Shown: in pieces, positions 1 through 64,000 of the stretch | How the letters are laid out: each line of letters opens with the position of its first letter | How positions within the stretch are numbered: position 1 is the stretch's first letter | NCBI RefSeq assembly: GCF_902498785.1 | Contig: NZ_LR701494.1 | Span: 186,001-250,000, forward strand | Length of the DNA stretch: 64,000 nucleotides | Direction of reading: 5' to 3' | Origin: Sphingomonas sp. EC-HK361 | GTDB taxonomy: Bacteria; Pseudomonadota; Alphaproteobacteria; Sphingomonadales; Sphingomonadaceae | The notes under the pieces: model-generated | What the model was told of the DNA's origin: nothing | Seen by the model: only the letters and a program-made list of their open reading frames with translations | Databases searched by the model: none | Program-made: the position numbers and the translations under genes

Positions 1-197
1 GTGATCGGGAAACCAAGCCGCGCGGGATCGAGATCGGCATGATAACCCCGGATCGCGCCCGCTTCTTCCAGTGCGCGCACCCGGCGCAGGCAGGGTGGGG
101 CGGTCAGCCCGACGCGCTCCGCCAGATCGACGTTGGTCATCCGACCGTCTTCCTGCAACAATTTCAGGATTTGCCGGTCGATCCGATCGAACGCCAT
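1..197 (-). CDS. Lrp/AsnC family transcriptional regulator (3' end outside window)
   Basis: The first 65 codons of a minus-strand gene that continues past base 1. They encode the N-terminal helix-turn-helix typical of Lrp/AsnC: MAFDRIDRQILKLLQEDGR, then the recognition helix around LAERVGLTAPPCLRRVRALEE and the wing GAIRGYHADLD. The effector-binding RAM domain lies outside the window. The ATG at 197 is preceded by GAGAGGGG at good spacing. Such proteins bind DNA as oligomers and usually sense amino acids. A dyad at 280-297 in the divergent region is a candidate operator. Family assignment is secure; the ligand cannot be told. Confidence 0.9.
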   Translation of the reverse strand, partial: MAFDRIDRQILKLLQEDGRMTNVDLAERVGLTAPPCLRRVRALEEAGAIRGYHADLDPARLGFPI

Positions 198-279
198 TCC
201 AAAGCCCCTCTCTTTTACGCCACAATCGGCCGACGCTGGTGCGTTTGACCATAAGATAATTACCCCTGAACGCAATTGT

Positions 280-297
280 CCCACATTGCAACGTGGG
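280..297. promoter_or_regulatory. Dyad CCCAC-N8-GTGGG, candidate operator
   Basis: CCCACATTGCAACGTGGG lies between the divergent Lrp/AsnC gene and the histidine kinase. The 5-bp arms flank a perfect TTGCAA centre, giving an almost complete 18-bp palindrome. Lrp/AsnC proteins often autoregulate through dyads in the intergenic region, so this is a plausible site; the binding itself is inference. Confidence 0.4.
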
Positions 298-384
298 GGC
301 AAATGCCCGCTTCCACCGCGGACTCGAGCAGGTTAAACAATCGCCGCGCCGCATCGCCGATGCGCGCGGAGCAAGGGGCGACGA

Positions 385-2100
385 GTGCGGTTCGACGACA
401 GCCTGAAGACCGTCCTGGCTGCCGATACGACCACGGCATTCGGTGCGCAGTCGGCTTTCCGCCAGCTCGTCGATCTCCTCGGCCGCCGTCGAATCTCGAG
501 CGACCCCGACCATATCGACCGCCTGCGGGTGCTTCGTGCGCACGTGCCGGCGAGCGTTCGCGCCGCCTGTGCCCGGGCGCTGGCGCTCGCGGTTCCCGAA
601 GCGCCGCTCGTGGCGTTCTTCGCCGAGGATGAGCCATCGATCGCCGCCCCCGTCCTGCGCGGCGTCACGTTGACGCCGGAGGCGTGGTGCGGTCTGCTGT
701 CCGGCCTTGGCCCGACCGGGCGCGCGGTGTTGCGATCGCGGCGCGATCTACCAGCAGAAGTCATGCGCGGACTCGACAGCTTCGGGTCGGTCGACTTCTC
801 GCTTCCTGGCCCGAAAGTGGCAGCATCTGCGCCGGCAGCGGTCAACCAGCCTACGGCACCCGCGCACGGTGCGGGACCCTTCGTGGCGCTGGGCGAGGTC
901 GCGCGCAAATTGCCCGTCGTGGAGGAGGCGCTCCGCCATGCCGAGGGTGCGCAGACGGAAGACGCGCCAGCCACAGCGCCGCATTTCGAGATTTCGGACC
1001 TTGTCGCGCGGATCGCCGCCTACCAAAAGGACCGAACGGTTCCCGAGGCCTCAGCCAGCGACGCCCCGGCCGACCGCTTCGATTTCGAAACCGATGCCGG
1101 CGGGATCGTCTGCTGGGTCGGCGCCGGCGTGCGCGGTGCGCTGATCGGGCTGTCGCTGACCGGGCTGCAGGGGGAGGACGGTCACGTCGTGGACGGCGTC
1201 GTGGCGGGCGCCTTCCGTCGGCGTAGCGGCTTTCGCGATGCGCGGATGACGGTCGGCGGCGGATCGGCAATGGCCGGGCCCTGGCGCATTTCGGCGGTGC
1301 CGTGCTTCGACGAACATAGCGGACGGTTTACTGGCTTCCGCGGGCTCGCAAGGCGCCCGCGCGCCGATGAAAGCGCGGCGCCGAGACGGTCGGTGAATAT
1401 CGGCGCATCCGAATCGCTTCGTCGCCTGGTGCACGAACTCCGCACGCCGACCAACGCGATCGCGGGCTTTTCGGAATTGATCGAAACCGAGCTCATGGGC
1501 CCGATCGACCCGCGCTACCGCGATCGCGCCCGCGCGATCCGCCTGCAGGCAGGCGACCTGATTGCCGCGATCGAGGATCTCGATATCGCGGCGCGTATTG
1601 CGGGCGATACGCTCGAATTGCGTCCCGGCCAGGTCGATGCAGGGGCGTTGATCCGGGGTTTGATCCGGGACCTCGAACCCTTGGCGAGCCTTCGCGGCTC
1701 TCGCGTAACGCTCGACGCAATAGACGCCGCGGTTGCCGTCGCGGGCGACGACCGCGCGGTGGAGCGGCTGATCGGGCGATTGTTGTCGGCGATTGTTTCG
1801 GCCGGTGGCCCGGGCGAAGCGATCGGCATTACGCTTCGCCGCGAAAACGACGCTATCGCGATCGATGTGGACCGCCCGGCCGCGCTCGCGGCGATCGGCG
1901 ACGATGCGCTGCTGCGGATCGACGCGGAAAGCGAGGCGGCGATGCCCGGCGCGCCGCTTCTCGGCACAGGCTTTGCTCTGCGCCTTGCGCGCAATCTCGC
2001 GCTGGAGCTTGGCGGCGAATTACAGCTCGAGGCGCGCCGCTTGACTCTGCGTTTGCCCGCCGTGCCTTATGCACCCATGGAGCAGGCGTCGATCCACTGA
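385..2100 (+). CDS. Histidine kinase-like protein with degenerate ATPase domain
   Basis: 571 residues from GTG 385, preceded by AAGGGG. The N-terminal 150 residues are helical and resemble DUF2336 (a run like FFAEDEPSIAAPVLRG). The middle has a PAS-like segment at about 230-320. An H-box RLVHELRTPTNAI puts the phospho-acceptor at His350. The C-terminal region keeps the HATPase outline and a G2-like GTGFALRLARN, but the N-box Asn is replaced (RLIGRLLSAIVSA) and the G1 box has lost its glycines (IDVDRPAAL). ATP binding may therefore be weak or absent. No membrane segment is seen. The deacetylase gene follows with little or no gap. Kinase ancestry is clear; catalytic activity is doubtful. Confidence 0.8.
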   Translation: MRFDDSLKTVLAADTTTAFGAQSAFRQLVDLLGRRRISSDPDHIDRLRVLRAHVPASVRAACARALALAVPEAPLVAFFAEDEPSIAAPVLRGVTLTPEAWCGLLSGLGPTGRAVLRSRRDLPAEVMRGLDSFGSVDFSLPGPKVAASAPAAVNQPTAPAHGAGPFVALGEVARKLPVVEEALRHAEGAQTEDAPATAPHFEISDLVARIAAYQKDRTVPEASASDAPADRFDFETDAGGIVCWVGAGVRGALIGLSLTGLQGEDGHVVDGVVAGAFRRRSGFRDARMTVGGGSAMAGPWRISAVPCFDEHSGRFTGFRGLARRPRADESAAPRRSVNIGASESLRRLVHELRTPTNAIAGFSELIETELMGPIDPRYRDRARAIRLQAGDLIAAIEDLDIAARIAGDTLELRPGQVDAGALIRGLIRDLEPLASLRGSRVTLDAIDAAVAVAGDDRAVERLIGRLLSAIVSAGGPGEAIGITLRRENDAIAIDVDRPAALAAIGDDALLRIDAESEAAMPGAPLLGTGFALRLARNLALELGGELQLEARRLTLRLPAVPYAPMEQASIH

Positions 2101-2101
2101 C

Positions 2102-3118
2102 GTGACTGGCGCGGCGGCACCATCCGGCGTGTTCCGGCCGGCCGCGCCCGCGCCCGGCGCACGTATCCGCTGGCCGGAAAGCTTCGGGTCCCGCTTCTGC
2201 CTGTTCGTCGATGCCGAGGAGGAGTTCGACTGGTCGCGGCCGTTCGACCGCACCCAGCGCGCGACGACGGCGATGGCGGCGTTGCCGGCCTTCCATCGGC
2301 GCCTGTCGGATCGCGGGATTGCCGTCACCTATATGGTCGACCACCCGGTCGCGACCGATGCCGCTGCGGTCGATGCTCTGAAGGCATGCCTCGCCGATGG
2401 CCGGTCGGTGATCGGCACGCAGCTTCATGCCTGGGTCAATCCGCCTTTCGAGGAGGAGCCTTCGGTCCTGGCGAGCTTTCCGGGAAATCTGCCGCCGTCG
2501 CTGGAGAGGGCGAAGCTGGACGTGCTGACCGACGCGATCACGGCATCCTTCGGGGTTCGGCCGATCGCGTATCGGGCGGGGCGCTACGGGCTGGGATCGG
2601 CCAGTGCGGCGATGCTTGCGACTAGAGGATATCGGTTGGATACGTCGATGCGCGCGCGCCATGATTATTCGACACAAGGAGGCCCCGATTATGCGGGCAT
2701 AGGGCCGGAAAGTTTTTGGTTTGGGAAGTGTGGCGATCTGATCGAGGTTCCGCCGACGACGATCTATACCGGGGTATTGCGTCGGCGCGGGTCGGGGGTG
2801 CACGGCGTCGCTGGCCGTATATGGCGGGGGCGTGGCATTTTGGCGCGAACGAAGCTGCTGTCGCGCGTCCCGCTGACGCCGGAAGGCGTGCCGCTGCGCG
2901 AGGCGAGGGAGGCGGTTCGGGTTGCGCTCGGCGAAGGCTTGCGGCTGCTCAATTTCGGCTTCCATACCCCGTCGCTGGTCCCTGGATGGACGCCCTATGT
3001 GCGCGATACCGCGGATCTACGCAGGTTTAACGCTTGGTGGGACGGGGTGCTCGATCTGCTCGCGCAGCTTGGGTGCGAGCCGGCGTCGCTCGACGACATT
3101 CTCGCGGCGGCGCGGTGA
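2102..3118 (+). CDS. Polysaccharide deacetylase family protein (WalW-like)
   Basis: 338 residues from GTG 2102, one base after the kinase stop, which suggests translational coupling. An in-frame ATG at 2069 would add 11 residues overlapping the kinase gene, but it has no clear ribosome site. The start of the fold is FCLFVDAEEEFDW, and further conserved pieces are VIGTQLHAWVNPPF, YRAGRYGLG and LDTSMRARHDY. These match NodB-type deacetylases and the proteins named WalW in sphingomonads (from memory). The family removes acyl groups from polysaccharides using a divalent metal. No signal peptide is seen, so it probably acts in the cytoplasm. Substrate unknown. Confidence 0.8.
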   Translation: MTGAAAPSGVFRPAAPAPGARIRWPESFGSRFCLFVDAEEEFDWSRPFDRTQRATTAMAALPAFHRRLSDRGIAVTYMVDHPVATDAAAVDALKACLADGRSVIGTQLHAWVNPPFEEEPSVLASFPGNLPPSLERAKLDVLTDAITASFGVRPIAYRAGRYGLGSASAAMLATRGYRLDTSMRARHDYSTQGGPDYAGIGPESFWFGKCGDLIEVPPTTIYTGVLRRRGSGVHGVAGRIWRGRGILARTKLLSRVPLTPEGVPLREAREAVRVALGEGLRLLNFGFHTPSLVPGWTPYVRDTADLRRFNAWWDGVLDLLAQLGCEPASLDDILAAAR

Positions 3119-3167
3119 AGCCTTGCGCTTGGCGGGCGCGCTCCGCTAGGCGCTTGGGGCGCGTGGG

Positions 3168-3240
3168 GGGCCTGTAGCTCAATGGTTAGAGCTGGCCGCT
3201 CATAACGGCTAGGTTGCGGGTTCGAGTCCTGCCGGGCCCA
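3168..3240 (+). tRNA. tRNA-Ile2 (CAU, lysidine type)
   Basis: A full cloverleaf: acceptor GGGCCTG pairs with CGGGCCC (one G-T), discriminator A at 3240, anticodon CAT at 3201-3203. CCA is not encoded (CCG follows). The loop ACTCATAA-like pattern and GGTTAGAGC arm resemble E. coli ileX more than elongator tRNA-Met, and a better elongator tRNA-Met lies at 9710-9786. The CAU anticodon would need TilS lysidine modification to read AUA. An automated tool may call it tRNA-Met. Confidence 0.85.
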
Positions 3241-3256
3241 CCGCGCGCCGGCCGTC

Positions 3257-3481
3257 GCGATAGCGAAGCTATCGCGCGGCGCTAGGCGCGCGCGGCCGAC
3301 GCCGCTGAAGGCGCCGTTCGACGAAGCGGCTTTGCCGCGGCGGGGCTTTCGGAGACAATCTGGGAACTTGCACGGGGTAGCGCCGCGGCAAAGCCGCGTC
3401 GTCGGTCGCGGCTATGGCCGCGCCGGCCGGGCGTGCTGCGGTTTGCTCGTCGTAGCTGCGCTACGACTTTGCGCAGCACGC
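3257..3481. repeat. Cluster of perfect inverted repeats between two convergent tRNA genes
   Basis: Four structures fill the gap between tRNA-Ile2 and tRNA-Pro. GCGATAGC-GAA-GCTATCGC lies at 3257-3275. A 15-bp inverted pair lies at 3326-3340 and 3383-3397, each half itself folding around TTT or AAA. Outer arms at 3431-3440 and 3472-3481 enclose a second stem at 3449-3456/3460-3467. None ends in a T-tract, so these are not standard terminators, though they sit downstream of both tRNAs and could stop or trim their transcripts. No gene is seen here. Confidence 0.75.
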
Positions 3482-3483
3482 CG

Positions 3484-3560
<77 letters not shown>

Positions 3561-3615
3561 ACTGGAGGGCTGCGCCTAGAGGGTAACGACGGGGGTGGCA
3601 ACCCACTGCGCAACG

Positions 3616-3645
3616 AAAAAGGGCGCCCCCGAAGGAACGCCCTTT
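3616..3645 (-). terminator. Rho-independent terminator of the small lipoprotein operon
   Basis: Arms AAAGGGCG (3618-3625) and CGCCCTTT (3638-3645) form an 8-bp stem. On the minus strand it is followed by TTTTT, as expected for an intrinsic terminator just downstream of the lipoprotein gene that ends at 3686. Confidence 0.8.
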
Positions 3646-3685
3646 CCTGTAGAACTTCATTCGAGCCCGAGGGCCCAAACGAGGC

Positions 3686-3955
3686 TTACTGCATGTTGTC
3701 TGCCTTGGCGTCAGCGGCATCGCGGACGTTGTCGGCAGCGGCGTTCATGTTGTCGGCCGCATTCTCGATCGCATCGGATGCCATCGTGTTCGCCGTGTTG
3801 TCGGCCATCGCGTCCATATTGTCCGCAGCGGCTTCCATGTTGTCGGCGACCATGTCCGCGTTGTTTTCAACAGCGGCGGCTTCCGGCGACTTGTTGCAGG
3901 CTGCCAGCGACATCAGGCCGGCGGCGGCCGCAACGAGGATCAGCTTCTTCATCAT
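3686..3955 (-). CDS. Small repeat-rich lipoprotein (paralogue 2)
   Basis: 89 residues from ATG 3955, with GGAGG five bases upstream; the next ATG (3952) is an equal alternative. The signal peptide MKKLILVAAAAGLMSLAAC ends in lipobox LAAC, so the mature protein begins with a lipidated Cys. The rest is Ala/Asn/Asp/Met-rich with repeated ADNM-type heptads (ADNMEAAADNMDAMADN), probably helical. It is the second of two tandem paralogues 31 bp apart that share one terminator. Function unknown; the repeats recall Lpp-like envelope helices, but that is only an analogy. Confidence 0.75.
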   Translation of the reverse strand: MMKKLILVAAAAGLMSLAACNKSPEAAAVENNADMVADNMEAAADNMDAMADNTANTMASDAIENAADNMNAAADNVRDAADAKADNMQ

Positions 3956-3986
3956 AAACTCCTCCAATCAAACCCCGGGGGTTCGA

Positions 3987-4253
3987 TCAGTTCATGTTGT
4001 CAGCCTTGTCCTCGGCGGCGTCACGGACGTTGTCCGCGGCGTCGTGAACGTTTTCAGACATGGCTTCCATGTTGTCTTCTGCCATCGGGTTGGCAGTGGT
4101 GTTCGACATATCGGCCATGTTGTCGGCCATCGCGTCCATGTTGTCCGCGATCATGTCGCCGTTGTTCTCGACGGCTGCCGCTTCCGGCGACTTGTTGCAG
4201 GCTGCCAGCGACATCAGGCCGGCGGCGACGGCAACGAATGCGATCTTCTTCAT
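3987..4253 (-). CDS. Small repeat-rich lipoprotein (paralogue 1)
   Basis: 88 residues from ATG 4253, preceded by GGGGAG. MKKIAFVAVAAGLMSLAAC is a signal peptide with the same LAAC lipobox as its neighbour, and the next residues NKSPEAAAVENN are identical in both. The tail again has DNM repeats but diverges in the middle. The pair clearly arose by tandem duplication. Upstream, ATTGT-A-ACAAT (4272-4282) is a perfect short dyad that could be part of the control region. Function unknown. Confidence 0.75.
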   Translation of the reverse strand: MKKIAFVAVAAGLMSLAACNKSPEAAAVENNGDMIADNMDAMADNMADMSNTTANPMAEDNMEAMSENVHDAADNVRDAAEDKADNMN

Positions 4254-4387
4254 TCGGGTTGCTCCCCAAGCATTGTAACAATCGCGGCCGACCCTGATGC
4301 CGTCGCGAAGCGGCTGCAATTAAACTAGCTGACCCACGCGTCAATCGGCAAATTCATGCTCGGTCAATGTGGGACGCTCGGCCCGGC

Positions 4388-5785
4388 TCATTTCCGCGGA
4401 GTGACCGGGCCGATATCTTCGGGCGCGTTGGCCACGACGCCGAGCATCGCCGTCCACGCCGCGACGTTCTGGCGGAGCTGTTCGGGATCGATCCGGTCCA
4501 GCGTGTCGTCAGGCGTGTGGTGGGTGTCGAAATAGCGCAGGCCCGACTGGTTGAGATCGACGCCGGCGACACCGAGCGCGACGATCGGCCCGATGTCGGA
4601 ACCGTCGCCGGCGGTGCCGGTCCCGCGCGTGATGCCGAGCGGGGACAGCGCGACCTGGAGCCGGTCGCCCACCGCCTTTGCACTTTCGGGCAGGTTGGTT
4701 TCGAACCGCCACACCCGGTCTGCCCCGAAGTCGCTCTCGGCGGCGACGACATGGCGTTCCTTGCCGTGGCGTGCGGCGTAATCGCGACCGCCGAAGCCGC
4801 CGACCTCCTCCGATCCCCACCATACGACGCGGATGGTGCGGCGCGGGCGCTTGCCCGAATCGAGCAGACGTTTCGCGGCAGCGGCGGTGATCGCGACCCC
4901 GCTCGCGTCGTCGATCGCGCCCGTGCCGAGGTCCCAGCTGTCGAGATGGCCACCGATCAGCACGATCCCCGCCTTGGGATCGGTGCCGGGCACTTCTGCG
5001 ATGATGTTGCCCGATTCCCGCGTGCCGATCTGGCGGGGGGTGAGCGTCAGATGCAGCGTGATCGGCTTGCCGCGATCCGCCATCCGTTCGATCTGCTCGG
5101 CATCGGGAACGGAGAGCGCCGCGGCGGGGATCGGCGTCACGCCGTCGGGGAAGTTGGTCAGGCCGGCATGGGGGATGCGGTGATGATCGGTGCCGATCGA
5201 GCGGATCACCATCGCGGCCGCCCCTTTGCGCGCCGCAAGGGCCGGGCCGACGAAACGCGCCGCGCCGTTCGCGCCATAGCCGGACCCGTCCTGCGTCGGC
5301 TCCATCGCATTGCCGACATAGACGATACGATCCTTCACTGCGCTGTCAGGTGCCGCCAGCAACGCATTGAAGTCCTTGAACACGGCCACCGGTGCAGTCA
5401 GCCCCTCGGCCGGCGTCGCGCCGGAATTGCCGAGCGCGGTCAGATACAATTTCTGGGGGAAGGGCGAGACGATCTCCGCCGTTTCGGCCCCGCGAACCCA
5501 GACCGGCATCTGATAGGGTTCGGCGCGCACATTCTTGAACCCCAGCGCCTTAAGCTTGGCGACGGCCCAGGTCCGCGCGCGTGCTTCCGCCTCGGTGCCG
5601 GCAAGGCGCGGACCGACTTCGGTCGTCAGACCCTCGACGATGTCATAGGCCACATCGTCCTTCAGCGCCGCGTCGCGCATGTCCTCGACCGCAGGATCGA
5701 TGGGTGGAAGCGGCGCGGGGAGAGTTCGCTGTGCGAGCGCCGGCACGGCGACCATCGTCAGCAGCAAGGGAAGCGACCGCGTCAT
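4388..5785 (-). CDS. Secreted M28 family zinc aminopeptidase
   Basis: 465 residues from ATG 5785; an ATG six bases earlier sits too close to GGGGAG. MTRSLPLLLTMVAVPALAQ is a Sec signal peptide, so the enzyme is periplasmic or exported. A PA-like insert comes first (about 120-260), then the M28 core with both zinc-site blocks: GGHLDSWDLGTGAIDDASG (His, bridging Asp), WWGSEEVGGFG (Glu pair), ESDFG (Asp) and YFDTHHTPDD (His). All catalytic residues are present. It should remove N-terminal residues from peptides. The gene is alone and divergent from ettA. Confidence 0.9.
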   Translation of the reverse strand: MTRSLPLLLTMVAVPALAQRTLPAPLPPIDPAVEDMRDAALKDDVAYDIVEGLTTEVGPRLAGTEAEARARTWAVAKLKALGFKNVRAEPYQMPVWVRGAETAEIVSPFPQKLYLTALGNSGATPAEGLTAPVAVFKDFNALLAAPDSAVKDRIVYVGNAMEPTQDGSGYGANGAARFVGPALAARKGAAAMVIRSIGTDHHRIPHAGLTNFPDGVTPIPAAALSVPDAEQIERMADRGKPITLHLTLTPRQIGTRESGNIIAEVPGTDPKAGIVLIGGHLDSWDLGTGAIDDASGVAITAAAAKRLLDSGKRPRRTIRVVWWGSEEVGGFGGRDYAARHGKERHVVAAESDFGADRVWRFETNLPESAKAVGDRLQVALSPLGITRGTGTAGDGSDIGPIVALGVAGVDLNQSGLRYFDTHHTPDDTLDRIDPEQLRQNVAAWTAMLGVVANAPEDIGPVTPRK

Positions 5786-5929
5786 TCTCATTCTCCCCGC
5801 ACCTTGTGATGCGGCCACGCTTTGGAGAAGCGCCCGCGGTTCGGCAAGCGTTTGCGCAGCGGACGCCCAATCGCTACATGGCGCCCAACCCATTTCCATC
5901 CCTGTCGAAACACGGAGCCCGGCACCCAC

Positions 5930-7609
<1,680 letters not shown>

Positions 7610-7630
7610 TCGGCGGCCGAGAGGATTGGC

Positions 7631-8809
7631 ATGAGCGTCATCGAGCAATCGCCGGGCGGTGACGAGCCGCCATCGCAGGGTGCGCTGCGATATCGGCTGC
7701 GGCAGCAATCGGTGCTGGCCGATTTCGGGATCGAGGCGCTTCGTGCGCGCGATCTCGACCCGATGTTGCAGCGCGCGGTCGCGCTGTGCGCACAGGGCAT
7801 GCAGTCGCGCTACGCCAAATTCCTCGAATATTGCGTTGAAGCCGATCGCCTGCTCGTCCGCAACGGCGTGGGCTGGGACGACGGGGTCGTCGGGATGGTC
7901 GAGATGGGCGCCGATACCGGGTCGCCGGCCGGGTATGCCTTCAAGACCGGCGAAGCCGTGATCTCCAACCACCTCGAGAATGAAGAGCGCTTCCGCACCC
8001 CCGGCTTCATGGCGAGTCACGGCATTCGCCGCGCGATCAACGTCCTGGTCGAGGCGGGCGGCGAAAAATACGGCGTGCTGGAAGTCGATAGCGGGGATGA
8101 AGGAAAGTTCGAGGCGGACGACCTCGCCTTCATGCGCGGCTTCGCCAACCTGATCGGCGTCGCGATCGAACGGCAGCAGGCGGAGACTCGGCTCAATCAA
8201 GCAATCGAGCATCAGGAACTTCTGACCCGCGAGGCGAGCCACCGGGTGAAGAACAGCCTTTCGCTGGTGTCAGCCATGCTCAACCTGCAGATGCAGGAGG
8301 ATGACGATCCGCGTATCGTGCGACTGCTCGGCGACGCGCAGGCGCGCATCACCGCGATCGCACAGGCGCACGACAAATTGTGGCGCGGCGATCAGGTCGG
8401 CATGGTCGCGCTTGACGAGCTCGTCTGCGGAATCGTCTCGGGGCTGGGCGAGCAGGCCGACGGTGCCGCGCTGTCGTGCGACGTCGCCAAGATCGATATC
8501 AGCGCAGACAGCGCGATCCCGATCGGGCTGCTCGTCACCGAACTCACCACCAATGCATTGAAATATGCGGCGGACGCAGGGCCGGTGTCGGTGACGATCG
8601 CGCTTCGCGATGACACGTTGACGCTGACGGTCACCGATCGCGGACCGGGTATGCCCGAGGATTTCGACGAGCAGACCAGTTCGCGCAGCAGCCTGGGCAT
8701 GAGGATGATCGCAAGCCTGACGCGTCAGCTCCGCGGTCAGATACGCTTCGAGAATGCCGAGCCGGGCACGCGCGCGGTGCTAACCTGTCCCGATCCGCGC
8801 GCCGCGTAA
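7631..8809 (+). CDS. GAF domain sensor histidine kinase, HisKA_2/HWE type
   Basis: 392 residues from ATG 7631 with GAGGA upstream. A GAF domain (about 30-185) precedes the dimerization helix ASHRVKNSLSLVSAMLNLQ, with phospho-acceptor His204. The ATPase domain has N-box LVTELTTNALKYA and G1 DRGPGMP, both intact. No membrane segment, so it is a soluble sensor. Kinases of this group in alphaproteobacteria often feed the general stress response through single-domain regulators; such a regulator lies 42 kb away at 50653, but a link is unproven. It follows ettA by 21 bp and may be co-transcribed. Confidence 0.9.
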   Translation: MSVIEQSPGGDEPPSQGALRYRLRQQSVLADFGIEALRARDLDPMLQRAVALCAQGMQSRYAKFLEYCVEADRLLVRNGVGWDDGVVGMVEMGADTGSPAGYAFKTGEAVISNHLENEERFRTPGFMASHGIRRAINVLVEAGGEKYGVLEVDSGDEGKFEADDLAFMRGFANLIGVAIERQQAETRLNQAIEHQELLTREASHRVKNSLSLVSAMLNLQMQEDDDPRIVRLLGDAQARITAIAQAHDKLWRGDQVGMVALDELVCGIVSGLGEQADGAALSCDVAKIDISADSAIPIGLLVTELTTNALKYAADAGPVSVTIALRDDTLTLTVTDRGPGMPEDFDEQTSSRSSLGMRMIASLTRQLRGQIRFENAEPGTRAVLTCPDPRAA

Positions 8810-8813
8810 TAGC

Positions 8814-9584
8814 TTAGCGCAGCCGCTTCACGAAGACGCGCCCGTCCGCGCGGCGTTCGGACTGGAAGTTCGGCACCGCCTCGATGAGATCGGACAGCCG
8901 GCGGTAGCCGTAATTGCGCGCATCGAAGCTGGAACGGTTGCCGGCGAGCTGGCCCATCGCCGACAGGCTGACGAACCCCTTGTCGTCCCGCTTCACCGAA
9001 TCATACGCGTCGATCAGCAGCTTGAGCAGCTCGGGATCGACGCCCGTCGGTTTCTTTGCAGTCGCCGTGGCCGTGCCCAGCGCGGGCGGCAGGGATTGCT
9101 CGATCGGTACATCGGCCGGCGTCGGTTGTGCGGGCTCGGTTTCCTGGCGAAGCGCGCCGACATCGATGAAGCGCGTGCACGCCTGTTTGAACGCTTCGGG
9201 CGTCTTCGCGCCGCCAAAGCCGTAGACCGGGATGCCGTCCTGCCGGATGCGCATGGCGAGCGGCATGAAATCGCTGTCGGACGACATGATCCCGAACCCG
9301 TCGACACGACCGCGGAACAGCAGGTCCATCGCGTCGATCGTCATCTTCATGTCGGTCGCGTTCTTGCCCTTGGTGATATCGAACTGCTGCTGCGGCTCGA
9401 TCCCGTGTTTGACTGTCATGTCCTTCCAGCCCTTCAGCGCTGGCTTGGTCCAGTTGCCGTAGACGCGCCGCACGTTGACGTTGCCGAGCTCGGCCAGCAC
9501 CGTCAGCACCGGATCGACATCGTTGTGCGAGGCATTGTCGGCGTCGATCAGGAGCGCGACGTTGCGATTTGGCTGGTCGGTCAT
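8814..9584 (-). CDS. NYN domain ribonuclease-like protein with C-terminal LOTUS/OST-HTH domain
   Basis: 256 residues from ATG 9584. The N-terminal PIN-like NYN domain shows its acidic residues in ALLIDADNAS, KGKNATDMKMTIDAMD and IMSSDSDFMPL, matching the metal-binding pattern of NYN RNases. The C-terminal 75 residues (LLKLLIDAYDSV to the end) look like an OST-HTH/LOTUS RNA-binding domain. The pairing is common in bacteria and presumed to act on RNA. Targets unknown. The gene converges with the kinase, 4 bp between stops. Confidence 0.9.
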   Translation of the reverse strand: MTDQPNRNVALLIDADNASHNDVDPVLTVLAELGNVNVRRVYGNWTKPALKGWKDMTVKHGIEPQQQFDITKGKNATDMKMTIDAMDLLFRGRVDGFGIMSSDSDFMPLAMRIRQDGIPVYGFGGAKTPEAFKQACTRFIDVGALRQETEPAQPTPADVPIEQSLPPALGTATATAKKPTGVDPELLKLLIDAYDSVKRDDKGFVSLSAMGQLAGNRSSFDARNYGYRRLSDLIEAVPNFQSERRADGRVFVKRLR

Positions 9585-9709
9585 GGCCGCGGTGGTAGCA
9601 GGCGAGGGGGCCGCTGCCACCCTGTTTCGGCCCCGCTCCGACAAAGACGAAACCGCGCTTGACGGCGGCCGCGCCGCGCACCTATAGGCGCCCCTCCTCA
9701 GCGTGGTTG

Positions 9710-9786
9710 GGCGGAGTAGCTCAGCTGGTTAGAGCACGGGAATCATAATCCTGGGGTCGGGGGTTCAAGTCCCTCCTCCGCTACCA
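9710..9786 (+). tRNA. tRNA-Met (CAU, elongator)
   Basis: Acceptor GGCGGAG pairs with CTCCGCT, CCA is encoded at 9784-9786, and the anticodon CAT is at 9744-9746. TAGCTCAGCTGGTTAGAGCA and the GGGGTC variable loop match elongator tRNA-Met. G1 pairs with T72, so it lacks the unpaired first base of an initiator. The fdhD reading frame on the other strand runs 44 bases into this gene. Confidence 0.92.
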
Positions 9787-10573
9787 CGCCGAGGCATTTC
9801 CACGGATCGTTGAACACCAGCATCGCGTCCGCCCGGGCGAGCGCGACGAGGGTGAGGCGGTGCGCACGGGCGTGATCGATCGCCATCGTGGTCGGCGCGG
9901 AGATGCCGACGACCATCGGCGCGCCGGCGACCAGCGCCTTGTCGACCATCTCGAAGCTGACCCGCGAGGTGAGCAGGATGAAGCCGTCCACGCCCCGCCC
10001 GTCCACGGCGAGCGCACCGATGAGCTTGTCGAGCGCGTTGTGGCGGCCGACATCCTCCCGAACCATGACGATCGCGCCCGTGCGGTCGCAGAGCGCAGCC
10101 GCGTGGACTGCGCCTGTGAGCCGATTGAGCGGTTGATGGTCGCGGATCGCTGCGATGGCGGCAAACAGGGCAGTGCGTTGAATTCGCGGCTGCGGCGCAA
10201 GTGCGGCGACGGGGCGGTCGATCTGTTCCAGACCCGAGATACCACAGAGACCGCACCCGGTGTCGCTCGTGCGGTGCCGCACCCTGTCCGTGATCCGGGC
10301 GCGGCAGCGCGGCGCGAGTGCGACACGGACGATCCAGCCGCGATCGGTTTCGAACGGCTCGATCGCGCGGATATCGTCGATGGTGTCGGCCAGGCGCTCG
10401 GTGAGCATGAAGCCACGCGCGAAGTCCGCCAATTGCGTGGGGGTCATCATCATGACCGCATAACCGAAACCGTCTACCTCGATCGCGACGGGCGTTTCGA
10501 CCGCGACGTCGCGAGCGTGCCTCTCAAGCCCATGCGGCGTCAGGGCGCACGGAGCCTCGCTTCGGCTACTCAC
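9743..10573 (-). CDS. fdhD: Formate dehydrogenase accessory sulfurtransferase FdhD
   Basis: 276 residues from GTG 10573, which overlaps the mobA stop in a GTGA junction. FdhD passes sulfur from a desulfurase to the molybdenum cofactor of formate dehydrogenase; the Cys pair is present in SDTGCGLCGIS, and MVREDVGRHNALDKLIG is the conserved cofactor-binding block. The true fold seems to end near DAMLVFNDPW. The remaining residues (EEGLEPPTPGL) are the antisense of tRNA-Met and probably add nothing. No formate dehydrogenase subunit lies in the window. Confidence 0.93.
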   Translation of the reverse strand: MSSRSEAPCALTPHGLERHARDVAVETPVAIEVDGFGYAVMMMTPTQLADFARGFMLTERLADTIDDIRAIEPFETDRGWIVRVALAPRCRARITDRVRHRTSDTGCGLCGISGLEQIDRPVAALAPQPRIQRTALFAAIAAIRDHQPLNRLTGAVHAAALCDRTGAIVMVREDVGRHNALDKLIGALAVDGRGVDGFILLTSRVSFEMVDKALVAGAPMVVGISAPTTMAIDHARAHRLTLVALARADAMLVFNDPWKCLGVVAEEGLEPPTPGL

Positions 10574-11106
10574 CGTGCTTCCAGCCGAGCGAGATCGTCG
10601 GGCGTATTGAGATTGGCGATGCCGGGCCAGGCGATGCCGACGGCGCCGATCGAAGAGGCCCAGCCGCGCACCGAACGCTTCGGATCGCTGGCGGCATAGG
10701 CAAGAGCCTCGCCGGCGCTCCTGACGGGCCAAAAGCCGATGACCGGATTGTCGGTGCACCAGGCCGCGTCTTCGGCGAGCAAACGCTTCAGGAGAGCCGG
10801 TGGAACGACAGGCGTATCGCAACCCATGGTGAGCACGCCGGCATAATCCATGTCGCGGGCGAAGCCGAGAGAGCCTGCAATACCGCCCATGGGGCCTAGG
10901 CCGGGGCCTGGCCTGTCCGGGACGGACTGGAGCCCCACCCATTTCCGACCCACGATGGCGACGTCGTCCACCAGCGGTGCAAGTGTCGCAACCGCATGAT
11001 CGATCAACGCACGTCCAGCGAAGAGCGCCGCGCCCTTGTCACTACCGAAACGTCGTGCCGCGCCGCCGGCGATGATCGCACCCAGCACTCTGGGCGCGGG
11101 CACCAT
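10570..11106 (-). CDS. mobA: Molybdenum cofactor guanylyltransferase MobA
   Basis: 178 residues from ATG 11106, one base past the rimO stop; an upstream ATG at 11145 would overlap rimO by 38 bases. The nucleotide-binding loop IIAGGAARRFGSDKGAAL, then GPMGGI and MGCDTPVV match the MobA/NTP-transferase fold. It attaches GMP to Mo-molybdopterin to make the bis-MGD cofactor, which fits with fdhD immediately downstream. The operon order is rimO-mobA-fdhD. Confidence 0.92.
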   Translation of the reverse strand: MVPAPRVLGAIIAGGAARRFGSDKGAALFAGRALIDHAVATLAPLVDDVAIVGRKWVGLQSVPDRPGPGLGPMGGIAGSLGFARDMDYAGVLTMGCDTPVVPPALLKRLLAEDAAWCTDNPVIGFWPVRSAGEALAYAASDPKRSVRGWASSIGAVGIAWPGIANLNTPDDLARLEAR

Positions 11107-11107
11107 G

Positions 11108-12433
11108 TCAGGCAGGAACGCCGAACAGGTCGTGCTCGTCGGCATCCTCGATCACCACCGGCACGATGCTGCCGACCGTCAGATGGCCCGCATCGCGCAG
11201 CTGGACCTCGCCGTCGATCTCGGGCGCATCGGCATAGGAGCGACCCGTCGCGCCTTCTTCCCCCACAGCGTCGATGATGACATCTAGCGTCCGGCCGATC
11301 TTCGCCTGGAGTTTTGCTGCGGAGATCGCCGCGGTCTTTTCCATGATGCGTGCGTAGCGTTCCTCTTTCACCGCTTCGGGCACCGGATCGGGGAGCGCGT
11401 TGGCCGACGCGCCCTCCACCGGTTCGAAGCGGAAGGCACCGACGCGGTCGAGCTGCGCTTCGTCCAGCCAGTCGAGGAGATACTGGAAGTCGTCCTCCGT
11501 TTCGCCGGGGAAGCCGACGACGAAGGTCGATCGGATGGCGATATCCGGGCAGAGCGCGCGCCAGCTATGGATACGCTCCAGCACCTTCGCTTCATTGGCC
11601 GGGCGCTTCATCCGGCGCAGGACTGCGGGGGCGGCGTGCTGGAAAGGAATATCGAGATAGGGGAGGATCAGCCCCTCCGCCATCAGCGGGATGACCTGAT
11701 CGACGTGCGGGTAGGGGTAGACATAATGCAGGCGCACCCACGGCGCGATCTTGCCGAGCTCGCGCGCCAGATCGGTCATGTGCGCGCGGACCTCATGGCC
11801 CTTCCACGACTTCGACGCGTGGCGGATGTCGACGCCGTAGGCCGAGGTATCCTGGCTGATGACCAGCAGCTCCTGCGTGCCCGCCGCGACCAGCTTTTCC
11901 GCCTCGCGCAGGATCGCATCAGGACGGCGGCTGACGAGATCGCCGCGCAGGCTGGGGATGATGCAGAAGGCGCAGCGGTGATTGCAGCCCTCTGAAATCT
12001 TCAAATAGCTGTAGTGGCGCGGCGTCAGCTTGAGCCCGGCATCGGGCACGAGATCGAGATAGGGTGAGAGGTTCGCTGGTGCAGCCTCGTGCACCGCCTC
12101 GACAACCTGCTCATATTCGTGTGCGCCTGTGATCGCGAGAACCTGGGGGAAGCGCGCACGGATCGCCTCAGCTTCCTTGCCGAAGCACCCGGTCACGATG
12201 ACACGGCCATTCTCGGCGATCGCTTCGCCGATCGCTTCCAGGCTCTCTTCCTTGGCGCTGTCGAGAAAGCCGCAGGTGTTGACGAGCACGACGTCGGCCC
12301 CGGCATAGTCGGGCGACATCTGATAGCCGTCGGCGCGAAGCTGGGTAAGGATGCGTTCGCTGTCGACCAGATTTTTGGGACAGCCGAGCGAAACCATGCC
12401 GACGCGCGGCGGGGAGGGAAGACGGGTTGCCAT
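11108..12433 (-). CDS. rimO: Ribosomal protein S12 methylthiotransferase RimO
   Basis: 441 residues from ATG 12433; an ATG-equivalent 15 bases upstream is less likely. The UPF0004 domain opens with [16 protein letters not shown] and contains [15 protein letters not shown] and VTGCFGKE, giving the three Cys of the auxiliary cluster. The radical-SAM motif is CNHRCAFC, followed by [13 protein letters not shown]-terminal TRAM domain completes the family plan. The enzyme adds a methylthio group to an Asp of ribosomal protein S12. Confidence 0.96.
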
Positions 12434-12507
12434 GAGAACGCGCCCCATAGGCGAGTTCGGTCCGCTTTTCCAGCCGCCGCGCGACGCCGACGATCACAAG
12501 TTGAGGA

Positions 12508-12870
12508 TCAGTGCGCCGTCGGCTTGCTTGCAGGCGCTTTCCGGGGGGCGGGCTTTTTCGCAGCCGGCTTCTTGGCGGGCGTCTTGGTTGCCGCCGTCTT
12601 CTTCGGCGCGGTCTTCCGGGTTGGCTTGTCCTTGTCGATCACGAAGGGGGCGGCAATGGCGGCTGCCGCGCCCGCAAGAACGGTCGCGCCGATCGCGGCA
12701 GCGGTCTTCGGGTTATCCTTCACCGCCTTCGTCACGGTTTTCGTCCGCGGATCGGCCTTGACCTTGGCGACCACGTCCTTTGCCGCCTGCTTCACCGACC
12801 GGGGCTTTTTCGCGGGCTCGTCCTCGTGCGGCTTCGGGTGCGGCATGGCGGCGTTGGGGATGCTGGACAT
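12508..12870 (-). CDS. Small Lys/Ala-rich protein with one membrane-like segment, histone H1-like tail
   Basis: 120 residues from ATG 12870, with GGAGGATC upstream. Three parts: a Pro/His-rich start, a basic helix (about 24-54) ending KDNPK, a hydrophobic Ala/Gly segment at about 57-78, and a C-terminal tail of KKTAATKTPAKKPAAKKP type. The DNP-then-hydrophobic design resembles DUF883/ElaB-like proteins, while the tail resembles H1-like or PhaF-like proteins. Function not known. A GGAAC-N17-GGTT promoter-like match lies upstream at 12909-12934, as for the stress cluster at 33381. Confidence 0.65.
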   Translation of the reverse strand: MSSIPNAAMPHPKPHEDEPAKKPRSVKQAAKDVVAKVKADPRTKTVTKAVKDNPKTAAAIGATVLAGAAAAIAAPFVIDKDKPTRKTAPKKTAATKTPAKKPAAKKPAPRKAPASKPTAH

Positions 12871-12908
12871 CGAAAGATCCTCCGTCGTTGCGAATGTGTT
12901 ACGGGTTG

Positions 12909-12934
12909 AACCGGACAACCGCCCTTATTGTTCC
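12909..12934 (-). promoter_or_regulatory. EcfG-like promoter candidate
   Basis: Minus strand GGAAC (12934-12930), 17 bases, then GGTT (12912-12909). The alphaproteobacterial general-stress sigma factor EcfG recognises GGAAC-N15-17-CGTT, so the match has one mismatch. It lies about 40 bases upstream of the start codon at 12870. The same pattern occurs at 33412-33437. Confidence 0.5.
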
Positions 12935-13048
12935 GATCGTCGCAGCAATCGGTCGCTTCGTGGACAGAGTCCGGCGCATGGGCTGGTTGGATTAATCCAT
13001 GTGAGTATGACACATTTCGGGTCGAGTCGCCGGGGTGGGATCGCCACG

Positions 13049-13192
13049 ATGGAATCAGATGTTCGCTATTATCTGCGGCGTATGCAGTCGGAGCGTGCCG
13101 CCGCGCACCGTGCGCTGACATCCGCCGCGCGGGAACGGCGCCTGGCGCTCGTTCAGATCTACGAAGCGAAGCTCGCCGCGCTCGGCGGCTGA
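13049..13192 (+). CDS. Hypothetical 47-residue charged protein
   Basis: From ATG 13049, preceded by GGTGGGAT. MESDVRYYLRRMQSERAA continues as a single Arg/Ala/Glu-rich helix to LAALGG. Coding is supported by a good start, high helix potential and position just before the stop of the convergent VWA gene. Small proteins of this kind occur in sphingomonads, as I recall, but no function is known to me. Confidence 0.55.
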   Translation: MESDVRYYLRRMQSERAAAHRALTSAARERRLALVQIYEAKLAALGG

Positions 13193-13195
13193 CGC

Positions 13196-14374
13196 TTACC
13201 GCTTGCGCGTCAGTTCGCGCATCGCCTCGTCGAGCCCGGCGAGCGTCAATGGAAACATACGGTCGTTCATCAGATCGCGCATGATCTTGACCGATTGCGA
13301 ATAGCCCCACTGCTCCCTGGGCACAGGATTGAGCCAGGCCGCCGCCGGGTAGGTCGTCGTCATCCGGTGCATCCACACCGCACCCGCTTCCTCGTTGAAG
13401 TGCTCGACCGAGCCGCCGGGATGCGTGATCTCATACGGGCTCATCGACGCGTCGCCGACGAAAATCAGCTTGTAGTCGTGCCCGAATTTATGGAGCACGT
13501 CCCACATCGGTGTCCGCTCCGAAAAGCGGCGCGTGTTGTCCTTCCATACGCCTTCATAAGGGCAGTTATGGAAGTAGAAGAATTCGAGGTTCTTGAACTC
13601 GCTCGTCGCAGCGGAAAACAGCTCCTCGCATAGCTTCACGAACGGATCCATCGATCCCCCGACGTCGAGGAACAGCAGCAGCTTCACGGCATTGCGCCGC
13701 TCCGCGCGCATATGAACGTCGAGCCATCCTTGCCGTGCGGTGCCATCGATGGTCGCGTCGATATCCAGCTCGTCGGCGGCCCCTTCGCGTGCGAACCGGC
13801 GCAAGCGACGCAGCGCAACCTTGATATTGCGCGTGCCGAGCTCGCGCGTGTTGTCGAGATTGCGGAACTCGCGCTGGTCCCAGACCTTCAGCGCGCGCTT
13901 GTGTTTCGATTCGCCGCCGATGCGGACGCCTTCGGGATTGTAGCCCGAATTGCCGTACGGGGAGGTGCCGCCGGTGCCGACCCATTTGTTGCCACCTTCG
14001 TGGCGCTTCTGCTGCTCCTCCAGACGCTTCTTGAGCGTCTCCATGATCTCGTCCCAGGAACCGAGCGACTTGATCGCCTCCATTTCCTCCGGCGTCAGAT
14101 ATTTCTCGGCGACAGCCTTCAGCCAATCGGTCGGGATCTCGGCGTTCTGCGTGCCGTAGGTGGCCGCGATCCCCTTGAAGACCTTGGCGAAGACCTGATC
14201 GAACCGGTCGAGCAGCCCTTCGTCCTTCACATAGGTAGCGCGGGCGAGGTAGTAGAAGTCCTCGGGTGTGCGCGAAATGACGTCACGGTCGAGCGCTTCG
14301 AGGAGAACCAGATGCTCCTTCATGCTGGCGGGAATGCCGGCCGCGCGAAGCTCGTCGAGGAAGTTCAGAAACAT
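13196..14374 (-). CDS. CoxE-like VWA domain protein
   Basis: 392 residues from ATG 14374. The N-terminal two-thirds is charged and helical (MFLNFLDELRAAGIPASMKEHL). The C-terminal third is a von Willebrand A-like domain whose MIDAS motif is FLDVGGSMD, with Gly in place of the first Ser, as in the CoxE branch. It also has FFYFHNCPYEGVW and LIFVGDASMSPYEI. Such proteins work with MoxR AAA ATPases in metalloenzyme maturation or protein remodelling. The matching MoxR gene is at 17121, about 2.7 kb away on the same strand. Confidence 0.88.
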   Translation of the reverse strand: MFLNFLDELRAAGIPASMKEHLVLLEALDRDVISRTPEDFYYLARATYVKDEGLLDRFDQVFAKVFKGIAATYGTQNAEIPTDWLKAVAEKYLTPEEMEAIKSLGSWDEIMETLKKRLEEQQKRHEGGNKWVGTGGTSPYGNSGYNPEGVRIGGESKHKRALKVWDQREFRNLDNTRELGTRNIKVALRRLRRFAREGAADELDIDATIDGTARQGWLDVHMRAERRNAVKLLLFLDVGGSMDPFVKLCEELFSAATSEFKNLEFFYFHNCPYEGVWKDNTRRFSERTPMWDVLHKFGHDYKLIFVGDASMSPYEITHPGGSVEHFNEEAGAVWMHRMTTTYPAAAWLNPVPREQWGYSQSVKIMRDLMNDRMFPLTLAGLDEAMRELTRKR

Positions 14375-14433
14375 CGGTATGGCCTGCGCTGTTCGCAGAG
14401 ACCATGGCAGAGCGCGAAGGGCGAGGACAACCC

Positions 14434-14994
14434 CTAGCGGGTGATCGCACCGTAGCGGGGGGCGTAGGCATCGATCAGGGCGCCGACGAAATCGGGGGCG
14501 CGCGCAGTCAGTTCGTTTGCGGCGTGGCCGTGCCCGTAGATGAAACCGTAGACCGGGTAGATTCCGCCGCCCAGCCCGTCGCTGTCCCTGTACCAGACCT
14601 TCACGCGGCTCCAGTCATTGTCGTCCGACACATCATAGAGCGTCACGTCCTGCTCGGCATGACCGCGCTCGCCATTCTGGCGTGACCAGTTGGCATGGGT
14701 GAGCATCAGGACCCGCTTCTCCACAACCCGGCTGACGACCGCGACATGACCCAGCGGCAACCGCGCGGTTTTGGCGAAGACGATGACCGAGCCGACCTTC
14801 GGCGTGTCGCCGCGGTCATAACGATCGCGTGCCTGGCCCCACCACGTCCATGCATCGCCATAGATCTGAATGCCCGATGCCGCCCGCGCGAACGGCACGC
14901 ACTGACCGACATAGTCGAGCAACGAGGCTGCGTGTGCGGGCAGGCTGGTCGATGCCAGCAAGCACAATCCCGCAAGATACGACACGCCTCGCAT
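14434..14994 (-). CDS. Secreted CHAP domain amidase/peptidase-like protein
   Basis: 186 residues from ATG 14994, with GAGGGG upstream. A signal peptide ends near SLPAHAAS. The CHAP catalytic Cys is in VGQCVPFARAASG and the His in LPLGHVAVVSR; IYGDAWTWW and LMLTHANWS are also typical. CHAP proteins cut peptidoglycan cross-links or amide bonds. A near-perfect CtrA site lies 49 bases upstream, suggesting cell-cycle control and a role in wall remodelling (inference). Confidence 0.88.
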   Translation of the reverse strand: MRGVSYLAGLCLLASTSLPAHAASLLDYVGQCVPFARAASGIQIYGDAWTWWGQARDRYDRGDTPKVGSVIVFAKTARLPLGHVAVVSRVVEKRVLMLTHANWSRQNGERGHAEQDVTLYDVSDDNDWSRVKVWYRDSDGLGGGIYPVYGFIYGHGHAANELTARAPDFVGALIDAYAPRYGAITR

Positions 14995-15037
14995 GCAGCC
15001 CCTCTACCCGGCCCGCTCTTGCCCAAGCGTGTGCCGG

Positions 15038-15062
15038 AAAGGTTAAGATGCGCTTAACCTTT
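15038..15062. promoter_or_regulatory. Palindrome containing a full CtrA consensus
   Basis: Perfect 10-bp arms (15038-15047 and 15053-15062) flank ATGCG. Inside, TTAA-N7-TTAAC (15043-15058, TTAAGATGCGCTTAAC) exactly matches the alphaproteobacterial CtrA binding consensus. It lies between the CHAP gene (minus) and the methyltransferase (plus), much closer to the CHAP start. I found no second TTAA-N7-TTAA in the intergenic regions of the window. Confidence 0.65.
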
Positions 15063-15224
15063 GGCGCGGTCCATCCGTAGCTGTTGTTTTTGCGACGAAA
15101 TCGCGATTTTCGCGGCGGGGCGAGCGGCGGTTCCGATCCATCCGATGACGCAGTGGCCAAATTTTGCTATGGTCCGGTCGGCGTCGCGAACTGGCCTAAC
15201 AGGGCCGTTGGCTAGGACCGACCA

Positions 15225-16292
15225 ATGGAAGACTTCGACGAATCGCGGCTCCACGCGCTGGTGGGGAAGATGCTCGGCGACCTTGGCGGCGCCTATGGTG
15301 TTCCGACGACGCGCATAGGATTTCGGCTGGGATTGTTCGAGGCGCTGCAGGAAGGCGGCCCCGCAACGGCGGCACAGCTCGCCGCGCGCGCTGGCGGGCT
15401 TGCCGAGCGCTATGTGCGCGAATGGGCGCTCGCGCAGGCGGCCAATGGTTACCTTAGCTATGACGGCGATGCGGACAGTTTCAGCCTTTCGCCCGAACAG
15501 GCGATGATCTTCGCGGTCAAGGACAGCCCGGTCTATCTCGAAGGCGCGTTCGACCTGGCCGCGGCGATGATCGAGGGCGAGCCGAAGGTCGAACACGGCT
15601 TCCGGACCGGCGAGGGCGTCGCCTGGGGAGAATCGGCCGGGTGCCTGTTCTGTGCGGTCGGGGCGTTCTTCCGCCCGGGCTATCTCAACAATGTCGTCGC
15701 CAACTGGCTGCCGGCGCTCGACGGGGTCACCGACAAGTTGCGCGCGGGCGGGAAGGTCGCCGATATCGGATGCGGGGTCGGATTTTCGACGTTGCTGATG
15801 GCGGACGCGTTCCCTGAGAGCGAGTTCGTCGGCTATGATTTCCACGCGCCGTCGATCGCGGAGGCCAACGCGCACGCGAGGGCGCACGGCGTCGGCGACC
15901 GCGTGCGGTTCGAGACGGCAGCGGCGAAGGACATCGCCGAGCGCGACTTCGATCTGGTGACCGCCTTCGATTGCCTCCACGACATGGGCGATCCACGCGG
16001 CTGCGCGCGCCATGTCCGCGGGATGATCGCCACCGGCGGCGCGTGGATGATCGTCGAGCCGATCGCGGCGGACAGGCCGGCGGACAATATGGGCAACCCT
16101 GTCAGCCGGCTCTACTACAATGCCTCGACGATGATCTGCGTGCCGACGTCGCTGGCGCAGGAAGTTGGCGAAGCGCTGGGTGCACAGGCAGGGGAGGCGG
16201 CAATTACCGGCGTGCTCAACGATGCCGGGTTCGCCCATGTGCGCCGCGCCGCCGAAGGGCCGTTCAACATGATTCTCGAGGCCCGTGCGTAG
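15225..16292 (+). CDS. Class I SAM-dependent methyltransferase with N-terminal winged helix
   Basis: 355 residues from ATG 15225, with AGGA upstream. The first 90 residues form a winged-helix dimerization domain (FGLFEAL-like motif, AAQLAARAGGLAERYVREW). The Rossmann domain has motif I VADIGCGVGFST, then FVGYDFHAPSI and LVTAFDCLHDMGDP. The layout matches the Rv2258c-type methyltransferases, which act on small molecules. Substrate unknown. Its 3' end overlaps the opposite-strand DUF817 gene by 29 bp. Confidence 0.88.
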   Translation: MEDFDESRLHALVGKMLGDLGGAYGVPTTRIGFRLGLFEALQEGGPATAAQLAARAGGLAERYVREWALAQAANGYLSYDGDADSFSLSPEQAMIFAVKDSPVYLEGAFDLAAAMIEGEPKVEHGFRTGEGVAWGESAGCLFCAVGAFFRPGYLNNVVANWLPALDGVTDKLRAGGKVADIGCGVGFSTLLMADAFPESEFVGYDFHAPSIAEANAHARAHGVGDRVRFETAAAKDIAERDFDLVTAFDCLHDMGDPRGCARHVRGMIATGGAWMIVEPIAADRPADNMGNPVSRLYYNASTMICVPTSLAQEVGEALGAQAGEAAITGVLNDAGFAHVRRAAEGPFNMILEARA

Positions 16293-16974
16293 GATTGCGG
16301 ATCAGCGACACGAGCACGAAGGAGATGATCATCAGCAGATACCATGCGCCCAACTTCTCGGGCGAGACGAGCGCCCAGCCATCGCGCTGCGCCGGATAGA
16401 CCCACGCGCGCGCAAAGGTGCCGAGATTTTCGGCGAACCAGATGAAGCTCGCGACCAGAAACCAGCCGACGAGCAGCGGCATCGATCGCTCGGCGCGCCA
16501 CGGCGTGAAATGCACGCGGCAGCGCCGGAAAAGCACCGCCGTGACCGCGAAGAGCAGCCAGCGCAGGTCATAGACCCAGTGGTGGGTGAAGAAATTGGCG
16601 TAGATGCCCGCCGCGAGGGCGACAGTCATCCACCGCGCGGGATAGTAGGTGAAACGGAACGCGAATATCCGCCAGACCCGCGCGATATAGCTGCCGACGG
16701 CTGCATACATGAACCCCGAGAACAGCGGCACGCCGCCGACCCGCAGCAGGCTCGGCTCCGGATAGATCCACGATCCGTGCGCCGTCTTGAAAAACTCCAT
16801 GACGGTGCCGACGACGTGGAAGGCGAGGATCACCCATGCCTCGTCATGCGTCTCGAGGCGGAAGGCGAGCATGCCGGCCTGGATGAGGGCCGCGCCGATC
16901 ACCAATGCGTCATACCGCGCCAGCGGTGCGCCGGCGGGATACCAGAGGTGCGTGGCAAGCAGCAGCACGAGCAT
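16264..16974 (-). CDS. DUF817 integral membrane protein
   Basis: 236 residues from the first ATG (16974), with about seven membrane segments and conserved pieces VVGTVMEFFKTAHGSW, PLFSGFMYAAVGSYI and YANFFTHHW. I recognise this as DUF817 (YoaT). The same frame stays open upstream to 17124 and encodes LYEFALFVFKQGWACLFGAL, which looks like genuine family sequence, so the protein probably starts earlier. The only in-frame candidate is CTG 17124, overlapping the moxR stop (CTGA). Function unknown. Confidence 0.85.
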   Translation of the reverse strand: MLVLLLATHLWYPAGAPLARYDALVIGAALIQAGMLAFRLETHDEAWVILAFHVVGTVMEFFKTAHGSWIYPEPSLLRVGGVPLFSGFMYAAVGSYIARVWRIFAFRFTYYPARWMTVALAAGIYANFFTHHWVYDLRWLLFAVTAVLFRRCRVHFTPWRAERSMPLLVGWFLVASFIWFAENLGTFARAWVYPAQRDGWALVSPEKLGAWYLLMIISFVLVSLIRNPTHGPRESC

Positions 16975-17120
16975 CAGCGCGCCGAACAGGCAGGCCCAAC
17001 CCTGTTTGAAGACGAACAGCGCGAATTCGTAAAGGGCAGCCGGTGCGCCGTGGGTCGGCTGCGCCGCCTCCAGCCGCGCGCGAATCCGTGCGAAGCGCGT
17101 CGCGTCGATCGCGGGCGGTG

Positions 17121-17975
17121 TCAGCCCTTGTTCGCCTGACGCTTGGCCATGAACGCCAGCCGTTCGAACAGCATCACGTCCTGCTCGTTCTTCAGAAGCG
17201 CACCGTGCAAGGGCGGGATCGCCTTCGTAGGATCGCGGTTCTGCAGCACGTCGAGCGGCATGTCTTCGTGCAGCAGCAGCTTGAGCCAGTCGAGAAGCTC
17301 GCTCGTGCTCGGCTTCTTCTTGAGGCCGGGGACGTCGCGCACGTCGTAGAAGATGTCCATCGCCCTGGAGACCAGGATTTTCTGGATACCCGGAAAGTGC
17401 ACGTCGACGATCGCCTGCATCGTCTCGCGATCGGGAAACTTGATGTAGTGGAAGAAGCAGCGGCGCAGGAACGCGTCGGGCAGCTCCTTCTCGTTGTTAC
17501 TGGTAATGACGACGATCGGGCGTTCGGCCGCACGCACCGTCTCCTTGGTCTCGTAGACATGGAATTCCATCCGATCGAGCTCCTGAAGCAGGTCGTTTGG
17601 GAACTCGATGTCGGCCTTGTCGATCTCGTCGATCAGCAACACGGGCGGGGCGGGCTGGGTGAACGCCTCCCACAATTTGCCGCGGCGAATGTAATTGGCG
17701 ATGTCGTGCACCCGCTCGTCGCCGAGCTGCCCGTCACGCAGCCGCGCGACGGCGTCATATTCATAGAGGCCCTGCTGCGCCTTGGTCGTCGACTTGATGT
17801 TCCATTCGATCAGCGGCGCGCCGACCGCCTTCGCGATTTCATAGGCGAGGACGGTCTTGCCGGTTCCGGGCTCGCCCTTCACCAGCAGCGGGCGGCGCAG
17901 CGTGACGGCCGCGTTGACCGCGACTTTCAGGTCGTCGGTTGCGACGTAGCTGTGGGTTCCCTCGAAGCGCTGCAT
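17121..17975 (-). CDS. MoxR family AAA ATPase
   Basis: 284 residues from ATG 17975, with GGACGGGAC upstream. Walker A is VKGEPGTGKTVLA, Walker B PPVLLIDEIDKADIEF, sensor 1 VVITSNNEKELPDAFLRRC. The family acts as an AAA chaperone together with VWA proteins; the CoxE-like gene at 13196 is the likely partner. Three unrelated genes separate the two. DUF817 follows with a possible four-base overlap. Confidence 0.93.
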   Translation of the reverse strand: MQRFEGTHSYVATDDLKVAVNAAVTLRRPLLVKGEPGTGKTVLAYEIAKAVGAPLIEWNIKSTTKAQQGLYEYDAVARLRDGQLGDERVHDIANYIRRGKLWEAFTQPAPPVLLIDEIDKADIEFPNDLLQELDRMEFHVYETKETVRAAERPIVVITSNNEKELPDAFLRRCFFHYIKFPDRETMQAIVDVHFPGIQKILVSRAMDIFYDVRDVPGLKKKPSTSELLDWLKLLLHEDMPLDVLQNRDPTKAIPPLHGALLKNEQDVMLFERLAFMAKRQANKG

Positions 17976-18052
17976 GCCGTCCGTCCCGTCCTTTTCGAAG
18001 ACCGGGTCTGGCGATAGCGGGCTTTGGGGAGGCAGCGCAACCCGGCCGCGGG

Positions 18053-18748
18053 TCAGCGGGCGCCGCGGGCCTCGGCGCGCGCTTCCAGGAGCTGCCACAG
18101 CGCGCGGTGCTGGGCGAGGACCTGCTGCGTGCCGAACTTCATCGCGCGGTCGATCGCCGGCGTCAGCGCAAGCGCACCCAGCATCGCGTTGGTCGCTGCC
18201 GGACGAGGCAGGAGCATCGCATCGCACGCAATACCCGAGCGTTCGGCCGCGTGATCCAGAAGCGTGCGGATCGCCGGCCAGTCGAGGACCAGCGCCACCG
18301 CCGCACCCAACGAAACGCCGAACCGATCGGAGCAGGCGAGCATGTCGAGGGCATGACGCTGGGTGACGAGCGCGGCTTCGGTTTCCGCCTGGCCGGGAGT
18401 CGAGGGCAGGGGGCCGACCGAGGCCGTCAGCGTCGCGATGTATGTGCGCTCAACTGCAAACCCGGTGGCGGCGCGTGCGAGCCATTCGGCCGCGGGGCTG
18501 CCGCCATCGCGCGCGAGAGCGTGATCGACGATGCCGGGGTGCGCGCCGTGGACTGCGCAGATGCCGTGAACCGCATCCGCCAGGTCGACCATCGGCGACT
18601 GGTAGCCGCACAGTCGATGGACGTGGGCGAGGCTGTCGCTGCCGTCCAGTCCGACCAGCGAGCCGAGCCCGCCCGCCGAAACCGCCATCGATGCCCGTTC
18701 TGCGCTGTTCAAAATCCTGCTGTCCCGTCCGTGGTGCCACCGGATCAT
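18053..18748 (-). CDS. Conserved hypothetical protein (sphingomonad DUF6975-like)
   Basis: 231 residues from ATG 18748; ATG 18688, preceded by GAACGGG, is a strong alternative, and an upstream TTG at 18787 is possible. The protein is Ala/Leu/His-rich and helical, with VDLADAVHGICAVHGAHPGIVDHA, SVGPLPSTPGQAETEAA and DMLACSDRFGVSLGAAVAL. I associate it from memory with a sphingomonad family of unknown function. There is no signal peptide or membrane segment. Function unknown. Confidence 0.65.
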   Translation of the reverse strand: MIRWHHGRDSRILNSAERASMAVSAGGLGSLVGLDGSDSLAHVHRLCGYQSPMVDLADAVHGICAVHGAHPGIVDHALARDGGSPAAEWLARAATGFAVERTYIATLTASVGPLPSTPGQAETEAALVTQRHALDMLACSDRFGVSLGAAVALVLDWPAIRTLLDHAAERSGIACDAMLLPRPAATNAMLGALALTPAIDRAMKFGTQQVLAQHRALWQLLEARAEARGAR

Positions 18749-18815
18749 GGCGCCGCGGCACCGTCCTTCGCAGCAGGGATATAGCAAAGCGCGTAAAGAC
18801 AGGGTTTATGCCACG

Positions 18816-19745
18816 TTAGCCGTCCCGAAAATCATCGCCGGCGTGCGCGATCGCGGCGCTGACCCCCTCGATCGAGGCGGCCCCGCGGCGGATCGGCGCG
18901 AGGCCGACTCGCACGGACAGCGGGTCGCCACGATTGACGAGCAGGGTAGCGGAGAGGCCGGTAGCGCCGCTGCCATCGATGACCCGCTCCATCGCGGACC
19001 CGACCGACACACGGGTGGCGACGTCGAACAGCGACACGAACCGTGCGGTCGCAAGCGTTTCGGCAGCAAGCCCCGTGAGCGCCATGAGCGACTCGTCGGG
19101 CACTTCGACATAGCCGCGCAACGAAATCCGCGCGCTTGCGGACCGGCCTGCTGCTTGTCGCGCCTCGACCTCGGCATGACGTTCGGCCTGAATCGTCCGG
19201 ATGTCGTCGTTGAGAGTCGCATCCGTGATCGCGACGAGTAGCCCGTCATGGACCGGAGTCATGGTCAGTGCGAGGGTGCGGGCCGAGTCGCGCGGGGACG
19301 CGATTTCTGCCGTTTCACCAAGCGAACCCGACGACGCGCGTTGGATGGCGGATGCGAGCGGCCCGGCCGAGGTTCCGGCCAGCGCAGTCAGCGTCGTGCC
19401 GTTGCCGGGACGCGCGCCGAGCAAAGCGCGAGCCGCGCCGTTGATCGCCGTGATCCGTGCCTGATCGTCGACCAGCAACAGCGGTGACGGAACAGAATCG
19501 ATAATCTCGGACGCGCCTCCCTGCGGATCGGCATCCCGTGCTGCGGGCGCAAGCAGGGCCTCGAGGATCTCGACCGAGAGCATCGCCAGCCGCGGGCGAC
19601 CGCGGTGAAGGATATAGACGGGCGCGTGCGCGGCGCGCTCCTGCCAGACACCGAACTGGCGCACCAGGACGGACGCCGTGACGAGATTCGCGCGATCATG
19701 ACCTTGCGGGACGCGACTTTGCGGGACCGGGGGATGCGGGATCAT
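18816..19745 (-). CDS. Apparent Phd/YefM-like DNA-binding domain fused to PAS domains
   Basis: 309 residues from ATG 19745, with GGGGAT upstream; TTG 19766 is an alternative. Residues about 20-65 (LVTASVLVRQFGVWQERA, then APVYILHRGRPRLAMLSVEI) follow the Phd/YefM antitoxin pattern: small-residue start, Phe/Trp helix, PVxIxxxGRPRxxxLS strand pair. Residues about 78-190 are a PAS domain (SPLLLVDDQARITAINGAARALLG), and about 215-300 look like a second, weaker PAS. No toxin gene is adjacent. The design suggests a one-component regulator. The Phd assignment is by eye. Confidence 0.7.
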   Translation of the reverse strand: MIPHPPVPQSRVPQGHDRANLVTASVLVRQFGVWQERAAHAPVYILHRGRPRLAMLSVEILEALLAPAARDADPQGGASEIIDSVPSPLLLVDDQARITAINGAARALLGARPGNGTTLTALAGTSAGPLASAIQRASSGSLGETAEIASPRDSARTLALTMTPVHDGLLVAITDATLNDDIRTIQAERHAEVEARQAAGRSASARISLRGYVEVPDESLMALTGLAAETLATARFVSLFDVATRVSVGSAMERVIDGSGATGLSATLLVNRGDPLSVRVGLAPIRRGAASIEGVSAAIAHAGDDFRDG

Positions 19746-20092
19746 GTGTCGGTGATCCCCAGCCAAGCGGGGCCACGCAACCGAACCCCTCCGATACGGA
19801 CATTCTTTGCGAGATGGGGCTTAGCATTGGAGCGAACAGTTTTGGCCGCGGGCGACAAGGCCGGGCCTAGCACTACGCAGTTTGCGGAGTTTTTGTCCGA
19901 ATGGCGACAGTGCTCGCGTAACGTCCCGACGCTAGAAGCATGGCTGTCGCGGCATCACATGAAATGGGCCGCGAGGGTCCCAGAAAAGCCGTTCGCCGCA
20001 CGGTCCGGCAGGCGAATGCACAAGGCCTGCAAAGGAGGCAGGCAACATATCCCGGCGGGGCGCTGGTCCCTCTCCGCCGGGATTTTCTTTGC
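19746..20092. other. 347-bp intergenic region with a plus-strand terminator and no clear gene
   Basis: No convincing coding frame is seen on either strand; the open frames run into rpoD antisense or lack ribosome sites. It holds a strong terminator reading rightward (20049-20090), a smaller hairpin around CCTGC-AAAGGAG-GCAGG (about 20024-20040), and the promoter region of the PAS gene. A short plus-strand RNA ending near 20090 is possible. Confidence 0.5.
20049..20090 (+). terminator. Rho-independent terminator pointing toward rpoD
   Basis: Stem ATCCCGGCGG (20049-20058) with CCGCCGGGAT (20074-20083), 10 perfect pairs, followed on the plus strand by TTTCTTT. On the minus strand, downstream of the rpoD stop, the stem is followed only by ATGTTG, so it is a poorer terminator for rpoD. 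Confidence 0.7.
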
Positions 20093-22122
<2,030 letters not shown>

Positions 22123-22123
<1 letters not shown>

Positions 22124-24000
22124 CAATCTTCCCTAAGTCCTAAGGCCTGTCCCAACGCGCGGGCGTCTTCGTTCGACTGCACGAGATTTGCAAGTCGAAG
22201 CTCCAGCGCCTGCTTCTCCTTCACCAGCGCAACCTGCCGTTCGAATGCCTCGTCACTGAAACGCGCCTGCATCGTCGATGTTGCCTCGGCGAGCATCGCG
22301 TCGACCTCAGGCCTTGCGACAAGGATCGCGATCGCTTCGTCCAGATCGGAACGGGCGATAGCGGGATCGGCACTGGCTTGAGTGAACGAATACGGCATCG
22401 TGTCGGCTCTCAGCAGGTCGTTGGCGACCGTTTCGAAACCGGATTTCACCAATATGGTGACGAGGCGCCTGCTATCAAGCGCCTGATCTTCCAGCGCGAG
22501 ATCGACCACTGCTTCGAACAGCCGCCCCAGCGCGCCGCCAGCCAGACGCAGGCCGCCAAGCACCTCCATATGGCGTGCAATCTCGATGGGATGGCGGATC
22601 AACCCTGCCAGCACCGCCTTGGCGAGAACACGGTCGATGCCGGCGGCGCGGAACGCCTTCGCGTCTTCGGTGACAGGGGCGGGTGGGGGCGCCCACTTCT
22701 GGCCGGGCTTGCGCGGTGCACGCGGCGTCCATTCCGGCCGTTTGCGGACGAACGCGTCATCGAAGCGGTTGCGGAACTCCGCCTGATATTCGCCGCGCAC
22801 TGAGGGATCGGCGATCGTCTGCGCCAGCTCGCCAAGCCGGCTCTTGAGCCCGGCGCGCTGCTCCGGTGTGGTTAGTGGTTCCGCTGCGAATTCATGTGTC
22901 CAAATCCGATCGACAAGCGGTTCCGCCTCGCTGACGAGTAGCTCCAACCCGGCCGCGCCCTTCGCCTTTACCAGATCGTCGGGGTCCAGTCCCTGCGGCA
23001 GCGTGACGAAGGCGAGGCTTCGCCCGGGCGCGAGCAGGGGCAGCGCACGGTGCGCGGCGCGGATCGCGGCTTTCTGACCGGCCGCATCGCCATCGAAGCA
23101 CAAGAGGGGCACGTCGACCATCCGCCAGAGCCGCTCCAGCTGATGCTCGGTGAGCGCCGTGCCGAGCGGGGCGACCGCTTCGCCGATCCCCGCCTGGGCG
23201 AGCGCGACGACATCCATATAGCCCTCGACCACGAAGACCCGCGCGGCCTTGCGCGTCGCGGGGCTCGCCCGGTCGAGATTGTAGAGCGTGCGGCCCTTGT
23301 CGAAGAGCGGGGTGTCGGGCGAATTCAGATATTTCGGCTCGCCGTCTCCGATGATCCGCCCGCCGAACGCGATCACGCGCCCGCGCTGGTCGCGGATCGG
23401 GATCATCAACCGGCCGCGGAACCGGTCGTAGGGCTCCTTGCCTTCAACGCTGATGAGTAACCCCGCCTCGATCAGCATCGCGTCACCGAAATCGCGCAAG
23501 GCGGTGCGCAGCTTGCCTCGAGCGTCGGGCGCGAAGCCGAAGCCGAAGGCGCGTCGGGCCGCATCGGTGACGCCGCGGCGTTCGAGCAATGCGCGCGCCT
23601 CGGCGCCGTCCAGCCCGCCAAGCTGCGCCTCGAACCAGTCGGCCGCGGCCTGCATGACGTCGTGCAGGCCCTTCGCGCGCTCCGCCTTCTCCGCTGACCG
23701 CTTGTCCTGCGCGGGGACTTCGAGCCCAGCCGCGGCGGCAAGCTCCTTCACCGCATCCATGAACGGCAGTCCGCGCTGGTCGGTCATCCAGCGGATCGCG
23801 TCGCCATGCGCCGAGCAGCCGAAACAGTGGTAGAAGCCCTTCTCGTCATTGACGTAGAAGCTGGGCGTCTTCTCGTTATGGAACGGGCAGCAGCCCTTAT
23901 ATTCGCGGCCCGCCTTGGTGAGCTTCGTGGTCTTGCCGATAAGCGTCGACAGCGCGGTGCGCGCACGCAGTTCGTCGAGGAAGGCGGGGGTGAGGGTCAC
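22123..24000 (-). CDS. dnaG: DNA primase DnaG
   Basis: 625 residues from GTG 24000. The N-terminal zinc domain is [19 protein letters not shown] then [13 protein letters not shown] (CHC2 type). The catalytic core begins [16 protein letters not shown], and the Toprim domain shows [17 protein letters not shown] and [14 protein letters not shown] with the acidic metal ligands. The C-terminal third would bind the DnaB helicase. A TATAAT sequence lies just before the start, but I could not pair it with a good -35. Confidence 0.97.
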
Positions 24001-24062
24001 ACAGGCATTATATCACACCCATGCCCTCATAGGCGGGGCGGTGGCAAGCCGCGCGAAAATAG

Positions 24063-24515
24063 TTAGCCGAGCGCCGCCTTCACCAGCCCGCTCGCCTTCG
24101 ACATGTCGAGGTTCGCCGCATGGCGCGCCTTCAGCTCCGCCATCACGCGGCCCATGTCCTTCATGCCGGCCGCGCCCAGATCGGCCTTGATCGCCTCGAT
24201 CGCAGCCGTCGTCTCCGCTTCGCTCATCTGGGTGGGGAGGAAGCGCTCTATCACCGCGACTTCGGCCTTTTCGGCGTCGGCCAGTTCCTGGCGGCCGCCT
24301 TTTTCGTACATCTCGATCGATTCGCGGCGCTGCTTCACCATTTTCTGCAGAACCTCGACGACCAGCGCGTCGTCATCCGCGGGTGCGCTGCCGGTGCGCG
24401 CCTCGATATCGCGGTTCTTGATCGCGGCCTGCATCAGGCTGATCGCGCCGCGCGCGTCCTTGTCGCCGGCCTTCATCGCGGCGATCTGGGCGGCTTTGAT
24501 GTCGTCTCGAATCAT
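24063..24515 (-). CDS. GatB/YqeY domain protein
   Basis: 150 residues from ATG 24515. MIRDDIKAAQIAAMKAGDK, LVVEVLQKMVKQRRESIEMY and FLPTQMSEAETTAAI are characteristic of the stand-alone YqeY family, which resembles the tRNA-binding tail of GatB. A role in tRNA-linked amidation is often suggested but not shown. It heads the operon with dnaG (62 bp away) and rpoD. Confidence 0.93.
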   Translation of the reverse strand: MIRDDIKAAQIAAMKAGDKDARGAISLMQAAIKNRDIEARTGSAPADDDALVVEVLQKMVKQRRESIEMYEKGGRQELADAEKAEVAVIERFLPTQMSEAETTAAIEAIKADLGAAGMKDMGRVMAELKARHAANLDMSKASGLVKAALG

Positions 24516-24611
24516 GGGTTCATCTCATATCAGATTGACGCCGCGGATGGGCGGCCTTAGCGCACGGGGCTTAGCGACATCGCTGATCCATTCAAGGAGT
24601 GCCCGCCGATC

Positions 24612-25877
24612 ATGGCCGACGCCAACGCTAGCCTTGCGCCAAAACCTGAAGGGGCGACGGGAGTCCTCGTCCTGGCGAGCGGCGAGGTGGTGTGGGGCTG
24701 CGGTTTTGGCGCGGAAGGGCAGGCGGTTGGCGAGGTGTGTTTCCACACCGCGATGACCGGCTATCAGGAGATCATGACCGACCCGTCCTTCGCCGGGCAG
24801 ATCATCACCTTCACCTTCCCGCACATCGGCAATGTCGGCGCGAACCCTGATGACGTGGAGGCGGATATGCCCCACGCACTCGGAATGATCGTGCGCGAGG
24901 ACGTGACCGCACCGTCGAACTTCCGCGCGGTCGAGCGTCTAGACGGCTGGATGAAGCGGCATGCGCGGATCGGCCTGTCCGGCATCGACACGCGGGCGCT
25001 GACGCGGCGGATCAGAACGGGCGGCGCGCCGAACGGGGTGATCGCACATGCGCCGGATGGGGTGTTCGACGTCGATGCGCTGCTGGCGATGGCGCGCGCG
25101 TGGCCTGGGCTGGAGGGGAAGGATCTCGCCAAGGCCGTGACACGCGAGACGCATGGCGGCTGGGATGGCGGCGTCTGGCGGCTGGGGTTCGGGTATGGCG
25201 ACGGGTTCTCGACCGACGCTTCTCGGCTTCGCTCGAAGCTGCTCGAACCGAACGGAACCCCTAATGCCCCGTTCGTTTCGAGCGAAGGGTCGAGCCTGTC
25301 GAGAACCGAAGTCGAGAAGCCCCACATCGTCGCCATCGATTACGGCAGCAAACACAACATCTTCCGCAACCTCGTTCACGCCGGCGCGAAAGTCTCCGTC
25401 GTCCCCGCAGCCGCGACCTTCGACGAGATCATGGCGCTCGCCCCCGACGGCATCTTCCTGTCGAACGGCCCCGGCGACCCCGCGGCGACGGGCGAGTATG
25501 CCGTCCCGGTGATCCGGCAGCTGCTGGAAGCCGGCAAGCCGCTGTTCGGCATCTGCCTCGGCCACCAGCTCCTCGCGCTCGCGGTGGGGGCTAAGACGAC
25601 CAAGATGTTCCAGGGCCATCGCGGCGCCAATCATCCGGTCAAGCGCCTCTCGGACGGCGCGGTCGAGATCACGAGTATGAACCACGGCTTCGCAGTAGAG
25701 CGCGACAGCCTGCCGGCGAATGCGCGCGAAACGCATGTGTCGCTGTTCGACGGCTCGAACGCGGGGCTGGAACTGACGGATCGGCCGGCGTTCAGCGTGC
25801 AGTATCATCCGGAGGCAAGCCCCGGGCCGCAGGACAGCTTCTATTTGTTCGAGCGGTTCGTGGGGTCGTTGCGGTGA
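24612..25877 (+). CDS. carA: Carbamoyl-phosphate synthase small subunit CarA, with linker insertion
   Basis: 421 residues from ATG 24612. The N-terminal domain has MTGYQEIMTDPSFAGQIITF and GLSGIDTRALTRRIR. The class I glutamine amidotransferase domain follows: nucleophile Cys in LFGICLGHQLLALA, His/Glu in VQYHPEASPGP. It releases ammonia from glutamine for CarB. Residues about 198-232 between the domains are extra compared with E. coli CarA and are encoded by a nested palindrome (25204-25307). Its stop overlaps the start of the small gene downstream (GTGA). Confidence 0.96.
   Translation: MADANASLAPKPEGATGVLVLASGEVVWGCGFGAEGQAVGEVCFHTAMTGYQEIMTDPSFAGQIITFTFPHIGNVGANPDDVEADMPHALGMIVREDVTAPSNFRAVERLDGWMKRHARIGLSGIDTRALTRRIRTGGAPNGVIAHAPDGVFDVDALLAMARAWPGLEGKDLAKAVTRETHGGWDGGVWRLGFGYGDGFSTDASRLRSKLLEPNGTPNAPFVSSEGSSLSRTEVEKPHIVAIDYGSKHNIFRNLVHAGAKVSVVPAAATFDEIMALAPDGIFLSNGPGDPAATGEYAVPVIRQLLEAGKPLFGICLGHQLLALAVGAKTTKMFQGHRGANHPVKRLSDGAVEITSMNHGFAVERDSLPANARETHVSLFDGSNAGLELTDRPAFSVQYHPEASPGPQDSFYLFERFVGSLR
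25204..25307. repeat. Nested palindromic element inside carA
   Basis: Three nested inverted pairs: 10 bp (GGTTCTCGAC 25204-25213 with 25298-25307), 11 bp (CTTCGCTCGAA 25227-25237 with 25277-25287) and 7 bp (CGAACGG 25249-25255 with 25269-25275). TTTCGAGCGAAG and CCGTTCG resemble a repeat I remember as frequent between sphingomonad genes. It falls exactly in the linker between the two CarA domains and keeps the frame open. A related 21-bp piece is in carB at 27867-27887. Confidence 0.8.
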
Positions 25878-26136
25878 ACTTCGTCCTATTCTTCGTTGCG
25901 GCGACATCAGGGACTGTTGCGGTTACAACGGTCAGTGGAGACGCTCGATTTCGTCGGGAGGCCGTCATCGCGCTAAGTAATTGCGACTTCAAGAACGTGA
26001 AAACTAAGCACGGGAGACGCGAGATCAAAACGGATTATCTGTTCAAATCTGAAGAGCATATCTGCGCAGTCCGCTGGCGCGATAAACACTATCCGGGGGC
26101 CTTTTTGGGAGGTTCCGTCGAGGTGATAACTTACTA

Positions 26137-26137
<1 letters not shown>
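25874..26137 (+). CDS. Small hypothetical gene between carA and carB
   Basis: 87 residues from GTG 25874, overlapping the carA stop (GTGA); its TAA shares a base with the carB ATG (TAATG). The start [22 protein letters not shown] is hydrophobic, like a signal peptide or anchor. The rest is basic ([20 protein letters not shown]) and ends [10 protein letters not shown]. Base composition is visibly AT-richer and codon use looser than in the flanking genes, which suggests acquisition. The perfect junctions argue that it is translated. I recognise no family. Confidence 0.6.
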
Positions 26138-29493
<3,356 letters not shown>

Positions 29494-29567
29494 TCCCCGA
29501 CAATTGAAGAGGATGTGCGGGCGGTCCTGACCGGGCTGCTTGGGGCGAAGAGGAATTGGGGAACGCG

Positions 29568-30044
29568 ATGGCGACCGTCGAAAAGATGCCGATGCTCCAG
29601 GAGGGGTATGAGAAACTGAATGCCGACCTCAAACGGCTGAAGGTGGAACGCCCTGAGATCGTGGATGCGATCGAGGAGGCGCGCGCGCACGGCGATCTGT
29701 CGGAAAATGCCGAATATCACGCCGCAAAGGAACGTCAGGGCCAGATCGAGGCGTCGATCGCCGATATCGAGGACAAGCTGGCGCGCGCCCAGATCATCGA
29801 TCCGCGCGATCTTTCCGGCGACAAGGTCGTGTTCGGTGCCACCGTCACGCTGCTCGACGAGAATGACAAGCCGGTGAAATATCAGATCGTCGGCCAGACC
29901 GAGGCGGATGCGAAGACGGGCCGGATCAGCTACAACTCACCGCTCGGCCGCGCGCTGATCGGGCGCAGTATCGACGATGAGGTCGAAGTGACGGTGCCCT
30001 CGGGTGACCGCTATTACGTCGTGTCGAAGATCGAGTTCATCTGA
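29568..30044 (+). CDS. greA: Transcription elongation factor GreA
   Basis: 158 residues, the same as E. coli GreA, from ATG 29568 with GGGGAA upstream. The N-terminal coiled coil carries the acidic tip [20 protein letters not shown], which reaches into the RNA polymerase channel to trigger cleavage of backtracked RNA. The C-terminal FKBP-like domain has [20 protein letters not shown]. It lies 74 bp after carB and 5 bp before the rhomboid gene. Confidence 0.97.
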
Positions 30045-30049
30045 CCGGC

Positions 30050-30685
30050 ATGGCGGCGCGCGGCGGCTTGGCGACGATCGTCATCGCGGTCGTCACCGCT
30101 GCCGTGTCCCTTGCGATCCTTGCGACAGACAATCTCTCCGGCATGGCGATTGCGGGCGGGTTCATTCCGCTGCGCTTCGATGGCGGGGTTGCGCCGGCCG
30201 ATCATTATTTCGCCGTTCCCGCCTGGCTCACGCCGCTTACAGCGACGCTGATCCATGGCGGCATAGCGCATCTTGCGCTCAACCTCGTCATTTTCGTATA
30301 TTGCGGGCTGATCGCAGAGCGCGCGATCGGGGCGGGCGGCATACTCGTGCTTTATCTGGTCGGCGCCTATGCGGCTGGGCTCGGCCACTGGGCGTTCGAG
30401 CCCGCTTCGCCGATGCCGATGATCGGCGCGTCGGGTGCGATTTCCGCAGTCGTGGGGGCGTATGCACTGCTCTTCGGACGCCAGCGTACCCGGGCGATCG
30501 GGCCGCTCTCCGCCGGGTTCGTCCACGTCGCGTGGCTCGCCATCGCCTGGATCGGCATCCAACTGCTGATCGGGGTCGCCGGCATAGCGGGTGGCGCCAT
30601 CGCGATCGGCGCGCATATCGGTGGCTTTCTCGCGGGGCTGGCGCTGGCCCGGCCGCTGCTTCTTTGGCGCTACCGCAGCGCCTGA
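30050..30685 (+). CDS. Rhomboid family intramembrane serine protease
   Basis: 211 residues with six membrane segments. The catalytic Ser is in MIGASGAISAVVGAY and the catalytic His in AHIGGFLAG; HGGIAHLALNLVIF is the conserved TM2 block. It should cut transmembrane helices of client proteins. It follows greA by 5 bp and precedes the APH gene by 1 bp, so all three are probably co-transcribed. Clients unknown. Confidence 0.92.
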   Translation: MAARGGLATIVIAVVTAAVSLAILATDNLSGMAIAGGFIPLRFDGGVAPADHYFAVPAWLTPLTATLIHGGIAHLALNLVIFVYCGLIAERAIGAGGILVLYLVGAYAAGLGHWAFEPASPMPMIGASGAISAVVGAYALLFGRQRTRAIGPLSAGFVHVAWLAIAWIGIQLLIGVAGIAGGAIAIGAHIGGFLAGLALARPLLLWRYRSA

Positions 30686-30686
30686 T

Positions 30687-31466
30687 ATGGCCGTGACGCT
30701 ACCGCCGTCGCTAGCCGATACGATCGATGGCTATCGCTGGGCGCGTGAACGCTCGGGTGAATCCGGCGGTACGGTTTTCCGGCTGGATGCCGAAGCCTTG
30801 CCATCCCTTTATTTGAAGCACGGCAAAGGCCGCGTCGCCGCCGACATTTTTGATGAAGCGACCCGCCTGACTTGGCTTGCGGACGTGCTGCCGGTGCCGG
30901 AAGTGCGGCATTTCGTGGCGACGCCGGATGCAGCTTGGCTGCTGACCACCGCGATTCCGGGGCAGACGGCGGATGCGCTGCTGGCGGACGACGCGGCCAA
31001 CCTTCCCACCATCATCGACGGTGCAGCCGCTTTTCTGCGACGCCTTCACGCGATTCCTGCCGCGAACTGCCCGTTCGAGGCCGGCCATGCTCACCGCCTC
31101 GCAGCCGCGCGCCGCAACATCGATGCGGGGCTGGTGGACGAGGAGGACTTCGACAGCGATCATGACGGCTGGTCGGCGGAGGATGTGTGGGACGAACTCG
31201 TCGCGCTCCAGCCCTTCGCGGCCGAGCGGTCGGTCACCCATGGCGATTATTCGCTGGGCAACCTGCTGTTCGCAGACGGCGCGGTCGTCGGTTGCATAGA
31301 TGTCGGGCGCGCGGGGCTCGCCGATCCATATCAGGACATCGCGATATTCTGGCAGAACCTCGCTGAATTCGGAGAAGGGGCGCAAAACGCATTCGTCGCC
31401 GCGCTCGGCATCGAGCTCGACGAACGTCGCTTGCGTTTTCACCGCTGCCTCGACGAGCTGTTCTGA
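30687..31466 (+). CDS. APH(3')-like aminoglycoside phosphotransferase family protein
   Basis: 259 residues from ATG 30687, one base after the rhomboid stop. The kinase fold is clear: nucleotide Lys in LYLKHGKG, catalytic loop VTHGDYSLGNLLF, metal loop IDVGRAGLADPYQDIA, and a C-terminus HRCLDELF that parallels the FYRLLDEFF end of APH(3')-II. All key residues are present, so it may phosphorylate an aminoglycoside 3'-hydroxyl. Chromosomal members of the family can have other substrates; resistance is not shown by sequence alone. Confidence 0.85.
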   Translation: MAVTLPPSLADTIDGYRWARERSGESGGTVFRLDAEALPSLYLKHGKGRVAADIFDEATRLTWLADVLPVPEVRHFVATPDAAWLLTTAIPGQTADALLADDAANLPTIIDGAAAFLRRLHAIPAANCPFEAGHAHRLAAARRNIDAGLVDEEDFDSDHDGWSAEDVWDELVALQPFAAERSVTHGDYSLGNLLFADGAVVGCIDVGRAGLADPYQDIAIFWQNLAEFGEGAQNAFVAALGIELDERRLRFHRCLDELF

Positions 31467-31470
31467 CGGG

Positions 31471-31701
31471 TCAGGCGGCGGGCGGGCTCAGCAGGTCGGG
31501 TTCGAGCAGGCGGTGCAAATGCACCACGACATATTTCATCTCGGCATCGTCGACGGTCCGCTGGGCGGCCGCACGCCAAGCCTTTTCCGCGCTGGCATAA
31601 TCAGGGAAGACCCCGACGACGTCGATGCTAGCGAGATCGCTGAAGTCGAGGGTGCGCGGGTCGCTGACGCGGCCGCCGAAGACAAGGTGGAGCTTGCTCA
31701 T
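31471..31701 (-). CDS. DUF4170 domain protein
   Basis: 76 residues from ATG 31701. SKLHLVFGGRVSDPRTLDF, VVGVFPDYASAEKAWRAAAQ and KYVVVHLHRLLEP match DUF4170, a small alphaproteobacterial family of unknown function. The start codon lies two bases after the T-tract of a 13-bp hairpin (31706-31733), and no normal ribosome site fits in between, so translation may depend on that structure or begin from a leaderless RNA. Confidence 0.85.
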   Translation of the reverse strand: MSKLHLVFGGRVSDPRTLDFSDLASIDVVGVFPDYASAEKAWRAAAQRTVDDAEMKYVVVHLHRLLEPDLLSPPAA

Positions 31702-31702
31702 G

Positions 31703-31733
31703 AAAAGGGTCCCGAAATGGATTTCGGGACCCT
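31703..31733 (-). terminator. Terminator hairpin abutting the DUF4170 start codon
   Basis: Arms AGGGTCCCGAAAT (31706-31718) and ATTTCGGGACCCT (31721-31733) pair perfectly over 13 bp. On the minus strand the stem is followed by TTTT (31706-31703, partly within the arm). It would end transcripts of the upstream stress cluster, whose last gene stops at 31778, but it also forms the immediate leader of DUF4170. Confidence 0.75.
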
Positions 31734-31777
31734 CTAGCGCTGTGCGCTGCAACATTGAACCCGCTGCGTGTGGGAAA

Positions 31778-32257
31778 TCAGCGCTTGCGGACCTGCTCCG
31801 ACCCGGCTTTGACCGCAGCATTTCCCGCGCTGGTTGCGGCCTTGACCATATCGCCGAGCAGCCCGCGGACCTGCGACTTGGCAGCGGAAGCAGTCAGCCC
31901 GCGCGCCTCCAGTTCACCCTTGCCTGCTTCCTTTGCAGCCGCGATCGCGGCGGTTGCGGCAAGGCCGACGCCCTTGCCGATCGGCGCCAGCAGCTTCTTC
32001 TCGCGCTCGCCACGCGGGATCACTGCCGCGACAAGCGCACCGAGCGCAAGGCCGCCGACGAGGACGCCGACCGGATTGCTCTCCATTGTTTCCGCCGCCT
32101 GACGAGCAGCCTGCTGCGCCTTTTCGCGCGAGGCTTCGACGGCGTCGGTCGCCCGTTCGCGTGCGGCTTCGTAGGCGTGGGCGGCCTTTTCGCGGGCGGT
32201 ATCGATACCGTCTTTCACGCGGTCGGTCGCCTTGGGGTCGGAGATCGTATCGCTCAT
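31778..32257 (-). CDS. DUF883-like membrane-anchored helical protein
   Basis: 159 residues from ATG 32257. Residues 1-60 are charged, Ala-rich helix (DGIDTAREKAAHAYEAARER), then ESNPVGVLVGGLALGALVAAVIPR forms a likely membrane anchor. The C-terminal part is Ala/Lys-rich. The (E/D)NP-then-hydrophobic pattern is that of ElaB/YqjD/DUF883 proteins, some of which bind ribosomes at the membrane. Last of four genes in the cluster beginning at 33381. Confidence 0.7.
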   Translation of the reverse strand: MSDTISDPKATDRVKDGIDTAREKAAHAYEAARERATDAVEASREKAQQAARQAAETMESNPVGVLVGGLALGALVAAVIPRGEREKKLLAPIGKGVGLAATAAIAAAKEAGKGELEARGLTASAAKSQVRGLLGDMVKAATSAGNAAVKAGSEQVRKR

Positions 32258-32311
32258 CGTAACTTCCTTCCTTGTCGGCCCCATGGGGCCGCTTGTCGGT
32301 TCGAACGCCCG

Positions 32312-32596
32312 TCAATCGGTGAGGTTGCGTTTTCCTTTGCGCAGCAGCCGCGCGATCTGGTGCCGTGCGAGAAATGCGACGGCAACGGCAACCGCACCTG
32401 CGGCCTTACCTGGATTGTCGCGCACGGTATCGACCCCCGCGCGTGCAGCGCGGTCTGCGGTATCGGCAAGGCCCTGCGTCGCTTCACGCGCTAGTGACCG
32501 CGGGCTGAGACGTTCCTGCAATTCGCCGACCGTTCCCGACAGTCGTGCTCTCGCCGCCTGCGCGCGCAATTCCGCCGCTGTCACGCTCGTCGTCAT
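32312..32596 (-). CDS. DUF3618 domain protein
   Basis: 94 residues from ATG 32596, which overlaps the TGA of the holin-like gene (TGATG). The first 45 residues (LRAQAARARLSGTVGELQER, LSPRSLAREA) match DUF3618. The end, DNPGKAAGAVAVAVAFLA, is a probable membrane segment followed by a basic tail. DUF3618 genes usually sit next to holin-like genes, as here. Function unknown. Confidence 0.82.
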   Translation of the reverse strand: MTTSVTAAELRAQAARARLSGTVGELQERLSPRSLAREATQGLADTADRAARAGVDTVRDNPGKAAGAVAVAVAFLARHQIARLLRKGKRNLTD

Positions 32597-32925
32597 CAAA
32601 CTTCCCTCGGCTCCAGCCGGCCACGGCCAATGAGGGCGAAGAGCCCTGCGACCAAAATCGCCCCGCCAACCGTGACCGTCGTTGCCCATCCCGGCCCGAT
32701 CCGCGGTGCCATCGTCATGATGAGGCCGACGAGCAGCGCGACGAGGGCAGCAAGCGCCAAAGCGCCAGCGACCGCGAAGAAGATCGCCGCCGCCCGGTAG
32801 CGATCGACTCGCGCCAACACCCTGGCGCGTTGCAACGCGATCTCGGACCGGGCGACTTCGCGCCCGTCCTCGATCAGGCGTTGGAACAGCTCCCCGACGC
32901 CACCCTCCGGATCGGCCCCCGTCAT
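32596..32925 (-). CDS. Phage holin family protein (holin superfamily III-like)
   Basis: 109 residues from ATG 32925. An amphipathic start (LFQRLIEDGREVARSEIALQRA) precedes two membrane segments around AAIFFAVAGALALAALVALLVG and TTVTVGGAILVAGLFALI. The name comes from the family; no phage genes are nearby. Such proteins occur in stress-linked clusters with DUF3618. It lies 3 bp after the preceding gene. Confidence 0.82.
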   Translation of the reverse strand: MTGADPEGGVGELFQRLIEDGREVARSEIALQRARVLARVDRYRAAAIFFAVAGALALAALVALLVGLIMTMAPRIGPGWATTVTVGGAILVAGLFALIGRGRLEPREV

Positions 32926-32928
32926 TGG

Positions 32929-33381
32929 TCAGTCCTTGTCGCGCTGATCGAAACCCGCGCCGATGACACGCGCGAGGACGAACCCGAGCGCCGCCGCGGT
33001 GCCAATCGCAACCGCCGGGCTCTTGCGCACCATTTCGCGCATGTCCCCGATCAGGTCATCGACCGACTTCGCCTTCAGATTGTCGGAAAAACCGGCCACG
33101 CCTTGCGCGGCGCTGCGGGCATACCCGCCATATTGCTCGCCGAGCTTGTCATCGACCTTGCCGGCCGCTTCGGTCAGCATCTCGGCGAGCTGGTCGAGCG
33201 CGCCGCCAGCCCGCGTCTTGCCGTCCTCGGCGAACAGGCGCGCCTTGTCGCCGGCCTGGGCGGTGAATTTCTGCGTGTTGTCCTTGAGCGCCTGCCGGGC
33301 GTTGTCGAACTTGCCGGCGGCGTCTTCGGCGGTCGCATCGATATCGGTCGCGATATCGGCGGGTTTCAGCGTGTCAGCCAT
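32929..33381 (-). CDS. Hypothetical helical protein with C-terminal membrane segment
   Basis: 150 residues from ATG 33381, first gene of the cluster. The body is charged, helical and Ala/Lys/Asp-rich (AEDAAGKFDNARQALKDN). It ends with KSPAVAIGTAAALGFVLARVIGAG, again the SP-then-hydrophobic design seen in its operon partners and in the protein at 12508. This suggests a shared envelope-stress role. A GGAAC-N17-GGTT promoter match lies just upstream. Confidence 0.75.
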   Translation of the reverse strand: MADTLKPADIATDIDATAEDAAGKFDNARQALKDNTQKFTAQAGDKARLFAEDGKTRAGGALDQLAEMLTEAAGKVDDKLGEQYGGYARSAAQGVAGFSDNLKAKSVDDLIGDMREMVRKSPAVAIGTAAALGFVLARVIGAGFDQRDKD

Positions 33382-33411
33382 GATCCAAGCCTTTCCATTA
33401 TCGATCGCTAG

Positions 33412-33437
33412 AACCACGCGAAGCCGAGCCCGGTTCC
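33412..33437 (-). promoter_or_regulatory. EcfG-like promoter candidate of the stress cluster
   Basis: Minus strand GGAAC (33437-33433), 17 bases, GGTT (33415-33412), about 30 bases upstream of ATG 33381. It has the same spacing and the same -10 variant as the site at 12909-12934. One mismatch to the EcfG consensus GGAAC-N15-17-CGTT. Confidence 0.55.
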
Positions 33438-33516
33438 GTCGCCTTCCCCGCGATCGGGTTTACGGCGGGGGGCACGGGCATGTAGAGGCGCGCGCATCCA
33501 TCGTCCGCAATCGTAG

Positions 33517-34806
<1,290 letters not shown>

Positions 34807-34849
34807 AACCGCTTGATCCCGGGATTCGCCGGTGCGAAGACGGTAGCTA

Positions 34850-35164
34850 ATGAGCAGGAAACCATCACGATTCAACGCCGTCTTCCGGCGTGCAGCGCTG
34901 CCCGCGGCGGCGCTGGTCGTGATGGCGTTCTTCGGCGCCTATGCCGTCCTCGGCCCCAACGGCCTGCTCGCCTATGGCGATTACAAGCGTCAGCTTGCGA
35001 AGCGCGAGCATGATTATGCCGCGCTCGACGCGCGGCGTGCGACGTTGAAGAACCGGGTAGCCCTGCTTGACCCGCGCCACGCCAATCCGGACATGGTCGA
35101 CGAACTCGTCCGGAAGGAGCTGAATGTCGCTCATCCGGACGAGGTCATCGTTCCGCTGAACTAG
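34850..35164 (+). CDS. ftsB: Septum formation initiator FtsB (DivIC family)
   Basis: 104 residues from ATG 34850. A single membrane segment (about 15-35, LPAAALVVMAFFGAYAVLG) is followed by a short periplasmic coiled coil (YKRQLAKREHDYAALDARRA) and the conserved end NPDMVDELVRKELNVAHPDE. FtsB links FtsL and FtsQ in the divisome. Its 3' end overlaps the opposite-strand hydrolase by 4 bp. Confidence 0.9.
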   Translation: MSRKPSRFNAVFRRAALPAAALVVMAFFGAYAVLGPNGLLAYGDYKRQLAKREHDYAALDARRATLKNRVALLDPRHANPDMVDELVRKELNVAHPDEVIVPLN

Positions 35165-35985
35165 CGCCCCAGGAACGTCAGGAGATCGCCCGTGAAGCGG
35201 TCGCTTTCCGTGACCGTCAGCCCGTGCGGTGCGCCGTCATATTCGACCAGCTGGCTCTGGCTGATGCCCTTCGCCGCCGCGCGGCCCGACGCGTCGATGG
35301 GCACTGTCTTGTCGCTGGTGCCGTGGACGATCAGCGTCGGGACGCGGAACGCCGGAAGGTCCCCCCGGAAATCGGTATGCCCGAAACTCTCCGCGCACTT
35401 CAGGATACCGCGCAGTCCCGCCTGATTGGTGACCTGGCAGGCCCAGTCGACCGTCTCGCTGCTGACCGGGCTTGAAATAAAGCCGACCCCGAAGAAATCC
35501 TGGAAAAAGCCGGGGAAGAAACCGTAGCGATCCTTCTTGATGCCGTCGGCGATCGATTGCAGCGTCTCTTCGGGCACGCCGTCAGGATTGTCTTCGGTCT
35601 TCAGCATATAGGGGACGACCGAGCTGATGAGCCCTGCGCCGATCACGCCCTTGCCGTCATGGCGGCTCATATAGCGCGCGACCTCGCCGCCGCCCATCGA
35701 GAAGCCGATAAGCGTCGCGTCCTGGCCGGCGCCGGTCTGGTCGAGCACGTCGGCAAGATCGTCCGACAGCGTGTCGTAATCATAGCCGTTCCACGGCTGG
35801 CCCGAGCGACCGAACCCGCGACGATCATAGGCGATGGCCCGGAAGCCCGCATCAGCCAGCGCCATGGCCTGCGCATCCCAGCTGTCAGCGGAGAGTGGCC
35901 AGCCGTGGACGAGGACGACCGGGCGGCCGCTGCCCCAATCCTTGACGTAGAGATCGGTGCCGTCGCGCGTCTTGATATAGGGCAT
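35161..35985 (-). CDS. Alpha/beta hydrolase, non-haem haloperoxidase/arylesterase type
   Basis: 274 residues from ATG 35985. Nucleophile Ser in LIGFSMGGGEVARYM, oxyanion/HGWP segment VVLVHGWPLSADSWD, catalytic Asp in LIVHGTSDKTVPID and His in YDGAPHGLTVTE. The YDRRGFGRSGQPWNGYDYDT block is typical of the cofactor-free chloroperoxidases, which behave as esterases. No signal peptide. Physiological substrate unknown. Confidence 0.92.
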   Translation of the reverse strand: MPYIKTRDGTDLYVKDWGSGRPVVLVHGWPLSADSWDAQAMALADAGFRAIAYDRRGFGRSGQPWNGYDYDTLSDDLADVLDQTGAGQDATLIGFSMGGGEVARYMSRHDGKGVIGAGLISSVVPYMLKTEDNPDGVPEETLQSIADGIKKDRYGFFPGFFQDFFGVGFISSPVSSETVDWACQVTNQAGLRGILKCAESFGHTDFRGDLPAFRVPTLIVHGTSDKTVPIDASGRAAAKGISQSQLVEYDGAPHGLTVTESDRFTGDLLTFLGR

Positions 35986-36060
35986 TGAAGAACGTCCTTT
36001 TGGTCGGAGGAACGTTTTCGTTAACGATGCGGCTTGGCAGGCGTTCCGCGCATGTGTGGA

Positions 36061-37455
36061 TCAGCGCGCCTGACGCAGCACCGGCACTTCGTCGCGCGTT
36101 TCCGTCATCGTCGGGTTGCGGATGGACGGGCGAAGCCGCGCGACGCTGCACAGCCCTGCAACGAGCGCCAGCCCGGCCGCGACGAGTGGCGGCGCCATAC
36201 CCGTGCCGATCCCGACCGCGAGCAGGGCGGCAACCAGAGTCGCGCCGGTCGTCTGCCCCGCAAGCCGCACGGTCGAGACGAGGCCCCCGGCTGCCGCTGC
36301 GCGCTCGCGCGGGGCGGAGCCGACGATCAGGCGGGCGTTGGGCGGCAGGAAGGTGCCGAACCCCGATCCGCACAGCGCCATCCGCCAAGCCACGTCGAAA
36401 TAGCCGGGATGCGCCGGCATGAAGGCGATCAGGAGCAGCGCGGTGATTGATACGGTCATGCCGATGCCACCGAGAAGCCCTGCCGGGATGCGATCCGAGA
36501 GAAAGCCGGACAGCGGGGCGACGATCATGTTGGTCATCGGCCACGGCGCGATGGCGGCGCCGATCGCGGCGGCACCGAAGCCCATCGTCGCAAGGCGAAA
36601 CGGCGTGGAGATCAGCAGCGTCATAGACGCGGTAAAGGCGACGAAGCCGCCGAACGCGGAAAGCGCGAGGACCGGCCGCGCGAGGAGATCGATCGGCAGG
36701 ATCGGGTTGGCCTCGCCGCGCTCCCGCCGGACAAAATAGACGCCGACGAGAATGCCGACGATGACGATGGCGGCGGAGATGACCGGGCTGTCGCCGTGCA
36801 CGGCGCTTTCCAGCCCGCCGATCACCAGCCCGAACATCGATGCACACAGCACCGCGCCTGGAACATCGAAGGTCGCGAGCCGCGGTTTCGGGTCGGGGAT
36901 CGCGCGACCGAGCGCGAGGCTCATCAACGCAAAGGGGATCGCGCTGGCAAAAACCCAGGGCCACGGCGCGACCGCGAGGACAAGCCCGCCGATCGTCGGC
37001 GCGATCGCGGCCGAACTCGTCACCACGACCGAATTGATACCCAGTCCGCGACCGAGCTGGTTGGCCGGGTAGATCTGGCGGATGAGCGCGGACGCGACGC
37101 TCAGCACCCCCGCCGCGCCGAGCGCCTGAACCGCCCGCACGATCAGCAGGAACGGCAGGCTTTTGGCGAAGAAGCACAGCAGCGTCGCGATCGTGAAGAT
37201 CGCCTGACCCGCCTGGTAGGTGCGCTTCAGCCCGATCCGTTCGCCGAGACCCGCGAAAGGCAGGAGCAGCATGACGAGCATCACCTGATAGACGGTGACG
37301 ATCGAGACGACCGCGCTCTGATCGACATGGAGATCGCGCGCGATCGTCGGCAGCGCGACGTTCGCAACGCCGCCATCGATGATGACGAGCGCCGATCCGA
37401 AAGACATCGCCGCGATCGCGACGTAGCGGCGGGGTTTGGGAAGGCCGTCCTGCAT
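36061..37455 (-). CDS. MFS transporter, DHA2 (14-TM) drug efflux type
   Basis: 464 residues from ATG 37455. About 14 membrane segments. LVIIDGGVANVALPTIARDL is motif D-like for the DHA2 group, LPFAGLGERIGLKR is motif A and LGAAGVLSVASALI is near motif B/C. It is likely a proton-driven exporter of toxic compounds. No membrane-fusion partner or regulator is adjacent. It is divergent from the oligopeptidase gene. Confidence 0.9.
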   Translation of the reverse strand: MQDGLPKPRRYVAIAAMSFGSALVIIDGGVANVALPTIARDLHVDQSAVVSIVTVYQVMLVMLLLPFAGLGERIGLKRTYQAGQAIFTIATLLCFFAKSLPFLLIVRAVQALGAAGVLSVASALIRQIYPANQLGRGLGINSVVVTSSAAIAPTIGGLVLAVAPWPWVFASAIPFALMSLALGRAIPDPKPRLATFDVPGAVLCASMFGLVIGGLESAVHGDSPVISAAIVIVGILVGVYFVRRERGEANPILPIDLLARPVLALSAFGGFVAFTASMTLLISTPFRLATMGFGAAAIGAAIAPWPMTNMIVAPLSGFLSDRIPAGLLGGIGMTVSITALLLIAFMPAHPGYFDVAWRMALCGSGFGTFLPPNARLIVGSAPRERAAAAGGLVSTVRLAGQTTGATLVAALLAVGIGTGMAPPLVAAGLALVAGLCSVARLRPSIRNPTMTETRDEVPVLRQAR

Positions 37456-37547
37456 GGATGCCGCGCTTAACACCGAAATCGCCCAAGCGATGCATTGCGC
37501 GGCACTTTTTTGGCCGGCATGATCGCGCGAAAGTTCGAAAGGGGATA

Positions 37548-39674
37548 ATGATGCGAAGCGGTGTGCGGGCGATTGTGGCTGCGATGATGATGGGTGGCAC
37601 GCTTGCCGGCGGCGCGATCCATGCGCAGAGCACCGCGATGACCAAAAATGCTGAAGACCCCTATCTGTGGCTCGAGGACAAGGACGGCGCCAAGGCGCTT
37701 GCCTGGGTGGAGGCGGAGAACGCGAAGACGCTGCCGCGGCTGCAGAACGATCCACGCTACAAGACCTTCTACGACGAGGCGCTGACGATCGCGGCCGCCA
37801 AGGACCGGATTCCGATGCCGGGGCTGGTGGGTGGCAAGGTCGTCAATCTCTGGCGCGATGCGGATCATCCGCACGGGCTGTGGCGTTGGACGACCGAGGC
37901 GGATTACGCGTCGGCGTCGCCCAGATGGACGACGCTGATCGACCTCGACGCGCTCGGCAAGGCCGAGGGCAAGCAGTGGGTCTGGAAAGGCGCGACCTGC
38001 CTCCAGCCCGAAGAGCGGCTCTGCCTCGTCGCGCTGTCGGAGGGCGGCGAGGATGCGGTGACGTGGCGCGAGTTCGATCTCGCGGCGGGCAAGTTCGTCG
38101 ATGGCGGCTTCGCGCTGCCCAAATCGAAGCAGAGTGCCGCCTGGATCGACAAGGACACGCTGCTCGTTTCGCGCGATTGGGGCAAGGATACGCTGACCGC
38201 GTCGGGCTATCCGTTCGTCATCAAGATGGTGAAGCGCGGCCAACCCCTGGAGGCCGCAACCGAGGTGTGGAAGGGCGCGCCGACCGATCAGCTGCGCACT
38301 GCGGCCGGAGTCGTGACCGACGGGCAGGGCAATCGTTTCGTCGCGCTATACCGCGGCGTGACCTTTTTCGGCGGCGAAACCGCGATCTGGACGCCGAAGG
38401 GGATCACGAAGCTCGACATTCCACCGCGCACCACGATCTCGGGGATGGTCGATGGTCAGGTGATCTTCCAGACGAGCGAGCAATGGGGAGCGGTGCCGGC
38501 AGGCGCCATAGCGTCCGCACCGCTCGCCAGCGTTTTGACCGGCAAATTCACCCCGACCGTGATCTTCGCCCCCGGGCCGCGCCAGACGGTCGATGGCGTC
38601 ATGACGACCAAGTCCACGCTGGTCGCCGCCGTCTATGACAACGTCCGTGGCCGCGCGATGGTCTTCACGCCGGGCAAGTCGGGATGGACGAGCCGGACGC
38701 TCGACCTTCCCGACAACCTGTCGGTCGATATGGCGGCAAGCGACGATCGCAGCGACCGTGCCTATCTGACGGTCGCCGGCTTCACGACGCCGACGACGCT
38801 CCAGGGGTTCGATGCCAGCGCTGACGCCAGACCGCGCACCGTCAAGACGCTGCCCGCGAAATTCGACGCCACCGGTCTTACCGTCGATCAGTTCGAGGCG
38901 ACCTCGACCGACGGAACGAAGGTGCCCTATTTCGTCGTCCACAAGGCTGGGGCAAAACTCGACGGCACGACGCCGACGATCATGACCGCCTATGGCGGCT
39001 TCGAGCTGCCGATGACGCCAAGCTATGCGGCCACGACGGGCAAGCTCTGGCTGGAGCGGGGCGGGGCCTATGTCCTCGCCAACATCCGCGGCGGCGGCGA
39101 GTTCGGACCGAAGTGGCATGATGCGGGCCGCAAGACCAAACGGCAGGTGATCTATGACGATTTCGCCAGCGTCGCGAAGGACCTGTTTGCCCGCAAGATC
39201 ACGTCGCCGGCGAAGCTGGGCATCTATGGCGGCTCCAATGGCGGGCTGCTGATGGGGGTCGAGTTCAACCAGCATTCCGATTTGTGGAAGGCAGTGACGA
39301 TCCAGGTGCCGCTGCTCGACATGATGCGGTATGAAAAGATCGCGGCGGGCGCGTCCTGGGTCGATGAATACGGGTCGGTCGATGTGCCCGAGGAGCGCGC
39401 ATTCCTGGCGAAGATCTCGCCCTACCAGAATCTGAAGAAGGGCGTGGCTTATCCCGAGCCCTATATCTGGACCACGACGAAGGACGACCGGGTGGGACCG
39501 CAGCATGCGCGCAAGTTCGCGGCGCGGATGAAGGAATACGGCCTGCCCTATCTGTTCTACGAGGATACCGCGGGAGGCCACTCCGGCGACGCCGATATCA
39601 AGCAGGGCGCGCGGCTGCAGGCGCTGCAGATGACCTATTTCGCGCAGAAACTGATGGGAGCGGCAAAGCCGTAA
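37548..39674 (+). CDS. Secreted S9 family prolyl oligopeptidase
   Basis: 708 residues from ATG 37548 (ATG 37551 equally possible), with AAAGGGG upstream. A signal peptide ends near GGAIHAQS. The N-terminal EDPYLWLEDKDGAKALAWVEAEN and a beta-propeller are followed by the alpha/beta catalytic domain: Ser in GIYGGSNGGLLMG, Asp in TTKDDRVGPQHARKF, His in DTAGGHSGD. It should cut short peptides after proline in the periplasm. Confidence 0.94.
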   Translation: MMRSGVRAIVAAMMMGGTLAGGAIHAQSTAMTKNAEDPYLWLEDKDGAKALAWVEAENAKTLPRLQNDPRYKTFYDEALTIAAAKDRIPMPGLVGGKVVNLWRDADHPHGLWRWTTEADYASASPRWTTLIDLDALGKAEGKQWVWKGATCLQPEERLCLVALSEGGEDAVTWREFDLAAGKFVDGGFALPKSKQSAAWIDKDTLLVSRDWGKDTLTASGYPFVIKMVKRGQPLEAATEVWKGAPTDQLRTAAGVVTDGQGNRFVALYRGVTFFGGETAIWTPKGITKLDIPPRTTISGMVDGQVIFQTSEQWGAVPAGAIASAPLASVLTGKFTPTVIFAPGPRQTVDGVMTTKSTLVAAVYDNVRGRAMVFTPGKSGWTSRTLDLPDNLSVDMAASDDRSDRAYLTVAGFTTPTTLQGFDASADARPRTVKTLPAKFDATGLTVDQFEATSTDGTKVPYFVVHKAGAKLDGTTPTIMTAYGGFELPMTPSYAATTGKLWLERGGAYVLANIRGGGEFGPKWHDAGRKTKRQVIYDDFASVAKDLFARKITSPAKLGIYGGSNGGLLMGVEFNQHSDLWKAVTIQVPLLDMMRYEKIAAGASWVDEYGSVDVPEERAFLAKISPYQNLKKGVAYPEPYIWTTTKDDRVGPQHARKFAARMKEYGLPYLFYEDTAGGHSGDADIKQGARLQALQMTYFAQKLMGAAKP

Positions 39675-39733
39675 CGGCCGATACCTTTTTGGGTCTTGCT
39701 GCGACGCAGCGGCGGGCGGTAGGGACGCGGGCG

Positions 39734-40072
39734 ATGACCGAAGCACCGCGTCCTACCCAGCCGCCACCTCCGACGACCCCGACCATGTTTGAGGCGATCG
39801 TGAAGAAGCAGGCGGTCGCCGCGACCTATAATCGGGGTGAGGTGATCCTCGCGCCGCACGTCCTGTATACTCGCCACGACGAGCTGCACGTCGATGCCAT
39901 CACGCTGGAACGCGACGGCAAGCCGCCGCGTGAGGAAAAGTTCGGCACCTTCAAGCTGGCGGGCCTCGGCCCGATCCGCATCACGCCGCGGCGTTTTACA
40001 GTCAGCGAGCAGTTCGACGCGACCGATGCGCGCTATGCGGGATCGGTGCTGATGGCGGTCGAGCCGGACTGA
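39734..40072 (+). CDS. Hypothetical protein, possibly a lone WYL-like domain
   Basis: 112 residues from ATG 39734; ATG 39785 (MFEAIVKKQ) is an alternative without the Pro-rich start. The pattern IVKKQAVAATYNRGEVILAPHVLYTRHDELHVDAITL, then KFGTFKLAGLGPIRITPRRF, resembles a WYL fold, but no HTH is present. The likeness is by eye. It lies between the oligopeptidase and a convergent gene. Confidence 0.55.
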   Translation: MTEAPRPTQPPPPTTPTMFEAIVKKQAVAATYNRGEVILAPHVLYTRHDELHVDAITLERDGKPPREEKFGTFKLAGLGPIRITPRRFTVSEQFDATDARYAGSVLMAVEPD

Positions 40073-40092
40073 CCCGACCGCGCATCGGCCGT

Positions 40093-40635
40093 TCAGCGGC
40101 AGCGCACCTGGCTGTTGTTCTGATCGATCGCCTTGCCGGCCAGCGCGCCCGCCGCACCCCCAAGCAACGTGCCGACGATACGCGAATGGCCGCCATCGAT
40201 CACGTTGCCAAGGATGCCGCCGGCCGCGCCGCCGACGATAAGGCCGGTCGTGCCGTCCGACCGCTTGCAGTAATAACGCCCGTCCGTGCCGGCATAGACA
40301 CGGTCGTCGGCGCTCAGCGTCCGCTCCTGATAACTGGAGCCGGAACGATAATAGCGAGACGGATCGTAACCGTTCTCGTAGCGATCGTCCTGCGTGTAGT
40401 CCGGGGCTTCGCGGTATGCGCCGGATGGGGGCGGGGGGGCGTAATATCCGCCGCGCGATCTCGCGGCCTGATAGCGATCGGCCTCCTGCCGGAAGATCTG
40501 ATACTCACGGTCGAACCGATCCTGCGCTGCGCGGAAGCGAGCGTCGTCCGCGGATGATTGGGCGAGGGCGGGCATCGACGCCGCGGCTCCGATCGAAAGC
40601 GCGGCTGCGGCGAGGGTAATCGAAAATCTGCGCAT
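40093..40635 (-). CDS. Exported glycine-zipper 2TM (17 kDa antigen-like) protein
   Basis: 180 residues from ATG 40635. A signal peptide ends near MPALAQ. A helical part is followed by a Tyr/Pro/Ser-rich stretch (YYAPPPPSGAYREAP), then a domain with YAGTDGRYYCKRSDGTTGLI and the glycine zipper GGAAGGILGNVIDGG and LLGGAAGALAGKAID. Such zippers insert in the outer membrane or pack helices. Two Cys (YYCKR and the end RCR) may pair. Function unknown. Confidence 0.85.
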   Translation of the reverse strand: MRRFSITLAAAALSIGAAASMPALAQSSADDARFRAAQDRFDREYQIFRQEADRYQAARSRGGYYAPPPPSGAYREAPDYTQDDRYENGYDPSRYYRSGSSYQERTLSADDRVYAGTDGRYYCKRSDGTTGLIVGGAAGGILGNVIDGGHSRIVGTLLGGAAGALAGKAIDQNNSQVRCR

Positions 40636-40784
40636 AACGAACTCCTGTGCCGGCGCCGACAGCTTGGTGACGCGGCGCTGCGCTCGGCATTACCTGCGGG
40701 AAGAGAAATCGTTCCTGAACGGGACATAGCGGAGAGGTAGGGCGTTCGGACACCAACGACACATCTCGCATCAGGAGCGCGCAA

Positions 40785-42854
40785 GTGACCGACGCCATCA
40801 AGACGACGACCGGCAACGGCGGAGAAACCCACCAGCAGGCGGGTGGCGGCGATGCGCTGACGACCAACCAGGGCATCCGCGTGTCCGACAACCAGAACAG
40901 CCTGAAGAGCGGGGCGCGCGGTCCGACGCTGCTTGAGGATTTCGTGCTTCGCGAGAAGATCTTCCATTTCGACCACGAACGCATTCCCGAGCGTATCGTC
41001 CACGCGCGCGGCTCTGCTGCGCACGGGTATTTCGAGGCGACCGAGGATATCTCCGACCTTTCGAAGGCGGCGCTGTTCAAGAAGGGCACGAAGACGCCGG
41101 TCTTCACCCGCTTCTCGACCGTCGCGGGCGGTGCCGGGTCGGTCGACACGCCGCGCGACGTGCGGGGCTTCGCGGTGAAATTCTACACCACCGAAGGCAA
41201 TTGGGATCTCGTCGGCAACAACATCCCGGTGTTCTTCATCCAGGACGCGATCAAGTTCCCCGACCTTGTCCATTCGGTGAAGATGGAGGCGGATCGCGCC
41301 TATCCGCAGGCGGGCAGCGCGCATGACACGTTCTGGGACTGGGCATCGCTGATGCCGGAGACGACGCACATGCTGATGTGGGCGATGTCCGATCGCGCGA
41401 TCCCGCGGTCGCTGCGGATGATGGAAGGCTTCGGCATCCATACCTTCCAGTTGGTGAATGCCGATGGCAAAGCCACCTTCGTCAAATTCCACTGGAAGCC
41501 GAAGCTCGGCTTGCAATCGACCGTCTGGGACGAGGCGCTGAAGCTGCAGGCGGCCGACAATGATTATCATCGGCGCGACCTGTTCGAAGCGATCGATGCG
41601 GGCGACTTTCCCGAATGGGAACTCGGCATCCAGACCTTCGACCGCGCCTTTGCCGAAGCGCAGTCTTATGATGTGCTCGACGCGACGAAGCTGATCCCCG
41701 AAGAGGTGCTGCCCGTCCGGATCATCGGGCGGATGGTCCTCGATCGCAATCCCGACAATTTCTTTGCTGAAACCGAACAGGTCGCGTTCTGCCCGGCAAA
41801 CATCGTGCCCGGCGTCGATTTCTCGAACGATCCGCTGCTGCAGGGGCGGCTGTTCAGCTATCTCGACACGCAAAAGTCGCGGCTGGGGACGGCGAATTTC
41901 CACCAGTTACCGATCAACGCGCCGAAATGTCCGGTCATGAACTTCCAGCGCGACGGGCAGATGCAGATGAACGTGCCGAAGGGGCGCGCGAACTACGAAC
42001 CGAACAGCCTGGCCGCGCACGGCGAGGAAGGCGGCCCGCGCGAGTGCCCGATGACCGGGTTCACCACTAACCCGGCCTCGACCGGCACCGACGAGAGCGG
42101 CGAGAAGCTGCGGGTTCGCGCGGAATTGTTCTCCGACCATTACAGCCATGCGCGGCTGTTCTGGACGTCGATGACCGACAATGAACGCGCGCATATCGCG
42201 TCGTCCTTCACTTTCGAGCTGTCGAAGGTCGGACTTGAACAGGTCCAGCCGCGGATGGTCGCGAACCTGCGTAACGTCGATGAGGGGCTCGCCAAGCGCG
42301 TGGCGGACGGGCTGGGAATCGATCTGCCCGCCAAGACGAAGCCAGCGCGCGCGGCCGTCGATATGGAGCCATCTCCTGCGCTGTCCACCCAGAAGAACAT
42401 GAAAGCGACGCTGGAAGGCCGCGCGGTCGGCATTCTCATCGCGGATGGGTCGGATGCGGGCGACGTCGCCAAGGTGAAGACTGCGGTCGAAAAGGCTGGC
42501 GGCAAGCCCGTTGTCGTCGCACCGAAGGTGGGCGGCGCGAAGCTTTCCGACGGCAATGTCATGAAAGCCGACGGCCAACTGGCGGGCTCGCCCTCGCAGA
42601 TCTTCGATGCGGTCGCGATCGTTCTGTCGGACGATGGCTGCCGGGCGCTGATGAAACAGGGCGCGGCGGTGCAGTTCGCGATGGACGCGTTCGGCCACCT
42701 GAAGGCGATCGGCGCCTCGAAAGCGGCGAAACCGCTGCTCGACAAGGCCGGCATCGAGGCCGACGCGGGCGTCACCGATCTGGGCGACGCCTTTGTGAAG
42801 GCCGCAGCGAAACGCTTTTACGATCGCGAGCCGAAGGTGCGCGCGCTCGCCTGA
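40785..42854 (+). CDS. katE: Large-subunit catalase HPII (KatE type)
   Basis: 689 residues from GTG 40785, with AGGAG eight bases upstream. The distal His lies in [17 protein letters not shown], followed by [20 protein letters not shown]; the haem-ligand Tyr is in [12 protein letters not shown]. The last 150 residues ([20 protein letters not shown]) form the DJ-1/flavodoxin-like domain of clade 2 catalases. It breaks down hydrogen peroxide, typically in stationary phase or stress. No EcfG-type promoter match was found upstream. Confidence 0.97.
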
Positions 42855-42861
42855 ATGGATA

Positions 42862-42887
42862 TCGGGGTGGTCGCCGGCGCGATCACC
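42862..42887. terminator. Hairpin between convergent katE and uvrD ends
   Basis: GGGGTGGTCG (42862-42871) pairs with CGATCACCCC (42878-42887) over 10 bp with one G-T, loop CCGGCG. There is no T-tract on either side. It overlaps the uvrD stop and may act as a weak bidirectional terminator or RNA-end stabiliser. Confidence 0.45.
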
Positions 42888-45162
42888 CCAGGCTGACGAA
42901 GCTGTCCATCACCCGCTTGCGGCCGGCCTGCTCGAAATCGATCTCGAGCTTGTTGCCCTCGATCTCGGCGATTTCGCCGTAGCCGAATTTCTGGTGGAAG
43001 ACGCGCATTCCGACCGCCAGATCGTCGCGGCCCTTGTTGCCGAGGCTGATCGCGCTGGCGCGGCTTTCGACCACACGGGACGGACCCGCGGTGAAACTGG
43101 TGCCAGCGCCGGCCGCGCGCTGCCAGCCGGGGCCGCGGCCGGTGCCTCGGCCGACAGTGCTGAACGGATCGGCATGTTCGGACCAATTTGCGCGCCACAG
43201 GCTCTCGCCGCCCGACATCGTCGTTTCCGTTTCGATATGCGCATCCGGCAGTTCACCGACGAAGCGCGAGGCGATCGATGACGACCACTGGCCGTAGATG
43301 CGGCGATTGGCGGCGTGGAGGACCACCGCGCGGCGGCGTGCGCGGGTGATCGCGACATAGGCGAGGCGGCGTTCCTCCTCGAGCGCCGACGTCCCGCCTT
43401 CGTCGATCGCGCGCTGCGAGGGGAAAAGTCCTTCCTCCCAGCCGACGAGGAAGACGGTATCGAACTCGAGGCCCTTCGCGGCGTGGATCGTCATGATGGT
43501 GACGCGTGGGTCGCCGGCGGCGGCCTCGTTGTCCATTACGAGGCTGACATGCTCAAGGAACGCGCCGAGGCTTTCATATTCCTCCATCGCGCGGACGAGT
43601 TCGGAGAGGTTTTCGAGGCGGCCGGCGGCCTCGGTCGATTTCTCGGCCTGCCACATCGCAGTGTAGCCGCTTTCGTCGAGCAACTGGCGGGCGAGCTCGG
43701 CATGGGGCAGGTCGCGCGCCATGTCGCGCCAGCGGGCGATATCGCCGACGAGGTTGCCGAGCGCGCGGCGGGCCTGCGGGGTCAACTCGTCGGTATCGAG
43801 AATGCGCGCGGCGGCGATGGTGAGGGGCACGCCCTCCGCCCGCGCGAGCATGTGGAGCTTGGCGAGCGCCTTGTCGCCGAGGCCGCGTTTTGGGGTGTTG
43901 ACGATGCGTTCGAAGGCCAGATCGTCGGCGGGCTGGTTGACGACCCTCAGATACGCGAGCGCGTCGCGGATCTCCATGCGCTCGTAGAAGCGTGCGCCCC
44001 CGACGATGCGGTAATTCATGCCGATCGCGATGAAGCGGTCCTCGAACTCGCGGGTCTGGTGCTGGGCGCGCACGAGGATCGCGACATCGTCGAGGCTGGT
44101 GCCGTTTCGCTGCGCCGCCTCGATCTCCTCGCCGACGCGGCGCGCTTCCTCGGGGCCGTCCCAGATGCCGAGGACCTTGACCTTCTCGCCGGCGCTTTCC
44201 TCAGTCCACAAGGTCTTGCCGAGGCGGCCGCCATTATGGGCGATGACGCCGGAAGCGGCGGCGAGGATGTGCGGAGTGGAGCGGTAATTCTGCTCCAGGC
44301 GGATGACAACGGCGCCGGGGAAGTCCTTCTCGAACTTCAGGATATTCTCCACCTGCGCGCCGCGCCAGGAGTAAATCGACTGATCGTCGTCGCCGACGCA
44401 GCACAGGTTGCGGCGCTCCTGCGCGAGGAGGCGCAGCCAGAGATACTGGACGCTGTTGGTATCCTGATACTCGTCGACCATGATATAGCGGAAGCGCTGC
44501 TGATAAGCGCTGAGCACCTCACGGTCGCGCTTCAGGATGGTCAGCATGTGGAGCAGCAGGTCGCCGAAGTCGCAGGCGTTCACTGCGCGCAGCCTCGCCT
44601 GATATTGTTCATACAGTTCGCCGCCGCGGCCGTTGGCGTAGCGCTCGCTTTCGCCGGCATCGATCTCTGCGGGGGTGAGGCCGCGGTTCTTCCACTGGTC
44701 GATGAGTCCGGTGAGGCTGCGGGCGGGGAAGCGCTTCTCGTCGATATCGGCGGCTAGTATGAGCTGCTTCAGCAGGCGGAGTTGGTCGTCGGTATCGAGG
44801 ATCGTGAAGTTGGATTGAAGTCCGACGAGCTCGGCGTGGCGGCGAAGCATCTTCGCGCCGATCGCGTGAAAGGTGCCGAGCCATGGCATCCCCTCGACCA
44901 GGTCGCCCACCAGCCGTCCGACGCGTTCGCGCATCTCGCGCGCAGCCTTGTTGGTGAAGGTGACGCTCAGGATCTCCGACGGATAGGCCTTGCGCGTGTA
45001 GAGGAGGTGGGCGAGCCGGGCGGTGAGCGCGGCGGTCTTGCCGGTGCCTGCGCCCGCGAGGACGAGGACAGGGCCTTCGGTGGTCAGCACCGCCTCGCGC
45101 TGCGGCGCGTTCAGGCCGCGGAGATAGGGCGGATCGGCAGGGGAGGGCGCAGGTGGGGTCAC
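42883..45162 (-). CDS. uvrD: UvrD/PcrA family ATP-dependent DNA helicase
   Basis: 759 residues from GTG 45162. Motifs in order: LNAPQREAVLTTEGPVLVLA, Walker A GAGTGKTAAL, SVTFTNKAAREM, motif II VDEYQDTN, motif III VGDDDQSIYSWRGA, motif IV LEQNYRS, motif V TIHAAKGLEF, motif VI YVAITRAR. The end, VGMRVFHQKFGYGEIAEI, is the Tudor-like domain that binds RNA polymerase. It works in nucleotide excision and mismatch repair and in clearing stalled complexes. UvrD versus PcrA naming is a convention. Confidence 0.95.
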   Translation of the reverse strand: MTPPAPSPADPPYLRGLNAPQREAVLTTEGPVLVLAGAGTGKTAALTARLAHLLYTRKAYPSEILSVTFTNKAAREMRERVGRLVGDLVEGMPWLGTFHAIGAKMLRRHAELVGLQSNFTILDTDDQLRLLKQLILAADIDEKRFPARSLTGLIDQWKNRGLTPAEIDAGESERYANGRGGELYEQYQARLRAVNACDFGDLLLHMLTILKRDREVLSAYQQRFRYIMVDEYQDTNSVQYLWLRLLAQERRNLCCVGDDDQSIYSWRGAQVENILKFEKDFPGAVVIRLEQNYRSTPHILAAASGVIAHNGGRLGKTLWTEESAGEKVKVLGIWDGPEEARRVGEEIEAAQRNGTSLDDVAILVRAQHQTREFEDRFIAIGMNYRIVGGARFYERMEIRDALAYLRVVNQPADDLAFERIVNTPKRGLGDKALAKLHMLARAEGVPLTIAAARILDTDELTPQARRALGNLVGDIARWRDMARDLPHAELARQLLDESGYTAMWQAEKSTEAAGRLENLSELVRAMEEYESLGAFLEHVSLVMDNEAAAGDPRVTIMTIHAAKGLEFDTVFLVGWEEGLFPSQRAIDEGGTSALEEERRLAYVAITRARRRAVVLHAANRRIYGQWSSSIASRFVGELPDAHIETETTMSGGESLWRANWSEHADPFSTVGRGTGRGPGWQRAAGAGTSFTAGPSRVVESRASAISLGNKGRDDLAVGMRVFHQKFGYGEIAEIEGNKLEIDFEQAGRKRVMDSFVSLG

Positions 45163-45264
45163 GCGTGAACAGCTAGGGAACGCGGGCGCTCGAAGCAAGC
45201 TCTCGCGGGCTTGCCGCGACGAAGCGATCGTGAGAACATGAAGCGAACGACCGGGAGAGAATCG

Positions 45265-45657
45265 ATGCCCAGCGGAGGATGTCATTGCGGCGCGGTACGC
45301 TACACGGTGGAGGGCGCGCCTGCCCACGCGGCGCTGTGCCATTGCCGCGATTGCACGCGGTGTTCCGGGGCTCAAATGGTCGGATGGGCGCTGTTCCCGC
45401 GCGACGCGGTGACGATCGTCGGCGAGACGAAGGAATACCGGTCGTCGGAGGATGGTCGCCGGCAATTCTGCGGAACGTGCGGAACGGGGTTGTTCTATAC
45501 CAGCGAGGCGGCGTTTCCCGGTCAGATCGACATCCAGATCGCTACACTCGACGATCCCGACGCTTTTCCCGCGACCGTCCATATCCAGATCGCCGACGAC
45601 CCGGCGTGGATGAAGTCGACGGGTGACCTGCCGCGATTCGAACGCTATCCCGGCTGA
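45265..45657 (+). CDS. GFA family (glutathione-dependent formaldehyde-activating-like) protein
   Basis: 130 residues from ATG 45265, with GGGAGAG upstream. GGCHCGAVRYTVEG, ALCHCRDCTRCSGA and FCGTCGTGLFY supply the zinc Cys of the GFA fold. Most such proteins are not proven to act on formaldehyde. The gene is alone and divergent from uvrD. Confidence 0.9.
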   Translation: MPSGGCHCGAVRYTVEGAPAHAALCHCRDCTRCSGAQMVGWALFPRDAVTIVGETKEYRSSEDGRRQFCGTCGTGLFYTSEAAFPGQIDIQIATLDDPDAFPATVHIQIADDPAWMKSTGDLPRFERYPG

Positions 45658-45724
45658 CCTCGGGAGAGGATGGCGCCCTGAAGACGTGATCAGGCCGACA
45701 GCGAAACCGCCGCTGGATCGATCG

Positions 45725-45742
45725 CTGTCATCAAATTGTCAT
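45725..45742 (+). promoter_or_regulatory. Pho box upstream of the phosphate transporter
   Basis: CTGTCAT-CAAA-TTGTCAT: two 7-bp repeats separated by 4 bp, 13 of 14 bases identical to the PhoB half-site CTGTCAT. It lies only 25 bp before the start codon at 45768. That position suits repression as well as activation; PhoB represses pit in Sinorhizobium, as I recall. Confidence 0.75.
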
Positions 45743-45767
45743 CGATCGGGGCGAAGGCGGGATCATC

Positions 45768-47414
45768 ATGGCTACCAATGCTCTCGCGGCCGGCGAGTCT
45801 GCCTCGCCCGCTCGCTCGCCGCATGGCATCGATCGCCCGCTTCATCCCTCCGTGCGCCTTGCGTTTTTGGCCGCGAGCATCGCGGGACTGGTGTATGCGG
45901 GCTACAGCATCTTCATCGATACGCAGCAGGTCGGCGAGACGCTGGCGACCGGGGTGTTCCTGTTCCTCGGGCTAGCGCTGCTGATCGCGCTGGGATTCGA
46001 GTTCGTGAACGGATTTCACGATACCGCCAACGCGGTCGCGACAGTGATCTACACCAACGCCATGTCGGCGCCGGTTGCGGTTATCTGGTCGGGTGTGTGG
46101 AATTTCATCGGCGTGATGGCCTCGACGGGGGCTGTCGCGTATTCGATCATCACGCTGCTGCCGGTCGATCTCATCCTGAACATCGGCTCGGCGGCCGGCT
46201 ATGCGATGATCTTCGCACTGTTGCTGGCGGCAGTCGGATGGAATCTCGCAACCTGGTATTTCGGGATTCCCAATTCTTCCAGCCACGCGCTCATCGGCTC
46301 GATCCTCGGCGTCGGCGTTGCCAACGAGCTCCTGTCGGGCACCACCGGGGGGACTTCGGGGCTCGACATGGGACAGGTCGAGACGGTGTTGTCCGCGCTG
46401 CTGATCAGCCCGCTGATCGGCTTTGGCGGCGCGCTGATCTGCATGCTCGCGATGAAGGCATTCGCACGCGATCCAAAACTCTTCCGCGAACCGGAAGGCG
46501 ATGCGCCGCCGCCCAGGGGCATCCGCGCGCTGCTCGTCTTCGGCGCGACGGGCGTCAGCTTCGCGCACGGCGCCAATGACGGGCAGAAGGGCATGGGGCT
46601 CATCATGCTGATCCTCATCGGCTGTGCGCCGACGGCCTATGCGCTCAATCGCACCGTGCCGGAAAGCGCAACGCCGGCGTTCGTCCAGAGCGCGACGCAA
46701 GCGGCCAATGTGTTCCGCATGAAGGCAGGCGGCGAGCAGGTCGCCATGCCTCAGTCGCGCGCAGTGCTTGCCGATGCGCTGCAGGCGAAACAGGTCGACA
46801 GCCCGCGGGTGTTCGCCGCGCTCGATACCGTCTCACGCGACGTGACGCAGCGGATCGCGAGCTATGGTTCGCTCGGCAAGGTGCCGTCGGCGGCGACGCC
46901 GAACCTGCGCAACGACATGTATCTCGTCCTCGATACGACGAAGCTGATGGTGAAGGGCGATCATGTCGGCGCCGGGCTATCGGCCGCCGATGCCACCGTG
47001 GTGCGCAGCTATCAGGGCAAGCTGGAGACGGGCACGCGCTATATCCCGACCTGGGTCAAGGTGACGGTCGCGCTCGCGCTCGGCCTCGGCACGATGGTCG
47101 GCTGGCGGCGGATCGTCGTGACGGTCGGCGAGAAGATCGGCTCGTCGCACTTCAGCTATGGCATGGGGGCTTCTGCGCAGATCATGGCGGCGGGCACGAT
47201 CCTGCTCGCCGCGTTCAAGGGCCTGCCCGTTTCGACGACGCACATCCTGACATCGGGCGTGGCCGGTGCAGCGGTCGGCAATGGCCAGTCGCTCCAGCGG
47301 CGCACGATCATCAACATGGTGCTGGCCTGGTTCATGACGCTGCCCGTTGCGATGGCGCTGTCGGGCGGCTTGTACTGGCTTCTGCTGGCGATCGTGCACG
47401 CGACCGGACACTGA
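45768..47414 (+). CDS. Inorganic phosphate transporter, PiT family
   Basis: 548 residues from ATG 45768. Two PiT repeats: FEFVNGFHDTANAVATVIY and GVSFAHGANDGQKGMGLI, each with the NxxHDxANA-type signature, plus PNSSSHALIGS and LPVSTTHILTSG. A loop of about 130 residues splits the two halves (after CAPTAYALNRTV), longer than in E. coli PitA. It imports metal-phosphate with protons at low affinity. A Pho box directly upstream indicates PhoB control. Confidence 0.94.
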   Translation: MATNALAAGESASPARSPHGIDRPLHPSVRLAFLAASIAGLVYAGYSIFIDTQQVGETLATGVFLFLGLALLIALGFEFVNGFHDTANAVATVIYTNAMSAPVAVIWSGVWNFIGVMASTGAVAYSIITLLPVDLILNIGSAAGYAMIFALLLAAVGWNLATWYFGIPNSSSHALIGSILGVGVANELLSGTTGGTSGLDMGQVETVLSALLISPLIGFGGALICMLAMKAFARDPKLFREPEGDAPPPRGIRALLVFGATGVSFAHGANDGQKGMGLIMLILIGCAPTAYALNRTVPESATPAFVQSATQAANVFRMKAGGEQVAMPQSRAVLADALQAKQVDSPRVFAALDTVSRDVTQRIASYGSLGKVPSAATPNLRNDMYLVLDTTKLMVKGDHVGAGLSAADATVVRSYQGKLETGTRYIPTWVKVTVALALGLGTMVGWRRIVVTVGEKIGSSHFSYGMGASAQIMAAGTILLAAFKGLPVSTTHILTSGVAGAAVGNGQSLQRRTIINMVLAWFMTLPVAMALSGGLYWLLLAIVHATGH

Positions 47415-47415
47415 C

Positions 47416-47444
47416 AAAAAATGGGCGGCCGCAACGGGCCGCCC
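47416..47444 (-). terminator. Terminator-like hairpin after the phosphate transporter
   Basis: GGGCGGCC (47423-47430) pairs with GGCCGCCC (47437-47444). The T-tract is on the minus strand (TTTTTT, 47421-47416), so the element would best stop leftward transcription into the transporter gene. On the plus strand it may still end the transporter message. The rest of 47445-47580 holds another GC hairpin and no gene. Confidence 0.5.
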
Positions 47445-47580
47445 GCAGTTCAGGGAAGGGCCGGGCAGGGGGCCACGCCCGGCAGATGCGCGGCTCAAAC
47501 CGCGACAGCATCCTATTGACGCAAATTCGTGACAATCGCGTGGCAGCGCATGCAGGATTCTGCTTTCGGCGCGGTTTGAC

Positions 47581-48873
47581 GTGTCGAGGCGGCCAGCGCA
47601 CAGAGGCGCGGTGTCTGCCGCTGTGTCGTCCCGCCGGATTCTGACTGCGAGCCTCGTCGGCACCGCAGTCGAATTCTACGATTTTTACATCTACGCGACC
47701 GCCGCCGCGTTGGTTTTCGGGCCGTTGTTCTTTCCGTCCGACAGCGCATCCGCGCAACTGATGCTGAGCTATGCCAGCTTTGGCCTCGCCTTCGTTGCGC
47801 GGCCGGTCGGCGCCATCATATTCGGTCATTTCGGCGATCGGCTCGGTCGGAAGTCGACGCTCGTCGCATCGCTGATGCTGATGGGCGGATCGACCGTCGC
47901 GATCGCATTCTTGCCGACCCACGCGCAGGTCGGCTGGGTCGCGCCAGCACTCCTGTGCCTGCTTCGCTTCGGCCAGGGGCTGGGCCTCGGCGGCGAGTGG
48001 GGCGGGGCGGCGCTGCTCGCGGTCGAGAATGCCCCGGCCGGACGGCGCAACACCTGGGGGATGTTCCCGCCGCTCGGTGCGCCCGTCGGCTTTCTGGCAG
48101 CAAACGGCTTCTTCCTCCTGCTCGGGTTCGTCCTCACCGACGCGCAATTCCTTGCCTGGGGCTGGCGTCTGCCGTTTCTAGCCAGCGCGGTCCTCGTCGC
48201 GCTGGGGTTATGGGTTCGGTTGAAGGTGACCGAGACGCCAGCCTTCCGCGAAGCAGCCGCCGCAGACGCGCTGCCCAAGGTGCCGATCGCGACGTTGTTC
48301 GCCGGTCATGCGCGGGCGGTGCTGACGGGCACGCTAGCGGTCGTCGCCTGTTTCTCGCTCTTCTACCTCGCGACCGCCTTCGCGCTTGGTTACGGCACGA
48401 CGGCGCTCGGCTATTCGCGCCAGGCTTTTCTGGCGATCGAGCTTGTCGCGATCCTGTTTCTGGCGGCGGGGATCATCGTGGCGAGCGTCACCGCCGACAG
48501 GCGTGGCGCGCGGGCGATGCTCTGGATCGGTTTTGCCGGCTGTGCTCTTGCCGGCGCGCTCATGGGGCCGATGCTTGCCAGCGGCGCGACCGTTGAAGTC
48601 TTTACATGGCTCGCGCTCGCGCTGTTCGTGATGGGCTTCGCCTATGGACCGCTCGGCGGATGGTTGCCGAGCCTCTTCCCGTCGGGCGTCCGCTACACCG
48701 GCGTGTCAGTGACGTTCAACGTCGGCGGGATCATCGGCGGCGCGCTTGCCCCGATCGCCGCGCAGGCGCTGGTCGAGCGCGGTGGGATCGGCATCGTCGG
48801 GCTCTACCTTGTGGCGGCGGGTATCCTGAGCGGCGCAGGACTGTTGATCCTCAAGCGCGGCGAAGGAGCGTGA
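47581..48873 (+). CDS. MFS transporter, metabolite:H+ symporter (MHS) family
   Basis: 430 residues from GTG 47581; GTG 47611, preceded by GAGG, is an alternative. About 12 membrane segments. VGTAVEFYDFYIYATAAALVF and FGHFGDRLGRKSTLV are diagnostic for the ShiA/ProP/KgtP group, as is RFGQGLGLGGEWGGAALLA. It should import an organic acid or osmolyte with protons; substrate unknown. Its end overlaps rsmD (opposite strand) by 23 bp. Confidence 0.9.
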   Translation: MSRRPAHRGAVSAAVSSRRILTASLVGTAVEFYDFYIYATAAALVFGPLFFPSDSASAQLMLSYASFGLAFVARPVGAIIFGHFGDRLGRKSTLVASLMLMGGSTVAIAFLPTHAQVGWVAPALLCLLRFGQGLGLGGEWGGAALLAVENAPAGRRNTWGMFPPLGAPVGFLAANGFFLLLGFVLTDAQFLAWGWRLPFLASAVLVALGLWVRLKVTETPAFREAAAADALPKVPIATLFAGHARAVLTGTLAVVACFSLFYLATAFALGYGTTALGYSRQAFLAIELVAILFLAAGIIVASVTADRRGARAMLWIGFAGCALAGALMGPMLASGATVEVFTWLALALFVMGFAYGPLGGWLPSLFPSGVRYTGVSVTFNVGGIIGGALAPIAAQALVERGGIGIVGLYLVAAGILSGAGLLILKRGEGA

Positions 48874-49387
48874 CCCGCGCCTTGCCGTGAACCCGGCTGG
48901 CATCGACCGCGAAACCGTCCAGTGCGACCTCTTCCTGCTTCGCGGTTTCGAGGCTCACCCATGTTGCGGGGCCGATCCAGCCAAGCCGGCTCAATTTGTC
49001 GAGCGCAACGATTCCCGCGCCGGTGCCATAGGGCGGGTCCATGAGGATGAGATCGCGGGGGGCTGGCGTGGGGCCCAGCGACAACACCGACCCCGCGCGG
49101 ATATCGGCCTTGGCGCCGAGCTTGGCGACATTGGCACGCAGCGCGTCGAGCGCATCGCGATCCTGCTCCACGAAGAGGCAGGAGGTGGCACCGCGCGACA
49201 GCGCCTCAAGTCCCAGCGCGCCCGATCCGGCAAACAGATCGGCGACGCTGAGTCCTTCGAAGCTGCCGAGACGGCTGGCGAGCATCGAGAACAGCGCTTC
49301 ACGCGTGCGATCGGCGGTTGGGCGCGTGACATCGCCCTTCGAGGCGGTGATCGGCCGACCGCGCCACGTTCCGGCGATGATCCGCAT
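48851..49387 (-). CDS. rsmD: 16S rRNA (guanine966-N2)-methyltransferase RsmD
   Basis: 178 residues from ATG 49387. MRIIAGTWRGRPI and RPTADRTREALFSML are the family start, motif I VADLFAGSGALGLEALSRGA binds SAM, and LILMDPPYG is the catalytic N-methylation motif. It methylates G966 in the 30S head. It follows the pseudouridine synthase gene by 3 bp, so two rRNA-modification genes share an operon. Confidence 0.95.
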   Translation of the reverse strand: MRIIAGTWRGRPITASKGDVTRPTADRTREALFSMLASRLGSFEGLSVADLFAGSGALGLEALSRGATSCLFVEQDRDALDALRANVAKLGAKADIRAGSVLSLGPTPAPRDLILMDPPYGTGAGIVALDKLSRLGWIGPATWVSLETAKQEEVALDGFAVDASRVHGKARVTLLRRA

Positions 49388-49390
49388 TGG

Positions 49391-50521
49391 TTACTTCCGC
49401 GTCCGCGGCGGCCGGGCGGGCCGGGCACCGGAGCGGGGCTCTGGATACTTCCCGCGTGGCACTTGGGGCTTCCATTCGGCCGCGGTCGTCGAGCCAGTCG
49501 CGTCGCGGTGCGCGCGGACTCGTGCGGCGCGAGCGGGCTTCGCGATCGTGTCGTGCGAGGGATCCCGCTCGCGGCGTCCACCGCGTGCGGGCACCGCCGT
49601 CGGTGCAGGCCTTGCCGGCCGCTGCACCTGCTGCGGACGAGCGGGCCGCTGCGGCCGGGTCGATGGACGTTCGGGTTCAACCATGCCGACCTTTGCGATC
49701 GACGCGCGCGCAGTCGAGGGAGCGGTGTCCGGCGCGTGCATAGGCTGGAGTGTCTTGCTCGTCGGGTTCTTGCGAAACGCGGCCAGGTCGCGCTGACGCA
49801 CCTCGCCGATGCCACCCACCGGCAAGTCGCCGAGGATGAACGGGCCGTAGCGCGTCCGGATCAGTCGGGAGACTTCGAGGTCGAGATATTCGAGCACGCG
49901 GCGCACTTCGCGGTTCTTGCCCTCGGTCAGGATCATCTCGATCCAGACGTTGGCGCCGGTCCGGCGTTCGAGATTGGCGTCGATCGATCCGTAGCGAATG
50001 CCCTCGATCTCGACGCCTTCGATCAGGTCCTCCAATTGCGCCTGCGTGACATTGCCGTAGGCGCGCGCCCGGTAGGCGCGTTCGACACCGGTCGCGGGCA
50101 GTTCGAGCAACCGCTTCAGCTCCCCGTCGGTCGTCATCAACAGCAGCCCCTCGGTGTTCAGATCAAGGCGGCCGACGGGCATGAGCCGGGGCAGGTCCTT
50201 CGGCAGGCGGTCGTAAATGGTCGGGCGGCCGGCGGGATCGCGCTCCGTGGTCAGGACGCCGCGCGGCTTGTGGAACAGGAACAGCCGTGCGGGCTCGGCC
50301 GCGGCGACGGCATTTCCGTCCACGGTGACGCCCGCCAGCGAGGTCAGGATGGTCGCGGGCGTATCGATCGCGACGCCATCGATCGCGATCCTGCCTTCGC
50401 CGATCATCCGCTCGATCTCGCGGCGCGACGCGACGCCCGCTCGGGCCAGCAGCTTGGCGATGCGTTGGGGCGCCTCACCCGATCGGGCGGATGGAGGGGC
50501 GGATTTCGGCGGAAGCGACAT
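49391..50521 (-). CDS. RluB/RsuA family pseudouridine synthase with basic C-terminal tail
   Basis: 376 residues from ATG 50521. An S4 domain (QRIAKLLARAGVASRREIER) precedes the catalytic domain with Asp in PVGRLDLNTEGLLLMT and conserved LFHKPRGVLTT and GKNREVRRVLEYL. The tail from about 265 is Arg/Pro/Ala-rich and low-complexity. The family modifies 23S or 16S rRNA; RluB-like is most probable, but RluE/RluF or RsuA cannot be excluded. Confidence 0.9.
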   Translation of the reverse strand: MSLPPKSAPPSARSGEAPQRIAKLLARAGVASRREIERMIGEGRIAIDGVAIDTPATILTSLAGVTVDGNAVAAAEPARLFLFHKPRGVLTTERDPAGRPTIYDRLPKDLPRLMPVGRLDLNTEGLLLMTTDGELKRLLELPATGVERAYRARAYGNVTQAQLEDLIEGVEIEGIRYGSIDANLERRTGANVWIEMILTEGKNREVRRVLEYLDLEVSRLIRTRYGPFILGDLPVGGIGEVRQRDLAAFRKNPTSKTLQPMHAPDTAPSTARASIAKVGMVEPERPSTRPQRPARPQQVQRPARPAPTAVPARGGRRERDPSHDTIAKPARAARVRAHRDATGSTTAAEWKPQVPRGKYPEPRSGARPARPPRTRK

Positions 50522-50533
50522 GCGCGTGCTGAT

Positions 50534-50569
50534 ACAATCATTGTGTTGCCGCGTGCAGAATATTTTGCA
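50534..50569. promoter_or_regulatory. Two dyads in the divergent promoter region
   Basis: ACAAT-C-ATTGT (50534-50544) and TGCAGAATATTTTGCA (50554-50569, palindromic except one pair). They lie between the pseudouridine synthase and response regulator genes and are AT-rich against the surroundings. They may be promoter elements or an operator. Confidence 0.35.
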
Positions 50570-50652
50570 GCCGATTCGCCCGCGCGGCGTTATGGGACAA
50601 AAGGCGAATATCGCGTGCGGGCCGTGGCGGCACGGCGCGGGTGGAGCGGGAC

Positions 50653-51081
50653 ATGTTCGGGAAGAAGAAGCGTCAGATCCTGCGTCTCCTCGTCGTCGAG
50701 GACGAGCCGCTGATCGCGTTCGATGCCGAGCATCTGCTGACCGAGCAGGAATATGTGGTGGTCGCTACGGTCGATCGGGTCGCCGACGCCGTGGCGGTGC
50801 TCGAGGGGGATAGTGAGGTTCACCTGGTGCTGGTCGACGTCTCGCTGGCGGACGGCAGCGGGCTGGACGTCGCCCGAGCGGCCCAGGCCCGATCGATTCC
50901 TGTCCTGTTCGTGACCGGGCATGCCCCTCAGGAGGCGGAGGCGCTGGCGATCGGGTGGCTCAGCAAGCCCTATACGCAGCGCGGATTGCTGTCGGCGATC
51001 GAGACGTGCGAGAAGGTGCGCGCGGGCAAACCGCCGCGCCGCCTGCCGAGCGGATTCACGCTGTTCGGTGTTGCTGCCTGA
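50653..51081 (+). CDS. Single-domain response regulator
   Basis: 142 residues from ATG 50653, with GGAGCGGGA upstream; GTG 50641 is possible. A receiver domain only: acidic pair VVEDEPL, phospho-acceptor Asp in LVLVDVSLADG, Thr in VLFVTGHAP, Lys in LSKPYTQ. No output domain. Such regulators often partner HWE/HisKA_2 kinases in alphaproteobacterial stress signalling, so the kinase at 7631 is one possible partner (inference). Confidence 0.9.
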   Translation: MFGKKKRQILRLLVVEDEPLIAFDAEHLLTEQEYVVVATVDRVADAVAVLEGDSEVHLVLVDVSLADGSGLDVARAAQARSIPVLFVTGHAPQEAEALAIGWLSKPYTQRGLLSAIETCEKVRAGKPPRRLPSGFTLFGVAA

Positions 51082-51087
51082 GACGCG

Positions 51088-52227
51088 CTACAGACGCGCC
51101 TCGACCTGATCGTGAAAGGTGCGGATACCGGCTTCGAGCGTGCCGAGCGTGATCCGATCGATCGCGCCCGACTGCAGGCCCTGCTGGCCAAGCGCAGCGG
51201 CTCGGAAGTCCTCGCTGGCGAAGACGCCGCCGTCCAGGAGGTTCCAGCTACGCTCCCAGTGGTCCAGTGCCTTTTCGGTTGCGAGCGCCTCGGGAATGAG
51301 CATGAAATCCTCCACCAACACGCGGTCGTGCGCCTGCGGCATCAGGGTCATGAGGTTCACATAATCGGGGCTGACGATCAGGATCGTGCCCGGGAACATC
51401 TGGTAGGTGTAGGTGATCGCCGAGCGAAGCGTGGGCCAGTCTTCGGCGGCGACAGCCTCCGCCGACACGTCCCGCCCGACGGCCGAGCGCTGGTGCGGCC
51501 CGATCATGTCTCCGGTAGCGACGCCGTCCCGGAAGAATTTGCCGATCGTCGCCGCATGCAGGCGCTGGACGTGATAGCTTTCCAGAAACGCATCCATGAT
51601 GAGTTTCCAGTTCGCAGCCACATCATGGGTGCGGCGGCGAAAGAGATATTGGCCAGCAAGTCCGAACGCATCGAAATCCTGACCCAACTCGTCCGCCTCG
51701 GCAAAATCGGCGTCGTCGTTGAAGGCGAACCAGATGAGCCCGCCCGCCTCACGCGTCGGCAGATGCTTTAGCGCGAAATCGCGCTTGTCGAGGCCGGGAA
51801 AGCTGTCAGGTCGCGGCAGTCCGGTCAGCGCGCCGTCGAGGGAGTACGTCCAGGCGTGATAGGGGCAGGTGAGCCGCGGCGCGCAAATCCTCTCGGTGCC
51901 CTCGACGAGCCGCGTGCCTCGATGTCGGCAGACGTTCAGAAGGACGTGCGCCTCTCCGTCCTTGTCGCGCGCGATCAGCAGGGGCTTGCCGAACCCGTCA
52001 TGCGGAACCGACATGTTACGCTCGGGCAAGAGCGCGGACGGCGCGATCACGAGTGGCGTGCACGCGAAGATCTGCGCTTGCTCCGCCGCGTGGCGCCCGG
52101 GCGACGTATAGGCGTCAGCATTCACATGCGTGATAGCATCCGCCGCGCGAGAGCCGCCTTGCGCCAGCCGCGCCGCCAGCGCGAGCTGGCCGGATGTGGG
52201 GGCTAGGCGACCTCTGGTTGCGTTCAT
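51088..52227 (-). CDS. Rieske aromatic ring-hydroxylating oxygenase, alpha subunit type
   Basis: 379 residues from ATG 52227, with GGAGAGGAAAGG upstream. Rieske ligands: CRHRGTRLVEG and CPYHAWTYSLDG. The mononuclear iron site has ESYHVQRLHAATIG with the two His and the bridging Asp in MDAFLESYH. No beta subunit, ferredoxin or reductase is adjacent, so electrons must come from elsewhere. Substrate unknown; members act on aromatics, carnitine or choline-like compounds. Confidence 0.9.
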   Translation of the reverse strand: MNATRGRLAPTSGQLALAARLAQGGSRAADAITHVNADAYTSPGRHAAEQAQIFACTPLVIAPSALLPERNMSVPHDGFGKPLLIARDKDGEAHVLLNVCRHRGTRLVEGTERICAPRLTCPYHAWTYSLDGALTGLPRPDSFPGLDKRDFALKHLPTREAGGLIWFAFNDDADFAEADELGQDFDAFGLAGQYLFRRRTHDVAANWKLIMDAFLESYHVQRLHAATIGKFFRDGVATGDMIGPHQRSAVGRDVSAEAVAAEDWPTLRSAITYTYQMFPGTILIVSPDYVNLMTLMPQAHDRVLVEDFMLIPEALATEKALDHWERSWNLLDGGVFASEDFRAAALGQQGLQSGAIDRITLGTLEAGIRTFHDQVEARL

Positions 52228-52286
52228 GCCTTTCCTCTCCGTCCTTAGACCCCTAGTGTTCTCTGCTTGGGTGAGGGGAGCAAGCC

Positions 52287-53642
52287 TTGAGTGACGGCGT
52301 AAGCGTTCGCGGAGCGACATGGTGGGACGGCGTGCGGCCGTATCTGGAAAAGGCGCCGATCGCGTCACTCGCACTGGGCCTGTCGTCCGCCTTTCCGCTG
52401 ACGATGATCAACAGCACGCTCGCCAGCCGCCTTGCCGAAGCGGGGATCGAGAAGAAGAGCGTCACCGCCTTCGCGCTCGTCATCCTCACCTATAATCTGA
52501 AGTTCCTGTGGGCATGGATCATCGAGGGGGTGCGGATCCCGGTCCTCGGCCGGCTGGGACAACGCGTGTCGTGGCTGATCGTGCTTGCGGCGCTCGTCGT
52601 GATCGCCACGTTCAACCTGGGGCTTGCCGATCCGAAGGTTTCGCTTGCCAGCACTGCGACCGCCGCGCTGCTGCTCGGATTTGCGGGGGCAAGTTTCGAC
52701 ATCGTCATCGACGCCTACCGGATCGAGCTGCTCGAGCCGCGCCAGCTCGGCGTGGGCGCAGGGATGGGCCAATATGGATGGCGGATCGGTTCCGCGCTGC
52801 TTGGCGCGCTCGCGCTGGTCATCGCGGCACGCGCGGGCTGGACGACGGCCTACATGTTCAGTGCGGTCTTTGCCGCACCGGCCTTGCTCGTCGCGCTGTT
52901 CATGGGCGAGTCCAAGCGGCACGAGGAAGTTACCGCCAAGCGGCCGCGCCTCGATATCGGCACCGCAATTATCGGTCCGTTCGCGGAATTCTTCCAGCGG
53001 CGCGGCGCGGTGCTGGTGCTGGTCTTCATTCTCATCCACAAGATCGGCGACACGCTCGCCAATCTTACCTTCCGGCTGCTGTTCAACGATCTGGGCTTCA
53101 GCAAGGACGAGATCGCGATCTACGACGTGGGCGTCGGCTTCTGGGCGCTGCTGATCGGCGTGTTCGTGGGCGGCGTGATGTATGCGCGGCTTGGCATGAA
53201 GCGATCGGTCCTCATCAGCCTTGTCCTGATGGCGATCTCCAATCTCAGTTTTGCAGGGCTGGCCGCCGCCGGCCATTCCAATATCGGCATGGCGAGCGCG
53301 ATCGGGTTCGAGAATTTTTCGAGCGGAATCGGCGGCGTCACCGTCGTCGCCTATTTCTCCGCGCTGGCGAATCTGCGCTTCACCGCCGCCCAATATGCGC
53401 TGATTTCCGCCGCCTCCAGCATCGTCGGCCGTTTCCTGAGCGGCACGACGGCGGGCGGGCTTGTCGAGAGCATCGGCTATGTCGATTTCTACCTGCTGAC
53501 GACGGTCGTCGCGCTACCGGGCGTCTTCCTCTTCTGGTGGATGATGCGCGCCGGGTTGATCGATCAATCGATCGGCACCGCGGGAACGGTCGGCGAAGGC
53601 GATGCGCGCGCTGGACCTTCGGGGGGTGCGACCCTAGATTAG
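52287..53642 (+). CDS. AmpG-like MFS permease
   Basis: 451 residues from TTG 52287, with GGGGAG seven bases upstream; no ATG fits. About 12-14 membrane segments. VILTYNLKFLWAWIIEGVR and ASFDIVIDAYRIELLEPRQLG are typical of AmpG, the importer of anhydro-muropeptides for wall recycling. ampG-like genes are often several per genome, so muropeptide specificity is probable, not certain. Divergent from the Rieske gene. Confidence 0.88.
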   Translation: MSDGVSVRGATWWDGVRPYLEKAPIASLALGLSSAFPLTMINSTLASRLAEAGIEKKSVTAFALVILTYNLKFLWAWIIEGVRIPVLGRLGQRVSWLIVLAALVVIATFNLGLADPKVSLASTATAALLLGFAGASFDIVIDAYRIELLEPRQLGVGAGMGQYGWRIGSALLGALALVIAARAGWTTAYMFSAVFAAPALLVALFMGESKRHEEVTAKRPRLDIGTAIIGPFAEFFQRRGAVLVLVFILIHKIGDTLANLTFRLLFNDLGFSKDEIAIYDVGVGFWALLIGVFVGGVMYARLGMKRSVLISLVLMAISNLSFAGLAAAGHSNIGMASAIGFENFSSGIGGVTVVAYFSALANLRFTAAQYALISAASSIVGRFLSGTTAGGLVESIGYVDFYLLTTVVALPGVFLFWWMMRAGLIDQSIGTAGTVGEGDARAGPSGGATLD

Positions 53643-53732
53643 CGCGGCGCGGGTCCAACGGGGGCTGCGTCCGACGCCGGGGGAACCGGCGCACCGCGGG
53701 GCAAACTCCGCCAAAAGCAAGGACCTACGCAC

Positions 53733-54224
53733 ATGGCCGAAAAACAGAGCTCGCTTCAGGATCTGTTCCTGAACTCGCTGCGCCGATCCAAGGCGCCGGT
53801 CACGATGTTTCTCGTCAAGGGCGTGAAGCTCCAGGGCATCGTGACGTGGTTCGACAATTTCTCGGTGCTGCTGCGCCGCGACGGCCAGTCGCAGCTGATC
53901 TACAAGCATGCGATCTCCACCATCATGCCATCGGGGCCCATCGACGTGGCCGGAATCGTCGACGCGATGGGAGAAGTGCCCCGCAAGCAGCCGTTGTTGC
54001 AGGAGGTTTTCCTCAACGCGGTAAGGAAGTCGGAAGACCCGGTCACCATGTTCCTGGTCAACGGCGTGATGCTGCAGGGCGGGATCGCCGCCTATGACCT
54101 GTTCTGTATGCTGCTGCACCGCGATGGCATGGCGCAGCTCGTCTACAAACACGCGGTATCGACCATCCAGCCTTCGCGTCCGCTGAATCTTGCTGACGAG
54201 CCGGAAGAATCCGACGACAACTAA
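53733..54224 (+). CDS. hfq: RNA chaperone Hfq, two fused Sm domains
   Basis: 163 residues, against about 70-100 for ordinary Hfq cores. Repeat 1 (about 5-68) has [23 protein letters not shown] and [11 protein letters not shown]. Repeat 2 (about 88-150) has [23 protein letters not shown] and [11 protein letters not shown]. Each is a complete Sm1-Sm2 unit, so three chains would make a hexamer-like ring. The rim patch is RRSK in repeat 1 but RKSE in repeat 2, and the distal-face Lys of KLQG is Met in repeat 2. hflX follows 10 bp later, as usual. Confidence 0.95.
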
Positions 54225-54234
54225 GGATCATCGA

Positions 54235-55521
54235 TTGAGTACCGGCTTCGAACGCGACCGCGACGAGTTCTCTCGCGGGGCGCGGGCGCTTATCGTCTAT
54301 CCGGACCAGGGCGCGTCATCGCGCGACGCGGAGGCGCGACTGGAGGAAACGGCTGGTCTGGCCGAGGCGATCGGGATCGTCGTCGCCGACAAGCACGCGA
54401 TCCGCGTCCGGGCGCCGCGCCCGGCGACGCTGATCGGGTCGGGGCAGGTCGAGGCGCTGGCTGCCTCCGCACGGATGGAGGAAGCGGATCTGGTCGTTTT
54501 CGACGCCGCGCTCACGCCCATACAGCAGCGGAATCTGGAAAAGGCGATCGAGGCGAAGGTCATCGACCGCACCGGCCTTATCCTGGAAATCTTCGGCGAG
54601 CGCGCGGCGACCGCGGAAGGGCGGCTGCAGGTCGAACTCGCGCATCTCGACTATCAGGCCGGGCGGCTGGTGCGAAGCTGGACCCATCTCGAGCGCCAGC
54701 GTGGTGGGTTCGGCTTCCTCGGCGGCCCCGGCGAAACCCAGATCGAGGCGGATCGGCGGCTGATCCGCGATCGCATGGCCCGCCTGCGGCGCGAGCTCGA
54801 GCAAGTGACGCGGACTCGCGGGCTGCACCGCGATCGCCGTCAGCGTGCGCCGTGGCCGGTCATCGCCCTCGTAGGCTACACGAATGCTGGAAAGTCGACC
54901 CTTTTCAATCGGCTGACAGGCGCTGACGTCATGGCGAAGGACTTGCTGTTCGCGACGCTGGACCCGACGTTGCGCCAGATCTCGCTCCCCGGGATCGACA
55001 AGGCGATCCTATCGGACACTGTCGGGTTCGTGTCCGAACTTCCGACCCAGCTGGTCGCAGCGTTCAAGGCGACGCTGGAGGAGGTCGTATCCGCCGATCT
55101 GCTGATCCACGTCCGCGACGTGGCGCATCCCGACAGCGAGGCGCAGCGCGCGGACGTCGAGGCGGTGCTGGGCGAGATCGGCGTGCCCGAGGGAACGCCG
55201 ACAATCGAGGTCTGGAACAAGCTGGACCTTTTCGACGCCGAACGCCGCAATACGCTGCTGGCCGACGCCTCGCGGCGGGACAATGTCGTCGCGCTGTCGG
55301 CGCTGACCGGGGAGGGGACTAACACGCTGATCGCGGCGGTTAGCGAGCTACTGACCAAGGGACATCGCCGCTACACCGTCGCGCTGGACGCCTCGGACGG
55401 GGCCGGCGCGGCATGGCTTCATGCGCACGGCGAGGTCCTCGCGCATTATGTGGACGGCGAACGCTCCGTCTACGACGTGCGGTTGGCTGAACGCGATTAC
55501 GAACGCTTCAACCGGCGGTGA
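54235..55521 (+). CDS. hflX: Ribosome-associated GTPase HflX
   Basis: 428 residues from TTG 54235, with AAGGA upstream; an ATG at 54190 would overlap hfq. The N-terminal domain has ALIVYPDQGA, then RVRAPRPATLIGSGQVEALA. The glycine-rich FGFLGGPGETQIEADRRLI precedes the G domain: G1 GYTNAGKST, G3 DTVGFVSELP, G4 WNKLD. HflX splits stalled 70S ribosomes. Its end overlaps mazG by 14 bp. Confidence 0.95.
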   Translation: MSTGFERDRDEFSRGARALIVYPDQGASSRDAEARLEETAGLAEAIGIVVADKHAIRVRAPRPATLIGSGQVEALAASARMEEADLVVFDAALTPIQQRNLEKAIEAKVIDRTGLILEIFGERAATAEGRLQVELAHLDYQAGRLVRSWTHLERQRGGFGFLGGPGETQIEADRRLIRDRMARLRRELEQVTRTRGLHRDRRQRAPWPVIALVGYTNAGKSTLFNRLTGADVMAKDLLFATLDPTLRQISLPGIDKAILSDTVGFVSELPTQLVAAFKATLEEVVSADLLIHVRDVAHPDSEAQRADVEAVLGEIGVPEGTPTIEVWNKLDLFDAERRNTLLADASRRDNVVALSALTGEGTNTLIAAVSELLTKGHRRYTVALDASDGAGAAWLHAHGEVLAHYVDGERSVYDVRLAERDYERFNRR

Positions 55522-56278
55522 CCTCATCTTCCGCAATATCCGTGGGTTGACTGGCCTTCTTCACCTGAAACCATAGCTCCTCCTTAGCGTCGAGCGACAG
55601 GCCTGGAAAGGCATCGCCGGCGACCGCTTCCATCGCACGGAAGCGCATTTCGAACTTCGCGTTGGCCGCGCGCAAAGCCGATTCCGGATCGACGTCCAAG
55701 TGCCGCGCCCAATTGACGATGGCGAATAGGAGGTCGCCGACTTCGCCCTCGACCTCTGCCGGCCCGGCCGCCTCGATCTCTGCGAGTTCCTCATCGATCT
55801 TCGCGCGGGGACCGGCCGCATCCGGCCAGTCGAACCCGACACGCGCCGCGCGGCGCTGCAGCTTTTCGGCGCGTAGGAGCGCGGGTAGCCCGGCTGCGAC
55901 TCCACCCAGCGCGCCGTGCGTCGATTTCTCGCTCCGTTCGGCCGCCTTGATCGCTTCCCAACCGGGCGAGACCGCCGCGTTACCGAAGATATGGGGATGG
56001 CGCCGCTCCATCTTGTCGCTGATCGCTTCGACCACATCGGCGAACGCAAACGCGCCGGCTTCCTCGGCCATGCGAGCGTGGAAAATGACCTGAAGCAGCA
56101 GGTCGCCGAGCTCGTCCTTCAGATCATCGGTGTCGTTGCGCGCGATGGCATCGGCGACCTCATAGGCTTCCTCGATCGTATAGGGTGCGATCGTCGCAAA
56201 TGTCTGCGCGCGATCCCATTCGCATCCGTATTCAGGGTGACGCAGGCGGGCCATGATGGCGATGAGCCGATCGATCAA
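55508..56278 (-). CDS. mazG: Nucleoside triphosphate pyrophosphohydrolase MazG
   Basis: 256 residues from TTG 56278, with AAGGA upstream. Tandem MazG units: the first has YTIEEAYEVADAI and DELGDLLLQVIFHARMAEE with the EExxE/D metal motif, the second KIDEELAEIEAAG and GEVGDLLFAIVNWARHL. GCEWDRAQTF is the usual opening. It hydrolyses (d)NTPs to monophosphate and pyrophosphate. An AT-rich palindrome lies just upstream. Confidence 0.94.
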   Translation of the reverse strand: MIDRLIAIMARLRHPEYGCEWDRAQTFATIAPYTIEEAYEVADAIARNDTDDLKDELGDLLLQVIFHARMAEEAGAFAFADVVEAISDKMERRHPHIFGNAAVSPGWEAIKAAERSEKSTHGALGGVAAGLPALLRAEKLQRRAARVGFDWPDAAGPRAKIDEELAEIEAAGPAEVEGEVGDLLFAIVNWARHLDVDPESALRAANAKFEMRFRAMEAVAGDAFPGLSLDAKEELWFQVKKASQPTDIAEDEVTAG

Positions 56279-56311
56279 CGGATGGGTCCTTTCGGCAAAT
56301 CAGATATACCG

Positions 56312-56325
56312 ATAATATATATTAT
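56312..56325. promoter_or_regulatory. AT-only palindrome upstream of mazG
   Basis: ATAATATATATTAT is a perfect 14-bp palindrome in a very GC-rich chromosome, 34 bp upstream of the mazG start and directly after the stop of the aspartic protease gene. It probably contains the mazG -10 region and might be an operator. Confidence 0.45.
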
Positions 56326-56326
56326 G

Positions 56327-56935
56327 TTAATTGTCGGCGTGTTTCGGTTGGAGGATAAGCGTGGTGCCCTCGACCCGCCAGCCTTCCAGTCGCGACAGGA
56401 AGTTCATCCCGATCACGTCGGTTTCGTCGAACGCATCGGACACCACCACCGGCAGATCGCGCGCGACGATGCCGCCGACCTGCAGGCGCTTCGCCGTCGC
56501 GGTCCTTGCCGTGATCGTTCCGTTGGCGGTTTCGATCATCACCGGCAGCGGACTCTCGTCGACATCGATGCCGGCTGCGCGCGCCGCATCGACGGAAAGC
56601 GCAGTCGTCGTCGCGCCGCTGTCGATGAGCATGCGTCGCCGCACGCCATTGATATCCGCCTGCGCCCAGAAATGGCCGTCGGCGGCCATCGCGATGCGCA
56701 CCGTCTCGCCGGAAACCCGCTGGTCGCTGTCCAGCAAGGCGGTGCTTGCGCGCTGCCAATAGGGTTTGATGCGATCCTGCTGCGCGACGAGCAGCAGGCC
56801 GACGACAAAGATCGCGAGCCATGCCAGCGCCATTTTTACCGTCGCGCCGATCGGCACGCGACGTGCCAGGAGCGCTGACAGCGGCAGGATAAGCATCAGC
56901 GCATAGATCATCGCCTGACCGGTCTGGTCATTCAC
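56327..56935 (-). CDS. Membrane-anchored retropepsin-like aspartic protease (TIGR02281-like)
   Basis: 202 residues from GTG 56935, overlapping the MBL stop (GTGA). Two membrane segments occupy residues 10-60. The retroviral-type domain follows: catalytic MLIDSGATTTALS, flap-like ETANGTI, and IGMNFLSRLEGWRVEGTTLIL at the end. The family occurs widely in alphaproteobacteria and acts as a dimer; its targets are unknown. Last gene of the tmk-metG operon. Confidence 0.88.
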   Translation of the reverse strand: MNDQTGQAMIYALMLILPLSALLARRVPIGATVKMALAWLAIFVVGLLLVAQQDRIKPYWQRASTALLDSDQRVSGETVRIAMAADGHFWAQADINGVRRRMLIDSGATTTALSVDAARAAGIDVDESPLPVMIETANGTITARTATAKRLQVGGIVARDLPVVVSDAFDETDVIGMNFLSRLEGWRVEGTTLILQPKHADN

Positions 56936-57696
56936 AGATGAAACTCCAGACCGTCGAACCCCGGCTCGACGCCCTTCGGGAGTTCTTCGCACAGCGTCCG
57001 GTAGTCCATCGACTGGTCCATATGGATGAGCGCAGCGCGCCGGGGCTGAAGCTGTCCTATCCAGCTCAGCGCCTGCTCCAGGGTCGGATGCGATGGGTGT
57101 TCGCGCCGGCGCAGCGCATCTACGACCCACACGTCAAGCCCGCTGTAGAGCGCCGCCATCGCATCGGTTAGGTTATGAAAATCCGTGGCATAACCGGCAT
57201 GTTTGTCGTCATGACTGAAGCGAAGACCGGCGGTGTCGATTCCGCCATGAGGTTGATCGGCCACACCGATCGCGATGTCGCCGATCGTCAGGCGATCGGG
57301 CAGCGGCTGGAGATCGACCGTCGGCGGATAGCCGTGAGCCCCTTCAAACACATAGTCGAAGCGGTGACGCAAAGCCGCGATCGTCTGCGGTCGCGCATAG
57401 CCTTTCACCGGGCGCCCGATCATGTGGTAGACTTGACGAAGGTCATCGATGCCGAACGTGTGGTCGGCATGATCGTGCGTCCAGATGACGGCGTCGAGTG
57501 CGCCTACATTTGCCGCCAGTAGTTGCTCGCGCATATCCGGGCTGGTATCGACCAGGATCGTCGTGTGCTTGCTCTGAACGAGGACCGACGCGCGGGTGCG
57601 CCGGTTGCGTGGTTCCTGCGGGTCGCATGCACCCCAATCATTCCCGATTCTCGGCACGCCCGACGAGGTGCCCGAGCCGAGAATGCGAACCTTCAC
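56932..57696 (-). CDS. MBL-fold metallohydrolase (PhnP-like)
   Basis: 254 residues from ATG 57696, overlapping the tatD stop. The zinc motif is WTHDHADHTFGID, with further ligands in FHNLTDAMA and LIHMDQSMDY. The start GSGTSSGVPRIG is typical of the PhnP-like branch, which includes phosphodiesterases of cyclic phosphates. No phosphonate genes are nearby, so the true substrate is open. It sits in the tatD-metG operon, a common neighbourhood. Confidence 0.9.
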   Translation of the reverse strand: MKVRILGSGTSSGVPRIGNDWGACDPQEPRNRRTRASVLVQSKHTTILVDTSPDMREQLLAANVGALDAVIWTHDHADHTFGIDDLRQVYHMIGRPVKGYARPQTIAALRHRFDYVFEGAHGYPPTVDLQPLPDRLTIGDIAIGVADQPHGGIDTAGLRFSHDDKHAGYATDFHNLTDAMAALYSGLDVWVVDALRRREHPSHPTLEQALSWIGQLQPRRAALIHMDQSMDYRTLCEELPKGVEPGFDGLEFHL

Positions 57697-58469
57697 GCCT
57701 TGGTCCTGGCGAACAAGGTGTGGAAGTTGCGCGCGGTAATTGCCTTTAGTTCTGTGACATTTTCACCGCGGAGATCGGCGAGAAACGCCGCTGTGTCCGC
57801 CACAAAGGCTGGCTCGCCGGTCTTGCCACGATGCGGGACGGGCGCAAGGAACGGAGCATCGGTTTCGATAAGCAGGCGATCGATCGGTAGCCGCGCGGCG
57901 GTTTCCTGAAGCTCGCGCGCATTCTTGAACGTCACGATACCCGAGATCGAGATGTAGAAGCCAAGGTCGAGCGCGATATCGGCAAAGGCGCCGGTGCCGG
58001 TAAAGCAGTGGATGACGCCGGTATAGGTGCCCTTCCCCAGTTCGTCTCGCAGGATCGAGGCGGTCTCGTCCTCCGCATCGCGAGTGTGGACGATGACCGG
58101 GAGGCCGGTTTCGCGCGCGGCCGCGATGTGGGTGCGAAAGCTCGCCGCCTGACGGGCGCGGTCGGAATGGTCGTAGAAATAATCGAGCCCGGTTTCGCCC
58201 AGGCCAACGACCCGCGGATGTGCTGCGCGCGCTACGAGTTTGGCGACATCAATTTCGGAATGGGCATCAGCCTCATGCGGATGGATGCCGATGCTGGCCC
58301 ACACATCCGGCTCACGCTCCGCGGTCGCGACGATATCGTCCCATTCGCGCTCACGGGTGGATATGTTGAGCATCGCGGTAACGCCGCGAGCGCGGGCGCG
58401 CTCGAGCACCGCGCGCTGATCCTCGACCAAGCCCTTGTAATTCAGATGACAATGGCTGTCGGCGAGCAC
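57693..58469 (-). CDS. TatD family metal-dependent hydrolase
   Basis: 258 residues from GTG 58469, which shares its G with the metG TAG (TAGTG). Metal ligands: DSHCHLNYKGL, GETGLDYFYD, VIVHTRDAEDET, HCFTGTG and LIETDAPFLAP. TatD proteins are 3'-5' deoxyribonucleases or D-aminoacyl-tRNA deacylase-like enzymes. The gene between metG and the MBL gene is conserved in order across many bacteria. Confidence 0.93.
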   Translation of the reverse strand: MLADSHCHLNYKGLVEDQRAVLERARARGVTAMLNISTREREWDDIVATAEREPDVWASIGIHPHEADAHSEIDVAKLVARAAHPRVVGLGETGLDYFYDHSDRARQAASFRTHIAAARETGLPVIVHTRDAEDETASILRDELGKGTYTGVIHCFTGTGAFADIALDLGFYISISGIVTFKNARELQETAARLPIDRLLIETDAPFLAPVPHRGKTGEPAFVADTAAFLADLRGENVTELKAITARNFHTLFARTKA

Positions 58470-60022
58470 TACGGGTTTACCTCAGCGGGCAACTCCAGCC
58501 GTGGAAACACCGGGGTCGGCGGTGCGATGCGGAAACCGCTGGCGGCCTGCGCCTCATACCAGCCGTCATCATCGATCGCCGCATGATCGCGCGCATCGGC
58601 ACCGATCTGGTCGAGCACCTTTGCCGCTGCGGTCGGCACGACGGGCAGGATCGTGATCGCGAGAATACGGATGGCCCGGACCAGCGTGCGGAGCACCGCG
58701 TGCATCCGGTCGGGATCGGTCTTGCGCAGCGCCCACGGCGCCCGCGCATCGATATACTGGTTGCACGCAAAGACGCCGCGCAGCCACGCCTCTACGCCCT
58801 GGCTAAGCGCCAGATCCTCGAATGCCGCCTTCATCGCCGCTGCCGCGACGATAACTTCCTCGATCAGAATTCCATCGGCGTCCTCGGGCTTGCCCGACTT
58901 GGGAAACTCGCCATCCAGGTTCTTGGCAATGAACGACAAGGTTCGCTGCGCGAGGTTGCCGAACGCGTTGGCGAGCTCGGCGTTGACGCGGGTCACGATC
59001 GCTTCGGCCGAATAGCTTCCATCCTGGCCGAAGCTCACTTCGCGCAACAGGAAATAACGCAGTGCATCGATCCCGAATGCGTCGGCCAATTCACTCGGAT
59101 CAACGACGTTGCCAAGGCTCTTCGACATCTTCTCGCCCCGGTGGAGCAGGAAGCCGTGGCCGAACACTGTCTTCGGCAGAGCGATCTTTGCAGACATCAG
59201 GAATGCCGGCCAGTAAACGGCATGAAAACGAACGATATCCTTGCCGATCAAATGAAGATCGGCCGGCCAGTAGCGGTTGTCGCCGGTCGTATCGGGATAG
59301 CCGGTCCCGGTGAGATAATTGGTCAACGCATCGACCCAGACATACATCACATGGCCATCGCTGCCCGGGACCGGAACGCCCCAATGGAAGCTCGTACGGG
59401 AAACCGACAGGTCCGAAAGCCCGCCTTCGACGAAACGGACAACTTCATTGCGCCGGCTCTCGGGACGGATGAAGTCCGGTTGTGACGCGTAGAGATCGAG
59501 CAGCGGCTGCTGATATTTCGAGAGACGGAAGAACCACGTCTCCTCAGCGGTCCATTCGACCGGCGTGCCTTGCGGAGAGAGTTTCGCGCCCCCTTCCCCG
59601 ACGACGAGCTCCTTCTCGTCATAAAAGGCTTCGTCACGAACCGAATACCAGCCCTCGTAACGATCGAGATAGAGGTCGCCCGCAGCCGCCATTGCTTCCC
59701 AGATCGCCTGGCTGGCGCGGTGATGCGCAGGTTCGGTGGTGCGGATGAATCGATCGTAGCTGATATCAAGCGCATCGCACATCGCCTTGAAGTGCGATGA
59801 CATTTCTGCAGCAAGATCCTCGACGCGCTTGCCGGCCTCGCGCGCGGCTTGCACCATCTTCAGTCCGTGCTCGTCGGTGCCGGTCTGGAAGCGGACGTCG
59901 CGACCACGCTGGCGCTGGAAGCGCGCGAGCGCATCGGCGGCGATCGCCTCATAGGCGTGGCCGATGTGCGGCCGTCCATTGGGGTAGCTGATCGCGGTGG
60001 TGATATAGAAGGGGTCGCCCAT
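58469..60022 (-). CDS. metG: Methionyl-tRNA synthetase
   Basis: 517 residues from ATG 60022. The HIGH motif is YPNGRPHIGHAYEA and the KMSKS motif KMSKSLGNVVDPSEL. The linker lacks the four-Cys zinc knuckle, so it belongs to the short MetG type without bound zinc. There is no C-terminal EMAP dimerization domain. It charges both initiator and elongator tRNA-Met. holB lies 39 bp upstream. Confidence 0.97.
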   Translation of the reverse strand: MGDPFYITTAISYPNGRPHIGHAYEAIAADALARFQRQRGRDVRFQTGTDEHGLKMVQAAREAGKRVEDLAAEMSSHFKAMCDALDISYDRFIRTTEPAHHRASQAIWEAMAAAGDLYLDRYEGWYSVRDEAFYDEKELVVGEGGAKLSPQGTPVEWTAEETWFFRLSKYQQPLLDLYASQPDFIRPESRRNEVVRFVEGGLSDLSVSRTSFHWGVPVPGSDGHVMYVWVDALTNYLTGTGYPDTTGDNRYWPADLHLIGKDIVRFHAVYWPAFLMSAKIALPKTVFGHGFLLHRGEKMSKSLGNVVDPSELADAFGIDALRYFLLREVSFGQDGSYSAEAIVTRVNAELANAFGNLAQRTLSFIAKNLDGEFPKSGKPEDADGILIEEVIVAAAAMKAAFEDLALSQGVEAWLRGVFACNQYIDARAPWALRKTDPDRMHAVLRTLVRAIRILAITILPVVPTAAAKVLDQIGADARDHAAIDDDGWYEAQAASGFRIAPPTPVFPRLELPAEVNP

Positions 60023-60061
60023 CCGCGTCCCCTAGAACAACGCGCGCGCGGCGTGAAGCGG

Positions 60062-61042
60062 CTAGGCACAGGCGAGACGCGCGACGATCCCCGCCATCTC
60101 GAACACCGTGCCCTGCGCGTCGAGCGACAGCCCGCGTGCGGCGCCGGCAAGCTCGCGCGCCGCATCATAGGCGTCGAGCGCGGTGCGCAGGCTTTCGCCG
60201 CGACGGTGCGCCGCGGCCTCGGCGATCATCGTCGGGGCGCGATCCAGAAAGAGCTCGTATCGAGGCTGCGCGGCCTTAAGCGACAGCGCCTTCGCCAGTC
60301 GCGCCCGGGCCGTATTGCCCGGATCGCCATCGCGCGCAAAGCCCGCCAGCGCGGTATCGATCGCCGGCAGATCGAGCCCGGCATAGCGGAGCGCCCTGCC
60401 CGGCGCGCCGTCACCGGCGTGCGCCAAGGCATCGATCTCTTCGGCTGATGCGTCCGGCAGTTCCGACCGCAGCGCCGCCCGCATGTCGGCATCGTCCAGC
60501 GGCTCGAAGCGGAGGATCCGGCAGCGCGAGCGGACCGTCGGCAGCAATCGTCCTGGCGCGTGGCTGACGAGGAGGAAAATCGTGCCCGCGGGCGGCTCTT
60601 CCAGGCTCTTGAGGAGTGCGTTGGCGCCGCCCCGCTCCAGATCGTCGATCGCATCGATGACGATGACCCGGCGCGGCGACAGCGACGGCGTGGTCGCCAA
60701 CATCGGCAGCAACGCGCGAACCTGCGCAATGGTGATGCTGCGCGCGCGCTCGCCATCGGGCTTGTCGGCGTCCTTGGGCAAGCGAGTGAGACGCCGGAAA
60801 TCGGGATGCGATCCCGCGGCGATCAGCGATGCTGCCGGATGATCGCTCGGCACGTCAAAGTCGGAAAACCGCACGCCGGGCGCCGCCCCTTCGGCCAGCA
60901 GGCGGAGTGCGGCGGCCACTGCGAAGCTGCCCTTGCCGACGCCCTCCGGACCGGCAAACAGCCAGGCGTGATGCAGGACGCCACTGTCGATCGCTGCCCC
61001 GAACGCGGCGCGGGCGGCGGCGTTGCCGTAGAGTGACGTCAT
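60062..61042 (-). CDS. holB: DNA polymerase III delta-prime subunit HolB
   Basis: 326 residues from ATG 61042, which overlaps the tmk stop. AAA-like: HHAWLFAGPEGVGKGSFAVA (P-loop), VIVIDAIDDLERGGANALLKSLEEPP (Walker B) and FLLVSHAPGRLLPTVRSRCR with the SRC motif. It is part of the clamp loader that opens the beta ring. The tmk-holB pair is a common arrangement. Confidence 0.95.
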   Translation of the reverse strand: MTSLYGNAAARAAFGAAIDSGVLHHAWLFAGPEGVGKGSFAVAAALRLLAEGAAPGVRFSDFDVPSDHPAASLIAAGSHPDFRRLTRLPKDADKPDGERARSITIAQVRALLPMLATTPSLSPRRVIVIDAIDDLERGGANALLKSLEEPPAGTIFLLVSHAPGRLLPTVRSRCRILRFEPLDDADMRAALRSELPDASAEEIDALAHAGDGAPGRALRYAGLDLPAIDTALAGFARDGDPGNTARARLAKALSLKAAQPRYELFLDRAPTMIAEAAAHRRGESLRTALDAYDAARELAGAARGLSLDAQGTVFEMAGIVARLACA

Positions 61043-61665
61043 GGCAGCCAGTCGGCCAACCCGGCGAGAAGTGCTGCGGTGACGGCTCCGGGCGCCACGC
61101 CGGCATCGATCATCCGGAATCGCTCCGGCTCGCGCGCCGCAAAGCCTTCGAACGCGCGCGCCACGTCGGCATGGAAGCCGGCCTCGCGCGCGGCGAACCG
61201 ATCCGCTGCGGCGCCGTCCCGTCCTTCCGCGCGCCGTGCGCCGTCCGCGGCGGGCAGATGAAGGACGAAGGTCCGGTCGGGCAAAAGTCCCCGGCTGCCG
61301 AACGCGTGGAGCGCCAGAATCGCGGCATCGTCGATCCCGCCCGCGACTCCCTGGTAGGCCCGCGTCGAGTCTAGAAAGCGATCGCAGATAACCCAGCTGC
61401 CCGCGGCTACGGCCGGCCGGATCGTCTTTTCGACATGGTCGGCGCGCGCCGCCGCGAACAGCAGCGCCTCGGTATGCGGGCTCCAGCGCGCGACATCGCC
61501 CTGCATCAGCAACGCGCGGATCGCCTCCGCGCCCTCGCTGCCGCCGGGTTCGCGCGTGACGAGGGTGTGGACCCCGCGCGCCTCCAGAGCCGCGGCGAGC
61601 GCCCGCGCCTGCGTGGATTTGCCCGCCCCTTCCCCGCCCTCCAGCGAGAGGAAGCGACCGATCAT
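61039..61665 (-). CDS. tmk: Thymidylate kinase
   Basis: 208 residues from ATG 61665. P-loop LEGGEGAGKSTQARALA, then TREPGGSEGAEAIRALL and CDRFLDSTRAYQG. It phosphorylates dTMP to dTDP. The lid carries Arg residues (RRAEGRDGAAADRF), typical for the type II bacterial enzyme. It follows dacC by 10 bp and overlaps holB by 4 bp. Confidence 0.95.
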   Translation of the reverse strand: MIGRFLSLEGGEGAGKSTQARALAAALEARGVHTLVTREPGGSEGAEAIRALLMQGDVARWSPHTEALLFAAARADHVEKTIRPAVAAGSWVICDRFLDSTRAYQGVAGGIDDAAILALHAFGSRGLLPDRTFVLHLPAADGARRAEGRDGAAADRFAAREAGFHADVARAFEGFAAREPERFRMIDAGVAPGAVTAALLAGLADWLP

Positions 61666-61675
61666 CCGCCCCGCC

Positions 61676-62851
61676 TCAGCCGAACAAGCCGGTCAGGCCA
61701 GCCCAGGCGCGACCGAAGAAACCGGCCTCGCCGACATCCTTTTCGGCGACCAGCGGCAGTGTCTGCTGTGGCAGGCCGGGCGAGGTGATGACGAGATCGG
61801 CGACATGCGTGCCGGCCTTGATCGGTGCCTTGATCGGACCCTGATAGACGACCTTGCCCTGCATCTGCGGGGTCATGCCCGCGGGCAGCGTGACGGTGAG
61901 GTTGCGCGGGGCGACGAGCCCGACGGTCGAGGCATCGCCCAGCTGAACGGCGGCGTCGGCGACCTTGCGACCCTGCTTCACGACGGGCTTCGCCTGCCAA
62001 GCGCGAAAACCCCATTCCATGAAGCGCACCGAATCGTTCACGCGCTGGTTCCAGCTCGTCATGCCTGCCAGCACCATCACGAGGCGGCGACCATTCTGTT
62101 CGGCCGAGCCGGTAAAGCCGTAGCCGGCCTCTTCGGTATGTCCGGTCTTCAGGCCATCGGCGCCAGCGACCCGTCCGAGCAGCGGATCACGGTTCGCTTG
62201 GGTGATCGCATCGCCCGAGCCGAGCGTCTTGCCCCAGGTAAAGTCAGGGCGCGAATAGAACTGCTTGTAGAGCTTGGGATAATCCTCGATCGTGCGGGCA
62301 GCGAGCGTGCCGAGATCGCGCGCCGACACATAGGTCACGCCGTTGTCGGGCCAGCCGTTCGCGGTACCGAAATTGCTGTTCGTCAGCTTCAGCTTGTCGC
62401 GCATCTGGTTCATGCGATCGACGAACGCCGCCTCGGTCCCCGAGATTCCTTCCGCCAGCACGATGCACGCGTCGTTCCCCGACAGCGTGACGATGCCGTA
62501 GAGCAGATTTGCGACGCTGACCTTCTCGCCAGACGACAGGAACATCGTCGATCCCTGCGCATGCCACTTCTTCCACGTGTCGGGCTGCATCGTGAATTCG
62601 GTATCGAGCTTCAACTCGCCCTTCGCGACCATGTCGAACGCGACATAGACGGTCATCATCTTCGCCATCGACGCCGGCGGCATGCGGCGGTCGGCATCAC
62701 GCTCGAACAGCACCGCGCCTGACGAAAGGTCGGTCATGTAGGCGACCGGCGCTTCGGTCTGGAACTGCGGCGCAGGCGCCGCAGCCGTCGAGGGATAGGC
62801 GCCAACGATGGCAACGAGCGGGAGGGCGAGCGCGGCGGCAATTCTGGTCAT
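61676..62851 (-). CDS. dacC: D-alanyl-D-alanine carboxypeptidase (PBP5/DacC type)
   Basis: 391 residues from ATG 62851, with a signal peptide ending near AYPSTAAA. Penicillin-binding motifs: SMAKMMTVY (SxxK), SGNDA (SxN) and KTGHTEEAG (KTG). The C-terminal domain and a final amphipathic stretch (FFGRAWAGLTGLFG) would attach it to the inner membrane. It trims the terminal D-Ala of muropeptides. rlpA lies just upstream. Confidence 0.95.
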   Translation of the reverse strand: MTRIAAALALPLVAIVGAYPSTAAAPAPQFQTEAPVAYMTDLSSGAVLFERDADRRMPPASMAKMMTVYVAFDMVAKGELKLDTEFTMQPDTWKKWHAQGSTMFLSSGEKVSVANLLYGIVTLSGNDACIVLAEGISGTEAAFVDRMNQMRDKLKLTNSNFGTANGWPDNGVTYVSARDLGTLAARTIEDYPKLYKQFYSRPDFTWGKTLGSGDAITQANRDPLLGRVAGADGLKTGHTEEAGYGFTGSAEQNGRRLVMVLAGMTSWNQRVNDSVRFMEWGFRAWQAKPVVKQGRKVADAAVQLGDASTVGLVAPRNLTVTLPAGMTPQMQGKVVYQGPIKAPIKAGTHVADLVITSPGLPQQTLPLVAEKDVGEAGFFGRAWAGLTGLFG

Positions 62852-62875
62852 GGGAGAAACAAATCCGTTCGAAAG

Positions 62876-63616
62876 TCAGTCGAAAGCAACGATGCGGGCA
62901 TCGCCATAGCCGCGTGCCGCCGCGGCGTCACGTGCGCGTTGCGCGGCGCGACCGCCCGTGAAGGGGCCGGTTTCCACGCGCCAAAGTCCGTCATCGCTGA
63001 CGGCTTGGCCGTGGAGCGAGTCCGCAAGTGCCTTTGCGCGGACCTTGTTCGAAAAGGTCGCGACGCGAACGGTGTATCGCGCATCCTCGACCAGCACGGG
63101 CTGCAGCGGCATCGCAGCGGGGATTGCTCCGGGTCGGTCGCCGGAGCGATAGCGCTTCAACGCGGCGAGGAGTTCGGGCGAAGCGTCGAGGCGCAGCGTC
63201 GCGCTGCCCTTGCGCTGAGCGGCGATCTCATCGGCGCGTGGCTGCACCGCGCGAATCCGCACCAGCGCCTTCGGATTGCGATCGATGCCGAGCATTTGCG
63301 CCGCCCGGCGCGACAGATCGATCTCACGGTCGCGCCGGCCGGGTCCACGATCGTTCACCAGCACCAGCAGCGTCCGGCCGGTATCGAGCGCGGTCACCTC
63401 GACATAGGAGTTGAGCGGCAGCGTCCGGTGGGCAGCGGTGACCGCGGACGGATCGAACGGCGTGCCTGACGCGGTCCTCGCGCCTTTGAGCTCCTCGCCA
63501 TACCAGGTGGCAACGCCCACCCGGTCGAACGACACAGCGGTCGGCGCAGCCATCGCCGTGCCGCCGGCGATCGAGGCCCACAGCGCGAGGGCGAGCATCT
63601 CAGCCAGCGATCGCAT
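62876..63616 (-). CDS. rlpA: RlpA-type septal lytic transglycosylase with SPOR domain
   Basis: 246 residues from ATG 63616. A signal peptide (to about GTAMAAP) lacks a lipobox Cys, unlike E. coli RlpA, so the protein is probably soluble in the periplasm. The double-psi beta-barrel has [21 protein letters not shown] and [17 protein letters not shown] with the catalytic Asp. The C-terminal SPOR domain ([19 protein letters not shown]) targets denuded glycan at the septum. Confidence 0.92.
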
Positions 63617-64000
63617 CGGCTAGCAACCCTACTGAAAGTGCATAGAAATTCGAGCAATTGTAATCGAGGATGACGCGGTAGTTGCTGGTCAGCAGATACG
63701 CGGTCTTGCCGGGGCCGTCCGCCTCCAGCAGCGTCGCCATCACGCTATCGCCCGGCCAGCGCCCGTCCCGCGGCCGGATGCCGAGCGCACGCCATTCGGC
63801 CATCGTCCGCCAGCCACTATGTCGCTCGAACACGCGTGGGCAGCGCGGCGAGACCATGCGGTTCGTCACTTCGGACCGGTTGAAGCTGGCGGGCACATCG
63901 ACGGCGACGCCCCATGGCTGGCCTGGCCGCCAGCCGGCGTTGACGAAATAGTTCGCGATCGAAGCCAGCGTGTCGGCGGGGCTGTTCCAGATATCGGCGC
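63600..64000 (-). CDS. MltB-type lytic murein transglycosylase (5' end outside window)
   Basis: The C-terminal 132 codons. The reading includes [35 protein letters not shown] and [19 protein letters not shown], all characteristic of the MltB family C-terminus. The catalytic Glu lies outside the window. Its last 17 bases overlap the rlpA start, so two glycan-cutting enzymes and dacC are coupled. Confidence 0.9.

Follow-up and report, generated by a model that had tools for sequence, protein, structure and literature searches.

A palindromic repeat read in frame within the interdomain linker of CarA, a candidate landing site for unrelated palindrome families in Sphingomonadales

Results

A nested palindrome lies in frame between the two domains of CarA

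The window (the whole 64-kb stretch of DNA that was analysed) carries the genes for both subunits of carbamoyl-phosphate synthase, and an in-frame insert is present in each. The relevant features are the following.

24612..25877, + strand: carA, carbamoyl-phosphate synthase small subunit, 421 aa, an open frame with the insert included
24666..25043, + strand: CPSase_sm_chain, the N-terminal domain of CarA, residues 19-144 (Pfam PF00988, E 8.3e-48)
25203..25304, + strand: CarA residues 198-231, which in an alignment stand opposite two residues of E. coli CarA
25204..25255, + strand: left arm of a palindromic dimer, long-arm variant of family A, in '-' orientation, with the 3' end CGAACGG
25256..25268, + strand: 13-nt spacer separating the palindrome arms
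25269..25320, + strand: right palindrome arm, in '+' orientation, starting with CCGTTCGTTTCGAGCGAAG
25332..25862, + strand: GATase class I domain of CarA, residues 241-417 (Pfam PF00117, E 1.2e-49)
26137..29493, + strand: carB, carbamoyl-phosphate synthase large subunit, 1118 aa (NCBIfam)
27871..27894, + strand: one family-A half-site of 24 bp, inserted in frame where the CarB domains meet and encoding the 8 aa STSLETGF

Both arginine synthesis and pyrimidine synthesis need CarA, and the carA gene of the window still looks intact with a palindrome in its reading frame, as judged from the open frame, the score against the CarA model and the predicted fold. The protein passes the NCBIfam equivalog TIGR01368 (414.7 bits vs a cut-off of 307.35) and has the expected domain order, and the best Foldseek match of its structural model is E. 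coli CarA (1jdb_C, TM 0.85/0.95). When the protein is aligned to E. coli CarA 1t36_B, query residue 197 corresponds to residue 183 and query residue 232 to residue 186, such that 34 residues (198-231) located between the two domains face only two in the E. coli enzyme. The AlphaFold2 model, which was computed from a 41-sequence alignment, has a mean pLDDT of 86, with values below 50 at residues 199-211 and 215-232 and a good predicted fold on either side. By this prediction, the enzyme is normal apart from the insert, which forms a disordered linker.

At the DNA level, the in-frame insertion between the CarA domains is a nested inverted repeat that spans positions 25204-25320. The outer inverted pair (25204-25213/25298-25307, 10 nt) and a second pair (25227-25237/25277-25287, 11 nt) each match at 100%, and an inner pair of 15 nt (25241-25255/25269-25283) matches at 93%. 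Further pairing over 14 nt (25218-25231/25307-25320, 93%) indicates that the element extends slightly past position 25307. A sequence-only reading of this DNA had described nested pairs of 10, 11 and 7 bp placed between the CarA domains, along with about 35 additional residues. The two longer pairs, the position and the approximate residue count all agree with our results, and the 7-bp pair is presumably contained within the 15-nt pair. The RNA corresponding to positions 25200-25325 is predicted to fold at -62.4 kcal/mol, compared with a mean of -41.5 kcal/mol (sd 3.85) for shuffled sequences (z -5.4), and none of 200 dinucleotide shuffles folds as well. A search of Rfam with positions 25000-25500 yielded no match with E up to 1. 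By eye, the window arms carry neither a CGTC nor a GTAG tag, and some copies in relatives have CGTC at that place (e.g. in genome G031). The stem of the CGTC superfamily (8-9 bp with an AT start and a 4-5-nt loop) also was not found in the window arms by eye.

The inserted palindrome belongs to a multicopy family

Judged from its sequence, the insert in the window is a REP-type palindromic repeat dimer that belongs to a multicopy family of Sphingomonadales palindromes. With up to two mismatches allowed, 51 of 80 related genomes contain the family-A half-site CGTTCGTNTCGAGCGAAGTCGAGA; the number per genome ranges from 0 to 185, and the reversed pattern, which served as a control, was matched in none of the 80. 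The sequence-only reading had likened the insert to a sphingomonad intergenic repeat of the CCGTTCGTTTCGAGCG type, and this likeness is borne out by the multicopy occurrence of CGTTCGTNTCGAGCGAAGTCGAGA in related genomes. The same copies, observed in the genomes of relatives, speak against an element that is found nowhere else in the genome, which that reading had entertained as the contrary outcome.

Among 40 places fetched from genomes G046, G034 and G027, 33 of the 46 family-A groups are inverted pairs. We also considered whether the long arms are peculiar to the window and rejected this view: the long-arm form was matched in 20 of 295 Sphingomonas genomes with up to 21 copies, and G288 has 12 long-arm copies of which one is inside CarA, where the same long form is legible (locus L094). 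Within the window itself, family A is confined to CarA and CarB, besides one weak match with four mismatches.

Four palindrome families occupy the CarA linker

We assembled 80 loci found with CarA and 100 further regions. With the window counted and with six duplicates, eight outgroup loci and L179 removed, the set comprises 166 distinct CarA genes. The interdomain linker measures 45-98 aa in 84 of these genes and 31-44 aa in the remaining 82. The proportion of 84/166 is not a prevalence because the sample is enriched for inserts: 75 of the regions (L089-L163) were single-alignment matches to the inserted CarA of the window, and L164-L188 were split matches, none of which has an insert among those read. 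Four palindrome families were distinguished, and a DNA motif of one of them is present in 82 of the 84 long linkers and in none of the 82 short linkers (31-44 aa); the long linkers of L115 and L118 were assigned to family A by peptide only. Family A, the window type, accounts for 27 rows (frameshifted L163 included), family B (TCGACA-GCTCAG type) for 11, family C (CCCCTCCC...GGGAGGGG type) for 44 and family D (CGTC-1-like) for two.

For the genus, a lower bound is given by at least 81 of 288 genomes with CarA that have an insert, a tally made up of 67 fetched loci (without L163) and 14 genomes behind L001-L048. In an even draw of the order, CarA was found in 289 of 296 genomes, and an insert-free query gave split alignments in 31 of them. 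Twelve of the 31 genomes were already known to be insert-bearing. The other 19 lie outside the 295 genus genomes, and a palindrome occupies the linker in 16 of these (judged by eye in L237 and L253); the rest are L243, which has a long linker with no recognised family, L235, which has a short linker, and L247, which is unreadable. A palindrome is therefore present in the CarA linker of at least 28 of the 289 genomes in the order sample.

A tree of CarA and CarB with the linkers cut out (FastTree with local supports only and a midpoint root; 165 rows, L163 dropped) has the linker types interleaved and requires at least 40 changes among five states, and at least 25 changes if only insert and none are distinguished. 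Some close pairs have different families, namely L111 (A) vs L145 (C) and L140 (A) vs L159 (C), and close relatives that differ in family or presence are also seen in L093 vs L168/L169 and L090 vs L170. The linker sequence differs among related CarA proteins, and the prospect that all of them share it, which the sequence-only reading had held against itself, is not what we find. That reading had proposed a mobile palindrome turned into a CarA linker. This proposal is supported and widened; it does not hold as a single event, given the many species and four palindrome families. Our results support the view that the CarA linker is a probable recurrent landing site for unrelated palindrome families, with the window as one example and not a one-off.

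Several individual linkers have features of their own. By eye, L145, L159 and L138 seem to have a second palindrome nested in the first, which suggests that inserts may grow through further capture. The longest CarA linker seen (98 aa) is that of L048, where positions 10523-10780 hold three CGTC-1-like REP units that give SSQRKLGSQ-type repeats. In L163 and L179, CarA is split over two frames, which reflects either an error in the sequence or genuine damage to the gene. L128, L137, L141, L150, L052, L047 and L158 have linkers of intermediate length (42-44 aa) that lack a recognised motif and are possibly decayed inserts; the 53-aa linker of L243 may likewise have decayed or may belong to a further repeat family.

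Genomes tend to hold more copies of the family that occupies their CarA

Median copy numbers in genomes with a CarA insert vs insert-free genomes are 16 vs 0 for family A and 76 vs 4 for family B, and for family C the medians above the reversed-pattern control are 33 vs 2. Comparison of own-family copies with all other genomes of the 80 gave one-sided p values of 8.6e-6 (A), 0.0014 (B) and 1.3e-6 (C), which ignore relatedness and were obtained with hand-picked genomes, 15 insert-free ones included. Genomes tend to hold more copies of whichever family occupies their CarA, and the tie between insert type and copy number is a loose one. For example, the type-A genomes G003 and G153 have only 0 and 1 family-A half-sites at the threshold used, and the type-B genome G124 has two family-B half-sites. 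Family-A half-sites number 126 in G046, whose CarA insert is of type D, and 185 in G260 (type C), and insert-free G287 has 111 family-B half-sites.

In-frame palindromes occur elsewhere, and in the data examined CarA is where they recur

Among 73 loci, 16 have a CarA insertion that carries a motif and is 18 aa or longer, whereas no such insertion was found in 13 other ORF groups around carA in the same loci, some of which look like spurious antisense ORFs. Insertions without a motif are present in three of the 13 control groups (four cases). This control counts a motif only together with an insertion of that length because a short motif alone has chance matches elsewhere (up to 19/63 loci in one group).

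The carB gene of the window carries an exact match to the family-A 18-mer pattern on the - strand (27868-27885). Its 24-bp half-repeat is flanked by the near-direct repeats AGCTTC/GGCTTC, where the two CarB halves join. The CarB junction is 27 aa long in the window and 19-21 aa long in 165 of 166 other measured loci (6 duplicates), with 13 aa in one outgroup locus. Thus, the window has the sole CarB junction insertion among 167 measured loci (7 more were unmeasurable). Tolerance alone leaves unexplained why filling is frequent in CarA vs a single case at the CarB junction.

Of the 46 sampled family-A groups, four are in frame in NCBIfam-recognised genes, and all four belong to G046, where 24 groups were sampled. 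The host genes encode a biotin carboxylase-type subunit, valyl-tRNA synthetase (ValS), UvrA and the helicase HrpB, and the dimers are found in regions L192, L195, L202 and L206. The in-gene test relied on GC3 excess and is crude: nine of the 46 groups had a spanning ORF over the threshold, and five of these nine were put to NCBIfam. NCBIfam gave no match (E up to 1e-20) for a fifth candidate ORF of G046, in L200, and by the same ORF test none of the 22 groups in G034 and G027 was placed in a recognised gene. The four in-frame cases indicate that in-frame capture is not restricted to CarA. Within the data examined, CarA is the place of recurrence across species.

Reading frame and nucleotide conservation of the inserts

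The frame in which the arms are read is nearly constant for two of the families. In family A, the '-' arm keeps its frame in 25 of 27 rows and the '+' arm in all 23 scored rows (4 unscored); in family B, the corresponding counts are 10 of 11 and 11 of 11. Both family-A arms are open in all three frames, with a net charge of -1 per arm in the frame used, and the inserted CarA peptides are acidic on average. This constrained frame and the acidic peptides are the features expected to favour a functional linker that is specific to the lineage and merely repeat-like. Such a linker is contradicted by the copy counts, as the insert DNA is multicopy in related genomes, and by eye its sequence and length vary freely among species, with several reading frames in use for family C in CarA. 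We consider this explanation extremely unlikely.

One family-C insert is common to 11 species, and among these the linker has a pN/pS of 0.49 vs 0.04 and 0.12 for the domains, which is in line with weak protein-level constraint. Variable third codon positions number 3 of 24 in the arms; in the domains they number 153 of 332 (Fisher p 0.001). This low variation suggests that something also acts on the nucleotides, which could be either selection on a hairpin or gene conversion.

If a hairpin were kept, then a stem in the mRNA or DNA where the domains meet would slow translation or tune carA expression. Because any palindrome family would suffice for this purpose, unrelated families would converge on one site, and the four families indeed have little in common except palindromy. 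The conserved third positions of the arms are in accord with this proposal, as is the stronger predicted folding of inserted linkers (mean -0.60 vs -0.37 kcal/mol per nt for insert-free linkers), a difference that is only indicative since the lengths differ. However, no compensatory change that would support an RNA structure was found in 55 pairs over 11 sequences, in which 13 cells are broken and 6 are one-sided, 82 of the 166 sampled CarA genes manage without an insert, and the Rfam search described above returned no match. Moreover, gene conversion with genomic copies would conserve the arms too; one arm block changes four times among 12 rows, in a weakly supported region of the tree. On balance, retention of the palindrome for its hairpin seems distinctly unlikely. 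We likewise judge it unlikely, although slightly less so, that the Sphingomonadales CarA linker is selected to hold a palindrome, with a carA hairpin that aids expression or co-translational folding. If true, selfish DNA would have been domesticated convergently at a single site.

Orientation of the inserts and their possible route into carA

Within the genus Sphingomonas, the family A and B pairs of CarA linkers have the internal order (-,+) in 27 of 27 scorable loci, and L091 has an additional (-,+) pair in the open frame beyond the linker. Elsewhere in the same loci this order is seen in 13 of 27 pairs (10 of 24 once repeated places are removed), and at sampled places in three genomes it is seen in 1 of 33 pairs. 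A universal orientation rule was rejected, as by eye both orders are present in CarA outside the 295 genus genomes. The uniform order and nearly constant frame of the A and B inserts within the genus, together with the block switches in one arm, are consistent with one ancient palindromic insertion whose sequence gene conversion with repeat copies in the genome has since overwritten and which was lost several times. Against such a history stand the two internal orders just noted, the families C and D, which by eye are unlike A or B, and the insert-free species, which are spread over many regions of the tree and also occupy deep positions (midpoint root). We therefore find a single ancient insertion fairly unlikely.

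In 16 pairs compared by eye (14 filled vs empty), no clean target-site duplication was seen, and the inserts seem to replace the native CarA linker. A Y1_Tnp (PF01797) gene scores over the cut-off in 3 of 19 relatives' genomes. A site-specific transposase, RAYT-like Y1 or other, that recognises the DNA of the carA linker would be compatible with a landing zone only ~10 codons wide, and both of the 19 genomes that have ~150 family-A half-sites do have a Y1_Tnp gene. In contrast, the small number of genomes with such a gene, its absence over the cut-off in G008 despite 74 half-sites, the lack of a target duplication and the use of the same place by unrelated palindrome families all argue against this route, which we regard as very unlikely.

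Discussion

The explanation that we favour, with a probability of about 0.72, is that the CarA linker, which connects the CPSase domain to the glutaminase domain, was entered by a REP-type dimer that is translated with CarA and has been kept as tolerated filler. The palindrome, its in-frame position, its multicopy family (in relatives) and the recurrence of four families at the CarA linker are directly supported; how capture works is the part that we infer. The linker is probably flexible and, at roughly 10 codons, would tolerate many additional residues. The arms of the palindromes are open frames, and the frame used would give an acidic, disordered peptide rich in Ser, Gly, Pro and Glu. Palindromes of a family common in the genome may land in the linker or be copied into it, where they would replace the native linker and stay as filler. 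Later, the captured palindrome might be swapped for another family or lost.

The sequence-only reading had regarded an in-frame palindrome in an essential enzyme as unusual, and this part of its claim needs correction, since in-frame palindromes are already in print (excerpts of PMC3733652 and PMC10969869). Rickettsia palindromic elements, about 150 bp long, are described in frame in unrelated metabolic genes (excerpt of PMC10969869). As in the parts of PMC10969869 and PMC3733652 that concern these elements, the CarA inserts are in-frame palindromic repeats of several families that are translated as extra peptide. Unlike the Rickettsia elements, with which they are compared by description only, they reside in Sphingomonadales and belong to different families at one CarA linker in many species.

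We take 'S. alaskensis' and 'E. lithoralis' to be relatives of the sphingomonads. Some REPs are reported in frame in genes, also in these two organisms, in the excerpted part of PMC3733652. There, the GTAG/CGTC REPs are described as multicopy short palindromes that often form inverted dimers 20-100 bp apart and whose CGTC/GTAG tag varies, and different REPs are noted at about the same recB site in X. campestris vs X. oryzae (PMC3733652, in part). This recB case of two Xanthomonas species is the nearest precedent for convergence. By eye, the type-D inserts (L048 and L099, and L253 outside the genus) fit CGTC-1 as outlined in the excerpt of PMC3733652, having CGTC, an 8-bp stem with an AT start and a 4-nt loop. 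The window copy differs from the CGTC/GTAG REPs of that excerpt (PMC3733652) in that, by eye, it has neither the tag nor the AT-starting stem. Some family-B copies carry CGTC at the hairpin base but lack the AT-starting stem of CGTC REPs. Neither carA nor carbamoyl occurs in the main text of PMC3733652, the part of that source to which this statement applies.

Among the matches listed, we found no literature on palindromes at the CarA linker. REPINs are inverted pairs of short palindromes that are dispersed through a genome and mobilised by RAYT transposases. The palindromes described here are likewise dispersed inverted pairs, as in the REPIN and RAYT systems covered by the excerpt of PMC3116915. 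Unlike REPINs, they are accompanied by a Y1 transposase gene in only 3 of 19 genomes, and their mobilisation is putative. The RU elements of enterobacteria contain open frames and are found inside genes (excerpt of PMC2759123). They resemble the CarA inserts as small mobile repeats read as protein and differ from them in the element and the hosts, and no recurrent single site is described in the excerpted part (PMC2759123). In the mitochondria of Nematomorpha, coding palindromes have arms that encode conserved parts of proteins (excerpt of PMC6649704). These too are long inverted repeats within coding sequence (PMC6649704, in part), whereas the arms in CarA encode a variable linker.

In-frame palindromes are known, and what appears to be new is the repeated convergence of unrelated families on one short CarA linker. 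Earlier in-frame selfish palindromes are scattered cases, and the CarA linker, part of a central metabolic gene, can be traced across a bacterial order. Close pairs of CarA genes that hold none or different palindromes are natural, replicated experiments on the conversion of selfish DNA into protein. The CarA series bears on how palindromes are exchanged and on the object of selection, which may be the peptide, the hairpin or neither of them. It also carries a warning, in that variation in CarA length among Sphingomonadales reflects the capture of repeats.
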